A stretch of 41,314 bases of DNA from a candidate division CPR2 bacterium GW2011_GWC2_39_35 (lineage in GTDB: Bacteria; Patescibacteriota; CPR2), in NCBI GenBank assembly GCA_000995065.1, contig LBWX01000004.1, forward strand, positions 78,431 to 119,744, given 5' to 3'. Shown piece by piece: positions 1 through 41,314 of this stretch. How positions within the stretch are numbered: position 1 is the stretch's first letter; every line of letters begins with the position of its first letter. Made by a program: the position numbers and the translations under genes. The notes under the pieces are model-generated. The model ran no database searches. It saw only the letters and a list, made by a program, of their open reading frames with translations, and had not been told where the DNA came from.

Positions 1-681
1 CACATTTACTATCTTAAAAAATACCTTTTGATTGATTCGGTTATGAAAATAATTTCCTAAATACAGCGCAACTAGGGCAAATGGCAAACTAAATAGAAAA
101 GGCTGGAGCAGTGGCTTTAACGAATTACCAGCTATAAAAAAATAGTTTATAAGCCAAATACTATCCGTAAAAAGCCAGGCCGTAAGAAGAAGCGATCTAA
201 AACTTTTTTTGTTAGTAACCAGAGATTTTGTGGCCGCCGCGAAAAATGGCCCTCCGGAAGATAAGGCCCCATAAGCAATCCCACCGATAAAGGAAAAAAT
301 AAGCGCCATCCTACTACTTATGACATGATTTTTTTTATCAATAAAAAATGTCTTTAAGACCCATAACAGTATTAGAGCACCAAAAACTTTTTTTAAAAGG
401 TCAGACGAGCCATAATTGAAAATCAAAAGACCAATAGGGATTCCAGGTAAAATAGGCATCAGGATGTGTCCTAGCTCCGCCGCATCAACATGTTCTCGTT
501 CTGAGATAAGCAACGGAATAGTAACGGTCATAGAAAGCATAATTAAAACCGGCACAATGATTTTTAGATCCCAAGAATAAGTAAGTACAGGCAAGGCCAA
601 AAAAGTGCTTCCAAAGCCTAAGATTACATAAGCAAAGTTGGCAATACCAGTTGCAAGACCAAAGATTATAAGTCGTTCCAT
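1..681 (-). CDS. TauE/SafE-family membrane permease, 3' end cut by window edge
   Basis: An open frame of 227 codons runs from an ATG at 681 to the window edge without a stop, so the C-terminus is missing. The product is almost entirely hydrophobic, with several membrane spans. It begins MERLIIFGLATGIANFAYVI, and the second half has IGGIAYGALSSGGPFF, a glycine-rich segment like those of TauE/SafE (DUF81) permeases. Family members are thought to export sulfite, sulfoacetate or related anions; the substrate here is unknown. There is no Shine-Dalgarno. A TATAAT box lies 6 nt before the ATG, suggesting a leaderless transcript. The family call is by pattern only. Confidence 0.7.
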   Translation of the reverse strand, partial: MERLIIFGLATGIANFAYVILGFGSTFLALPVLTYSWDLKIIVPVLIMLSMTVTIPLLISEREHVDAAELGHILMPILPGIPIGLLIFNYGSSDLLKKVFGALILLWVLKTFFIDKKNHVISSRMALIFSFIGGIAYGALSSGGPFFAAATKSLVTNKKSFRSLLLTAWLFTDSIWLINYFFIAGNSLKPLLQPFLFSLPFALVALYLGNYFHNRINQKVFFKIVNV

Positions 682-687
682 TAGTTT

Positions 688-693
688 ATTATA
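688..693 (-). promoter_or_regulatory. -10 box of a leaderless promoter for the TauE-like gene
   Basis: TATAAT on the minus strand ends 6 nt before the ATG at 681. A -35-like TTACTG lies 17 nt further upstream. Transcription would start at or next to the ATG. The same geometry recurs before several other genes in the window. Confidence 0.5.
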
Positions 694-736
694 AGACAAT
701 TAACAGATAACAGTAAACAGTTAACAGCTTTTATTG

Positions 737-1420
737 TTATTGTTGAATTATCTCTAGTATCTGCGCCAAGTGTGTTAGATTACCAACTATAAAATCCGCA
801 CCCACTTTTTCTAGGTCTTCTTTAGAATAAATTCCTGTTGTCACTCCGATAGTCTTTATTCCAGATTCTTTACCCGCAGCTATATCTTGTGGCGCATCAC
901 CAATCAAATAAACATTATCGCTTTGTTTAAATCCAAAGCTTTCTTTTGCCCTTCTTATGGCATATTCTACTAAATCAATTCTATTTATGCTGTCTTCTCC
1001 GAAACCACCAATTTTGAAATATTGGTTTATCCCAACGGCTTCTAGCTTTCCTCTTGCTATTGTTTCTAAATTGCCGGTAACCAACCCAATTAAAATGTCA
1101 CTTCTTTCTAATGCCTCGAGCAATTCTTTAACACCAGCTAAAAGAGCCACATGGTCTTCTGGCTTATGTTTTTCGTACAATTTTTTCATGACCGTAATAA
1201 AAAGATCCATTTTTGATAGTATTGTTGCCTCATCAATCCCTTTTCTTTTTAGAATCTCAATTATAATTTGCTGATCGGTCATTCCATGTGGGTTGATTTC
1301 AAAAATACTAGCCTCAACATCAAAAACTCTCCGAAATGCTTCCGGAAAAACAATCTCATCTTTAATTTTAGAGCTTTCAATTAAGGTTTTATCTATGTCA
1401 AATAAGACTAATTTATTCAT
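737..1420 (-). CDS. HAD-superfamily phosphatase (phosphoglycolate phosphatase-like)
   Basis: A soluble 227-residue haloacid dehalogenase hydrolase. Motif I is FDIDKT at residues 7-12, with D8 as the expected nucleophile and D10 as acid/base. Motif II is the threonine in GLVTGN near residue 115. The motif III/IV region is LIGDAPQDIAAG near residue 172. An alpha-helical cap lies between motifs I and II, as in the phosphoglycolate phosphatase/PGMB subgroup. These enzymes hydrolyse small phosphomonoesters in the cytoplasm with Mg2+; the substrate cannot be told from sequence. It is followed by the permease gene after about 55 bp of AT-rich repeat-like sequence. No clear Shine-Dalgarno precedes the ATG. 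Confidence 0.85.
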   Translation of the reverse strand: MNKLVLFDIDKTLIESSKIKDEIVFPEAFRRVFDVEASIFEINPHGMTDQQIIIEILKRKGIDEATILSKMDLFITVMKKLYEKHKPEDHVALLAGVKELLEALERSDILIGLVTGNLETIARGKLEAVGINQYFKIGGFGEDSINRIDLVEYAIRRAKESFGFKQSDNVYLIGDAPQDIAAGKESGIKTIGVTTGIYSKEDLEKVGADFIVGNLTHLAQILEIIQQ

Positions 1421-1487
1421 ATATTAGACTACAGTAGGTTTTAAGATTTAAAATTGTGATTTTGAGATTTGACATCAGGGTTAACTC

Positions 1488-2552
1488 TTATTCCGGTATA
1501 AAAGAAGTGTCCGCTTTTATGTTCTTTATGGATTCTACTAACAATTTAATACAATTTTCAATATCATCAAGAGAAATAATTTCATTTTGAGTGTGCATAT
1601 ATCGAAGTGGAACCGAAACCAAAGCCGTGGCCATTCCAACTTTATTTACCTGCATCAGATTAGCATCCGTTGAAGTTGAAGCTCCCTGAGCATCGTCTTG
1701 GTAAGGAATTTTTTTATCTTGGGCTGCCTTAGTAATAATCTCACGAAGTTTAGGATTGATATTCGGACCACTGGTAACGGTAGGCCCTTTTCCGAGATCA
1801 GTCTCGCCCCACTTTTGTTTGTTTACGCCCGGATAATCATTGGCAAAGTTTACCTCCACAGCAATTCCAACTTGCGGGTTTATACCATAAGCCGCCGTCT
1901 TAGTACCTCGAAGACCAACTTCCTCCTGAACCGCAGCCACGCCATAAACAGCAACTTCTAATTTTTCTTTACTTAAAGCTTTAAGGGTTTCAGCAACGAT
2001 GAGCACGCCCATTTTATCATCAAAACCAGCTGAAACCACTCGGTTATTTTCGAGATGCTCAAACGACGCTTCAAAAGTGATGGGATCACCGATAGAGATC
2101 TTATCTAAAGCATCTTTTTTATCCTTAGCTCCGATATCTATCCAAATATCCTCGAGTTTTGGCACAGCTTTCTTTTCTTCCTCTTCCATCTGATGGATTG
2201 CTTTCCGACCGACAACACCCAAAACTCTACCCTTTTCGGAATGAATATACATCCTAGTTCCCGGAAGAGTAAGAATATTTAGACCACCGATAGCATTTAC
2301 ATATATAAGGCCTTGATCATTCACGAATCTTGCAATCATGCCGATCTGGTCTATATGGGCATCGAGCATCACTCTAACTTCCGCATCCTTGTTTAAGACC
2401 GCAATAGAGTTGCCCATAACATCAGTTTTTACTTCACTTGCAAACTCAGAAACATACTCTCTAAAAACCCGGGCTGCCGGCTGTTCGAAACCGGAAGGAC
2501 TAGGGGCTTCGACTAGTTGTTTAAAAAATTCTAGAGACTCTTTTGATAACAT
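1488..2552 (-). CDS. M42-family metallo-aminopeptidase
   Basis: A 354-residue M42 peptidase (glutamyl aminopeptidase/FrvX type), expected to form large dodecameric (TET) particles that remove N-terminal residues from peptides in the cytoplasm. Di-metal site residues can be assigned: H66 in DAHIDQIG, D178 in SAGFDDKMG, the pair E210-E211 in QEEVGLRGT, E233 in AVEVNFAND, and H320 in RYMHTQNE. E233 replaces the aspartate usual at that position. I chose the ATG at 2552, 5 nt after GAGG; a GTG two codons upstream overlaps that ribosome-binding site. Close to clpP and tig, so it may finish peptides made by the Clp protease (inference). Confidence 0.88.
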   Translation of the reverse strand: MLSKESLEFFKQLVEAPSPSGFEQPAARVFREYVSEFASEVKTDVMGNSIAVLNKDAEVRVMLDAHIDQIGMIARFVNDQGLIYVNAIGGLNILTLPGTRMYIHSEKGRVLGVVGRKAIHQMEEEEKKAVPKLEDIWIDIGAKDKKDALDKISIGDPITFEASFEHLENNRVVSAGFDDKMGVLIVAETLKALSKEKLEVAVYGVAAVQEEVGLRGTKTAAYGINPQVGIAVEVNFANDYPGVNKQKWGETDLGKGPTVTSGPNINPKLREIITKAAQDKKIPYQDDAQGASTSTDANLMQVNKVGMATALVSVPLRYMHTQNEIISLDDIENCIKLLVESIKNIKADTSFIPE

Positions 2553-2615
2553 TTTCACCTCATTTCGTTGAAATATTTAACTAAATTTCTAATTTCTAAT
2601 TAGAAATTTCTATTG

Positions 2616-3224
2616 TTACTTTCTCTTTGTTATTACTTCATCAATTAAACCGTATTTTTTGGCTTCCTCGGCATTCATATAGAAATCGCGTTCCGTATCT
2701 TTAGAAACCTTATCTATGGATTGGCCGGTGTGTTCGGAAAGAATCCTATTCATCTGCTCTTTAACTTTTAGTATCTCTTTGGCGTGGATTTCGATATCGG
2801 TAGCCTGGCCGCCGATGCCGCCAGGGATATGAACCTGATGAATTAGCATTTTCGAATTCGGCAGCGAATATCTCTTGCCTTTGGTTCCGGCAGCTAAAAG
2901 GAAAGCCCCCATAGATGCCGCAAGACCAACGCAAATAGTATTTACGTCGCATTTAAGGTAGTTAATCGTGTCATAGATCGCCATTCCGGAGTAAACTGAT
3001 CCGCCCGGACTGTTTATATAAAGAAAAATGTCCTTTTCCGGATCTTCGCTTTCTAAAAATAACAACTGGGCAATTATTAAGTTTGCCACATTGTCATCTA
3101 TCGGTGTACCCAGAAAAACAATCCGGTCCTTTAAAAGCCTGGAATAAATGTCGTAAGCCCTCTCGCCGATACTAGTCTTTTCTACGACAGTAGGAACTAG
3201 GATTTGATTTCTTATTTGATCCAT
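2616..3224 (-). CDS. clpP: ATP-dependent Clp protease proteolytic subunit
   Basis: A full-length ClpP of 202 residues, the serine peptidase that forms a double-heptamer chamber fed by a Clp ATPase. The catalytic triad is visible: S104 in [10 protein letters not shown]129 in MLIHQVH and D180 in DTERDFYMN. The oxyanion-hole glycines (NSPGGSV, 71-77) and the handle-helix start ([13 protein letters not shown]) are conserved. The gene starts with ATG after GGGGGT. It lies downstream of tig in the same direction, a common bacterial arrangement, but a 240-bp repeat-bearing gap separates them, so joint transcription is uncertain. No Clp ATPase is encoded in the window. Confidence 0.97.
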
Positions 3225-3294
3225 AAATTATACCCCCATTATTTGATATATAGAAATCGATTAACCAATCAACTATCATTAACTTAACAACCAT

Positions 3295-3415
3295 AATGTC
3301 AAATGTCAAAGCCCAAATGTCAAACCAAATCCTAATATCAAATGCCAAAATTTATGAATTTGACCTTTACGCATTTGGCATTCATTTGTCATTTGGATTT
3401 TGTAATTTGACATTT
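3295..3415. repeat. Palindromic AATGTCAAA repeat, copy 1 (between tig and clpP)
   Basis: About 120 bp of imperfect inverted repeat: the left half repeats AATGTCAAA/CCAAATG words and the right half their reverse complement (CATTTGTCATTTGG). A second copy in the same orientation lies at 4808-4915 on the other side of tig. It has no coding potential. It could fold in RNA, but no function can be assigned. Confidence 0.75.
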
Positions 3416-3460
3416 AAAGAACTACTTTTTAGATTGAACATATCATCGCTTTAGAATTTA

Positions 3461-4741
3461 TTACTTCATCGCATATTTAAACAATCGGTCAATCGTCTTT
3501 CTGGTAAAGAGCTGGAGTTCAATATCTCTCTTATTTTCCGGAGTCATATATTTTTCTCTAAACTCACTCGCATTTGGAAGTCCAGTAATTCTTTTATCAA
3601 CTTCGGCCTCTATTTCAGCATCTGTCACCATGATACCTTCTTCTTTTGAAATCTGAGAAAGAACTAAGCCAATTTTTACTCTTTTTTCGGCTTCACCCTT
3701 TAGCTCTTTTTTAAGATCGTCTCTGGTTTTTTTAACACTTTCTAAATAATCGTCCAAAGAGGTCCCACGATAAGAAAAGTTTGATTCCATATCCTTAATC
3801 ATCCCTTCTGTTTCCTGGGCCACCAAATCTTTTGGAATCTCCATTTTGGCTTTGGCAATTATCTTTTCTAAGAGTTCCTGCTCTGCTTTTCTTTTGTTTT
3901 CTTCTTTTTTAGCAGCCGACAAATTATCTTCAATGTCCTTATTAAGTTTTGCGATGGTGTCAAATGGCCCCACCTGCTTTGCAAAATCGTTATTTAATTC
4001 CGGAAGCTCTACCTCTTGAACCTGCTGCATTTTAACTATAAAATGAGCGCCTTTTCCGGCGAGCTCCTTAGCATGATACTCCTCTGGAAACTTGATATCA
4101 AACTCCTTTGTATCGCCTTTTTTAAGACCAACAAGCTCTTCTTCGAAACCCGGGATAAAAGATTTGCTTCCAATGACTAAAGGATGATTTTTAGAAGAGC
4201 CGCCTTCAAGCGGCTTGCCGCCGATAAAACCATCAAAATCAATCTCTACCCTGTCATCAATCTTTGCTTCTCTATCCACATCTCTAAGAATTGCTTTTTC
4301 TTTCCTTAGATTCTCTAAAACTTCGCTGACTTCTTCTTTTTTTAATTTAGGTTCTTCGATTTTTACTTTGAGCGACTTATAATCCGGCAAATTAACTTCC
4401 GGAAGCACCGACACCTCCGCTTCGTATTCTAAAAGTTCGCCGGGTATAAATTTTGTAACTTTTACTTCCGGCTGAGATATGGCCTGAATTTTTTCCTCTA
4501 CAATAGCCTTGTAATAGCTCTGAGGAATCGCAACATCCATAACTTCGTTTTGGAATCTGGCATCTCCCACTTCTTTTTTTAAGATTGCCATAGGCGCTTT
4601 ACCCGGCCTAAAACCGGCTATTTTAACTTCACCAACCAAATGCTTATAAGCATGCTTTTCGTAAGTCTCTATTTCTGGTTTTTCAACCGTAATGGTTAGC
4701 TTGACCCGACTCTCGGGCAATTTTTCGACTTTAGTTTTCAA
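3461..4741 (-). CDS. tig: Trigger factor, ribosome-associated chaperone and prolyl isomerase
   Basis: A 426-residue trigger factor, which binds at the ribosome exit tunnel and holds nascent chains. The N-terminal ribosome-binding domain has the loop GFRPGKAP (residues 43-50), matching the family signature. An FKBP-type prolyl isomerase domain follows at about 155-240 (VEIDFDGFIGGKPLEGG, FIPGFEEELVGLKKGD). A long charged helical C-terminal domain forms the arms and ends near KTIDRLFKYAMK. The start codon is TTG, chosen because AAGGAG lies about 8 nt upstream and the frame then begins MKTKVEKLPESRVKLT as expected. Length matches the family. It is flanked on both sides by copies of one palindromic repeat. 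Confidence 0.96.
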   Translation of the reverse strand: MKTKVEKLPESRVKLTITVEKPEIETYEKHAYKHLVGEVKIAGFRPGKAPMAILKKEVGDARFQNEVMDVAIPQSYYKAIVEEKIQAISQPEVKVTKFIPGELLEYEAEVSVLPEVNLPDYKSLKVKIEEPKLKKEEVSEVLENLRKEKAILRDVDREAKIDDRVEIDFDGFIGGKPLEGGSSKNHPLVIGSKSFIPGFEEELVGLKKGDTKEFDIKFPEEYHAKELAGKGAHFIVKMQQVQEVELPELNNDFAKQVGPFDTIAKLNKDIEDNLSAAKKEENKRKAEQELLEKIIAKAKMEIPKDLVAQETEGMIKDMESNFSYRGTSLDDYLESVKKTRDDLKKELKGEAEKRVKIGLVLSQISKEEGIMVTDAEIEAEVDKRITGLPNASEFREKYMTPENKRDIELQLFTRKTIDRLFKYAMK

Positions 4742-4807
4742 TTTATCTCACTCCTTAGTATATATTTAATAATTCTAATATCACATTCCTCTTTAGACAG
4801 AGAAATT

Positions 4808-4915
4808 CAAATGTCAAAGCCCAAATATCAAATCAAATCCAAAATCATAATGTCAAAAATTGAAAATTTAAGCATTTGATATTCATTTGGCATTTGTAAT
4901 TTGGATTTTGACATT
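4808..4915. repeat. Palindromic AATGTCAAA repeat, copy 2 (between trxA and tig)
   Basis: Same family and orientation as 3295-3415. Both share AAATGTCAAAGCCCAAAT near the left end and CATTTGG/ATTTGGATTTTG words near the right. The halves are roughly complementary, so the element is a long imperfect palindrome. Confidence 0.75.
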
Positions 4916-4958
4916 ATGCTCACTTTTATAAAACCTTAATATGCTTTTCATGCTATTT

Positions 4959-5276
4959 TTAAATTGCCGATAACTTGCTCTTTAAAGATTCCTTATCCTG
5001 CAAACCCACCATCTGATCAATCGGTTTTCCGTCTTTAAAAATAATTAGAGTCGGGATGCTCATTATACCAAAGGCAGAAGCGGTTTTAGGATTATCATCA
5101 ACGTTTAGCTTAACGAATTTAACTTCTTTTATTTCTTCGGCCGCTTCTTCGATAACAGGACTCATGGCCCGGCATGGCCCGCACCATGGCGCCCAGAAAT
5201 CAACTATTACCGGCGTGTCGGCCTTTAAAACCTCTTTTTCAAAGTCTGCGTCAGACACTTCGACAACTTTTGACAT
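4959..5276 (-). CDS. trxA: Thioredoxin
   Basis: A 105-residue cytoplasmic thioredoxin, a disulfide reductase for cellular proteins. The active site is WAPWCGPCR, and the cis-proline segment MSIPTLIIFKDG follows at the expected distance. Length and order match a single-domain thioredoxin. The start is the ATG at 5276 (MSKVVEV), preceded by AGAGAGG 5 nt upstream; an in-frame ATG 7 codons earlier has no ribosome-binding site. No thioredoxin reductase is visible nearby. Confidence 0.95.
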   Translation of the reverse strand: MSKVVEVSDADFEKEVLKADTPVIVDFWAPWCGPCRAMSPVIEEAAEEIKEVKFVKLNVDDNPKTASAFGIMSIPTLIIFKDGKPIDQMVGLQDKESLKSKLSAI

Positions 5277-5414
5277 GTAAACCTCTCTGTTAAACAATAA
5301 TCCTACGTATTATTACTTAAAATCGACAAATTTTCAAGGGGCACAGTATAAGACAATTTTCTATTTCTAATTTTTAATTTCGAATAAAAACCCAATTAAA
5401 CCTTAAAAAAATCA

Positions 5415-5439
5415 AAAAACTGCCTCTAAAGCAGTTTTT
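5415..5439 (-). terminator. Hairpin terminator downstream of the pilin-like gene
   Basis: A perfect 9-bp stem (AAAAACTGC / GCAGTTTTT) with a 7-nt loop, and T-rich on the minus-strand 3' side. A near-identical hairpin followed by the same word TAAAGCTATTA occurs at 6473-6493, so the terminator is itself part of a repeated element. Confidence 0.65.
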
Positions 5440-5495
5440 AAAGCTATTAGCCAATTGCCACTGATTTGGCTAATTGTTGTTTCGAGATAGCCAAT

Positions 5496-6407
5496 TTAAA
5501 GAGACGACGCTTCATATAACTGATTAGAGTAAACACCGCCAAAAGCAGTGCACCATGTACGAGCGTTAGCAAAATACCATTTCCAATTATTTACACCGCA
5601 TCTTTGTGGATGGTTAGTATCTTCAAGCTGAGCAGTTAAATCGTATTCATTTGGACTATAACTAGTTTTACCAACATTACCATAGGTATAAGAATAGCAA
5701 TTATTATTCCATGGATCACATGATGAATTTATAGGGTCCTTAGGCAGACTTGAGATATAAGACGCTAAATCCGACGCCAAAGTATTCCATGAGCTATCAC
5801 GGCTTCTCTTATATCCATTACAATCCCAACCGCACGATGACTGTGGATAATAACCGTTATCAGCCCTATATTTCTTCAATGCTACATTAATTAAAGCCAA
5901 GTCAGCTATTCTTTTAGCATCTCTTTCTATAGCAGTACTATTAGCCAGAAATTCGGAGCTTATACCGGATCCATTAGAAGGAAGAACTTTGGCTGTTAAT
6001 TGATTGTTAATACTGTCAATATAGGCCATATAATAATTATCTGTTCCAGTTGGGTCGCTTGGATATACACTTCCTGTTAAATAAGCTTTCGTATAATTAC
6101 CGGTTGAATCAACATTAAAAATGTTCTGATCGCAGCGTAGTGCTGTAGAAGAATCATCATCCCAAATACAGCTAATCGGTGTTGTAACACTGGTTGCTAG
6201 TCCACCGCCACTGTTTATATACATCTCAAATGCTTTGGCAATTTGGGCCATGTCTGCAGCTCTTCTTGTATTTCTGGCATCCTTGCCGCTATTTCCAACC
6301 CTGATCATAATAATCCCTGCAGTGGCCGCAATGATAACAACCACCACGATTAGCTCAATGAGAGTGAAACCTTTTTGGAATTTTCGAATATTTACTACAC
6401 GAGCCAC
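5496..6407 (-). CDS. Type IV pilin-like protein with two pseudopilin-type segments
   Basis: A 303-residue protein with a class III prepilin leader: a basic start, then KGFTLIELIVVVVII at residues 12-26. Processing is expected between G13 and F14, with E18 as the conserved +5 glutamate. After the hydrophobic helix comes RRAADMAQIAKAFEMYINSG. A related segment, ERDAKRIADLALINVALKKY followed by RADNGYYP, recurs near residue 162, so two pseudopilin-like units seem joined in one chain. Cysteines are plentiful in the second half (CGWDCNGY, SSCDPWNNNCYSY), suggesting disulfides outside the cell. The start is GTG with a strong AGGAGG 5-6 nt upstream. No assembly ATPase or prepilin peptidase gene lies nearby. 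Confidence 0.85.
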   Translation of the reverse strand: MARVVNIRKFQKGFTLIELIVVVVIIAATAGIIMIRVGNSGKDARNTRRAADMAQIAKAFEMYINSGGGLATSVTTPISCIWDDDSSTALRCDQNIFNVDSTGNYTKAYLTGSVYPSDPTGTDNYYMAYIDSINNQLTAKVLPSNGSGISSEFLANSTAIERDAKRIADLALINVALKKYRADNGYYPQSSCGWDCNGYKRSRDSSWNTLASDLASYISSLPKDPINSSCDPWNNNCYSYTYGNVGKTSYSPNEYDLTAQLEDTNHPQRCGVNNWKWYFANARTWCTAFGGVYSNQLYEASSL

Positions 6408-6472
6408 AAGCCCTCCTCTAGATATTTTAAATAACTAGAACACAGATGTCAAAAAATAGGCTTAGATATAAA

Positions 6473-6493
6473 AAACTGCTTATAAAGCAGTTT
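6473..6493 (-). terminator. Hairpin terminator downstream of the GH15 gene
   Basis: A perfect 9-bp stem (AAACTGCTT / AAGCAGTTT) with a 3-nt loop, followed on the minus strand by TTTATAT. It is close in sequence to the hairpin at 5415-5439 and lies just before motif copy A on the plus strand. Confidence 0.65.
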
Positions 6494-6551
6494 CTAAAGC
6501 TATTATCTAAAAGCAATAAGCCATCAGTGAAAATCTCAAGATTTTCCTTCT

Positions 6552-6629
6552 GGTACCCCTGATGCACTTCATATCGAACCGCTTGTTGAGTGGTTGGAAG
6601 AATTAGTGAAAGCTTATAACACTAGCTAG
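6552..6629 (+). repeat. GTPDA..IEPLV.WL coding-like repeat, copy A
   Basis: A plus-strand frame that reads GTPDALHIEPLVEWLEELV and ends in TAG after 25 codons. There is no start codon: the in-frame stop upstream at 6528 leaves only SQDFPS before GTPDA. It is one of three copies (also 7864-7944 and 9957-10037). The first 35 nt are almost identical among copies. Beyond that the DNA diverges but the residues stay similar, as expected of translated sequence. The protein of origin is not recognised. Confidence 0.6.
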
Positions 6630-6646
6630 CGCTTAAACGCCAAATC

Positions 6647-7720
6647 CTAAATAACCTCGAGCTCCTCTGCTGCCATTACAAACATGGAATGACTCCAACA
6701 AAGCGGCAAAACGGAAACTTGAATATTGTTATCAAAGATTTGCTCGGGAATATACTGCTTACCATTCAAATCTGCCAGGACCTTCTGGAAATATCGCATG
6801 GACTCATCTTTCCTGTTCATTTGGGACAAAACAATCGATAACCAGAAATTTAAAAGCGGCCAGTAGCCGGCACCCTTTTTACGATGACCGGTATTTAACA
6901 TCCAACCATCGTACTCATCATGTTCGTACCTATATACCCCATCGTTTTTTACAAGCCGTTCCATAATTAAGTCTACCGTTTTTCTAGCAATTTCACTAGA
7001 TGACTCAATTATCTGGAAAGGCCAAATTAATCCTAAAAGACTGGCATCAATACGTTCATCATTAAGTTTGCCAAAAGATCTTGAAAAAAAGCCTAGACTT
7101 TTAGCTGATCCCAAAAGAGTTTTTTCCATTTCTACAGATGTTTCTTCAAAGATTTTGTTTGGGAAAGCCTCGTTAGCCGACCTCAATCCGGTAATACAAG
7201 AAGCCAGCGAATAGCTAAAGTTCTCTTCTATGTCCGGATAGGTCATTCTTTCCTCCCAAAGATCGTTTGTAGGAATGCTAAAAGAACTATTGCGCCAAGT
7301 TTTAGTCAGACCGAAAGCCGTATCTTCAACTAGTTTTTGGTATTTTTCTTTTAGTTCCGGATGGGTTTGTAAGTAACGACTGACAATAAAAAGAATTAAA
7401 CCATTTTGATCCGGCTGAAAACGAGATAGAGCCTGAAGCCCATTTACATAATACTTTTCATAAAATAAGCCGGTCTTATCCCAGCCTTCTGCCCTGTTTG
7501 CCAACCAATCAAAAAAGGGCTGCTCGATATTATCTATTCCTAATTTTTCAGCGGCAAGACAAGTAAAAGCAGCGTCTCTAGGCCAGACATACAAATAATT
7601 TTTGGCTTCTTTAGGATAATAAGGCATAAAAGAATTGGCAGCAACAATGGCTCCATTCTCTAAAGAGCAATCCCTAATAACCTGCTTACTTGATTCTAAT
7701 AGCGCAGATAGTTGATTCAT
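6647..7720 (-). CDS. Glycoside hydrolase family 15 (glucoamylase-like) enzyme
   Basis: A 357-residue (alpha/alpha)6-barrel enzyme of the GH15 type, which releases glucose from alpha-glucans or trehalose-like sugars by inversion. The family signature is visible: YLYVWPRDAAFT (residues 42-53) with WPRD at 46-49, and DLWEER at 153-158, where the glutamates occupy the general-acid position. A second tryptophan/histidine-rich region (GYWPLLNFW) lies near the C-terminus. No signal peptide or membrane span is seen, so it should act inside the cell. Start: ATG with GGGAGAA upstream. It is shorter than many GH15 proteins, lacking the N-terminal beta-sandwich. No other sugar genes are adjacent. Confidence 0.85.
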   Translation of the reverse strand: MNQLSALLESSKQVIRDCSLENGAIVAANSFMPYYPKEAKNYLYVWPRDAAFTCLAAEKLGIDNIEQPFFDWLANRAEGWDKTGLFYEKYYVNGLQALSRFQPDQNGLILFIVSRYLQTHPELKEKYQKLVEDTAFGLTKTWRNSSFSIPTNDLWEERMTYPDIEENFSYSLASCITGLRSANEAFPNKIFEETSVEMEKTLLGSAKSLGFFSRSFGKLNDERIDASLLGLIWPFQIIESSSEIARKTVDLIMERLVKNDGVYRYEHDEYDGWMLNTGHRKKGAGYWPLLNFWLSIVLSQMNRKDESMRYFQKVLADLNGKQYIPEQIFDNNIQVSVLPLCWSHSMFVMAAEELEVI

Positions 7721-8064
7721 AGATTCTCCCTTATCTTACCTATTCAAAATAATGTATTATGCTAATGAAGTAAAGCCACGCTGCTCTTTTTACTATCGAT
7801 TTTAGGGATTCTTGGCTACAATGCGCAAACAAAAAGAGTCCCTTTGGACTTCTTTGTTTTCTTGGTACTCCTGATGCACCTTATATCGAACCGCTTGTAG
7901 CTTGGCTCGATCAAATTATTCAGGCTTATGATGCCTTTGATTAAACAAAATTCAAAGATTTTATTTTTAAAACCTTTGCAATTGTTTGTCTTATTATGCA
8001 TATTATTGCATGTTTACAGCGTAAAAACTAGATAGAGCCCATCGTGCTCTTTCGATGAATAAAA
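7721..8064. other. Gene-poor gap holding motif copy B and a weak hairpin
   Basis: No complete gene is seen. Positions 7831-7944 carry copy B of the GTPDA repeat. An AGAGC...GCTCT hairpin at about 8032-8049 may end transcription of the HD gene on the minus strand. The 61-codon minus-strand frame across 7816-8001 lies opposite the repeat and has no ribosome-binding site. Confidence 0.5.
7864..7944 (+). repeat. GTPDA..IEPLV.WL coding-like repeat, copy B
   Basis: Reads GTPDAPYIEPLVAWLDQII and ends in TAA after 26 codons. The frame is open back to a stop at 7771 (including NKKSPFGLLCFL just before GTPDA) but has no good start codon. Against copies A and C the changes keep residue type: W is invariant, L is TTG or CTC, E becomes D, and L/V becomes I. 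Confidence 0.6.
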
Positions 8065-8712
8065 CTAGTGCATTTCCGTTTCTAATTCCTCAAAAAACTT
8101 TCTCAAGAAGATGTTTCTTTTCTTTGCCATTTCGCTTGCTGTTTTGGTATACATTTTATCTTCAAAACCTAATCTTGTTGCTAGGTAATCCAGAGTATAA
8201 AACCCTTCTTTACGGTTTTTGCAAAAAGGGTCGTCATCTAATTTGCAAATCGGTCTCTTCATCACTCCGGCCGAAATAAATGCCCTTGCAATAATCATGG
8301 CTCCAGTGGCTTCTAAGTCATCAGCATCACGCGCAATTTTTCCTTCCAAAGATATTGAATCGTTTCGCGATCCTGTGCACGCCATAATTGCCGACTTAAC
8401 AGCTTCAATTTTTCCTTTAGAAAATTCTGGAATATTACTTAATATTTCCCCCGCTTTTTTAGCACTTTCGGTTTTAGATTTAAAATTTGACCAATTATGA
8501 TCATTTTTGGGCTTATCAATAAAATTATGAAAGAGTGCTGCTGGGATAACGATGTCTAAATCACCACCTTCCTCCCTTGCAATCTTTTCTGCATTTTTCA
8601 TCACTTGCAAAGCATGAATAAAATCATGTGCAGGGTCATTCTTAATGATGCCTTTTTTAGCTATCTCGATAAGCTTTGATCTTTGCTGGTGGTTCATATT
8701 TTCCAATTTCAT
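8065..8712 (-). CDS. HD-domain protein with HN in place of HD
   Basis: A 215-residue all-helical protein of the HD phosphohydrolase fold (YedJ-like layout), a metal-dependent phosphatase or nucleotidase family. Visible elements: AHDFIHALQVM (H29, H33), AALFHNFID (H62, N63) and KIARDADDLEATGAMIIAR (D129-D132). In the family the second element is HD; here the aspartate is asparagine, which may weaken metal binding or alter activity. It lies 46 bp after the radical SAM gene on the same strand but has its own TAAAAT box 6 nt before the ATG and no Shine-Dalgarno. Substrate unknown. Confidence 0.75.
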   Translation of the reverse strand: MKLENMNHQQRSKLIEIAKKGIIKNDPAHDFIHALQVMKNAEKIAREEGGDLDIVIPAALFHNFIDKPKNDHNWSNFKSKTESAKKAGEILSNIPEFSKGKIEAVKSAIMACTGSRNDSISLEGKIARDADDLEATGAMIIARAFISAGVMKRPICKLDDDPFCKNRKEGFYTLDYLATRLGFEDKMYTKTASEMAKKRNIFLRKFFEELETEMH

Positions 8713-8718
8713 TTACAT

Positions 8719-8724
8719 ATTTTA
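8719..8724 (-). promoter_or_regulatory. -10 box of a leaderless promoter for the HD gene
   Basis: TAAAAT on the minus strand, separated by exactly 6 nt from the ATG at 8712. No purine-rich ribosome-binding site precedes the start. Confidence 0.4.
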
Positions 8725-8758
8725 TTTGTGCCAAAGGTCTAATTGCTTGCATAATTTG

Positions 8759-9789
8759 TTAGTTGTTTATCATTTTGTGACAACTAAGTTCAGAAAAACT
8801 ACGATGAATTGTCTTTGAATTAGCAAAAATATTAATGGCTTTTTTAATGCCACTTTCATTTCTACTTCCGATTTTAATTTTTCACCTTTTACAAGACTGA
8901 GACCAAGATCCTGATCTATTGGATGACAAATTTTTAGCCTTCCATCGGCTGATAAAGTTAAATTACATAAACCTTGTTGGCACATGTATTCAGAACATTT
9001 CCTACATATATCCGAATAATGTGCATCGGCCTCAGTATCTTGAACTCTAATTTTTGTGCCCCCGGGCGTTGTAAAAACTTTTTTGGGTTGGCCATAACCA
9101 CCGGGAGAATTAATAATTTTGGGTTTACCAAAAGTTTTTTCTAAATACTGAGCAATTTCTCCTAAAGCAACGTAATTTTTTTGCCAAAATTCCCTATCTT
9201 GAACATTTTTATTAGGGAAATTCATGATATCAAAAAGTTTTAGATCTAATCCGTTTTTGATACAGAGGTTAATGATTTCATTAATTTCCTTGATATTGTA
9301 TTTTCCAATTACAGAGTGAACTCTAACCTCTGTAAATTTCTTGATCTCGCTTATTCCCCGAATCGCTTTTTCAAGATTATCCCTTAAAGGGTTACCTGAA
9401 ATAAAACAATAATTTTCTATATCAAAGGTATCAATGCTTACTTTTACTTTATCAAAATCCGCTCTTCCTATCTCTTCTATATATTTTTCAATTAAAACCC
9501 CATTGGTATTTAGTCTTAAGTAACCATCATCATTGCCAAGAGATTTGATATATTTCACCAAGGGAAAAGTAATTTCTGGAACTATTAATGGTTCGCCACC
9601 TGTAATGCTAAAAAACTTTATTCCTTCTTCATAGGCAGCCTTAACTATTTTTTTAAAGTCTTCTAACCCAAGAGTCTTTCCGACCAAAGAATAACTATCG
9701 CCTGACTTTGGACAATAGAGGCATTTTAAATTACATTTTTCAGTAACGGCTATTCTAAGTGATGGTGGTTTTTGCAATGTGTTCTCCAA
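8759..9789 (-). CDS. MoaA-like radical SAM protein with possible -1 frameshift near its end
   Basis: A radical SAM enzyme with CNLKCLYC (C19, C23, C26) binding the SAM-cleaving 4Fe-4S cluster and the GGEPL motif near residue 65. The C-terminal cysteine-rich part (YSDICRKCSEYMCQQGLC, then LTLSADGRLKICHP) resembles the auxiliary-cluster domain of MoaA. No other molybdopterin genes are seen, so the role is probably different. The start is TTG with a poor ribosome-binding site. The zero frame stops at 8770 and ends in an odd hydrophobic tail (PLIFLLIQRQFIVVFLNLV). At AAAAAAG (8839-8845) a -1 slip gives AINIFANSKTIHRSFSELSC and a stop at 8759-8761. The coordinates given include the shifted end. 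An A-run indel is the alternative. Confidence 0.75.
8839..8845 (-). promoter_or_regulatory. A AAA AAG slippery heptamer
   Basis: In the zero frame of the radical SAM gene the codons are TTA AAA AAG, the heptamer used for -1 frameshifting in E. coli dnaX. Slippage by one base joins the zero frame to a 26-codon extension of more protein-like composition. I did not find a clear stimulatory stem-loop downstream. Confidence 0.4.
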
Positions 9790-9838
9790 TGAAAATTCTG
9801 CCTAATTATACTATTTTAAACCAAAAATTGAAAGGTAT

Positions 9839-9935
9839 GGTTCGAGTCCTGTTTGCTTTATGAAGAGATTTTTTGGCTTTCATTAAATACTTCGAACCAC
9901 TAAAAAATGCCTTTGTAAAGGCATTTTTAGATATT
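9839..9935 (+). repeat. T-loop-bearing repeat with terminator hairpin, copy C (left of Fic operon)
   Basis: Begins with GGTTCGAGTCCT, the tRNA T-loop consensus also present in the nearby tRNA-Leu. About 40 nt later comes the inverse word TTCGAACCACTAAAAAAT, and then a hairpin (AAAAATGCC...GGCATTTTT, 9903-9928). The same order occurs at 11623-11735 on the other side of the Fic operon, in the same orientation. Confidence 0.65.
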
Positions 9936-9956
9936 AGAAAAAGGGGTGTCCCTTTT

Positions 9957-10037
9957 GGTACCCCTGATGCACTTTATATCGAACCGCTTGTTGAGTGGTT
10001 GGAGAAGTTGATGAGTGTTCATGATCAAGTGGATTAG
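9957..10037 (+). repeat. GTPDA..IEPLV.WL coding-like repeat, copy C
   Basis: Reads GTPDALYIEPLVEWLEKLM and ends in TAG after 26 codons, overlapping the 3' end of the opposing 151-codon gene by 4 bp. The same frame stays open back to 9861, through the hairpin, reading FIKYFEPLKNAFVKAF, still without a start codon. Confidence 0.6.
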
Positions 10038-10489
10038 CGATTCTTAGTATCTTCATCCACAATTCTTAATCTATCAACACCATGTTCCTCGAACTCTTCT
10101 CTATATTTGGCATATATCTCATGAATTCTTTCAGGAAACCAGCTATCTCTGGCTAATTCTTTTTTCTCCTTATCTGTTATTGTTTCGTAAAAGTCCCGCT
10201 TCCCAAGCTCACGTTCCAAAAACTCCCAAAATACAAAATCATCGTAACTCTCCATAGTCTCTTCAATGCGATTACTTAATTCTTCAGAAGGAAGAGGATG
10301 TCCTTCAAAATCTTCAACCAAATCTCCACTTTCGAAATAATCAGCCTTTGTGATTAAATAGTCTTCGATTTGGTCATAATCTTTGCCTTTATAGAGCCCT
10401 TGGTCAAATAGGCTGCCTCGAATCCAGTTACCCAATAAAACAACCTCTAAAAGATCACGGTACTGTTTTTTAGTTAGCTTGATTTCCAT
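10034..10489 (-). CDS. Uncharacterised acidic protein in operon with Fic
   Basis: A 151-residue soluble protein, strongly charged and rich in Glu, Asp and aromatic residues (for example YDQIEDYLITKADYFESGDL). There is no signal peptide or membrane span, and I do not recognise a family. I chose the ATG at 10489, which has GGAGAG 4-5 nt upstream; a TTG four codons earlier abuts the Fic stop and has no ribosome-binding site. It follows the Fic gene by 12 bp and shares its promoter, so a partner, substrate or modulator of the Fic enzyme is plausible, but this is inference from context only. Confidence 0.75.
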   Translation of the reverse strand: MEIKLTKKQYRDLLEVVLLGNWIRGSLFDQGLYKGKDYDQIEDYLITKADYFESGDLVEDFEGHPLPSEELSNRIEETMESYDDFVFWEFLERELGKRDFYETITDKEKKELARDSWFPERIHEIYAKYREEFEEHGVDRLRIVDEDTKNR

Positions 10490-10501
10490 TTTACTCTCCA
10501 A

Positions 10502-11536
10502 TTATTTGACCTTTATCTTATAATAAGTAGCTTTGCCCTTACCATGTCGTTCTATAAGTCCTAATCCGATCAGCTTATTAAAGTCCTGATTTCTGGTAGG
10601 TTTGGCTCGAGTTGTAAGCTTGGCATAATCTTTGTCGGTTATATAGCCGTTTTCTTCAATAAACTGTAGGATTTTTTGATGGTATGGTTTAAGAGATTTT
10701 TCGGGTGACAGAATTTTGGTTTCAAGAGCCTTGCCGACTCTTAATACCTCGTCAATAATACCATCGGTAAAGTATTCAAGCCACTGGGTAAAATCAACAC
10801 TATCTTCAAGCTCATAATAATTACCTCGCAAACCAACGTTTTGAAAATACCTGGTCACATTTTGGTTGTAATAATTTTCAAAGCTAAAAAGATTAAAGGT
10901 ATTAAGACCCATATTGGCAAGAAGAACTTTAGTAGCCAATCTTGCAGTCCGGCCGTTACCATCAGTAAAAGGATGAATAATCACAAATTGTTTATGAAAT
11001 AAACCAGCAATGATAAGGGGATCAAGTTTGCCTTCGTTTTCTTTGACATAGCCAATTAAATTTTCAAGAAATTTTGGCACATCCTGATGATCTGGCGGCA
11101 AATAAATTGGTCTCCCGGTTCTTGGATCGTTCACAAAAACAGGTTCTTGCCTTATTTTACCAGCATTGTTTTTACTAATAAGACCATTAGTGATAATCCT
11201 TTGGATTCTTAAGATTAAGGCGAGGTTAAAATTAACTGAATGATCCTCAATTTCTCTATTTAATAATCCCAAAGCCTTATTGTAATTTAGAACCTCTTTT
11301 TCACTATCCCTTAGATTTAGAGGTTTGTTTTTTATGATTCTTTTAACCTCGGTTAAAGGTAGCGGGTTTCCCTCAATACTTGTTGAGGAATAGGCTGAAA
11401 TTTCCCTTGCGTCTCTTTCAAGCCCTTCTAAAGTCACTAAAGGAAAACGCCGGTTATTTAGATCAGCAACAAGGATACCAATTCTTTTGATGTTTTCTAG
11501 TAGTTTTGGGGTAATGATAAATTTTGGATTAAACAT
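10502..11536 (-). CDS. Fic-domain AMP-transferase with inhibitory motif and winged helix
   Basis: A 344-residue Fic protein, a family that transfers AMP or similar groups to Ser/Thr/Tyr of target proteins. The catalytic loop is HPFTDGNGRTAR at residues 188-199, with H188 as the base. An N-terminal inhibitory motif STSIEGN (51-57) fits the (S/T)xxxE(G/N) rule, so this is a class II, self-inhibited Fic. The flap YLPPDH is at 145-150. A winged-helix-like C-terminus (about 280-344, YHQKILQFIEENGYITDKDY) suggests DNA or protein binding. The operon promoter carries three 11-bp-spaced repeats. The cassette lies beside tRNA-Leu between two related repeats, which suggests acquisition. Confidence 0.92.
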   Translation of the reverse strand: MFNPKFIITPKLLENIKRIGILVADLNNRRFPLVTLEGLERDAREISAYSSTSIEGNPLPLTEVKRIIKNKPLNLRDSEKEVLNYNKALGLLNREIEDHSVNFNLALILRIQRIITNGLISKNNAGKIRQEPVFVNDPRTGRPIYLPPDHQDVPKFLENLIGYVKENEGKLDPLIIAGLFHKQFVIIHPFTDGNGRTARLATKVLLANMGLNTFNLFSFENYYNQNVTRYFQNVGLRGNYYELEDSVDFTQWLEYFTDGIIDEVLRVGKALETKILSPEKSLKPYHQKILQFIEENGYITDKDYAKLTTRAKPTRNQDFNKLIGLGLIERHGKGKATYYKIKVK

Positions 11537-11553
11537 AAAATTCTCTTTAGTTT

Positions 11554-11583
11554 ATAGACAAATAATAGACGATTCATAGACGA
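11554..11583 (-). promoter_or_regulatory. Three ATAGACRA repeats at 11-bp period: likely operator of the Fic operon
   Basis: Plus-strand words ATAGACAA (11554), ATAGACGA (11565) and ATAGACGA (11576) are spaced exactly 11 bp apart, about one helical turn. They cover the -10 box and spacer of the Fic promoter, so a bound protein would block RNA polymerase. The winged-helix end of the Fic protein is a candidate binder (inference). Confidence 0.6.
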
Positions 11584-11590
11584 TTGTCAA
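11562..11590 (-). promoter_or_regulatory. Sigma70-type promoter of the Fic operon
   Basis: On the minus strand TTGACA (11585-11590), a 17-nt spacer and TATTAT (11562-11567). The Fic ATG at 11536 follows about 25 nt later, with AAAGAG as a weak ribosome-binding site. Confidence 0.75.
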
Positions 11591-11622
11591 CAACCCAAAT
11601 CAATTCAATGAAACTATAGGAT

Positions 11623-11735
11623 GGTTCGAGTCCTTTCTGCCTAAAGGCTTTTTCGCGAAAGAAATTTTTGGATTTTTGTAAATATTTCGAACCACTAAAA
11701 AATCCCTTATTTAGGGGATTTTTTAAATAGTATTA
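11623..11735 (+). repeat. T-loop-bearing repeat with terminator hairpin, copy D (right of Fic operon)
   Basis: Same order as 9839-9935: GGTTCGAGTCCT, then TTCGAACCACTAAAAAAT, a hairpin and TAGTATTA. One frame gives KYFEPLKNPLF, like KYFEPLKNAFV of copy C, before a stop. The element abuts tRNA-Leu, whose complement begins with the same TGGTACC word that precedes PDA in the GTPDA repeats. Confidence 0.65.
11697..11724 (-). terminator. Bidirectional hairpin terminator downstream of tRNA-Leu
   Basis: A perfect 10-bp stem (AAAAAATCCC / GGGATTTTTT) with an 8-nt loop. On the minus strand it follows the tRNA-Leu gene by about 30 nt and ends in a T-run. Confidence 0.7.
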
Positions 11736-11751
11736 AATTGGGTGTCTCATC

Positions 11752-11835
11752 TGGTACCGGAGAGAGGACTCGAACCTCCACGCCTTGCGGCACGTGCTCC
11801 TAAGGCACGCGTGTCTGCCATTCCACCACTCCGGC
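11752..11835 (-). tRNA. tRNA-Leu (anticodon UAG), CCA encoded
   Basis: A minus-strand cloverleaf: acceptor GCCGGAG pairing with CTCCGGT (G1-U72 wobble), discriminator A, encoded CCA; D-arm with GTGGAATGGCAGAC; anticodon stem CGTGC/GCACG with loop CTTAGGA, anticodon UAG; a long class II variable arm (GCCGCAAGGC); T-arm GAGG TTCGAGT CCTC. It reads CUN leucine codons, chiefly CUA. The T-loop word GGTTCGAGTCCT also occurs in the two repeats bracketing the Fic operon. Confidence 0.95.
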
Positions 11836-11972
11836 ACATACATTAAATAACCCTAACATTTTACCCCAAAAATCCAGAAAAATCAATACAAACAAGAACC
11901 CCCGGGCCCCCGAGATCCCAGATCGGATTCGAACGCCAGAGAAGATCATGAAATCAATAAACTACTACAATA

Positions 11973-12131
11973 TCACCTAGAATTAGTTTCGTTACTTTCC
12001 ATCTCACCAGCATTTATTATCTTTATCTCCGTTTTTTTGTTTTCTCTCATAAATAAAAGACCAACTAGAAACATCATAATTATTAATAGTGCTGCAATAA
12101 TGTGGTTTAAACCCTCATCATTCTCTGGCAT
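11973..12131 (-). CDS. Small single-span membrane protein, 52 residues, overlapping recG
   Basis: A 52-codon frame whose ATG lies inside the last codons of recG, a 14-bp overlap in another frame, typical of translational coupling. The product has a short acidic N-terminus (MPENDEG), one hydrophobic span (IIAALLIIMMFLVGLLFM, about residues 11-28) and a polar tail (RENKKTEIKII onward). No family is recognised. There is no strong Shine-Dalgarno. The clean span with charged flanks favours a real small protein, but this rests on one sequence. The GC-rich stretch just beyond it (11900-11935) is not coding as far as I can see. Confidence 0.45.
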   Translation of the reverse strand: MPENDEGLNHIIAALLIIMMFLVGLLFMRENKKTEIKIINAGEMESNETNSR

Positions 12132-14256
12132 ATTCAATGCTTTCTACTTTTTCTTTTAAAACTGGCACGGTTTTTAATTCTGGATCTTTGCCTAAAAACC
12201 ATTGGGCCGCATCCCTTACCTTGGAAATTAATTTGATGTCCGTAAATTTGGCAATTTTTAAGTCTGACCAGCCGGACTGACGGGTCCCCATAAATTCCCC
12301 CGGCCCCCGGATTTCCAAATCCGATTCGGCTAATTTAAATCCATCCTGATTTGTAACTAGAGTATTGAGACGTTTTGTAGTTGTCGTATCGAAATTAGTA
12401 TTGGTATTGGTAAACAAGAGACAATAGCTTTTATGCTCTCCTCTCCCAACTCGTCCCCTAAACTGATGAAGTTGGGCCAGACCAAATCGCTCCGCCCCCT
12501 CAATAACCATAATGCTGGCATTAGGCACATCTACTCCCACTTCAATAACGGAAGTAGAAACTAAGATGTCGCACTTGCCCATCTTAAAGTCGTTCATTAT
12601 TTCTTCTTTTTCTTTGGATTTCATTTTGCCATGTAAGAGCCCTACCTTTAGATTCGGAAAAATATTTTCCGATAGATTCTTATGCTCATCTGTAGCCGCT
12701 TTTAGATCCATTTTTTCCGATTCTTTAACAAGCGGACAGATTACAAAGCATTGCCGGCCGTCACTTACATGTTTTTTTATAAACTCATATGCCGCTTCCC
12801 TCTTATCATGTGACACTAACTTAGTAGTAATTTCCTGCCGACCCGGCGGTAATTCATCAATAACAGAAACATCAAGATCGCCAAAAATAGTAAGCTGCAG
12901 CGATCTGGGGATCGGAGTTGCCGTCATGGAAAGAAAATGAGGAAAATTTCCATCAGAGGGTTCGACCCTCTCTTGGAGGGTCGAACCCTCCCCCAAACCA
13001 CTTCTTTTTCTTAAAGCCTGGCGCTGATCCACACCAAACCGATGCTGCTCGTCTACTATTGCCAGAGCCAGACTCTTAAATTCCAACTTATCCGAAACTA
13101 AGGCGTGTGTACCAATAGCAACATCAATATCACCTTCTTTAATTAATTTTATTAGTTCTCCCCTTTTAATTTTTAAATTGCAATTTTGAATTTTGCCTTT
13201 TGAATTTTGCCTTTTTATTTGCGCTTCTTTCCCAGTAATGAGCCCGATATTTAGACCGAATGGCACTAAAACCTTACTTAGTCCGTCAAAATGCTGTTTG
13301 GCCAAAATTTCCGTCGGCGCCATTAGAACGGCTTGATATTTAGCTTTTGCGACTAGGTACATGGCAAACGCCGCCACGATAGTTTTTCCGGAGCCGACAT
13401 CTCCCTGAACCAAGCGGTTCATTGGATGATCTTTTTTAAGGTCTTTTATAATCTCCCAGCAAACCCGTTTTTGAGCATTAGTTAAAGAAAACGAAAGACT
13501 ATCTACAAACTCTTTGGCCTTATTTTCTTCAAATGGAACTGAAACCGCTTTTTCTTTAGCCATTCCCATTTTTTGTTTTAAACCGGAGAGTAAAATGATA
13601 AATAGCTCGTCAAAAGCCAGCCTTTTTCTAGCTTCCGCAAGCTCTAATTTGTTATTTGGAAAATGAATCGCCCTTACAGCCGATGGCAGATCGGTTAGGC
13701 CTTCTCTTTTTTTTAGAGTTTCCGGCAAAGGGTCTTTTATATTAAAGACAAGCTTTAAAAGAGGTTTTATTTGGTAACGAAGCCACTTAGACGTTAAGCC
13801 TTCAGTTTCCGGATACACCGGCACAATCCGTCCAACATGCTTTAGATCAACTGACAATTTTTCCCAAGCCGGGCTTATCATCACAATTTGGCCGTAGTTA
13901 AACTCCGGTTTACCCGCCAGCACAATTTCGTCTCCCATTTTTAAGCTTTTTGTTAGAAATGGCTGGTTGAACCAGGTAACTTTCATGGTACCGGTATCGT
14001 CAGCCACAACAGCCTCGGTAATAGTCATCCGCCGATTTCTGGACTTTTTATTGGCAATTTGCCAGATATTTCCTTTAATAGTTATACTTTCCCCGGGACG
14101 TGTTTTGGAAATTGGCACGATAGTTGAAAAATCCTCATATCTTCTTGGGTAATACAAAAGTAAATCCTCAACTGTATTAAGACCAAGTTTATGAAGTTTC
14201 TTGGCATAATTCGCCCCAACACCACTTAACGTTTCTACTGATGTATTTAAATTCAT
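12118..14256 (-). CDS. recG: ATP-dependent DNA helicase RecG, with two repeat-derived insertions
   Basis: A 712-residue RecG, the double-strand translocase that remodels stalled forks and Holliday junctions. The N-terminal part has the helix-hairpin-helix-like GVGANYAKKLHKLGL and an OB wedge domain. Helicase motifs follow: Walker A GDVGSGKT (285-292), DEQHRFG (402-408), SMTATPIPRSL, and the C-terminal lobe with GRVGRGEHKSYC. Two inserts look foreign: about residues 349-364 (RQNSKGKIQNCNLKIK), matching an intergenic repeat, and about 421-436, encoded by a perfect 15-nt inverted repeat. The start is the ATG at 14256, 6 nt after a TACAAT box; an in-frame ATG 6 codons upstream would lie within that promoter. 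Confidence 0.93.
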   Translation of the reverse strand: MNLNTSVETLSGVGANYAKKLHKLGLNTVEDLLLYYPRRYEDFSTIVPISKTRPGESITIKGNIWQIANKKSRNRRMTITEAVVADDTGTMKVTWFNQPFLTKSLKMGDEIVLAGKPEFNYGQIVMISPAWEKLSVDLKHVGRIVPVYPETEGLTSKWLRYQIKPLLKLVFNIKDPLPETLKKREGLTDLPSAVRAIHFPNNKLELAEARKRLAFDELFIILLSGLKQKMGMAKEKAVSVPFEENKAKEFVDSLSFSLTNAQKRVCWEIIKDLKKDHPMNRLVQGDVGSGKTIVAAFAMYLVAKAKYQAVLMAPTEILAKQHFDGLSKVLVPFGLNIGLITGKEAQIKRQNSKGKIQNCNLKIKRGELIKLIKEGDIDVAIGTHALVSDKLEFKSLALAIVDEQHRFGVDQRQALRKRSGLGEGSTLQERVEPSDGNFPHFLSMTATPIPRSLQLTIFGDLDVSVIDELPPGRQEITTKLVSHDKREAAYEFIKKHVSDGRQCFVICPLVKESEKMDLKAATDEHKNLSENIFPNLKVGLLHGKMKSKEKEEIMNDFKMGKCDILVSTSVIEVGVDVPNASIMVIEGAERFGLAQLHQFRGRVGRGEHKSYCLLFTNTNTNFDTTTTKRLNTLVTNQDGFKLAESDLEIRGPGEFMGTRQSGWSDLKIAKFTDIKLISKVRDAAQWFLGKDPELKTVPVLKEKVESIEYARE
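12956..12990. repeat. Perfect inverted repeat inside recG coding sequence
   Basis: Two 15-nt arms (GAGGGTTCGACCCTC and its reverse complement) separated by 5 nt. Each arm is itself a near-palindrome like a tRNA T-arm. It lies in frame and encodes part of SGLGEGSTLQERVEPSDG, just before the conserved FPHFLSMTATPIPR. Confidence 0.8.
13165..13212. repeat. Low-complexity repeat inside recG coding sequence
   Basis: The minus strand reads AAAGGCAAAATTCAAAA words, including two tandem GGCAAAATTCAAAA units, then AATTGCAATT. The same words fill the gap before the PBP gene (15965-16020), and weaker ones lie at 23683-23712. It is in frame and encodes RQNSKGKIQNCNLKIK. Confidence 0.6.
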
Positions 14257-14262
14257 GGGTAT

Positions 14263-14268
14263 ATTGTA
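14263..14268 (-). promoter_or_regulatory. Extended -10 box of a leaderless promoter for recG
   Basis: TACAAT on the minus strand, preceded by TGC (extended -10) and ending 6 nt before the ATG at 14256. No Shine-Dalgarno is present. Confidence 0.5.
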
Positions 14269-14301
14269 GCACATTGCTAACTTCGGTTTTCAAATTTGAG
14301 T

Positions 14302-14330
14302 TTGCTCCAAGAATAAGCACATGGTATGAT
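14302..14330 (+). promoter_or_regulatory. Sigma70-type promoter of the small acidic gene
   Basis: TTGCTC (14302-14307), a 17-nt spacer and TATGAT (14325-14330) on the plus strand, 25 nt before the ATG. It is divergent from the recG promoter. Confidence 0.65.
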
Positions 14331-14355
14331 TAATATATAAATAAAGGAGGGCATC

Positions 14356-14487
14356 ATGCAAAACGAAGAAGAAGTTAATACAGAGGTTGAAGAAACCGAA
14401 GTTGAGACTCCAGAGACAGAAGAGGAAGTAGCCGAAGAAGAGGATACTACTGAAGAAGCTCCAGAAGAAGACGAAGCAACAGAATAG
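14356..14487 (+). CDS. Very acidic 43-residue protein of unknown function
   Basis: A complete small gene with its own promoter, a near-perfect Shine-Dalgarno (AAAGGAGGG, 5 nt before ATG) and a strong terminator. The product starts MQNEEEVNTEVEETEVE and consists mainly of Glu, Thr, Val and Ala: 21 Glu and 2 Asp in 43 residues, with no Lys or Arg. It should be disordered and highly negative. No family is recognised. Such composition can mimic nucleic acid or bind basic proteins, but that is speculation. It is one of only three intact genes I call on the plus strand. Confidence 0.75.
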   Translation: MQNEEEVNTEVEETEVETPETEEEVAEEEDTTEEAPEEDEATE

Positions 14488-14518
14488 TCTTACTAAACTA
14501 TATTAATATTAGTTTTCT

Positions 14519-14563
14519 AAAAAAGCGTTTGTTGCCCTTAGGCAAAAGATTGAACGCTTTTTT
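14519..14563 (+). terminator. Strong terminator of the small acidic gene
   Basis: A perfect 11-bp outer stem (AAAAAAGCGTT / AACGCTTTTTT) enclosing an inner TTGCC/GGCAA hairpin, ending in six T on the plus strand. Confidence 0.8.
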
Positions 14564-14668
14564 AGATTGATATTAGTGTAAGATTTATAAGAAAGTCGGG
14601 ATTTAATGTATTTAGTATTCATATCGGCTCGGCCTCCGCAGTAATCATAGTCATCAACATCTCAATTT

Positions 14669-14703
14669 CCCCTCACCCTAACCCTCTCCCTAAGGGAGAG
14701 GGG
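14669..14703. repeat. CCCCTCACCCTAACCCTCTCCC hairpin repeat, downstream of tyrS
   Basis: Contains CCTCACCCTAACCC followed by a hairpin, CCCTCTCCCT/AGGGAGAGGG. An almost identical copy in the same orientation lies at 15927-15961 on the other side of tyrS. Confidence 0.8.
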
Positions 14704-14738
14704 ATCAAAACCCATTAGCCTATTCGCCAATTAGCCGA

Positions 14739-15908
14739 TTAAACTACCTTTAAAAACCTTCGTTTTCCCACCTGAATAATTGAAGGCGCATCCACTAAAG
14801 CTTCAGTGTCTTTCACTACAATATCATTTACTTTTACGCCGCCCTGACTTATTAATCTTCTGACTTCAGATTTAGAAGGCACAACTACTGCATCAACCAA
14901 GACATCTACGAGCTTTATCTGGCCTTCAATCTTAAATTCCGGAATATCGGTTGGCTTTCCTTTTTCTTTAAAAACCTTGTCGAATTCTTCCGCTGCATCT
15001 TGAGCCGCCTTTTCATTATGCATTTCTTTTACAACTTCAAAAGCCAATTTGGCTTTTATGTCACGCGGATTTACACCAAGTTCTAGATCAGCTTCGTATT
15101 TTTTGATGTCCGCAGACGATACATCTGTCGCCAAAACAAAATACTTAATTATAAGTTCATCTTTTAAAGACATTACCTTGCCATACATTTCAAAGGATTC
15201 TTCTTCGAGTCCAATATAATTGTTTAAGCTTTTTCCTGCCTTTCGGCCATCGTTTCCTTCCAAAAGCGGAACTGTAATAACAACGTGAGTTCTATCTTTT
15301 AATTGTCTCATGAGCTGACGACCGGCTAACATGTTAAACGTCTGATCCGTCCCACCAATCTGAACATCGGCGTCTAAGGCCACAGCATCGTAACCCTGCA
15401 TTAAAGGATACAAAAATTCATGAAGATGGATTGGTTTTTCCTCGGCTATCCTCTTTTCAAACATATCCCGAACTAAAAGCTGCTGTACTGTAAAATTGGC
15501 AGCCAGTTCGATAATATCTTTAAAAGAGAGCTTGTCTAACCATTCGCTGTTGTATCTAATCTCAGCAGGGTTCTTGCCGTCAAAATTAATAAACTTAGAA
15601 GCCTGTCTCTTGTAGTTCTTAGCGTTTTCAATAACCTGTTCTCTAGTTAGCGGTTTTCGAACGGCCAGCTTATCTGTTGGGTCGCCGATCATTCCCGTAA
15701 AGTCACCAATAAGAAAAATGATTTTAGCCCCAAGGCGCTGAAAATCTCTTAATTTTCTTAAAGGTACGGAGTGTCCTAAATGCAAAATATCGCCTGATGG
15801 ATCAACTCCTAAGTAAATCCTTAAGCTTTTCCCCTCTTTAAGCCAGGTTTCTAGTTCTTTTTTGGTATAGATTTCTTCGATACCTCGGATAAGCAATTCA
15901 TTATTCAT
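14739..15908 (-). CDS. tyrS: Tyrosyl-tRNA synthetase
   Basis: A 389-residue class I synthetase that charges tRNA-Tyr. The HIGH-type motif is HLGH (43-46) in DILHLGHSVPLRKL, the tyrosine pocket includes GGTDQTFNMLAGR (185-197), and the KMSKS-type loop is KAGKS (223-227). A C-terminal S4 RNA-binding domain (about 325-389, SKSEVRRLISQGGVKVNDI) is present. The start is the ATG at 15908, 7 nt after AGGA; the frame extends 9 codons further upstream only because it runs into the adjacent repeat. The gene is bracketed by two direct copies of that repeat. Confidence 0.96.
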   Translation of the reverse strand: MNNELLIRGIEEIYTKKELETWLKEGKSLRIYLGVDPSGDILHLGHSVPLRKLRDFQRLGAKIIFLIGDFTGMIGDPTDKLAVRKPLTREQVIENAKNYKRQASKFINFDGKNPAEIRYNSEWLDKLSFKDIIELAANFTVQQLLVRDMFEKRIAEEKPIHLHEFLYPLMQGYDAVALDADVQIGGTDQTFNMLAGRQLMRQLKDRTHVVITVPLLEGNDGRKAGKSLNNYIGLEEESFEMYGKVMSLKDELIIKYFVLATDVSSADIKKYEADLELGVNPRDIKAKLAFEVVKEMHNEKAAQDAAEEFDKVFKEKGKPTDIPEFKIEGQIKLVDVLVDAVVVPSKSEVRRLISQGGVKVNDIVVKDTEALVDAPSIIQVGKRRFLKVV

Positions 15909-15926
15909 ATTTTTTCCTTGTTTGTT

Positions 15927-15961
15927 CCCCCTCACCCTAACCCTCTCCCTCAGGGAGAGGG
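15927..15961. repeat. CCCCTCACCCTAACCCTCTCCC hairpin repeat, upstream of tyrS
   Basis: Second copy of the element at 14669-14703, same orientation, about 1.26 kb away. It differs by one or two bases in the loop. Confidence 0.8.
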
Positions 15962-15964
15962 AAT

Positions 15965-16020
15965 AAAACTTTTTACTTTTGACCTTAAATTTTAACCTTT
16001 GCCTTTTGAATTTTAACTTT
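15965..16020. repeat. Low-complexity TTTTGACCTTAAATTTTAACC repeat before the PBP gene
   Basis: A run of related words (TTTGACC, TTTAACC, TTTGCC, TTTTGAATTTTAAC) whose complement matches the in-frame insert in recG at 13165-13212. Confidence 0.55.
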
Positions 16021-16044
16021 ATTGTTCATATTATACCCAAAATC

Positions 16045-16053
16045 TGCTATAAT
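16045..16053 (+). promoter_or_regulatory. Extended -10 promoter of the PBP gene
   Basis: TGCTATAAT, an extended -10 box, lies 28 nt before the ATG. The -35 position (TTCATA) is weak. AAAGGAG precedes the start by 9 nt. Confidence 0.6.
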
Positions 16054-16081
16054 TCAACCGTAACCAAAGGAGTTATTTAAG

Positions 16082-18979
16082 ATGTCTCCAAAGAAAAAGA
16101 AAGTTAGCAAAAAAGTTAACAAACGTAAAGTTAATAAGTTTAGAAAAAGATTTACTCTTAAAAATATCAAAAAAACGTTATTCTCAAAAGAAGCCCTTAA
16201 AGTTTACTTAGTAATTGCCGGGGCCTTTCTTACGATTATTCTAGGAATTTTTGGCTGGGTCGCCAAAGACCTGCCCTCTCCGGATAAAGTAAACGACCGT
16301 TTGGCAGCTCAATCTACCATTATTTACGCAGCAAACAACGAGCCGATTTGGGAAATTCACGGCGAAAAGAATCGAACCCTCGTCGACTTTAATGATATGC
16401 CTCAATACTTAAAGGACGCTACTGTCGCCATCGAAGATAAAGACTTTTATCATCATGGCGGTTTTAACGTAAAAAGAACCGTAAAAGCCCTGATTGTTAA
16501 CACTTTAACTAAGAAGAAGGAACAAGGCGGAAGCACAATCACCCAACAGCTTATAAAAAACACGGTTTTAACCAACGAAAAAACCTATACCCGAAAGATG
16601 AAAGAGCTAATCCTTGCCATCGAAATCGAGCAGATGTATTCCAAAGATGATATCTTAAAAATGTATCTAAATGAAATTCCCTATGGCTCGAATGCTTATG
16701 GAGCCGAAGCCGGATCAAAGACCTATTTTGATAAGAAAGCAACAGAATTAAAAGAAAAGAATCCTGAAAATCTAGCCAGATGTGCTATGCTCGCTGCTCT
16801 TCCTAATGCCCCGACATACTATTCGCCTTACGGCCAGAATTATAATGATTTGTTAGAGAGAAAGAATTGGATTCTTGACCTTATGGTAGAACAAAAAAAA
16901 GTAACTCAAGAAGAAGTAAAAGCCGCCAAAAATGTTGATCTTAAAAAAATTCTTATCAACAGATCGGCCATCGATGGTTATGGCGACATTAAATTCCCTC
17001 ATTTCTCTCTATATGCAAAAGAGAAATTAGTTGAAAAGTATGGTGAAAAAATGGCGACCCAAGGAGGCCTTAGGGTCTACACCACATTAGATTGGGATAA
17101 ACAAAACTATGCCTTAAGCCTTTTGGATCCCAAAGAAGATAAATTTGGTTTAGTAAAAACTATAAAGAACGGTGGGGCTTCGAACGCCGGCCTCGTCTCT
17201 CTAGATCCAAAAACAGGAAATATCTTAGCTATGGTTGGCTCACTTGATTTTAGAGACGAAGCAATTGATGGCTACGTCAACATCACAACTTCCAGAAGAC
17301 AACCCGGATCTTCTATAAAGCCGGTAGTTTACGCAAATGCCTGGAAGAAAAACTGGGGCCCCGGCTCTATTATTTATGATTTATCAACCGATTTTGGAGG
17401 CGGATACAAACCTAATAATTATAACGGAAATTTTAATGGTCCCGTTCCAATGCGAAAAGCTTTGGACGGATCTCTTAATATTCCGGCCGTAAAAACATTA
17501 TATCTAGGCGGCATCACCGAAATGCTTGATACTGCGAACTCAATGGGCATCTCTTCTTACGATAAAAACCGAACCTTTGCAGATGCAAATGGCAAAGCCA
17601 TATCAATGACAGATTATTATAGTCTTCCAATGGCATTAGGATCTGCCGAAGTGAGACCAATCGAGCTCGCTTCCGCCTACGCCACCTTTGCAAATATGGG
17701 TGAGAAACAAGACATAAATTGGTTTACAAAAGTTACCGATTCTAAAGGAAAAATCATTGATGAAAATAAACCAGTCAAAGGAAAACAAGTCCTAAACCCG
17801 GAAATTGCATACTCCATGAATGATGTTTTATCAGATAACGGCTCCAGAGCCTGGGTTTTTGGCGCCAATAATTATCTAAACATTCCAGGCAAAAAAGTCG
17901 GTGCCAAAAGTGGTACTACCGAAGCCAATCACGACGCTTGGACAGCCGGTTATTCAAGAAACATCGCAACAGTAGTTTGGGTTGGAAATAATAACAATAC
18001 GGCAATGAAAAAACATGCTGATGGATCGGTGGTAGCCGGCCCTATCTGGAACGCCTTTATGAAGAAATATGCCGATAATGACGGTTGGGAAAAAGAAAAA
18101 CCCAAAGGAATAAAATATGTTGAATTAGACGCCAGAACGGGTAAAAAACCGGTAGCCGGAGCCACAACTGTAAAAGATATCTTCCCTTCCTGGTACAAAC
18201 TTGAAGAAGCTGGCGGCACAACTTCTACTTTTAAAATTGATAAAATTAGCCGCAAATTAGCTACCCCGAATTGTCCCGAAGAAGCTGTCGAGGAAGTAAA
18301 GATTTCTAATGTAACTGCTGAAATTCCGGCGCAAGATCCATCTTACGCTAGATGGAACGGTCCGATTGCTGCCTGGGCATCATCGCATGGATTAAGTGCT
18401 GGCGGCGCTAACTTTATCCCTACTGAGCCTTGCGATATCCATGATGGCACAAATTTGCCAGGAATCACTCTATCCAATATGTTTGACGGTAAATCCGTAC
18501 CCGAAAACTTCGAGGTTAAGGCTTCTGTCGTCGCACCTCGAGGTGTAGGGACAGTAACTATTTACGTTGACGAAAAGGCATATAACACCCAAAATGTCGG
18601 CGGCGGCACTTACTCAGCCCAAATCGCTGCTACTAAAGGCGAACATCAAATAAAAGCGAAGGTTCGAGATGCCCATTACTATACCGCCACTTCCGAAACA
18701 GTCAAAATAAGCGTTACTCAAATCGAAACAACATTGGAATTAGAGTTTGTTAGCTCCTTAAATCAGCTAGTTGCCACCACTAATAGTGATAAAATAACGA
18801 AAATCGACTTTATTGGCGTAAAAGAAAATGGCGAAGAAAAATCCTTAAGCGCAACAAAAGATGTAGTAAACCGAGAAGCGAAAATTAATTTCACCAATAA
18901 CGGCGCTTACGTTAAAATCTACGCCATCGGAAACCCCGGAAGCACTGATGAGATTAAGAGTAATGAGATAGAACTCTAA
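16082..18979 (+). CDS. Class A penicillin-binding protein (bifunctional peptidoglycan synthase)
   Basis: A 965-residue membrane-anchored enzyme that polymerises and cross-links peptidoglycan outside the membrane. A very basic cytoplasmic N-terminus (1-38) precedes one span (about 41-60). The GT51 glycosyltransferase domain has E118 in VAIEDKDFYHHGG and GGSTITQQLIKN (149-160). The transpeptidase domain has SxxK as S410-S-I-K413, SxN as S464-L-N466 and KSGT at 609-612. The C-terminal 250 residues form Ig-like beta-rich domains (FEVKASVVAPRGVGTVTIYV). It stands alone on the plus strand with its own promoter. It pairs functionally with mltG and the LysM-CHAP hydrolase elsewhere in the window. Confidence 0.95.
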   Translation: MSPKKKKVSKKVNKRKVNKFRKRFTLKNIKKTLFSKEALKVYLVIAGAFLTIILGIFGWVAKDLPSPDKVNDRLAAQSTIIYAANNEPIWEIHGEKNRTLVDFNDMPQYLKDATVAIEDKDFYHHGGFNVKRTVKALIVNTLTKKKEQGGSTITQQLIKNTVLTNEKTYTRKMKELILAIEIEQMYSKDDILKMYLNEIPYGSNAYGAEAGSKTYFDKKATELKEKNPENLARCAMLAALPNAPTYYSPYGQNYNDLLERKNWILDLMVEQKKVTQEEVKAAKNVDLKKILINRSAIDGYGDIKFPHFSLYAKEKLVEKYGEKMATQGGLRVYTTLDWDKQNYALSLLDPKEDKFGLVKTIKNGGASNAGLVSLDPKTGNILAMVGSLDFRDEAIDGYVNITTSRRQPGSSIKPVVYANAWKKNWGPGSIIYDLSTDFGGGYKPNNYNGNFNGPVPMRKALDGSLNIPAVKTLYLGGITEMLDTANSMGISSYDKNRTFADANGKAISMTDYYSLPMALGSAEVRPIELASAYATFANMGEKQDINWFTKVTDSKGKIIDENKPVKGKQVLNPEIAYSMNDVLSDNGSRAWVFGANNYLNIPGKKVGAKSGTTEANHDAWTAGYSRNIATVVWVGNNNNTAMKKHADGSVVAGPIWNAFMKKYADNDGWEKEKPKGIKYVELDARTGKKPVAGATTVKDIFPSWYKLEEAGGTTSTFKIDKISRKLATPNCPEEAVEEVKISNVTAEIPAQDPSYARWNGPIAAWASSHGLSAGGANFIPTEPCDIHDGTNLPGITLSNMFDGKSVPENFEVKASVVAPRGVGTVTIYVDEKAYNTQNVGGGTYSAQIAATKGEHQIKAKVRDAHYYTATSETVKISVTQIETTLELEFVSSLNQLVATTNSDKITKIDFIGVKENGEEKSLSATKDVVNREAKINFTNNGAYVKIYAIGNPGSTDEIKSNEIEL

Positions 18980-19007
18980 AATAAGTATCTGGTATTTAGT
19001 ATGGGTA

Positions 19008-19149
19008 TATACACGACTTACGCAGTTGTGTCATTGCGAGCGACCAGAGGGAACGCGGCAATCTTATCTTGGAACCGGTGAGATTGCTTCGTCGCAGAGC
19101 CTTCTCGCAATGACAAGGTGGGTAAGTTCAACTACGTAAGTCGTGTATA
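19008..19149. repeat. 142-bp MITE-like palindrome between the PBP gene and mpg
   Basis: The ends are 20-nt inverted repeats with one mismatch (TATACACGACTTACGCAGTT and its complement). Inside lies a second inverted pair, TCATTGCGAG / CTCGCAATGA, and GAGATTGCTTCGTCGCAGAG. It sits within a third, outer pair (AGTATCTGGTAT near 18984 and ATACCAGATACT near 19170), so insertion into another palindrome is likely. It has no coding potential. A partial copy is at 23725-23770. Confidence 0.8.
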
Positions 19150-19178
19150 GGTATTAGTATTTAGTTTTATACCAGATA

Positions 19179-19742
19179 CTATTTACGGCTTACAAACGGA
19201 TTATCTTTTATATAAAACCGCCAAGGAAGATTAGCGTGATCACCGGCATATTCTACTCCAATCCTTGTAGTTTCTACAATTTCTTCCGGCTTTTCGCCTC
19301 TATCCTCTATATATAGTGTCTCGCTTAAAAGATCGACACTATTTTGATCTCTGGTAATTTTCATCCACCGAGTTAAAACCCCGGGGCCGCTTCCTAATTT
19401 TCTTAAATCTTTTAGTGTCCCCTTTTCCCCTATCAGTTCCACCGCTCTTATAAGAACAGCACCCGGAGAATCTTTCTTTTCCGTCACGATATTTAGCATG
19501 TCGTACATGCCGTAAATAATATAAACGTAAGCGTGCCCGGGTTCACCGTACATAATCTCGTTTCTTTTGGTTCTCCCAAACCTAGAATGCGCCGCCATGT
19601 CGTCTTCGCCAATATAAGCTTCTACTTCCACGATCTTACCAACGAATTTTTGATCATACACAATATGAATTAAATATTTGCCAAGCAGCTCCTTTGCTAC
19701 GGTTAATGTATCTCTGGAATAAAAATTGCGTTTTAATTTCAT
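19179..19742 (-). CDS. mpg: 3-methyladenine DNA glycosylase (AAG/MPG family)
   Basis: A 187-residue alkyladenine glycosylase that excises alkylated and deaminated purines in base-excision repair. Family segments are visible: FYSRDTLTVAKELLGKYLIH at the start, VGKIVEVEAYIGEDDMAAHS (catalytic Glu/Tyr region), GHAYVYIIYGMYDMLNIV and GAVLIRAVEL. Length matches the bacterial family. It is the last gene of an apparent murB - membrane protein - mpg operon, 11 bp after its neighbour, and has no clear ribosome-binding site of its own. Confidence 0.94.
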   Translation of the reverse strand: MKLKRNFYSRDTLTVAKELLGKYLIHIVYDQKFVGKIVEVEAYIGEDDMAAHSRFGRTKRNEIMYGEPGHAYVYIIYGMYDMLNIVTEKKDSPGAVLIRAVELIGEKGTLKDLRKLGSGPGVLTRWMKITRDQNSVDLLSETLYIEDRGEKPEEIVETTRIGVEYAGDHANLPWRFYIKDNPFVSRK

Positions 19743-19753
19743 GAAAGCATCAA

Positions 19754-20194
19754 CTAAATCTCGAAGATTATAAGTAAAGAAATAAAAATCACTACAAGCT
19801 GAGTAAAAACTCCCAACAAAAATCCAGCATGTCGTTGTAATCTCATATGAAACGGAAAAGTCATGCTAAGAATACTATTTTTAAGCAAATCTTTACGAAC
19901 TTGAAATATTCCTTCAACATCCGGAATAATTGCAAAAATAGCACCCAAAAAAACATTCAAATCTAATTTACCTTGCCGGCTCAAGAAAAAAAGAAAACCA
20001 ATAGATAAAATAAGATCGATAGAACATCTTATGTAAGTTCTAGCTGTTAAGATGTAAGGCTCGGTCGTTTCTTGCCAATGTGGAATACGATCCAATAGAT
20101 AATGGCTAGCCACCGCTAAAAAGATTGTAAGTATGGGACTGTGGATTTTAGAGCCTATTGCAGCTCCGAATACCACATGTGGAACAATTAACAT
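19754..20194 (-). CDS. Small integral membrane protein (YdjM/DUF457-like)
   Basis: A 146-residue hydrophobic protein with about four membrane spans. It begins MLIVPHVVFGAAIGSKIHSP and contains SHYLLDRIPHW and IIPDVEG. Early His and Asp residues on the membrane face recall the YdjM/DUF457 family, often annotated as membrane-bound metal-dependent hydrolases; no catalytic role is proven. The start is the ATG at 20194, 6 nt after GGGAG; a GTG one codon earlier is less well placed. It lies 12 bp after murB. Confidence 0.65.
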   Translation of the reverse strand: MLIVPHVVFGAAIGSKIHSPILTIFLAVASHYLLDRIPHWQETTEPYILTARTYIRCSIDLILSIGFLFFLSRQGKLDLNVFLGAIFAIIPDVEGIFQVRKDLLKNSILSMTFPFHMRLQRHAGFLLGVFTQLVVIFISLLIIFEI

Positions 20195-20206
20195 CACCTT
20201 CTCCCT

Positions 20207-21079
20207 TTATAGATAAACGACTTCCCTCTCAAGCTCATATCCCATCTCTTCTTTAACCTTCTTTGCTACAATTTCTGCCAATTCTTTCACGTCCTTGGCT
20301 GCGGCATACCCTGTATTAACAATAAAATTGGCATGCTCCTCGGAAACTTTGGCACCGCCGACTTGAAGACCCTTTAAGCCCAGATCATCAATTATTTTAC
20401 CAGCCGGCAAATCCTCAGAAATATTCTTAAAAAAGCTTCCGCAAGAAGAGCCTGTTGGGTTATTTGATTTTCGCCTGTTATCGTCTTCTTGAAGCACTTT
20501 TAAGATTTCTTCCGGGTTTTTGGAAAACATGGAAAAGCAGACTTCCAAAACTACCGCCTTATACCCTTGTTTCAATCGACTTGTTCTATATTCAAAATTG
20601 AAAAAGTCCCGGGGTTCGATGATAATTTCTCCCGCACCGTCAACAAATTTTATCCACTTAATTTCTTCCGAGATACTATGTTCGTTTGCACCGGCATTAC
20701 CAACTACAGCTCCGCCAACCGTACCCGGAATATTTCCAAAGTATTCCAGCCCAGCCCAGCCTCTTAAAGCCATATCCCAAACTAATTTTCTAAGCGCTCC
20801 TCCCGAATCCGCCGTTACAATCTTATTTTCTTCGTCATATATGAAATTAGAAGCCCTATTTATTATGACCATGCCCTTTAGACCTTCGTCCGGCACTAAA
20901 ACATTTGATCCAGTACCCAAAATGATATACGAAATATCTTTTTTGATAACATAATTTAAAACACCTTCCAAACTCTCCCTGTCGTTTGCCACAAAAAACA
21001 TTTCCGCCGGTCCACCAATCTTATAGAAAGTGTAAGGAGCAAGAATAACATTTGTTTTTATATCACTGGGTTTAAACAT
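20207..21079 (-). CDS. murB: UDP-N-acetylmuramate dehydrogenase
   Basis: A 290-residue FAD enzyme that reduces UDP-GlcNAc-enolpyruvate to UDP-MurNAc with NADPH. FAD-binding segments are clear: YIILGTGSNVLVPDEG (51-66) and GNIPGTVGGAVVGNAGA (115-131). The catalytic arginine is in FEYRTS (R165) and the proton-donor serine in SSCGSFFKN (S215). The short loop architecture fits type II MurB of Gram-positive-like lineages. Start: ATG after AAAGGAAAAG. First gene of a probable three-gene operon. Needed for the precursors used by the PBP in this window. Confidence 0.95.
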   Translation of the reverse strand: MFKPSDIKTNVILAPYTFYKIGGPAEMFFVANDRESLEGVLNYVIKKDISYIILGTGSNVLVPDEGLKGMVIINRASNFIYDEENKIVTADSGGALRKLVWDMALRGWAGLEYFGNIPGTVGGAVVGNAGANEHSISEEIKWIKFVDGAGEIIIEPRDFFNFEYRTSRLKQGYKAVVLEVCFSMFSKNPEEILKVLQEDDNRRKSNNPTGSSCGSFFKNISEDLPAGKIIDDLGLKGLQVGGAKVSEEHANFIVNTGYAAAKDVKELAEIVAKKVKEEMGYELEREVVYL

Positions 21080-21233
21080 GGACTTTTCCTTTACATTATA
21101 AATATTTAATGTCTAATTTCTGTTTACTCTAATTGATCTAAAGAATGTCTAATGGTACTAATGCCTAAATAAATATTTTAGACATTAGATATTTTTTAAT
21201 TGGGATTTGATTAGTTATTAGAAAGTAGGTTAA

Positions 21234-22214
21234 TTAGGAATTATTTTTAAATCTTTCATTTGTATTTTTGTTTTTTGTTCTTTGTTTATTGCTTCCTATC
21301 GGTATTGCAAATATCATTTTCCCGGCAATGGTCTGAAAAATCCGACTGACCTCGGCCGTTACTTCCTGGCCCACCATTTTATCGCCGCCTTCTACTACAA
21401 TCATAGTGCCGTCCGGCAAATATCCGACTCCCTGACCCTTCTCCTTCCCCAACTGAACGACTTTAATTTTCATCTCTTCACCGGGAATAAAAACTGCTTT
21501 TACGGCGTTGGAAAGTTCGTTTATGTTTAAAACTTTAACACCATGAATCTTCGCCACTCTATTTAAATTATAATCAGTAGTAATGATGTCCGATCCCCTT
21601 TTTTTAGCAATTTCTACTAATTTCGAGTCCACATCTTTAGCTTTTGTGGTATCATCTTCGATAATTTCTACTTTTAATTTGAGTTTATTTTTTAAGACGT
21701 TAAGCGATTCCAAACCTCTTCGTCCCCTTTCGCGCTTCAATTTATCACCTTTATCCGCAATTAGCTGCAATTCTTGTATCACAAAATGCGGAACCAAAAT
21801 CTTCCCGAAAACAAACCCCGACTTAGCAATATCAATAAACCTTCCGTCAATTAAAACCGAAGTATCCACTAATATTTCGTTATGAAGATGTTGAGAGGGT
21901 TTAACTAAAGAGAGTAAGCTGCCAAGCCCCGAGAAAGCGGAAATTATAGCTTCTTTTTGATTGAGAACGATATACACGGAAGAGGCTACGGCAACAAGAG
22001 ATATAATTATCGGTAGCCAATAACCAAAGAATCCGGGAATTCTAGAAAGTGGAAGCGATAGTAACGCCCCAATGATAAGTCCAATTAAAACGCCAAACAA
22101 ACCAATAAATACGCTTTTGCTCGAGGTCTTTAAGAGCTTTTTGATAAGAACAAAAGTCAACCCTCCAATAATAATTGAGACTAAACTCAAGATAAGAACA
22201 TTAAGCATAGACAT
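21234..22214 (-). CDS. Membrane-anchored PIN-TRAM domain protein (YacL-like)
   Basis: A 326-residue protein with three to four N-terminal membrane spans (about 4-24, 35-55, 65-85), a PIN nuclease domain (about 113-235: ILVDTSVLIDGR with D117, E148, ITTDYNLNRVA) and a TRAM RNA-binding domain (about 243-303). This matches YacL-type proteins, often annotated as PilT-like; ribonuclease activity is presumed from the fold. The last 20 residues (from NKQRTKNKNTNERF) are low-complexity and encoded by DNA resembling the intergenic repeat at 29543-29606. Start: ATG with AAGGAG. It follows radA by 42 bp, a common pairing. Confidence 0.88.
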   Translation of the reverse strand: MSMLNVLILSLVSIIIGGLTFVLIKKLLKTSSKSVFIGLFGVLIGLIIGALLSLPLSRIPGFFGYWLPIIISLVAVASSVYIVLNQKEAIISAFSGLGSLLSLVKPSQHLHNEILVDTSVLIDGRFIDIAKSGFVFGKILVPHFVIQELQLIADKGDKLKRERGRRGLESLNVLKNKLKLKVEIIEDDTTKAKDVDSKLVEIAKKRGSDIITTDYNLNRVAKIHGVKVLNINELSNAVKAVFIPGEEMKIKVVQLGKEKGQGVGYLPDGTMIVVEGGDKMVGQEVTAEVSRIFQTIAGKMIFAIPIGSNKQRTKNKNTNERFKNNS

Positions 22215-22256
22215 ATATGCTCCTTTTGTCTTGTCAAAGTACTGTTAAAATTATAT

Positions 22257-23600
22257 TTAATCCCGAAAGGCGTATCTAAACGCTTCGGTAATTGTTTTTG
22301 GAGTAAAGATTTTAAGATTGCTTTTTACTGCATTCTGGCCGGCCCCAATAATCCCTTTTTTAAAACCCAACTTCTCGGCTTCCAAAACTCGTTTTTCGAT
22401 GTTATTTACACCCCTGATCTCACCCGATAAGCCGATTTCCCCAAAAGCTACTATGTCGCTTGGTATTTCCTTATTTTTAAACGCCGAAACGATGCTTAGG
22501 CAGACTGGCAGATCCAAGGCTGGCTCTTTTAAAGTCATTCCACCTATTATGTTGACATAAATGTCCTGATTTGACAAGTCCACTCCCGCCCTTTTTTGAA
22601 GCACCGTCGCCAGTAATTGTAGGCGATTTGTATCAAAGCCGGATGTTTTTCGGGCCGGATACCCAAAAGGCGTAGTAGAGGTTAAGGCCTGCACTTCTAC
22701 CAAAATAGGCCTCGTTCCCTCCATCGCTGGAAAAACAATTGAGCCGGGAGAATTTGATTTTTGAGACAAAAGAGCCAAAGAAGGATTCTGAACTTCGTTA
22801 AGCCCTTTTTCGGCCATCTCAAAAATTCCGGCCTCATTCGTGGAACCAAACCGATTTTTAACCCCTCTTAAAACCCGAAAATGACCGTATCTATCCCCTT
22901 CCAGATACAAAACCACGTCTACCAAATGCTCTAAGACTCTTGGCCCCGCAATATTACCTTCTTTTGTTACATGGCCTATAATAAACGTCGCCACATTATT
23001 CTTTTTGGCAAACTCCAAAAGCTTATTGGTAATGTAGCTGATTTGAGAAACATTACCGGGTGCCGAAGAAAGTTCGGCGGCATAGACGGTTTGAATCGAA
23101 TCTACAATAAGGACATCGGGCTTAAAACTAGCGGTAGACTGAATAATACTATTTATCTCGGTCTCGCCAAGAACAAAGATGTTGTTTACATCGGTTCCAA
23201 GACGGTCTGAACGGATTTTGATTTGATTAGGCGATTCCTCGCCCGAAACATACAACACTTTTTTATTTGATTTGCTTAAACTGGAAGCAATCTGTAATAC
23301 CAAGGTTGACTTTCCGATTCCCGGATCGCCGCCTAAAAGAACTAAAGATCCCGGCACAATCCCCCCACCTAAAACCCGATCTGTTTCCACAGCCCCGGTT
23401 TTAATCCTCAAAAAGTTATCCTGCTTTATCTCTTTTAAGCTTAAGGGTTCATAAACAACACCTTTTGACTTTGCGAAGACAGTAACCTGAGTCTCTTCGA
23501 CTAACGAATTCCATGACCCACATTCTGAACACCTGCCCTGCCACCGAGGAGACTGCGCCCCACAATTTGAACAAGAAAATATTGTTGTTTGCTTTGCCAT
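22257..23600 (-). CDS. radA: DNA repair protein RadA
   Basis: A 447-residue RadA (Sms), a RecA-like helicase that promotes branch migration during recombination. The N-terminal zinc finger is C10-x2-C13-x10-C24-x2-C27. Walker A is GGDPGIGKST (90-99), Walker B lies near VLIVDSIQT (163-171), and the RadA-specific KNRFG motif is at 248-252. The C-terminal third is Lon-protease-like without protease activity (FGEIGLSGEIRGV). There is no Shine-Dalgarno; a TAAAAT box lies 6 nt before the ATG. The PIN-TRAM gene follows. Confidence 0.96.
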   Translation of the reverse strand: MAKQTTIFSCSNCGAQSPRWQGRCSECGSWNSLVEETQVTVFAKSKGVVYEPLSLKEIKQDNFLRIKTGAVETDRVLGGGIVPGSLVLLGGDPGIGKSTLVLQIASSLSKSNKKVLYVSGEESPNQIKIRSDRLGTDVNNIFVLGETEINSIIQSTASFKPDVLIVDSIQTVYAAELSSAPGNVSQISYITNKLLEFAKKNNVATFIIGHVTKEGNIAGPRVLEHLVDVVLYLEGDRYGHFRVLRGVKNRFGSTNEAGIFEMAEKGLNEVQNPSLALLSQKSNSPGSIVFPAMEGTRPILVEVQALTSTTPFGYPARKTSGFDTNRLQLLATVLQKRAGVDLSNQDIYVNIIGGMTLKEPALDLPVCLSIVSAFKNKEIPSDIVAFGEIGLSGEIRGVNNIEKRVLEAEKLGFKKGIIGAGQNAVKSNLKIFTPKTITEAFRYAFRD

Positions 23601-23606
23601 GGACGT

Positions 23607-23612
23607 ATTTTA
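23607..23612 (-). promoter_or_regulatory. Extended -10 box of a leaderless promoter for radA
   Basis: TGGTAAAAT on the minus strand; the TAAAAT box ends 6 nt before the ATG at 23600. The preceding TGn gives an extended -10. Confidence 0.5.
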
Positions 23613-23724
23613 CCATGATGTCTTGATTTTTAAACCTATTTATTTCTCTTACATATATCTCACTGCAACGCCAAGCAAATTCAAAAATCAAAATGTAAAA
23701 TACAAAATTGCAGCTTAAAGTTAC

Positions 23725-23770
23725 TATACACGAGATTGCTTCGTCGTAAAAACCTACTCGCAATGACAAA
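23725..23770. repeat. Partial copy of the TCATTGCGAG palindrome
   Basis: TATACACGAGATTGCTTCGTCG followed by CTCGCAATGACAAA, matching the right half of the element at 19008-19149. It lies directly downstream of prmC. Confidence 0.7.
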
Positions 23771-23772
23771 TC

Positions 23773-24699
23773 CTATTCGCCCAGTTCCACTATCACAAAC
23801 CTATCCAGTCCGGCCCAATCTTTTTCCCAAGTTACTTTTGCATCTGGAAAAACGTTTTTTACTATTTTTACCATTTTTTCGCCCTGCCTCTCGCCTATTT
23901 CCACAAACATTTTGCCGCCTTTTTTTATCTTTTCCGGCGCCTTACCAAAAAATTCCCGATACAAATCTAAACCATCCCCCCCTCCTTCTAAAGCAATCCG
24001 AGGTTCATGATGAAGAATATCCAAAGAAAGTGAGGACATATCTTCTGATGGTACGTAAGGTAAATTTGCCACGATTAAATCTACTTTTTGGGGTAACGGT
24101 TCTAATAAATTACCTTGCAAGATTTTTACGTTTTTAACCTTATTTAACTTGGCGTTTTTCCTTGCAACTTTTAGAGCGTCCTTAGAAACATCCGTTAGAT
24201 AAACTTTAGCCTTAGGTAAATTTTTGGCTAGAGAGATACCGATTGCCCCGGATCCTGTGCCAATATCGGCAATTGTTAGTCCTTTACCAGATGCTACAGA
24301 TCCCCTTTTACCGTCATCCTGAACTTGTTTCAGGATCCTGTCTTGCAATTGGGGAGATCCTGAAACAAGTTCAGGATGACAGGTGTGAGACAACACTTTC
24401 TCCACCAAAATCTCCGTCTCAGGCCGCGGAATTAATACATCTTGGTTTACCTTAAAATCAAGCCCGCAAAAATGCTCATAGCCGGTGATATACCAGACCG
24501 GCAGATGCTTCGATCTTTTTTTGACCCAACGCTTAAATTTCCGCTCCTCCCCTAAACTAAGTTTAGTTTCGGGATAAGCCAAAATAAAACTCAAGTCTTT
24601 TTTAACGATTTGTTTTAATAAAAACCGAGCTGCTTCTTTTGGCTCGTCGGTTTCTTTTAGTTTATCATAAGCGTATTTTAAAGCTTCTTTATTAGTCAT
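23773..24699 (-). CDS. prmC: Release factor glutamine methyltransferase with repeat-derived insert
   Basis: A 308-residue class I SAM methyltransferase that methylates the GGQ glutamine of RF1/RF2. The N-terminal helical domain leads to LIPRPETEILVE (89-100), then the SAM motif IADIGTGSGAIGI (143-155) and a substrate motif NLPY (212-215), where most PrmC have NPPY. Residues about 106-130 (CHPELVSGSPQLQDRILKQ and following) are extra and encoded by a perfect 25-nt inverted repeat. They fall in a loop between the PETE helix and SAM motif I, where added length may be tolerated. The gene follows the transglutaminase-like gene by 4 bp. Confidence 0.93.
   Translation of the reverse strand: MTNKEALKYAYDKLKETDEPKEAARFLLKQIVKKDLSFILAYPETKLSLGEERKFKRWVKKRSKHLPVWYITGYEHFCGLDFKVNQDVLIPRPETEILVEKVLSHTCHPELVSGSPQLQDRILKQVQDDGKRGSVASGKGLTIADIGTGSGAIGISLAKNLPKAKVYLTDVSKDALKVARKNAKLNKVKNVKILQGNLLEPLPQKVDLIVANLPYVPSEDMSSLSLDILHHEPRIALEGGGDGLDLYREFFGKAPEKIKKGGKMFVEIGERQGEKMVKIVKNVFPDAKVTWEKDWAGLDRFVIVELGE
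24313..24380. repeat. Perfect 25-nt inverted repeat inside prmC (PELVSGS-type element)
   Basis: Arms at 24313-24337 and 24356-24380 are exact reverse complements around an 18-nt loop. The core word CCTGAACTTGTTTCAGGATC belongs to a dispersed palindrome that I recognise from many bacterial genomes as translating to PELVSGS. Here it is in frame with prmC. Confidence 0.88.
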
Positions 24700-24703
24700 T
24701 GGG

Positions 24704-26026
24704 TTAGCCTTGATTTATAAGTGCATTATATTCATTTATTAAACCATTAAACTTTTCCACATTTCCGTTATAATTGTTAACCGCTTGGTTGTATTGACCT
24801 GCCAAAACATTAAAATCGTTATAATCATTTTTGTAATTATTATATGCCGATAAATAGCTGCTATAACTTTCTGTAGTCCTCGTGGACTTATACATTTGTT
24901 CAGATTCTTTGACAGCGCTTTCACTTTTAGCGACGATATTCTCGGCTGTATTAACTTCCGCTTTTAGCGCCTCAATATTTTTCTGTGAAGCTAAAAGCTC
25001 ATCATGAGTTTTATTTAAAATAACAATTAAATCCTTTATTCTTTGATGCGTTTTTGCAAATTCAATTACCCTCTGATATTCGTTGCCATCAGAAACTTTA
25101 ACAGTTTTAGAGGGGCTAGAGATGTTTCCCTCTTTAATTTCCGGGAGAAAAGAGGATCCCTCCACACCCGTCTCCAGGGTCTCAATTTCCTGACTCTGAG
25201 CAAAACCCTTTTCATCTATAATCGGTAACTGCCCTACTTTGTAACCAACGTTTGTTGTTTCGATATAACTATAGCCAGAATTAAAGGATGAATAACTTAA
25301 AGGCGTTTTTATACCTATTGCCATATGGCGATCTTTATCAAACTCAAACAAAACCGTTCCGTAGCCAAGTTCTTTTAAAACTGCTGCCGCAAGATAAGAT
25401 TTATCAGTGCATATGCCCATATTGTCAAAAAGAGTTTCGTAAGGATAGCGTCCGCTTATTTCTTTACTTTCTTTAGAAGATATCAGATCGCCTGGATTAT
25501 GAGACAAAACCTTTTTAGCTTTTTCCTGATCATATGGGATGGTCTGAATAAAACAAGTTGCTAGGTCAGCCGTTTGATCAGCCGTTAAGCCCAACTCAAC
25601 TCCTTTGGCTTTAATATCAGCAACAATCTGCTTTAACGAATCGTCTTCGGGATATGAAAACACAAGGGAAGCATAATCATCTTTAGAATTAGCCCTTGAT
25701 TTCTTTGGCTCGCTTCCATAATAGTCATCAACGCTTTGATATAGAGTTTTATTTAAAATAAGCTTTTGTCCATGATAATCGCAGTTTAAAGTAATCTGCT
25801 TCGGCTCCGTAAGGGCCGGAAATTTTCTTAAATTAAATATTTCTAAAACTGGGATCTTAGAAACAATTTGCGCCGTATCTATGCTCGGCTTTAATATATA
25901 AAAACCTAAGATAACCGATAGAATTGGCAACATTAAGACTATTAATTTTAAACCAATCCGCTTTTTTCTTGGAGGCTTATTTAAAGACTCCGGTTCGGAA
26001 TTATTAAAATTTTGATAATCTTCCAT
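24704..26026 (-). CDS. Membrane-anchored transglutaminase-like protein with coiled-coil tail
   Basis: A 440-residue protein with a polar N-terminus, one span (about 26-46) and a long outside domain. The middle resembles a transglutaminase/cysteine-peptidase fold: C206 in DNMGICTDKSYLAAAVL, H234 in DKDRHMAIGI and E256 in YSYIETTNVG would form the Cys-His-acid triad. The last 125 residues are helical and Asn/Lys/Tyr-rich, probably coiled coil. Enzymatic activity is not certain. The start lies 6 nt after a TATACT box with no Shine-Dalgarno. prmC follows by 4 bp, so they are co-transcribed. Confidence 0.72.
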   Translation of the reverse strand: MEDYQNFNNSEPESLNKPPRKKRIGLKLIVLMLPILSVILGFYILKPSIDTAQIVSKIPVLEIFNLRKFPALTEPKQITLNCDYHGQKLILNKTLYQSVDDYYGSEPKKSRANSKDDYASLVFSYPEDDSLKQIVADIKAKGVELGLTADQTADLATCFIQTIPYDQEKAKKVLSHNPGDLISSKESKEISGRYPYETLFDNMGICTDKSYLAAAVLKELGYGTVLFEFDKDRHMAIGIKTPLSYSSFNSGYSYIETTNVGYKVGQLPIIDEKGFAQSQEIETLETGVEGSSFLPEIKEGNISSPSKTVKVSDGNEYQRVIEFAKTHQRIKDLIVILNKTHDELLASQKNIEALKAEVNTAENIVAKSESAVKESEQMYKSTRTTESYSSYLSAYNNYKNDYNDFNVLAGQYNQAVNNYNGNVEKFNGLINEYNALINQG

Positions 26027-26032
26027 GGTTTT

Positions 26033-26038
26033 AGTATA
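26033..26038 (-). promoter_or_regulatory. -10 box of a leaderless promoter for the transglutaminase-like gene
   Basis: TATACT on the minus strand ending exactly 6 nt before the ATG at 26026. Confidence 0.5.
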
Positions 26039-26055
26039 TCTTAAAAGACAAAAGT

Positions 26056-26147
26056 ATCTAGTAGGGGTATATAGGGGTAAAGCAAACTAAGTACTTTATA
26101 CTGAATTTTTATACTAGATACGAAATACAAGATACCGGATACTGTAT
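26056..26147. repeat. AGTATCTAGTA-type palindromic repeat downstream of glmS
   Basis: AGTATCTAGTAGGGG at the left and TACTAGATACGAAATACAAGATACC toward the right form an imperfect inverted repeat. Related words flank the MITE-like element at 19008-19149. Confidence 0.5.
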
Positions 26148-27971
26148 CTACTCCACCGTCACGCTTTTGGCCAGGTTTCGAGGCTTATCAACGTCTGTTT
26201 CTCTTGCCACCGCAACGTGATAAGAAAATAATTGCAACGGGATAACCGTGAGAAGAGGAGTTAAAAGATCATGAGTCTTGGGAACATATATCGTATCGTC
26301 AGCTATCTTTGCAATTTCTTTATCCCCTTCGGTCGCCACAGCAATCATCTTTCCGCTTCTAGCCTTTATTTCTTCCATATTACTTAAAACTTTTTCGTAT
26401 AAACTATCTTTTGGAACCACGAAAACACTTGGAAAATCCGGGTCAATTAATGCAATTGGGCCGTGTTTCATTTCGGCAGAAGGATAACCCTCGGCATGAA
26501 TATAAGAGATTTCCTTTAGTTTTAAAGCGCCTTCCAAGGCTACCGGATAACTTATATTGCGCCCCAGATACAAGAAATCCCGAAATTTGGCATACTTTAG
26601 AGCAATTTTTTTTATTTCTTCTGACTGTTTCAGGATAGTTTCGATCTGATCTGGGATCTTAAGAAGTGCCTCTGATATTTCGATTGTCTTAGGAATAGAT
26701 AAATTCCTCATTCGACCAAAGTGCAAAGCCAGCATCAAGAGTGCTGAAACTTGAGCACTAAAGGCCTTGGTAGAAGCCACACCAATCTCCGGACCAGCGT
26801 GAATATACATACCCCCATCGACTTCTCTTGCGATTGTCGAACCAACTACATTAATTATTCCAAGTGTTTTAGCGCCCTTACCTTTTGCCTCCCTTAATGC
26901 TGCCAAAGTATCAGCCGTTTCACCGGACTGAGAAATTACAATTAACAAAGTCTTATCATTTACTACCGGATTTCTATACCTAAATTCCGAAGCATATTCC
27001 ACTTCTGTTGGTATTGCAACTAAATTTTCAAATAGGAATTCTGCTAGAAGACCCGCATGCCAAGAAGTCCCGCATGCCGCAATGACAATTCTGTCTATAT
27101 TTTTAAGTTCCTTGACACCAAAATTAAGTCCGCCCAAGTGTATTGTGCCTGTCTTCACATCTATTCTACCCGCCAAACCATTCCTTAAAGCTTGAGGCTG
27201 ATCGTGGATTTCTTTTAACATAAAATGATCGAAGCCACCCTTCTCGATTGCCTCTAAATCCCAGTCAATTTTGGAAATTTCTTTCTTGGTTGGATTGCTT
27301 TCGATGTCACAAGTAGTAATGCCGTTTATAGTAATTTCCGCCACTTCTTTATCATCCAAATATATAACTTTATCTGTATAAGAAAGAATTGCCGCTACAT
27401 CGGAGGCAATAAAATTTTCACCTTTTCCAACCCCAAGGACTAATGGACTGCCATTTCTAGCAGCCACAATTTTATCAGGGCATTCGCTCGAAACTACCGC
27501 AATACCGTACGTACCCTCAACGCTCGCCAAAGCCTTAATAACAGCTTCTTTTAAATCCCCTGTAAAATAATCCTCAATCAAATGAACTAAGACTTCCGTA
27601 TCTGTCTCCGATTTAAACTGATGGCCCTTCTTTATAAGCTGGCTGCGGAGAGCGCTGTAATTTTCGATAATCCCATTGTGAACAAGGGCAATTTTTCCAT
27701 CACAGCTAGTATGAGGATGGGCATTATTTTCAGTTGGCGCACCGTGAGTTGCCCATCTCGTATGAGCAATACCGGTTGAACTTTTAGATTCCCAGTTGCA
27801 ACATTTTTCCTGAAGATTTTTTATTTTACCAACCGATTTTTTTATTTCTAAGTCTTTAATAACCATAGCAATGCCCGCCGAATCATAACCACGATACTCA
27901 AGCCTTTTTAATCCTTCTATTAAGATGTCTTTAGCTTCTTTCGAGCCAATATATCCGACAATACCGCACAT
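26148..27971 (-). CDS. glmS: Glutamine-fructose-6-phosphate aminotransferase
   Basis: A full-length 607-residue GlmS, which makes glucosamine-6-phosphate, the entry step to UDP-GlcNAc and peptidoglycan. The N-terminal glutaminase begins MCGIVGYIG with the Cys nucleophile right after Met and contains HTRWATHG. Two SIS sugar-isomerase domains follow (AACGTSWHAGL and SQSGETADTLAAL; then EGALKLKEISYIHAEGYPSAE). The C-terminus DKPRNLAKSVTVE matches the family. A strong ribosome-binding site (AAGGAGG) precedes the ATG. I see no glmS ribozyme in the 190 bp upstream. Confidence 0.97.
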   Translation of the reverse strand: MCGIVGYIGSKEAKDILIEGLKRLEYRGYDSAGIAMVIKDLEIKKSVGKIKNLQEKCCNWESKSSTGIAHTRWATHGAPTENNAHPHTSCDGKIALVHNGIIENYSALRSQLIKKGHQFKSETDTEVLVHLIEDYFTGDLKEAVIKALASVEGTYGIAVVSSECPDKIVAARNGSPLVLGVGKGENFIASDVAAILSYTDKVIYLDDKEVAEITINGITTCDIESNPTKKEISKIDWDLEAIEKGGFDHFMLKEIHDQPQALRNGLAGRIDVKTGTIHLGGLNFGVKELKNIDRIVIAACGTSWHAGLLAEFLFENLVAIPTEVEYASEFRYRNPVVNDKTLLIVISQSGETADTLAALREAKGKGAKTLGIINVVGSTIAREVDGGMYIHAGPEIGVASTKAFSAQVSALLMLALHFGRMRNLSIPKTIEISEALLKIPDQIETILKQSEEIKKIALKYAKFRDFLYLGRNISYPVALEGALKLKEISYIHAEGYPSAEMKHGPIALIDPDFPSVFVVPKDSLYEKVLSNMEEIKARSGKMIAVATEGDKEIAKIADDTIYVPKTHDLLTPLLTVIPLQLFSYHVAVARETDVDKPRNLAKSVTVE

Positions 27972-28167
27972 AATTCCTCCTTAATTAAGGACTTCGTAAG
28001 TATACTATAAATCACTCAAGAAACGAAGTGGAAAATGCACTAGGCTCATGAATCACTAATTAACCTAATTTCTAATAATCAATTATCATATGGTTTCTTT
28101 AGGCATTGGACATTTTGTCATTAGTCATTTATTAGGAATTAGAGCAATTAGATCAATTAGATATTTT

Positions 28168-29478
28168 CTAGAATTCTTTAAATTCAAAAGTCTTGTCTCC
28201 AATCCGAATAATATCCCCTTCTTTAGCGCCCATTTTTCTAAGAGTGGTTTCAATTCCGATTCTTTTTAAAATATGCCTGAAACGATACATTGCCGGACCA
28301 TTATTAAAATCCGTCCTAATGGCAAATTTCTCGACTTTGGGCCCCATAATCCGAAAACCTTTCTCTTCTTCTACAACGTCGAAGCCCGTTTTTCTTTCTT
28401 CGAGGGTGTATTCCCTGTAATCCTCCACCTTTGGCGTCTCTTTTTTAGGAATCTTTCTTAGATCATTATTCATTTCAAAAAGTAATTCCCGAAGCCCCTC
28501 ATGAGTGACGCCGGAAAACATAATTGGCATCTTGTTTACCAAATTTGCATCGCTTTTTAAACTTTCTTTTTTAAATATTTTTAGTTTTTTTTCGAATTCT
28601 TCTCTGGGTACAAGATCGATCTTAGAGATAGCTACGATCATAGGTTTTTTAAAGAGATCTAAATTATAGCGCTTTAGCTCGTCATTAATTTTATTAAAAT
28701 CCCTTAAGAAGTCATCGCTAGTAGCATCGATTATGTGAACTAAGAGCCTGGTTCTTTCGATGTGCCGCAAAAATTCATCTCCAAGCCCTTTTCCTTCGGC
28801 AGCTCCCTCAATTAGACCTGGGATATCAGCCACCACAAAACCGAATTCTTCCGGCCTTGATCCGTCAGGCAGCGTCTCCACCACACCCAAATTTGGAATT
28901 AAAGTTGTAAAAGGATAATTAGCGATCTTGGGTTTTGCCTTGGTAACTACAGAGAGTAAAGTAGATTTACCCACATTAGGATGACCTACCAAACCAACAT
29001 CAGCTATAAGCTTAAGCTCTAACTTGATTTGTTTTTCTTCTCCCGGCTCTCCTAATTCCGCAATCTCTGGTGCTTGCCTTATCGATGAAGTAAAATGAGC
29101 ATTTCCATAGCCTCCATCTCCGCCGAAAGCCACTGCAACTTCGTCTCCATCATTCGAAAGATCGGCAATTAGTCCTCCGGCTTCTATATCCCAAAGGAGA
29201 GTTCCGCTTGGGACTTTAACAACAAGATCTTCACCGCTTTTACCGCGCTTTTTATGAGAACGTCCATCTTCGCCATTTTCGGCCGCTATTTTTCGGTTTG
29301 TCGTAAAATAAACTAATGTATTTAAATTCTCATCGGCAATAAAAATGACATCGCCGCCTTTGCCGCCGTCTCCGCCAGCCGGACCACCTTTGGCAACGTA
29401 TTTCTGGCGCTCCCAAGAAACAACGCCATTTCCGCCATCACCGGCCTTTACTTTAATTACAGCCTCGTCTGCAAACAT
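28168..29478 (-). CDS. obgE: Obg-family GTPase
   Basis: A 436-residue GTPase that acts in 50S ribosome maturation and stress control. The glycine-rich Obg domain (1-158; KGGPAGGDGGKGGDVIF) leads to the G domain: G1 GHPNVGKST, G3 DIPGLIEG, and G4 as SKID where NKxD is usual. The C-terminal OCT domain (about 355-436, GFRIMGPKVEKFAIRTDFNN) is present. Length and order are typical. AAGGAGAA precedes the ATG, and an extended -10 (TGTTATAAT) lies about 25 nt upstream. Confidence 0.96.
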   Translation of the reverse strand: MFADEAVIKVKAGDGGNGVVSWERQKYVAKGGPAGGDGGKGGDVIFIADENLNTLVYFTTNRKIAAENGEDGRSHKKRGKSGEDLVVKVPSGTLLWDIEAGGLIADLSNDGDEVAVAFGGDGGYGNAHFTSSIRQAPEIAELGEPGEEKQIKLELKLIADVGLVGHPNVGKSTLLSVVTKAKPKIANYPFTTLIPNLGVVETLPDGSRPEEFGFVVADIPGLIEGAAEGKGLGDEFLRHIERTRLLVHIIDATSDDFLRDFNKINDELKRYNLDLFKKPMIVAISKIDLVPREEFEKKLKIFKKESLKSDANLVNKMPIMFSGVTHEGLRELLFEMNNDLRKIPKKETPKVEDYREYTLEERKTGFDVVEEEKGFRIMGPKVEKFAIRTDFNNGPAMYRFRHILKRIGIETTLRKMGAKEGDIIRIGDKTFEFKEF

Positions 29479-29502
29479 TAGTTCTCCTTATAAACCCGTT
29501 TG

Positions 29503-29511
29503 ATTATAACA
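29503..29511 (-). promoter_or_regulatory. Extended -10 promoter of obgE
   Basis: TGTTATAAT on the minus strand, 24 nt before the ATG. No good -35 is seen at 17 nt. Confidence 0.5.
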
Positions 29512-29542
29512 TAATCTAAGCCAAAACAGGCTAAAAAAAAAT

Positions 29543-29606
29543 GAGCAATAAACAAAAGACAAATTTTAAGAGCAATTCTAGATTGTTCTTTGTTTATTGT
29601 TCTTTG
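29543..29606. repeat. AGCAATAAACAAA inverted repeat between obgE and the LysM-CHAP gene
   Basis: Left arm GAGCAATAAACAAAAGACAA and right arm TTGTTCTTTGTTTATTGTTC are near reverse complements. The same word (GCAATAAACAAAGAACAAA) encodes the C-terminal tail of the PIN-TRAM protein at 21237-21296. Confidence 0.65.
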
Positions 29607-29608
29607 AC

Positions 29609-30859
29609 TTAGTAAATAAATCCAATAAGTGGTACACCACCCGGACTAACAGTTCTTCTGTTTACTATTCCATATCCTTGATAATTCATTTCTGAAATAG
29701 TAAAGGAATCTCCATTTACAGATTCGACATAAGCCACATGGCCAATCGGACTCTCCCAACTAACCATAATCGATCCTGGAGCCGGAACTTTTCCGGTTGA
29801 ATAACCCATTCCTTGAGCATTGTAGTACCATTGCCAAGCATTACCGCTCCAAGGCACACTTCTTCTGGAAGCAACCCACCAGGTGCAATAACCCCAAGGA
29901 AAATTATTTGGACCGCCATAACTTGGCGTTATCCTCACTCTTGGAGCAGCAGGTTCATTTTGCCTGTTGCTGTTTCTGTTTGTGGTTGGCTGAGGTGCCG
30001 GTTTCGGCGTTTCTGGCATCTTTCCGTCAGGCACAATTAATCTTACTCCGGCTGATAATACCTCACTCTCCAGATCATTAAAAGCCATTATCCTACTCTC
30101 AGACGCACCATACTTGTTAGCAATTTTCGCTATCGAATCTCCAGACTTAACAGTATGCAGAACACCCGGAACCGGTAAAATCGTCAGGCTCTGGCCGGGT
30201 TTTACCAGATCCTCGTCTTCTAAGTTATTAGCCCAAATTATAGTATCAGTTGTGATATCAAACTTAACAGCAATTGACCATAGAGTATCCCCATCTTCAA
30301 CAACATAACTAATTGGAATCGTGCTTTTCCTATTTTCCGGGATACTTGTGCTGGCTAAAGCGGGTTTTGCCAAAAAATTGCTGCTTCCAGAAACAGGCAA
30401 AGAGACTATCAGTTTCTGGCTCACAATTGAGGCTGCATCTTCTGATACTTTAGCGCCAAAGACCTCAGCAACCGTTGCTGCCACCTGCATATCGCTTACT
30501 TCGGAAGTTTGACGCTCTGTTTTAATTCCGAAAGGGTCAACAATAAATTCCTTGCTAATACCCGCTGCATTCGCAAAAACAGAGGTCGAAAAAACCGTAA
30601 GGATAATCAAAACTACCGTAGCATGCGCAACTTGCCGCGTTGGTTTTATTAAAATATGAGAAAATCTTTTAGTAAAACGCTTGGTTTTCCAAGCGATATA
30701 TCCGATATTATTTTTTAGCTTGCGCTTGAAGCTCGAACGTAATCTGGAAAATTGTTTCAATTGGCTCACCCTAATGGGCTTGTCTCGAAGAGCCACTTGA
30801 GAGGTTTTCCTAATAAAGCCTCCAGCTATTTTTAAAATAGCAGTTTTATTGCCCGCCAA
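29609..30859 (-). CDS. LysM-CHAP peptidoglycan hydrolase
   Basis: A 416-residue envelope protein: a basic N-terminus, one membrane span (about 78-98), two LysM peptidoglycan-binding repeats (about 183-233, VVEDGDTLWSIAVKF; and 235-280, TVKSGDSIAKIANKYGAS), a Pro/Asn-rich linker, and a C-terminal CHAP amidase/endopeptidase domain (about 315-416) with the catalytic Cys in WGYCTWWVAS and His in IGHVAYVES. It should cleave peptide cross-links outside the membrane. The start is TTG with AGGA 7 nt upstream; that AGGA lies in the 3' arm of a perfect hairpin. A strong promoter lies about 100 nt upstream. Confidence 0.92.
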   Translation of the reverse strand: MAGNKTAILKIAGGFIRKTSQVALRDKPIRVSQLKQFSRLRSSFKRKLKNNIGYIAWKTKRFTKRFSHILIKPTRQVAHATVVLIILTVFSTSVFANAAGISKEFIVDPFGIKTERQTSEVSDMQVAATVAEVFGAKVSEDAASIVSQKLIVSLPVSGSSNFLAKPALASTSIPENRKSTIPISYVVEDGDTLWSIAVKFDITTDTIIWANNLEDEDLVKPGQSLTILPVPGVLHTVKSGDSIAKIANKYGASESRIMAFNDLESEVLSAGVRLIVPDGKMPETPKPAPQPTTNRNSNRQNEPAAPRVRITPSYGGPNNFPWGYCTWWVASRRSVPWSGNAWQWYYNAQGMGYSTGKVPAPGSIMVSWESPIGHVAYVESVNGDSFTISEMNYQGYGIVNRRTVSPGGVPLIGFIY

Positions 30860-30860
30860 T

Positions 30861-30889
30861 TTTTATCCTTCGACAAGCTCAGGATAAAA
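30861..30889 (-). promoter_or_regulatory. Hairpin holding the ribosome-binding site of the LysM-CHAP gene
   Basis: Perfect 9-bp arms (TTTTATCCT / AGGATAAAA) around an 11-nt loop. The downstream arm includes the AGGA ribosome-binding site and ends 1 nt before the TTG start. The loop word CTTCGACAAGCTC belongs to a common dispersed repeat, so the control element may come from a repeat. Confidence 0.55.
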
Positions 30890-30954
30890 GAAGTTTCGAC
30901 CAGCTAAACCTCCCGACAAGCAATAAGTATTAAACCCTCAATGAACTAGCAAAA

Positions 30955-30983
30955 AGTATATCGGAAATTAAGAGAGAAGTCAA
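30955..30983 (-). promoter_or_regulatory. Sigma70-type promoter of the LysM-CHAP gene
   Basis: On the minus strand TTGACT (30978-30983), a 17-nt spacer and TATACT (30955-30960). The leader is about 90 nt and ends in the hairpin at 30861-30889. Confidence 0.75.
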
Positions 30984-31052
30984 GAAAGGACATTTTTTGC
31001 TTTTCTATTCGCAAATAAGCAAAAAATTAAAGCCACTTTAAGACATCATTAG

Positions 31053-32057
31053 CTAATAATTAAGATACTGGCCGACATTAACATTATGCTCTTCGGAAGT
31101 CGAAGCATAATGCATAGTCCCGTTCTTTTCGGATAAATAATACAAATAATCTGACTCAGTGGGATTGGCTACTGCTTTTAGAGATACCTCTCCCGGATTG
31201 CAAATAGCGCCCGGTGGCAGACCTTCATTTAAACGAGTATTATATGGCGAGTCAATGCTTAAATCGTCAATTGTCAGTTTTTTGTTCCAGTCATTTATCA
31301 CATACCGAACTGTGGCATCAGCCTCTAATCGCATACCGGATTTTAACCTCTCTAAAAGAATTCCGGCGATCAATTTCCGATCTTCTTCCTTCTGACCCTC
31401 TAATTCAACGACAGAGGCAAGAATCACGCCTTCCTTAACAGACAATCCTTGTTTTGTAAAACCTTCTTTTACCTCCGAAGTTAAGCGGCTTTCCATGTTT
31501 TTGAGCATCATATCAATAAGATCGTAAGCTGTAGATTTGGCATTAAGCTCATATGTATCCGGAAATAGAAACCCTTCGAGATTTTCTTTGCCGTTTTTAC
31601 CTCTAAGGAAAGAATAATTATATTCATAACCCAGAGCTTTGTTAAATTCACCCGTTTTAAATAACTTTTTTTCCTCCTCTAAGTACTTTGCAATTCCCTC
31701 AAGCGACCAGCCTTCTTTAACAGTAATTCGATGAGTTTTAACATCGCCTTTCGCTATTTTATCAACGATATCTTTCATCGGGTTGGACTTTGAAAACTCA
31801 TAATCTCCGGCCTTAAGAGTTAAATGCTCTAACTTAATGTAAGCTATAAAAACCAAATAATCACTTATAATGCCTTGGTCTTTTAATCTTTTACCTATTT
31901 GAGTCGTTTTCTCGCCTTCAGAAATTGAGAATTTAACAAGTTCATGACTACCCGATTTTTTATTCAAACTTAAGTCATACCAGGCAAATAAAGACCCCGC
32001 TAAAAGCGCGAGCATAAAAAATAAGATGATAATACCTGCAATAATTTTTTTCTTCAT
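31053..32057 (-). CDS. mltG: Endolytic murein transglycosylase MltG
   Basis: A 334-residue YceG/MltG protein that cuts nascent glycan strands and so ends their elongation. It has an N-terminal span (about 6-26), a LysM-like subdomain (KFSISEGEKTTQIGKRL) and the catalytic domain: LEGFLFPDTYEL (160-171), E218 in VILASVVELEG as the catalytic glutamate, and LEADATVRYV with PYNTRLNEGLPPGAICNPG. The ATG overlaps the ruvX stop as ATGA, so translation is coupled. Last gene of the FtsA-like - 588-residue protein - ruvX - mltG operon. Confidence 0.95.
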   Translation of the reverse strand: MKKKIIAGIIILFFMLALLAGSLFAWYDLSLNKKSGSHELVKFSISEGEKTTQIGKRLKDQGIISDYLVFIAYIKLEHLTLKAGDYEFSKSNPMKDIVDKIAKGDVKTHRITVKEGWSLEGIAKYLEEEKKLFKTGEFNKALGYEYNYSFLRGKNGKENLEGFLFPDTYELNAKSTAYDLIDMMLKNMESRLTSEVKEGFTKQGLSVKEGVILASVVELEGQKEEDRKLIAGILLERLKSGMRLEADATVRYVINDWNKKLTIDDLSIDSPYNTRLNEGLPPGAICNPGEVSLKAVANPTESDYLYYLSEKNGTMHYASTSEEHNVNVGQYLNY

Positions 32058-32452
32058 AAGCTCCTTAAGTAACTTTCCAAGATAATTCTAGCAGCTACGG
32101 CGTCTATTCGTTTTTTAATCTCCACAAGAGACGCGCCCGCATTTTTTAACTCCTCTTCGGCTTTTTTCGAGGTTAAGGTTTCGTCTTCCCAGATAATTAC
32201 TTTTCCAAGCAGCCTTATCTCCTTATCCACGAATTCCCCTACCCTCTCTGCCTGAGGCCCCAAATCCCCGGATAAATTTCGCGGTCTGCCGACAACAATT
32301 TTTTCGATTCCCTCATCGCTTATTATCTCTTTTATTTTAAGCCCAAAGTCCTCGACACTTAAGACGCCTAGTTCTCTTGCAATCATTTGCATTTCATCAG
32401 ACACAGCAAGACCGATTCTCTTCTCCCCCACATCAATTCCAAGAGTTTTCAT
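32054..32452 (-). CDS. ruvX: RuvX/YqgF-family RNase H-like nuclease
   Basis: A 132-residue RNase H-fold protein (YqgF), linked to 16S rRNA 5' processing and to resolution of Holliday junctions. Motifs: GIDVGEKRIGLAVSD at the start (first catalytic Asp), VGRPRNLSGDLGP in the middle, WEDETLTSKKAEEEL (Glu) and a final DAVAARIILESYL (Asp). Both ends overlap neighbours by 4 bp (ATGA). ruvX next to mltG is common in bacteria. Confidence 0.94.
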   Translation of the reverse strand: MKTLGIDVGEKRIGLAVSDEMQMIARELGVLSVEDFGLKIKEIISDEGIEKIVVGRPRNLSGDLGPQAERVGEFVDKEIRLLGKVIIWEDETLTSKKAEEELKNAGASLVEIKKRIDAVAARIILESYLRSL

Positions 32453-34215
32453 TTCTTAACATCCAACTTAACGTTTATATGGCTAGGAAGCAATGGCAAT
32501 TTTGACATAGCAAACGGCCAGAAATTAAACTTAATTTCTTTAACGCTGTCATATTCTTTAAGCTTAGCATCAACTTCTTTTGTGTTTTTAAATATTAGAG
32601 ATTGTCTAATTTTTAGCATATCTAATTTTGGTATCAAATCGACAACGGCGCCAAATTTAAAATCAGCTTCCGAGAACTCTTTGTCAAACTCCGAAATAAG
32701 AGCAATTTTACTGGAATCAATTTCCGAAGTATACACTTCTTTGCCCACCGGGACTTCTTTTTCTAAGAGCTTAGAAAGAAGACTTTTTAAGTCGCCATCC
32801 TTAAACATAACCGCCTTGTAGCTAACTTTTAGCTTTAGCTTAAACTTTTGAGCCTCCTGGCTGATTTGAGGCTCAGCAATAGCCTCTGTAGCCTCAACTT
32901 TAACGGCTTCTTTTAGAACTCGGTATTCTTTATTTTCATCTGCCACGTTTTTCTGAAAATTTTCGGTCACTTCTTTTGTAAAACTATCCTTGGCTTTGTC
33001 AAAATCTTCTTTTGAAACAACGGTCAGTTGTTTTGTAAATCCGCCGCTCATCGATCCGCTGCTTCTAGCATAAACTTGATCGGTATCAAGCTTTGGGATC
33101 GAAAAATTTGACGGACCAATATTGTAAGCCTCTCCGGGACCTTCAGCTTCAACAGCAGACGCTATAGTGCCGGCAACTTTATTTCCGCTTTTTAAGGTAG
33201 CACCAGGAATCGTAATATCGTTTTTTAGCTTAAAAACTTTGCCGTCTAAAGTATGCAACGCAGTCCCCTGAACCAATTTAAAGGGGTCGGAATCATATTC
33301 GTTATACAAAGTAACATTTCCGATTGCTTTATCTCCCACGTCTCTTTTTCCGGTAGCATCAAACTCTTTTGACTCTTCTTTGTCTTCTGTAAAGAATTTG
33401 CCCGGAATTATTTTAGTTTGCGGATCAACCTTTAGCGCCTCCCTATCAACTTTAAATTGAGTATCCATAGGCAACTTCTCTGATGATACTCCAATTGTTA
33501 TCTCTGCCTTTGGAATAAAAATAAAACCAAGCACAACCAGAAGAAGCGGGATACCAAGCAGAATAAGCCAAAGCTTTTTCTTAGACATAATTTCAGATTT
33601 ATTAACCTCTTCTTTTTTCCTTTTTTTGCCCTTTTGGGCTTTTAGAGCTTCGTCTTTATTTTCTTCCTCGGCTTCCTCTTCTGATTCAAGATTGATGACA
33701 TGTCTCTCTAGATGAGGGATTTCTTCTGCACCATCATTCCCATCTTGCCCCGCTTCGTCAGATTCTTCCTCATTAACTGCTTCGCCAGCGTAATAAGCTT
33801 GTTTAATGGCTTCTTTGGCTTTACTGTCTCTAACCTTAGAAGAGACAAGCGGATTATCTTCGTTGTCTCTTACAATTTGCGTTTCTTCTAGAGCAGGTTC
33901 TTCTTTTTCTTCCTTGATCGTTAATTCTTCCGGCTCGCTTATTCCCTGAGGAACGCCGTTTTTATCGATAGACCCGAAAACCGAAAGTCCTACCTGAAGC
34001 GCAATTGTCTTACCAACCCTGTCGTTAGTCACTATCGAAATATCTTTTTTATGATTTTCGGCTTGCTTTTTTAAAAGCTTTAAATTGATGACGCTCTGAA
34101 GCAAAGTCGCCCCTTTTGGCATAACCAAAGCCAGGCTATCTGCTTCCGTTTTTTTTATCTTGTCGATAGCCGACGTTATCTCTTCATCAATTTCTAAATA
34201 AATTACTTTCTTCAC
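32449..34215 (-). CDS. Single-span envelope protein of unknown function, 588 residues
   Basis: The N-terminal cytoplasmic domain (about 1-95) starts MKKVIYLEIDEEITSAIDKI and contains ADSLALVMPKGATLLQSVIN, of a type I associate with CPR genomes but cannot name. An acidic linker follows (about 95-205, rich in EEEAEEE), then a basic patch, one span (about 213-232) and a 350-residue outside domain with beta-rich segments. Some C-terminal phrases recall baseplate-J-like folds; this is weak. The start is GTG with AGGA 8 nt upstream. It lies between an actin-like ATPase and ruvX-mltG, which suggests a cell-envelope or division role. Confidence 0.75.
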   Translation of the reverse strand: MKKVIYLEIDEEITSAIDKIKKTEADSLALVMPKGATLLQSVINLKLLKKQAENHKKDISIVTNDRVGKTIALQVGLSVFGSIDKNGVPQGISEPEELTIKEEKEEPALEETQIVRDNEDNPLVSSKVRDSKAKEAIKQAYYAGEAVNEEESDEAGQDGNDGAEEIPHLERHVINLESEEEAEEENKDEALKAQKGKKRKKEEVNKSEIMSKKKLWLILLGIPLLLVVLGFIFIPKAEITIGVSSEKLPMDTQFKVDREALKVDPQTKIIPGKFFTEDKEESKEFDATGKRDVGDKAIGNVTLYNEYDSDPFKLVQGTALHTLDGKVFKLKNDITIPGATLKSGNKVAGTIASAVEAEGPGEAYNIGPSNFSIPKLDTDQVYARSSGSMSGGFTKQLTVVSKEDFDKAKDSFTKEVTENFQKNVADENKEYRVLKEAVKVEATEAIAEPQISQEAQKFKLKLKVSYKAVMFKDGDLKSLLSKLLEKEVPVGKEVYTSEIDSSKIALISEFDKEFSEADFKFGAVVDLIPKLDMLKIRQSLIFKNTKEVDAKLKEYDSVKEIKFNFWPFAMSKLPLLPSHINVKLDVKK

Positions 34216-34233
34216 AATTTTTTCCTATTAACA

Positions 34234-35481
34234 TTATACCTGCATTACCTTTACCACTTTCTTTAATATCCCCGAAATACTTTCGTCTTCTTCGTAATCT
34301 AGGAGTAAATTGCCAAGTGCCATCGGAGTAATATCTTGAACCGATTTCATCATATTGGTGTTATCAAGCATATTAGCAACATCTTCCGGCTCCATAAATT
34401 TGATTTTTGGTTTTTTAGCAAACGGCAAATTCTTCCACCAATCACCTTTTTCTAACACTTCTTTTATTTCCGGCAGTTCGCTGCCGCCCCCGCACAGTAA
34501 AATCCTAGAGGGCAGCATGTCTATTTTATCAAATTCGCCCAAAGAAAGCTCGACTCCAGAAAGCCAAACCTCCGCATCATTTAAAATAGCTTCTCTTATA
34601 ATTTCTTTCTTATCTTTATCTAATTCGCCGCTTGAATGCATGATCTTGGCTTCTTCAGCCTTGGCAAAAGTGGTGTTTAAAACTTGAGCAAGACGCTTAG
34701 TAAAGGTCCGGCCGCCGATTGCAAACATTTTAGTGCCTTCCACGCCGCCGTTTCTCACCACCGCGATATCCGAAGTGCCGCCGCCAATATCTATAAAAAT
34801 AGCGCTAAATTCGGTGGATTCCTCTCCGCCCATGCACCTCGCCACAGCATAGGGCTCGGCAGCTACAGAGATAAGATCAAGCCCTAACTCCGACGAGATG
34901 GTCTGAAGGGCCCCTAAATGCACGAGGGGCGCAAACGCGTTGTAGATGCCGATAGAAACATCCCTCCCCTGAAAGCCGATGGGATTAGTTACGTGATAAC
35001 CGTCTATGTGGACGTCAACCACTGCCGCATTAACCAGCTTAACTTCGATTTCTTTATACCCCGTCTCCCAAGCAAGCTGCTTTCTGGTCTGCTCGAAAGC
35101 TTGATACTGGACTTTGTTTAAAATATTATTTAGCTCGGTATAATCGATTTTTTCCTTAGGATTTAGTCTCTCATAGTGGATAGTGGTTGTCGTGCCTTTT
35201 ACAAGCTCACCGGCAATCCCAATAACGCATTCCGTTGGCGACACTCCGGCCATCTTTTCGGCCCTAGAGATAGCCTTGTCACAGTTTTCTACCACCCCGC
35301 CAATGTCTGTTACCGCGCCTCCTTGCATATCGCCCAACTTTTGGCGCTGCTTTCCGGCACCAATAATTATCCCCTTGCCCTCTTTTTCGTCAACACGAAA
35401 AATCAGACATTTTACAAACTCGGTTCCAATGTCTAAAGACAAATAATATCTATCTTTTTTTCTCTTAGGAATAATTCCCAT
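34234..35481 (-). CDS. FtsA/PilM-like actin-fold ATPase
   Basis: A 415-residue actin-fold protein. The nucleotide-binding motifs are phosphate-1 LSLDIGTEFVKCLIF (13-27), phosphate-2 IFIDIGGGTSDIAVV (about 228-242) and adenosine motif LLCGGGSELPEI (about 330). An SHS2/1C-like insertion is suggested by GGAVTDIGGVVENCDKAISR (55-74). The pattern fits FtsA (tethering FtsZ to the membrane) or PilM (pilus assembly); no ftsZ or pil genes are adjacent, so I leave the symbol blank. It leads the operon with the 588-residue protein, ruvX and mltG. A TAAAAT box lies 8 nt before the ATG. Confidence 0.85.
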   Translation of the reverse strand: MGIIPKRKKDRYYLSLDIGTEFVKCLIFRVDEKEGKGIIIGAGKQRQKLGDMQGGAVTDIGGVVENCDKAISRAEKMAGVSPTECVIGIAGELVKGTTTTIHYERLNPKEKIDYTELNNILNKVQYQAFEQTRKQLAWETGYKEIEVKLVNAAVVDVHIDGYHVTNPIGFQGRDVSIGIYNAFAPLVHLGALQTISSELGLDLISVAAEPYAVARCMGGEESTEFSAIFIDIGGGTSDIAVVRNGGVEGTKMFAIGGRTFTKRLAQVLNTTFAKAEEAKIMHSSGELDKDKKEIIREAILNDAEVWLSGVELSLGEFDKIDMLPSRILLCGGGSELPEIKEVLEKGDWWKNLPFAKKPKIKFMEPEDVANMLDNTNMMKSVQDITPMALGNLLLDYEEDESISGILKKVVKVMQV

Positions 35482-35551
35482 CTAGAAATATTTTACTTGT
35501 TTTAGGGTTATTTGTCGATAACTAATAACAAACGATATTAAGAACAAACGA

Positions 35552-35580
35552 TTGACAAGAAGGCTCTAATTGTGTAAAAT
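35552..35580 (+). promoter_or_regulatory. Consensus sigma70-type promoter of the orphan 177-residue gene
   Basis: TTGACA (35552-35557), a 17-nt spacer and TAAAAT (35575-35580) on the plus strand, about 60 nt before the ATG. Confidence 0.8.
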
Positions 35581-35641
35581 ACGTTGTTCACAAAAAGGCA
35601 CATTCACAATGAGGAATTTATACTATTGAAAGGAACTTTTA

Positions 35642-36175
35642 ATGAGAAAAGGAACGCTTTATACGTATAAGATTACAAATAAGACAAGCAAGACCGAGCC
35701 AATAAGACGAATAATAGTAATAATTCTGCTACTTAGCATCCTTATGGCTGTTTGTGCAAGCATTCAAATGAGCAATAGCAGACGCGTGATAACCGTCAAA
35801 GTTGAAAGTATCACTTATACCGGCTACTCTCCAGGTATGGGCCATGGCTATCTGATAGGAACAAATCAACACCCGTATGAAAGTGGTAATAAGTATTTAA
35901 TATCAAATATACCCTTTCAAATAAACGGGGAATCACTCAAGAAACAGATCAACAATGGAGACATCATCGAGATTAGTATTGTAGGCGAAGAATTAGTTTT
36001 TGTGGTATTTGGTATACAGATAATCCATACCTATCCTCATATCTTAAGAATCCATCAAGGATTTTTCCCAAATGGCAATCCAAAACCTCTTATTCCTAAA
36101 AATCCAAAACAAGAGAAACCGCTAAAGGCTATAATAACTGTAAAAACCCGGGCTACCCCAAACCCGGGTTTTTAA
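35642..36175 (+). CDS. Orphan membrane-anchored protein, 177 residues
   Basis: A plus-strand gene between the actin-like ATPase and alaS. A basic N-terminus precedes one span (about 25-43, IVIILLLSILMAVCASI), then a soluble beta-rich domain (VESITYTGYSPGMGHGYLIG, FQINGESLKKQINNGDIIEI). It has its own consensus promoter, AAAGGA ribosome-binding site and terminator. The final codons (TRATPNPGF, stop) are encoded by the terminator hairpin itself. No family is recognised. Expression signals are convincing, so the gene is probably real. Confidence 0.75.
   Translation: MRKGTLYTYKITNKTSKTEPIRRIIVIILLLSILMAVCASIQMSNSRRVITVKVESITYTGYSPGMGHGYLIGTNQHPYESGNKYLISNIPFQINGESLKKQINNGDIIEISIVGEELVFVVFGIQIIHTYPHILRIHQGFFPNGNPKPLIPKNPKQEKPLKAIITVKTRATPNPGF
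36142..36173. terminator. Bidirectional terminator between the orphan gene and alaS
   Basis: A perfect 11-bp stem (AAAAACCCGGG / CCCGGGTTTTT) with a 10-nt loop. It serves the plus-strand orphan gene, whose last codons it encodes, and lies 4 nt beyond the alaS stop on the minus strand. Confidence 0.85.
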
Positions 36176-36176
36176 T

Positions 36177-37871
36177 TTACTCTAAAACCGCTTTGATTCT
36201 TCTCACCCCAGCCGAGGAGCTCTCTTCTTTTTTTATCTTAAAAGTCCCAAGCTCGCCGGTATTTGTAACGTGAGGACCACCGCAGATTTCTTTAGAAAAT
36301 TCTCCAATCGTATAAACTGTTACTTTATCCCCATACTTAGAGTCAAAGAGACCTAAAGCACCGGTTTTTTTGGCCCACTCTACGGTTGTTGTGGCGCAAA
36401 GCACCGGAATATTTTCCTTTATCTTTTCGTTTGCCAAGTTTTCCACAGTTTTTACCTCTTCTGGGGTCATTTTCTGTGGATAAGTAAAGTCGAATCTCAA
36501 TCTTTCGGCAGTTATATTAGATCCGGCCTGCTTTACTTCCGGACCTAAAACTTGCCTTAAAGCCTGGTGTAAAAGATGAGTAGCAGTATGATATTTAGTC
36601 TCCATCTCTCCGGTCCCAGCGAGACCGCCTTTAAATTTATCACTCATACCTGCTTTTGAAATTTCCTGATGCTTAACTAAAGCATCTTCAAATTCAGCTT
36701 CGTTCAGTTTTATCCCCACTTTCTCTAACTCTTCTTCCACCATCTCTTTAGGAAAACCATAAGTTTGAAATAAATCGAAAGCAACTTTTCCAGAGAAAAT
36801 ATTGCCGTCTCTTTGTACGTGAAGTTCACGCGAAAAAACTTTTAGACCATTATCTAAAGTCTTTAGGAATTTATCTTTTTCTTCATTAAAAACCGCGTAA
36901 ACCATTTGAATATTTAAATCATAAACACCCTCATACACCCCAACTACAGACCTAATAATAGAACTGAAATCATTTATATTAATTAACCGGCCATATCTAA
37001 CAGCTCTTCTTATAACCCGACGCAGCACGTATCCCCGCCCCACGTTAGACGGCCTAACGCCGTCAGAAATAAGAAAGGTAGCGCTTCTTGTATGATCAGA
37101 AATTATTCTTATTATTCTATCCTTTTCCTCGTCTTCTTTGTATTTCAGACCCGATAATTTTTCAACCGCTAAAATTATCGGGTTAAATAAATCAGTATCA
37201 TAGATAGACTCTTTGTTCTGAATCCTTGCTAGAGTTCTCTCAAAACCAGCTCCGGTATCTACCCCTAAAAGCTTTAGAGGGATAAGCGACTTGTCCTGAG
37301 TCATATAATATTGATTAAACACCAAGTTCCAAATTTCCACATCGTCAGCATAGATTTCCGAAGTCGGGCCGCAAGGACCCTCAAGCCCGGTTGGACCCCA
37401 GAAATTATCCTCCCGTCCGAATTCCCTAATATCAATTACACCTAATGACCGCCAAATAGCTTCGGATTCGTCGTCTCGAGGAACTTCGTCATCTCCCTCA
37501 AAAATAGAAACCCAAATCCGCTCTTTTTTAAAGCCTAATTCTTTAGTTACGAATTCGTAAGCAAACTTTATGGCGTCTTCCTTAAAATAATCGCCAAAAG
37601 AAAAATTTCCGAGCATTTCAAAAAATGTATTATGAGTTGCGTCACCCACCTCTTCAATATCCGAAGTCCGAAAACTTTTTTGGACTGTCGCCACCCGGTG
37701 ATACTTTGGCTCCTCATTTCCTGCAAACCAGTTTTTAAACTGCTGCATTCCGGCCGTAGTTAAAAGAACCGAAGGGTCATCTTTTGGAATAAGCGAAGAC
37801 GATGGCAGTATCTTATGCCCCTTAGACTCAAAAAAAATTATAAATTTTTCTCTTAGTTCCCTAGCATTCAT
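36177..37871 (-). CDS. alaS: Alanyl-tRNA synthetase, short form without C-terminal domain
   Basis: A 564-residue class II synthetase. The catalytic core is clear (SSSLIPKDDPSVLLTTAGMQQFKNWF; GPTGLEGPCGPTSEIY; GAGFERTLARIQ; GRGYVLRRVIRRAVRYGR). An editing domain that removes misacylated Ser/Gly carries the zinc site HTATHLLH...CGGPH. The protein ends right after it at AGVRRIKAVLE. Typical bacterial AlaRS is about 870 residues, so the DHHA1/C-Ala region is missing; the stop lies next to a terminator, so this looks like the natural end. A TAAAAT box lies 7 nt before the ATG with no Shine-Dalgarno. Confidence 0.95.
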   Translation of the reverse strand: MNARELREKFIIFFESKGHKILPSSSLIPKDDPSVLLTTAGMQQFKNWFAGNEEPKYHRVATVQKSFRTSDIEEVGDATHNTFFEMLGNFSFGDYFKEDAIKFAYEFVTKELGFKKERIWVSIFEGDDEVPRDDESEAIWRSLGVIDIREFGREDNFWGPTGLEGPCGPTSEIYADDVEIWNLVFNQYYMTQDKSLIPLKLLGVDTGAGFERTLARIQNKESIYDTDLFNPIILAVEKLSGLKYKEDEEKDRIIRIISDHTRSATFLISDGVRPSNVGRGYVLRRVIRRAVRYGRLININDFSSIIRSVVGVYEGVYDLNIQMVYAVFNEEKDKFLKTLDNGLKVFSRELHVQRDGNIFSGKVAFDLFQTYGFPKEMVEEELEKVGIKLNEAEFEDALVKHQEISKAGMSDKFKGGLAGTGEMETKYHTATHLLHQALRQVLGPEVKQAGSNITAERLRFDFTYPQKMTPEEVKTVENLANEKIKENIPVLCATTTVEWAKKTGALGLFDSKYGDKVTVYTIGEFSKEICGGPHVTNTGELGTFKIKKEESSSAGVRRIKAVLE

Positions 37872-37878
37872 AAGCCGT

Positions 37879-37884
37879 ATTTTA
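37879..37884 (-). promoter_or_regulatory. -10 box of a leaderless promoter for alaS
   Basis: TAAAAT (in GGTAAAATACG) on the minus strand, ending 7 nt before the ATG at 37871. The same GGTAAAATACG word precedes radA. Confidence 0.45.
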
Positions 37885-37910
37885 CCTTAAAACTTGTCAC
37901 CCGTAAATAG

Positions 37911-37952
37911 AAAGGGGCCGATCTTCAATAATACCGAAGTCGGCCCCTTTTT
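37911..37952 (+). terminator. Strong GC-rich hairpin upstream of alaS
   Basis: An 11-bp stem (AAAGGGGCCGA / TCGGCCCCTTT) extended by CTTC/GAAG after a one-base bulge, with a T-run on the plus-strand side. It may insulate alaS from transcription of the repeat-rich gap. No gene reads into it from the plus strand. Confidence 0.6.
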
Positions 37953-38305
37953 CCTGCGTGAGCGCTTTTTAAACTAATCCATACTAAACGATAGCGACTG
38001 TCTCCCTCCAAATCCTAATTCAACGATTTCCTTAATCTGGTTAACCAGAATTTGATCAATCTCCTCGGCTTCGATAAAGGATAATTGGCTAGTTCGAATT
38101 TTGTCCAAACCGGGGTCGAGTTTTCCCCAACAAAAAAATGCCTTTGTACAAGCATTTTTCCATAAATTTCCATTGGCTCCCCGGCACGGTTGAGTACCCC
38201 TTTGAGGGTTTTTGACCCAAAATAAGACAAGACAAATGAGACACCATAAAAAAGAGGTGTCTCGTGTCTCATTAAAATTAATATTCATATAGAAAGGAAA
38301 AGCAG
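37953..38305. other. Gap of hairpins and decayed repeat sequence, no confident gene
   Basis: Contains a terminator-like hairpin (AAAAATGC/GCATTTTT, 38134-38159), an 8-bp inverted repeat (GAGACACC/GGTGTCTC, 38238-38263) and TTCGAA and GGTGTCTC words in the same order as the repeats at 9839 and 11623. A minus-strand frame (37974-38324, ending QLSFIEAEEIDQILVNQIKE) stays open across these structures but has no ribosome-binding site and looks like repeat relic. Confidence 0.45.
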
Positions 38306-38363
38306 ACTGTCTGGAATCAATCACATGAGATTGATTAGGCTGGTTAGGCCCGACAGTCCGCTT
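38306..38363 (-). terminator. Two-level hairpin, probable terminator of the 603-residue gene
   Basis: The outer arms (GCAGACTGTC / GACAGTCCGC) are nearly complementary and enclose an inner AATCAATC/GATTGATT hairpin. On the minus strand the structure follows the 603-residue gene by about 35 nt and is followed by TTTTCCTTTC. Confidence 0.6.
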
Positions 38364-38396
38364 ATTCTTATTTAACCGATGATGGTAAGCTTTAAG

Positions 38397-40208
38397 CTAT
38401 TGTAGCTCATCCATCTGCTTCTTAGTATCGTTGATTTGCTTTTGAAGCTCTTCTTGTTGCTTCTTTAGTTCATCCATAGACTTTGTTTTTTGCTGTTGTA
38501 CTTGTTGCTCATACTCGCGTTGTGGCTGGCTCTTGGTCAGGTTGAGCTCGAGATCATCGAAGCTCTTTACCGCTACGCGGTCTTCGGAAGTGTCGTCATA
38601 AGTGATTTGTACTCTATCACCTACTTGCGAACCGAGAATTTCGGTGTTTCGCGATGATACCTCGAAGAGTTTGGTTTGGTCGGAGTCGATCAGCAGATAA
38701 AAACGTGTCGAACCGTTGATGGTAGCATCAGTGATTCTGATGATCTTACCGGCAATCTTTTTTGTATCCTTGGCATCGGTTGGCACAATGCCGGTGGCTT
38801 TGATTTCGGATAAGAGGTCTTTATAGTTTTCTAAAGCCTCTTGCTTTGTCTCCCCGACCGCTACTTGTCTGGTATCGTTTGCATAAACGATGGCAACCAT
38901 TTCCACAATATTGTTCTTTGATAGTACTGGAACAACCCAGCTTTCTACTCCGTAGATATTGTAAAATATGGGCTGACTAGCCCGGTAAGTCTTCTGTATA
39001 GATACCACTTTGTCAGAATCAACCGATTTGATCACTGCACTTTCGTTTCCAAGACTACCCGTTTTAGCTGGATAGTATGTCATCTTTCCATTTCTGGAAT
39101 TGATGGCCATATATCCGGTTAGAGAGGTATCCTTTTTGGATGGTGACGTCATTCCTGTTACCCAAACTGGGTCATCGTTTTCTTTGTTATGAACCAGGAA
39201 AACGTCTTGAAACTCTCTGTGTTCCTCTTCGCCATCGTCTACTTCGACTGACGAGATTTCTTGGACGTCAATACCTACTATAGAGTTCCACCAGCCACTT
39301 ACATACTTACCCCAATTGTTGGTATAGATCTTTGCCATTTCCTCAGGAAAAGCTCTATCTACCCATTTGGGAAGCTTGTCTACGGAATACCTTTTTACCT
39401 CTCCAGTTTCCGGATCCAAAATAGCTGCGCCAAGCAGCTTTGGCCCATTGAAACCGAGGGTCGGACGCGTCAGACTAATCACATAATAAGGCTTTCCGTT
39501 GTCATCAACCTCGAAGGTCGGCTCTGTGAGCCCTACATTTCTGTAGCCTTTTGCGAGATACATATAACGCAGGTAGTTACTGGAAAACCATGCGCCCCAG
39601 GTATACCGCATTTTCTTGCCTTCAACCAGTTTTGGTGCAGCGAACTTGTCTTCTGCATTAACCATGACATAACCGGGGGATATTCCTCCAGTACTGTTCC
39701 AGGTTAAAAAGCCCCGGAATTCAAGTGGCGCGACCCAATAGATTGTACCGTTTACCATCTGCACATCATAGTGGTCTTCGTCCAATTCATAGCGGGAGCC
39801 TATGTTGCCCTTACCAATAGCTTGTTTTCCAATTTGAGCGGCAGAAGCTTTCGGAAGTAAGCGAATATTCTTTTGGCTGACGGCATCGATGGACTTATTT
39901 GATACTGTGACATCGCCCAAATTACGGTAGGCTGAAGCGTTAACGATTGGCCAGTTAGAAGCGTCTACAAAGAACCCGACTATCAGCAGAGCTGCTATAA
40001 CAGCGGCGCCGATGTATGTCGACTTCCAATCGTAGCCATACCCATTGTTCTTTATTCCTTCCCATATTGCTGAGAAGGCGCAGAACGATACAGCCGTGAT
40101 TACGCCATGCCAGATAATGGCCGGCCAGTACATTGGGATGTGGAACAACCAAACCCCGAGAAAGTACTCCGAAAGCAGTGACAGTAAAGCAATTACAACG
40201 TAACTCAT
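38397..40208 (-). CDS. Large membrane protein of unknown function, 603 residues
   Basis: Three membrane spans in the first 95 residues (VVIALLSLLSEYFLGVWLF; IIWHGVITAVSFCAFSAI; IGAAVIAALLIVGFFV), then a 430-residue outside domain with many Trp/Tyr and repeated GKMTYYPAK-like beta segments, an OB-like stretch (about 505-555, GKIIRITDATINGSTRFYLL) and a C-terminal Gln/Lys coiled coil ending KKQMDELQ. The start is the ATG at 40208, with GAGGGG 8 nt upstream; the frame extends 34 codons further but without support. Base composition looks more GC-rich than the neighbours, suggesting recent arrival. No family is recognised. Confidence 0.75.
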   Translation of the reverse strand: MSYVVIALLSLLSEYFLGVWLFHIPMYWPAIIWHGVITAVSFCAFSAIWEGIKNNGYGYDWKSTYIGAAVIAALLIVGFFVDASNWPIVNASAYRNLGDVTVSNKSIDAVSQKNIRLLPKASAAQIGKQAIGKGNIGSRYELDEDHYDVQMVNGTIYWVAPLEFRGFLTWNSTGGISPGYVMVNAEDKFAAPKLVEGKKMRYTWGAWFSSNYLRYMYLAKGYRNVGLTEPTFEVDDNGKPYYVISLTRPTLGFNGPKLLGAAILDPETGEVKRYSVDKLPKWVDRAFPEEMAKIYTNNWGKYVSGWWNSIVGIDVQEISSVEVDDGEEEHREFQDVFLVHNKENDDPVWVTGMTSPSKKDTSLTGYMAINSRNGKMTYYPAKTGSLGNESAVIKSVDSDKVVSIQKTYRASQPIFYNIYGVESWVVPVLSKNNIVEMVAIVYANDTRQVAVGETKQEALENYKDLLSEIKATGIVPTDAKDTKKIAGKIIRITDATINGSTRFYLLIDSDQTKLFEVSSRNTEILGSQVGDRVQITYDDTSEDRVAVKSFDDLELNLTKSQPQREYEQQVQQQKTKSMDELKKQQEELQKQINDTKKQMDELQ

Positions 40209-40240
40209 CTTATTTCCCCTCTTCTCTTTTAGTTTATTGC

Positions 40241-40278
40241 CAACACCCAAAGCATTAAGCTTAATGCAAAAAGTGTTG
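40241..40278. promoter_or_regulatory. Palindrome in the leader of the 603-residue gene
   Basis: A perfect 16-nt palindrome (GCATTAAGCTTAATGC, 40252-40267) within outer arms CAACAC/GTGTTG. It lies in the 115-nt leader between promoter and start codon, so it could be an operator or an mRNA hairpin. Confidence 0.6.
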
Positions 40279-40328
40279 ACAATAATAAGAGGGTTTTTTA
40301 AAGTACTCATGCTTAGAGAGCACAGGAA

Positions 40329-40357
40329 ACTTTACCATACTTTTACAAATATGTCAA
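40329..40357 (-). promoter_or_regulatory. Consensus sigma70-type promoter of the 603-residue gene
   Basis: On the minus strand TTGACA (40352-40357), a 17-nt spacer and TAAAGT (40329-40334). It lies where the missing 5' part of the plus-strand XRE gene would be expected. Confidence 0.75.
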
Positions 40358-40370
40358 CCTTTTTTCCATA

Positions 40371-40475
40371 CTATTAGGGTACATAGAGCAAGGAATACGA
40401 TCACCAAAATTAGAGACTTTATTTGAAATAGCTAAGGCTTTAAATGTAAACCCTAAAGAGATTTTTGAGTTTTAA
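40371..40475 (+). pseudogene. 5'-truncated XRE/HTH_3 regulator
   Basis: A plus-strand frame reading LLGYIEQGIRSPKLETLFEI followed by AKALNVNPKEIFEF and TAA. This is the C-terminal half of a Cro/CI-type helix-turn-helix domain (recognition-helix end and last two helices). No start codon or first helices are present; upstream sequence is instead the promoter of the 603-residue gene. A terminator follows at 40516. Confidence 0.75.
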
Positions 40476-40515
40476 AAGATAAGACTTGAAACACACTCTC
40501 CCAAAAGGCATCAAA

Positions 40516-40537
40516 AAAGAACGCACAAACGTTCTTT
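40516..40537 (+). terminator. Hairpin terminator after the XRE fragment
   Basis: A perfect 8-bp stem (AAAGAACG / CGTTCTTT) with a 6-nt loop, followed by TCTTCTTCTTAT on the plus strand. Confidence 0.6.
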
Positions 40538-40586
40538 CTTCTTCTTATATCTGACGACTGACGGGGGTCGGTCGCCAGGAACACCA

Positions 40587-40636
40587 CACATTGGCTCCCT
40601 GGATCGGACTATCTTCGAACTTTTGGAGCTAATGTG
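40587..40636. repeat. Inverted repeat between the XRE fragment and the HEPN gene
   Basis: 12-nt arms (CACATTGGCTCC / GGAGCTAATGTG, one mismatch) around a 26-nt loop. On the minus strand it lies about 55 nt beyond the HEPN stop and could end that transcript, though no T-run follows. The rest of 40538-40689 shows nothing I can name. Confidence 0.45.
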
Positions 40637-40689
40637 CTTGTGTGCATCGTAAAACTATCCGTTTGATTGTTTAACTAAGCTTTAAAGCT

Positions 40690-41127
40690 TTATTTTAAGA
40701 GCCCCTCAGTAATTCTTAAAAACTCCTCGGCATTTTCGAGTGCGGCTTCGGCTCCTTCTTTTGAGAAATCGGATTTATAATCTGCTGTTTCTCGAAGAAG
40801 CATGGTTGTGTCAAAATCGTCCACAATACTCTGGTCGATTATTTTTTCATCAGCATAAAGCGCCTGCATAGCTATCTTTAAGCAGTAATGGCTTTTCTCG
40901 CGGTAGCCTTTTGCAAACAGCAAAGCTCTTGCCGCATGAAACATGGAATAATAGGCTTGAATAGTTGCCCATTTGTAATCCAAATCATCCAGAAACTCGT
41001 CATAGGTTCTTCTGGCTCTTTTTAAATCCCTAATTGCCGCATTAAGTTCGTCGCCAATTAGAGCTTCGGCGTGTGGCTGTTTGACGATGCTTTTCTTTTT
41101 TAAGCATTTCTCAAAGTCTTTGTTCAT
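40690..41127 (-). CDS. HEPN-domain protein (partner of MNT nucleotidyltransferase)
   Basis: A 145-residue all-helical HEPN protein. The core YYSMFHAARALLFAKGYREKSHYCL (about 59-83) matches the family layout; an arginine and histidine are present as R-x3-H (REKSH), shorter than the R-x4-6-H of active RNase HEPN toxins. The gene overlaps the upstream nucleotidyltransferase by 17 bp, with AAGGAA before the ATG. MNT-HEPN pairs act as toxin-antitoxin or defence modules in which MNT modifies and silences HEPN. Whether this HEPN is an active RNase is open. Confidence 0.88.
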   Translation of the reverse strand: MNKDFEKCLKKKSIVKQPHAEALIGDELNAAIRDLKRARRTYDEFLDDLDYKWATIQAYYSMFHAARALLFAKGYREKSHYCLKIAMQALYADEKIIDQSIVDDFDTTMLLRETADYKSDFSKEGAEAALENAEEFLRITEGLLK

Positions 41128-41314
41128 CTGGTTCCTTATTAAATAAAACTATTCCTTTAGCTACTTCCTCGTAAAAAGCTTTGTCTTTTTTTCTGGATAC
41201 CGCGTATTCTGATGGCGTTTGAATTACTGGTTTGATTTCACGGTCTGTTTGATAGTTACGAATAACACGAAGCACTTCATCTTTATTGTTTGTAAGAATA
41301 AAAAGATCGATATC
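41111..41314 (-). CDS. MNT-type nucleotidyltransferase, 5' part cut by window edge
   Basis: 67 codons and a stop remain of a minimal nucleotidyltransferase. The first visible residues DIDLFILTNNKDEVLRVIRN contain the DID metal-binding pair that follows the GS motif in this family; the GS motif itself is outside the window. The 3' end overlaps the HEPN start by 17 bp, the typical order of MNT-HEPN operons. Confidence 0.8.
   Translation of the reverse strand, partial: DIDLFILTNNKDEVLRVIRNYQTDREIKPVIQTPSEYAVSRKKDKAFYEEVAKGIVLFNKEPDEQRL

Follow-up and report, generated by a model that had tools for sequence, protein, structure and literature searches.

The three short coding-like tails examined here are, with a probability of about 0.9, P' attachment halves together with the last codons of large serine recombinase (LSR) genes, carried by elements whose integration target is the CCA end of tRNA genes. 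As the initial annotation had reported, all three lie on the plus strand of the window (the whole 41,314-nucleotide stretch of CPR2 bacterial DNA that was analysed) and lack a start codon; each is a frame of 27–28 codons, stop included. The TGG common to the tails begins at 6551, 7863 and 9956, and tail 3 overlaps the 3' end of a 155-aa gene by 4 bases.

6551..6629, plus strand: tail 1, probable P' attachment half and displaced LSR C-terminal codons, stop TAG; frame at 6549-6629 (+), SGTPDALHIEPLVEWLEELVKAYNTS followed by the stop
7863..7944, plus strand: tail 2, probable P' attachment half and displaced LSR C-terminal codons, stop TAA; frame at 7861-7944 (+), LGTPDAPYIEPLVAWLDQIIQAYDAFD followed by the stop
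9956..10037, plus strand: tail 3, probable P' attachment half and displaced LSR C-terminal codons, stop TAG; frame at 9954-10037 (+), FGTPDALYIEPLVEWLEKLMSVHDQVD followed by the stop

While the element is free, its LSR gene would run straight across attP, which would recombine with the CCA terminus of a tRNA gene. Integration would then fuse the LSR body to antisense tRNA at one element end, an arrangement seen in relatives, and would leave a C-terminal tail of about 26 codons at the opposite end, as observed. Each insertion would thus leave a start-less tail because the attachment site lies inside the element's own integrase gene. The first ~35 nt of the tail would be conserved at the DNA level because they form a predicted recombinase binding site, and the remainder as protein because it probably provides the native C-terminus in the free element. 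This partly supports the earlier interpretation: the ‘last exon-like piece of a lost mobile gene’ proves essentially correct as the 3' end of an LSR gene, split by integration rather than splicing, and the likeness to tRNA ends also stands, whereas a translated tail acquired by read-through is not supported, as no conserved sequence lies upstream.

The gene arrangement in related Patescibacteria is consistent with this mechanism. There, the LSR gene closes with ...SPFYRAILDLQ..PVSFG and continues into an antisense tRNA, and the true LSR C-terminus (G.LDALSFEHLLAWLDQLRQAF and stop) sits at the opposite end of the element. In one LSR clade the ORF ends ..(V/I)(S/P/T)FG and enters the antisense tRNA precisely where the CCA complement lies; the tails open with TTTGG/FG, as at these ORF ends. 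(The LSR class pattern missed L143 and L154, which the tree places in the clade.) A tail of genome G016 retains the last LSR codons in frame ahead of it, and its left flank is identical over 25/25 nt to the LSR 3' end of that genome. Counted by eye, 9/10 contigs carrying both have a same-strand tail upstream of the LSR. Resolvase, recombinase and zinc-ribbon domains were present in all four related LSRs scanned, the window itself having no LSR, and LSR sequences match the TP901-1 and A118 integrase chains. An LSR and a tail stand side by side on G231:C39, but one frame apart. An intact LSR still joined to its native tail was not observed, nor was any tail match inside an LSR-length open frame with an LSR, and five tail-bearing genomes gave no PF07508 match.

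The tails also resemble their targets. The TGGTAC(C/T) at which they begin, previously likened to the complement of tRNA 3' ends, indeed copies the CCA end of the tRNA-Leu at 11752. Across 22 tail–tRNA pairs (of which 8 enclose an LSR and 14 do not, two poorly matching pairs being kept), the bases that follow TGG agree with the acceptor end of the tRNA standing at the element's opposite end at 93/132 positions, against a mean of 49/132 on shuffling, with 0/100,000 shuffles reaching 93. TGG plus 3–11 bases are common to tail and tRNA in 20/22 pairs, TGG itself in 18 of these. Among 30 tails checked over long stretches, 17 have a downstream antisense tRNA and 13 have none in the DNA covered, some because the contig ends; 14 of the 17 were used, after dropping two degenerate G008:C7 tails and one from G185:C2 with no encoded CCA and a match of CGGAG only. 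Two LSR contigs likewise gave no pair: G127:C3, where no tRNA was located next to the LSR, and G178:C15, whose tails do not precede the LSR.

The distance from TGG to a TTCGAA-like word is 22 nt in 33 of the 51 tails that could be anchored (from 54), a spacing that all three window tails fit, and 17 nt from TGG to TTCGAA in tRNAs. We take this difference to be the 5-bp shift published for serine integrases (PMC3783163), with the zinc-ribbon motif lying farther from the crossover in attP than in attB.

A tail profile search returned 58 matches, 54 of which were aligned, omitting weak ones in G133, G060, G304 and G154. Copies occur in 28/379 genomes of the phylum, with seven in the window's genome; at the DNA level, the tail core (≤2 mismatches) is found in this 1.12-Mb genome at the three window sites and one poor site, and its reversed control gave 0 matches. 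The coding signal exceeds chance in a DNA-only scan of the collection, using a pattern that ends ahead of the 3' half of the tail: the frame stays open, with Trp at a constant position, in 15/15 Patescibacteria loci and in 0/4 other matches. Across 24 genomes, codon-position identity after Trp is 0.49/0.58/0.36, the third position being the variable one, and is flatter before Trp (0.56/0.59/0.51). Some copies are broken, by TAG at the Trp position (G000:C8), by Cys in place of Trp (G008:C7:3649) or by one missing base near the start (G000:C1:179297).

Such coding-like conservation, along with the closeness of the tail before a PLD-domain gene in several genomes, would suit an independent small gene, or a leader peptide, that starts in an unusual way, serving for example the neighbouring PLD-domain or toxin gene. 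However, the neighbours vary, and neither a conserved start codon or upstream coding sequence for any tail copy nor a conserved ribosome site before the tails was found. In addition, the sharp 5' border of the tails is explained by the LSR and tRNA geometry. This reading is very improbable. A small gene with its own start was rejected for want of a conserved start codon, and a tail of the PLD-domain gene because this frequent neighbour lies at varying distance. Still less credible is that the minus strand encodes a structured RNA (a tRNA-like element or 3'-UTR RNA, for instance): a T-loop-like GGTTCGA is present on that strand and hairpins lie beside the copies, but the third codon position of the plus frame varies after Trp, and Rfam gave only tRNA-Leu in the window, on which ground a tRNA-like RNA was set aside. 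For the end of a diversity-generating retroelement or group II intron there was no evidence, two reverse transcriptase neighbours having been seen. The window's genome has two PF00589 matches. Nothing useful came from the consensus tail against plasmids and phages (tblastn), the exact tail DNA pattern or one tail as protein against viral contigs, or two tails against Pfam.

With the tails read as LSR gene ends, the window holds three tail-headed units in a row before tRNA-Leu (1.3, 2.1 and 1.8 kb), with no LSR gene found in E1, E2 or E3.

6551..7862: unit E1, 1.3 kb, tail 1 and a GH15-domain gene at 6647-7720 (-); no LSR; probable borders, from the tails
7863..9955: unit E2, 2.1 kb, tail 2, an HD gene at 8065-8712 (-) and a radical SAM gene at 8770-9789 (-); no LSR; probable borders
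9838..9955, plus strand: E2 right end, a hairpin and an LSR-C-terminus-like stretch, AFLDIRKRGVPFG (codons 9921-9959)
9956..11751: unit E3, 1.8 kb, tail 3, the 155-aa gene at 10034-10501 (-) and a Fic gene at 10502-11536 (-); no LSR; probable borders
11622..11751, plus strand: E3 right end, alignable to the E2 right end, immediately before the tRNA
11752..11835, minus strand: tRNA-Leu (tag), the probable target gene (attB); the complement of its CCA, TGGTACC, faces the array

A relative offers an empty target site: in G008, tRNA-Leu(tag) is followed by thioredoxin after 29 bp, where the window has 6.4 kb between them, though G008 is a distant relative and other changes are possible.

The units may be decayed LSR elements that integrated sequentially at tRNA-Leu and later lost the LSR body by deletion, a history to which we give even odds. 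Their tail frames are intact and protein-like, as if recently derived from LSR-bearing elements, the copy in G016 is a plain deletion derivative, and the right end of E2 retains the LSR-like stretch, alike to an LSR 3' end at 16/25 nt (1/100 shuffles as high); the resemblance of the E3 right end to LSR 3' ends is not above chance. Against decay, E2 and E3 have in common a right end of ~120 bp despite different cargo, and similar LSR-less units of about 0.5–4 kb recur in other genomes.

The common right end would instead fit non-autonomous cassettes, with cargo held between P' and P halves, that are mobilised in trans by LSRs elsewhere and stack at tRNA genes, somewhat in the manner of integron cassettes. 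We regard this as a serious possibility, falling somewhat short of even odds. The tail matches the tRNA although no LSR lies between them in 14/22 pairs, and four PF07508 matches occur elsewhere in G000, on different contigs or at different places, with the left flank of G000:C1:179297 like the resident LSR 3' end at 22/25 nt. Conversely, some genomes have tails but no LSR, a coding-conserved tail is not expected in a lineage long without one, and P halves were not generally evident at LSR-less right ends, where 6/52 flanks stand out (beyond G016, five at ≤1/100).

In its fullest form, which we think less likely than not, the proposal is an LSR-based cassette system in Patescibacteria. Small units, flanked by P' (the coding tail) and P halves and stacked at tRNA CCA ends, would carry toxin-antitoxin, anti-phage or metabolic genes, one or two apiece, and would be moved in trans by LSRs that, upon integrating, trade their own C-terminus for residues encoded by the tRNA; this might serve as a built-in directionality switch. 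The exchange of LSR ends makes such a simple switch directly testable. Furthermore, the tails place element ends with single-base precision and can therefore be used to find Patescibacteria islands that would probably escape methods reliant on a tyrosine integrase plus a tRNA fragment. If the tails are indeed LSR gene ends, the split LSR gene would constitute a serine-recombinase counterpart of self-splitting integrases, and its clade one that targets tRNA genes; a 2014 database paper (PMC4383910) states that no serine integrases were known to have such targets. In the open-access literature searched we recognised no report of the tail, of tRNA-targeting Patescibacteria LSRs or of an LSR splitting its own gene.

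Among known systems, the large serine integrases of A118 and TP901-1 are alike in domain composition and sequence and, from the study cited above (PMC3783163), in the 5-bp motif shift between attP and attB halves. They differ in that the target here is the CCA end of tRNA genes, that LSR-less units stack at one tRNA, and that the LSR ORF would span the crossover and its C-terminus would therefore change on integration.

Integron gene cassettes likewise form stacks of small accessory-gene units, in which a recombination half lies on the 3' side of the gene. Their likeness is one of layout only, as the halves here are those of a serine recombinase at tRNA genes rather than attC and IntI; an integron attC as such was set aside informally.

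The integrase of the Myxococcus phage Mx8 is a tyrosine recombinase that targets a tRNA gene. Going by a reference title in PMC4383910, its gene likewise extends across attP and integration alters its C-terminal region, and in the same paper Islander places Mx8 among integrases in its tyrosine-only sense. In the suicidal (SSV-type) archaeal integrases, as outlined in PMC8371274, the attachment site also lies within the gene, which integration parts to the element ends; these are tyrosine recombinases that lose their catalytic part, whereas the serine recombinase here would keep its catalytic domain and swap only its end. Since the split gene is a serine recombinase, the system is SSV-like in gene splitting and not a member of the SSV type.

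Three frames of the form GTPDA..IEPLV.WL..., on the plus strand and with their TGG at 6551, 7863 and 9956 of the window, all begin with TGGTAC(C/T) and lack a start codon, as the initial annotation had it. The larger genes surrounding these "tails" (pilin-like, GH15, HD, radical SAM, a 155-aa gene and Fic) lie on the minus strand. Each tail heads one of three units stacked against a tRNA gene:

6551-7862, unit E1
7863-9955, unit E2
9956-11751, unit E3
11752-11835, minus strand, tRNA-Leu(tag), facing the array with TGGTACC

Within the window's genome, which its relatives suggest belongs to Patescibacteria, the core pattern turns up outside this cluster only as one poor match. At protein level, a search across relatives hit 6 of 59 genomes, the window's own included. 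A profile of 11 tails was positive in 28/379 genomes of the phylum, with up to 8 copies per genome. Scanning GTDB genomes with a DNA pattern returned 19 loci, of which 15 belong to Patescibacteria (Berkelbacteria, WWE3, Roizmanbacteria, Blackburnbacteria and others; L105/L107 placed there via genome G008, L109/L112 via G231) and 4 elsewhere. At L092 (G008:C7), adjoining tRNA-His, a tail and its downstream sequence are repeated locally within ~150 bp. At locus L086 (G161:C41), two diverged tails (EGL.LIEHFLPW) sit close to AbiEii and another gene; one of the two has an ATG in frame 25 codons before it, after GGGGGAGGAG, and is the sole tail with a plausible start.

The tails are coding. Because the GTDB pattern leaves their 3' half uncovered, that half offers a fair test, and there the frame and its Trp are kept in 15/15 Patescibacteria loci (one record ends 18 codons into the reading, yet has the Trp), against a Trp at that place in 0/4 loci elsewhere. 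Identity by codon position is 0.49/0.58/0.36 3' of the Trp, lowest at the third position, in line with the mark of translation proposed earlier. On the 5' side the values are 0.56/0.59/0.51; third positions nearly as conserved as the others point to an additional DNA-level constraint on this half.

Tail-bearing genomes are rich in large serine recombinases (LSRs), with 51 PF07508 matches across 15 of the 20 genomes searched; 40 of the 51 were retrieved for analysis. In one clade the genes end ...SPFYRAILDLQ..PVSFG and the frame continues into an antisense tRNA, starting exactly at the CCA complement. Across all clades, an antisense tRNA or tmRNA end lies ≤700 bp from the stop in 32/37 LSRs with complete 3' ends. 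Since the FG/TTTGG that closes the clade's genes also starts the tails, we read LSR body and tail as two parts of one gene, putatively split at the crossover. Tail G016:C2:78868 is preceded in frame by the last LSR codons (YSNQQISPLYQYISHFGDDNVS), its left flank being identical at 25/25 nt to the 3' end of the same genome's LSR. On G231:C39 an LSR adjoins a tail, but one frame apart, so no joined gene was observed intact. Outside the clade just described, the ORFs of L173 (G000:C5) and L174 (G231:C3) run into an antisense tmRNA gene, and further ones enter tRNA-Ala, -Asn, -Val and -Trp; LSRs of other clades may have tails of different sequence.

On 9 of 10 contigs holding both, a tail precedes the LSR on its own strand, the order expected if each of the two marks a different end of a single element. 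Past TGG, the tails repeat bases of the tRNA acceptor end found at the element's far side, for example TGGTAGTCCCAA for tRNA-Glu (G008:C19) and TGGAGGGCCAGGTG for tRNA-Lys (G000:C2). Over 22 pairs the match is 93/132 positions, against a shuffled mean of 49 (0/100,000 shuffles reach 93); with same-site repeats removed it is 79/108 over 18 pairs, against 41.6, again with no shuffle as high. TTCGAA, part of the T-loop complement, lies 17 nt past TGG in tRNAs and 22 nt past it in 33/51 tails. Rutherford et al. 2013 (PMC3783163) place the zinc-ribbon motif of attB, the target site, 5 bp nearer the centre than that of attP, the element site; given this offset, the tail resembles half of an attP site, and the tRNA half of an attB site. 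Taken as displaced C-termini of LSR genes acting as attP halves, the tails would be accounted for with a probability of about 0.9.

The window itself has no LSR. In the syntenic region of G008 (TyrRS, RecG, a 303-aa gene, tRNA-Leu(tag), thioredoxin, trigger factor and the next window gene), thioredoxin lies 29 bp past the tRNA; in the window the distance is 6.4 kb, comprising the 5.2-kb array and a remainder with the pilin-like gene. Across genomes, 14/22 matched tail-tRNA pairs have no LSR between them, and a downstream antisense tRNA was missing for 13/30 tails checked over long stretches of fetched DNA. Such LSR-less stacks have an even chance of being decayed elements; that they are cassettes moved in trans, as the 14 pairs would favour, is a slightly less likely reading.

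A left flank resembling an LSR 3' end would mark a tandem junction of the attP halves P and P', and such flanks stand out in 6 of 52. Among the 52 tested, the E2 right end, encoding AFLDIRKRGVPFG, resembles an LSR C-terminus with modest support (16/25 nt; 1/100 shuffles as high); that of E3 (13/25 nt; 25/100) shows no likeness to LSR ends above chance. The two right ends align over ~120 bp with a hairpin, and may be an element end or, since a tRNA-Leu flank in G002 looks similar by eye, native tRNA flank. Both (9838-9890 and 11609-11700) have GGTTCGAGTCC followed ~60-70 bp further by TTCGAACCAC, a T-arm-like inverted pair.

Genes near tails include Fic, AbiEii, RloB with an AbiLi-like ATPase, BrnT, PIN, DUF4143 ATPases and PLD-domain proteins, and our impression is that such genes are enriched there. 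Downstream of the tail at L061, L066, L067 and L079, a PLD-domain gene shares the tail's strand and points away from a small gene on the opposite strand that reads by eye like an XRE-type HTH regulator, a pair recurring in several genomes. The E3 Fic protein (10502-11536) matches the PADLOC SoFic defence model (1.6e-46), and a Fic 67% identical to it adjoins a tail in G010. The E2 radical SAM protein (8770-9789) matches PADLOC viperin models (8e-16), which may reflect only the common radical SAM fold.

Searches of an open-access library turned up no report of an LSR splitting its own gene; one may exist in newer papers or in those behind a subscription. Self-splitting integrases are described, in PMC8371274, as tyrosine recombinases and as exclusively archaeal, whereas here the split gene would encode a serine recombinase, in Patescibacteria.

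Follow-up and report, generated by a model that had tools for sequence, protein, structure and literature searches.

A CGTC-type palindromic repeat lies in frame within prmC of a CPR2 bacterium, and other palindromes occupy the same loop in other Patescibacteria

Results

A palindromic element is embedded in an intact prmC gene

We analysed a window of 41,314 nucleotides from the candidate division CPR2 bacterium GW2011_GWC2_39_35 (contig LBWX01000004.1, assembly GCA_000995065.1), whose genome of 1.12 Mb is referred to here as G000 and its class relatives as G001, G002 and so on. The window carries prmC (23773-24699, minus strand), which encodes a release-factor glutamine methyltransferase of 308 aa matching TIGR03534 over the cut-off, and within this intact open reading frame lies a 68-bp element composed of two inverted units (CHPELVSGSPQLQDRILKQVQDD, 24313-24380). 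Unit 1 (24313-24337, plus strand) has a (C)GTC tag and a stem ATCCTGAA/TTCAGGAT with the loop CTTGT, and unit 2 (24356-24380, minus strand) is the identical sequence on the other strand with a (T)GTC tag. As claimed in the original prediction, which was made from this sequence, the two arms of 25 nt each are 100% complementary, are separated by 18 nt (24338-24355) and lie wholly within prmC, with no break of the frame across them. The insert occupies gene nucleotides 320-387, that is codons 107-129, and the peptides expected from it include HPELVSGSPQLQDR and QVQDDGK. It sits at the predicted site, after the PRPETE helix and before SAM motif I; its size, about 23 residues, falls short of the roughly 25 first proposed. 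The dimer has a single open frame out of three on each strand, and prmC reads through exactly that frame. A long, near-perfect hairpin is predicted at the insert (−43.5 kcal/mol, folding parameter set unchecked), and the single-sequence AlphaFold model of the insert-bearing PrmC has a mean pLDDT of 42, too low for structural use.

The repeat is dispersed within the genome and across phyla

The core word of the palindrome matches twice in the window against 0.16 matches expected by chance, and further copies of this word lie elsewhere in the genome. In the whole genome collection, the exact 25-mer is found in at least 117 stretches, compared with about 0.0005 expected, in hosts that include Sphingomonadales, Bacteroidota, Treponema, Rickettsiales, Gastranaerophilales and Patescibacteria, among others. 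A chance origin of the prmC inverted repeat is excluded, and the view of the element as a widespread dispersed palindrome holds. Among 138 exact copies in other phyla, none is in prmC and 13 are inside open frames of at least 180 aa, many of them close to the N-terminal end and some within questionable ORFs.

Copies were searched with the pattern GTCATYC-N13-16-GRATC, using the reversed pattern as control. The pattern matched 17 times in G000, 75 times in G001 and 36 times in G002, with 1-4 matches each in G008, G012, G006 and G009; the control gave 0-1 matches. About 4 of the 17 matches in G000 represent a different repeat (GTCATCCCCGTGAA...). This longer repeat, GTCATCCCCGTGAA(A/T)ACTTAGGATC, has four copies (G000:C1:227942, C3:70117, C1:153196 and C2:274040), two of which were seen with near-identical flanks. 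In the regions fetched from G001, the repeats are mostly intergenic. A hairpin at 30861-30889 of the window (ATCCTTCGACAAGCTCAGGAT) had been proposed as a shorter relative of the prmC palindrome; it is present, between two minus-strand genes, and carries a REP-like word on a stem of another type.

The anatomy is that of CGTC-tagged REPs

CGTC-tagged REPs are described as having an unpaired CGTC/TGTC tag, an 8-bp stem starting with AT (8-9 bp across published examples), a loop of 5 nt (4-5 nt) and a CCA-like tail, and as forming dimers that are mostly intergenic and in some cases intragenic, with no linked transposase (Di Nocera et al., 2013; PMC3733652). On this anatomy, we assign the prmC element to the CGTC-tagged REPs, as a dimer. 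In 84 copies analysed here, the stem is 8 bp and the loop 5 nt. The search pattern itself prescribes both the AT that opens the stem and the GTC of the tag; a pyrimidine (T or C) precedes this GTC in all 84. The pattern leaves stem pairs 8/20 to 11/17 free, and these are mostly Watson-Crick and of several pair types, indicating covariation. The tail is CCA-like, with C then CA in 45 of the 84 copies and CCT/CTC at the ends of the prmC copies. The repeat is also present in many dispersed copies (the 17 matches in G000 include the few from the other repeat) and as dimers, with 24 in the fetched regions, and no linked transposase accompanies it.

The original prediction had drawn a parallel with Rickettsia palindromic elements (RPEs). 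This parallel is literal, because RPE-4 and RPE-6 belong to the CGTC REP superfamily (PMC3733652). Both systems place palindromes in frame in conserved genes, here prmC and queA; RPE units measure 105-146 bp (PMC2229807) versus 68 bp here, and the phylum differs. The kind of element is already known; its host group is new, and so is its recurrence: the available text of the CGTC survey makes no mention of Patescibacteria (PMC3733652), in which PrmC, QueA, YchF and RecG are hit here, and the literature searched yielded no account of these repeats from Patescibacteria.

One PrmC loop is occupied by unrelated palindromes

The PrmC of Thermotoga maritima (1NV8) lacks the insert, with 9 residues between the aligned blocks compared with 38 here. 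Since the segment is missing from solved PrmC structures, it is not part of the fold core; judged by the alignment, it would form a surface loop. Among 124 parsed Patescibacteria PrmC genes, PRPETE and motif I lie 21-77 residues apart and most genes lack the insert. In 15 of the 124, a palindrome is found in the same loop (some were called by eye; 6 pass a strict inverted-repeat score); six of these carriers belong to the class of the window (G000, G001, G002, G004, G007 and G011) and nine are elsewhere. The palindromes are of CGTC, GTAG and GTCATTGCGAG types, one is a perfect 40-nt palindrome, and other kinds occur as well. In the aligned relatives the segment is either missing or replaced by a different palindrome, and a shared segment with non-palindromic DNA was not encountered. 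These prmC genes contain 15 strong inverted repeats where codon shuffles give 0.67; the loop, which makes up 5% of the sequence, holds 6 of the 15 (p ~8e-5).

Because the class is small (16 genomes), independence was tested at the level of the phylum. On a PrmC tree computed with the loop left out, the palindrome trait needs 12 changes, counted as gains or losses, of which at least 8 are forced by well-supported branches. An empty site at nucleotide level was not found among the relatives; the nearest are 58% identical and likewise occupied, so the exact ends of the insert and any target duplication are unreadable. Viral contigs yielded one PrmC relative, too few for alignment.

The pattern of prmC recurs in queA, ychF and recG

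That relatives and further genes are hit again goes beyond what was predicted. In queA, G000 carries a CGTC dimer, G002 a related degenerate dimer and G001 a short GGGTT(A/C)GACCC-like palindrome at that place. In ychF, G001 and G002 (87% identical) carry different CGTC dimers at exactly the same nucleotide. The window itself holds a second in-frame palindrome, at 12956-12990 in recG (12118-14274, minus strand), just before the MTATPIPR motif. It consists of two inverted copies of GAGGGTTCGACCCTC and belongs to a different dispersed family (GGGTTCGACCC), with 17 half-sites in G000 versus 1 in the control; the ychF of G000 holds a palindrome of this second family. In the recG of G001 (L452), the same loop holds degenerate CGTC arms and a second loop holds another CGTC dimer. 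This single gene bears in-frame palindromic inserts at two distinct loops. The pattern in queA, ychF and recG is that of prmC. Comparable reuse of a site appears once in the available text of the CGTC survey, where recB of two Xanthomonas species has different REPs at about the same place (PMC3733652); here reuse of one loop spans many lineages.

The dimer is the probable mobile unit

The queA dimer of G000 is a near-identical 68-bp unit, also in frame, and its spacer is identical to that of prmC in 16 of 18 nt. Since both length and spacer are shared, the dimer rather than the single REP probably moves as one unit. Two inverted REPs and their spacer are likewise described as the probable mobile unit of REPINs, which are associated with RAYT transposases (Bertels and Rainey, 2011; PMC3116915). 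REP dimers fall into length classes of 56, 61-62, 68-69, 73 and 79-81 bp. Their spacers cluster near 6, 11-12, 18-19, 23 and 29-31 nt, in steps of about 6 nt that perhaps reflect a helical-phase constraint.

RAYT-like genes also occur here, but unlike in REPIN/RAYT systems they are not flanked by REPs: the single Y1/RAYT-like gene of G000 (G000:C5:28782-29120) has no flanking copies, and at the genes examined no REP directly flanks a RAYT-like gene, the nearest being about 180 bp away. Y1/RAYT-like genes are absent from the 4 genomes with 1-4 REP copies and present in the 12 with at least 7. The correlation between REP copies and RAYT-like genes (rho 0.75, p 0.0009) is uncorrected for kinship and denotes co-occurrence only; it provides a lead toward the mobiliser of CGTC REPs.

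Discussion

We consider it about 85% probable that a mobile CGTC-type REP dimer of ~68 bp inserted in frame in prmC and was kept because the loop tolerates extra residues. REP dimers would insert at many genomic places, gene-breaking copies would be lost and in-frame copies would survive in permissive loops; in prmC, the dimer would have entered in the sole stop-free frame per strand, in the loop that separates the PRPETE helix from SAM motif I. The dispersal of the repeat and its absence or replacement in relatives argue for the Rickettsia-like process that had been proposed. Occupied sites may later be overwritten by other REP copies, leading to turnover, as we infer from ychF and family f3, in which elements share a position but differ in their stems.

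These same observations could also be read as one ancient insertion, instead of several, in the ancestor of the class, the relatives then diverging by conversion or replacement of arms. Family f3, with an element at the same codon and different stems in three genomes, and the ychF dimers fit such a history. Across the phylum, however, the palindrome families are wholly different, empty lineages lie in between and the tree forces no fewer than 8 changes. We place the chances of this history a little short of even.

Selection for the insert, with the peptide or a stable mRNA hairpin regulating PrmC or release-factor methylation, appears improbable. One loop of a translation enzyme is hit again in many lineages and two further targets, queA and ychF, are translation-linked, but neither peptides nor hairpins at this site are related from one lineage to another, most relatives have no insert, and recG, a non-translation gene, behaves alike. 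Moreover, the guanylate kinase of R. conorii stays active with an RPE insert, the effect being neutral or slightly harmful (PMC2229807). The insert in PrmC would similarly be near neutral and lack a dedicated function, and the enzyme would still work. It is most improbable that the protein never contains the insert, through its excision from the mRNA or ribosomal bypassing: the near-perfect long hairpin might suggest this, but no stop interrupts the insert, its length preserves the frame, and the single half-elements in G002 and G007 likewise keep the reading frame, which bypass would not require.

With the prmC element, in-frame palindrome insertion, known from Rickettsia and Proteobacteria, reaches the small-genome Patescibacteria, where unrelated palindromes fill one and the same protein loop in many lineages. 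Tentatively, and with the odds clearly against it, a handful of loops in essential housekeeping proteins of this phylum may be standing docking sites. Once occupied, they would be overwritten repeatedly by other REP copies or families, which stand-alone RAYT-like nucleases would move in trans. If so, turnover of the loop peptides would be driven by DNA hairpins and not by point mutation. The occupied and empty versions of PrmC, QueA, YchF and RecG form a natural series for testing the neutrality of such inserts.
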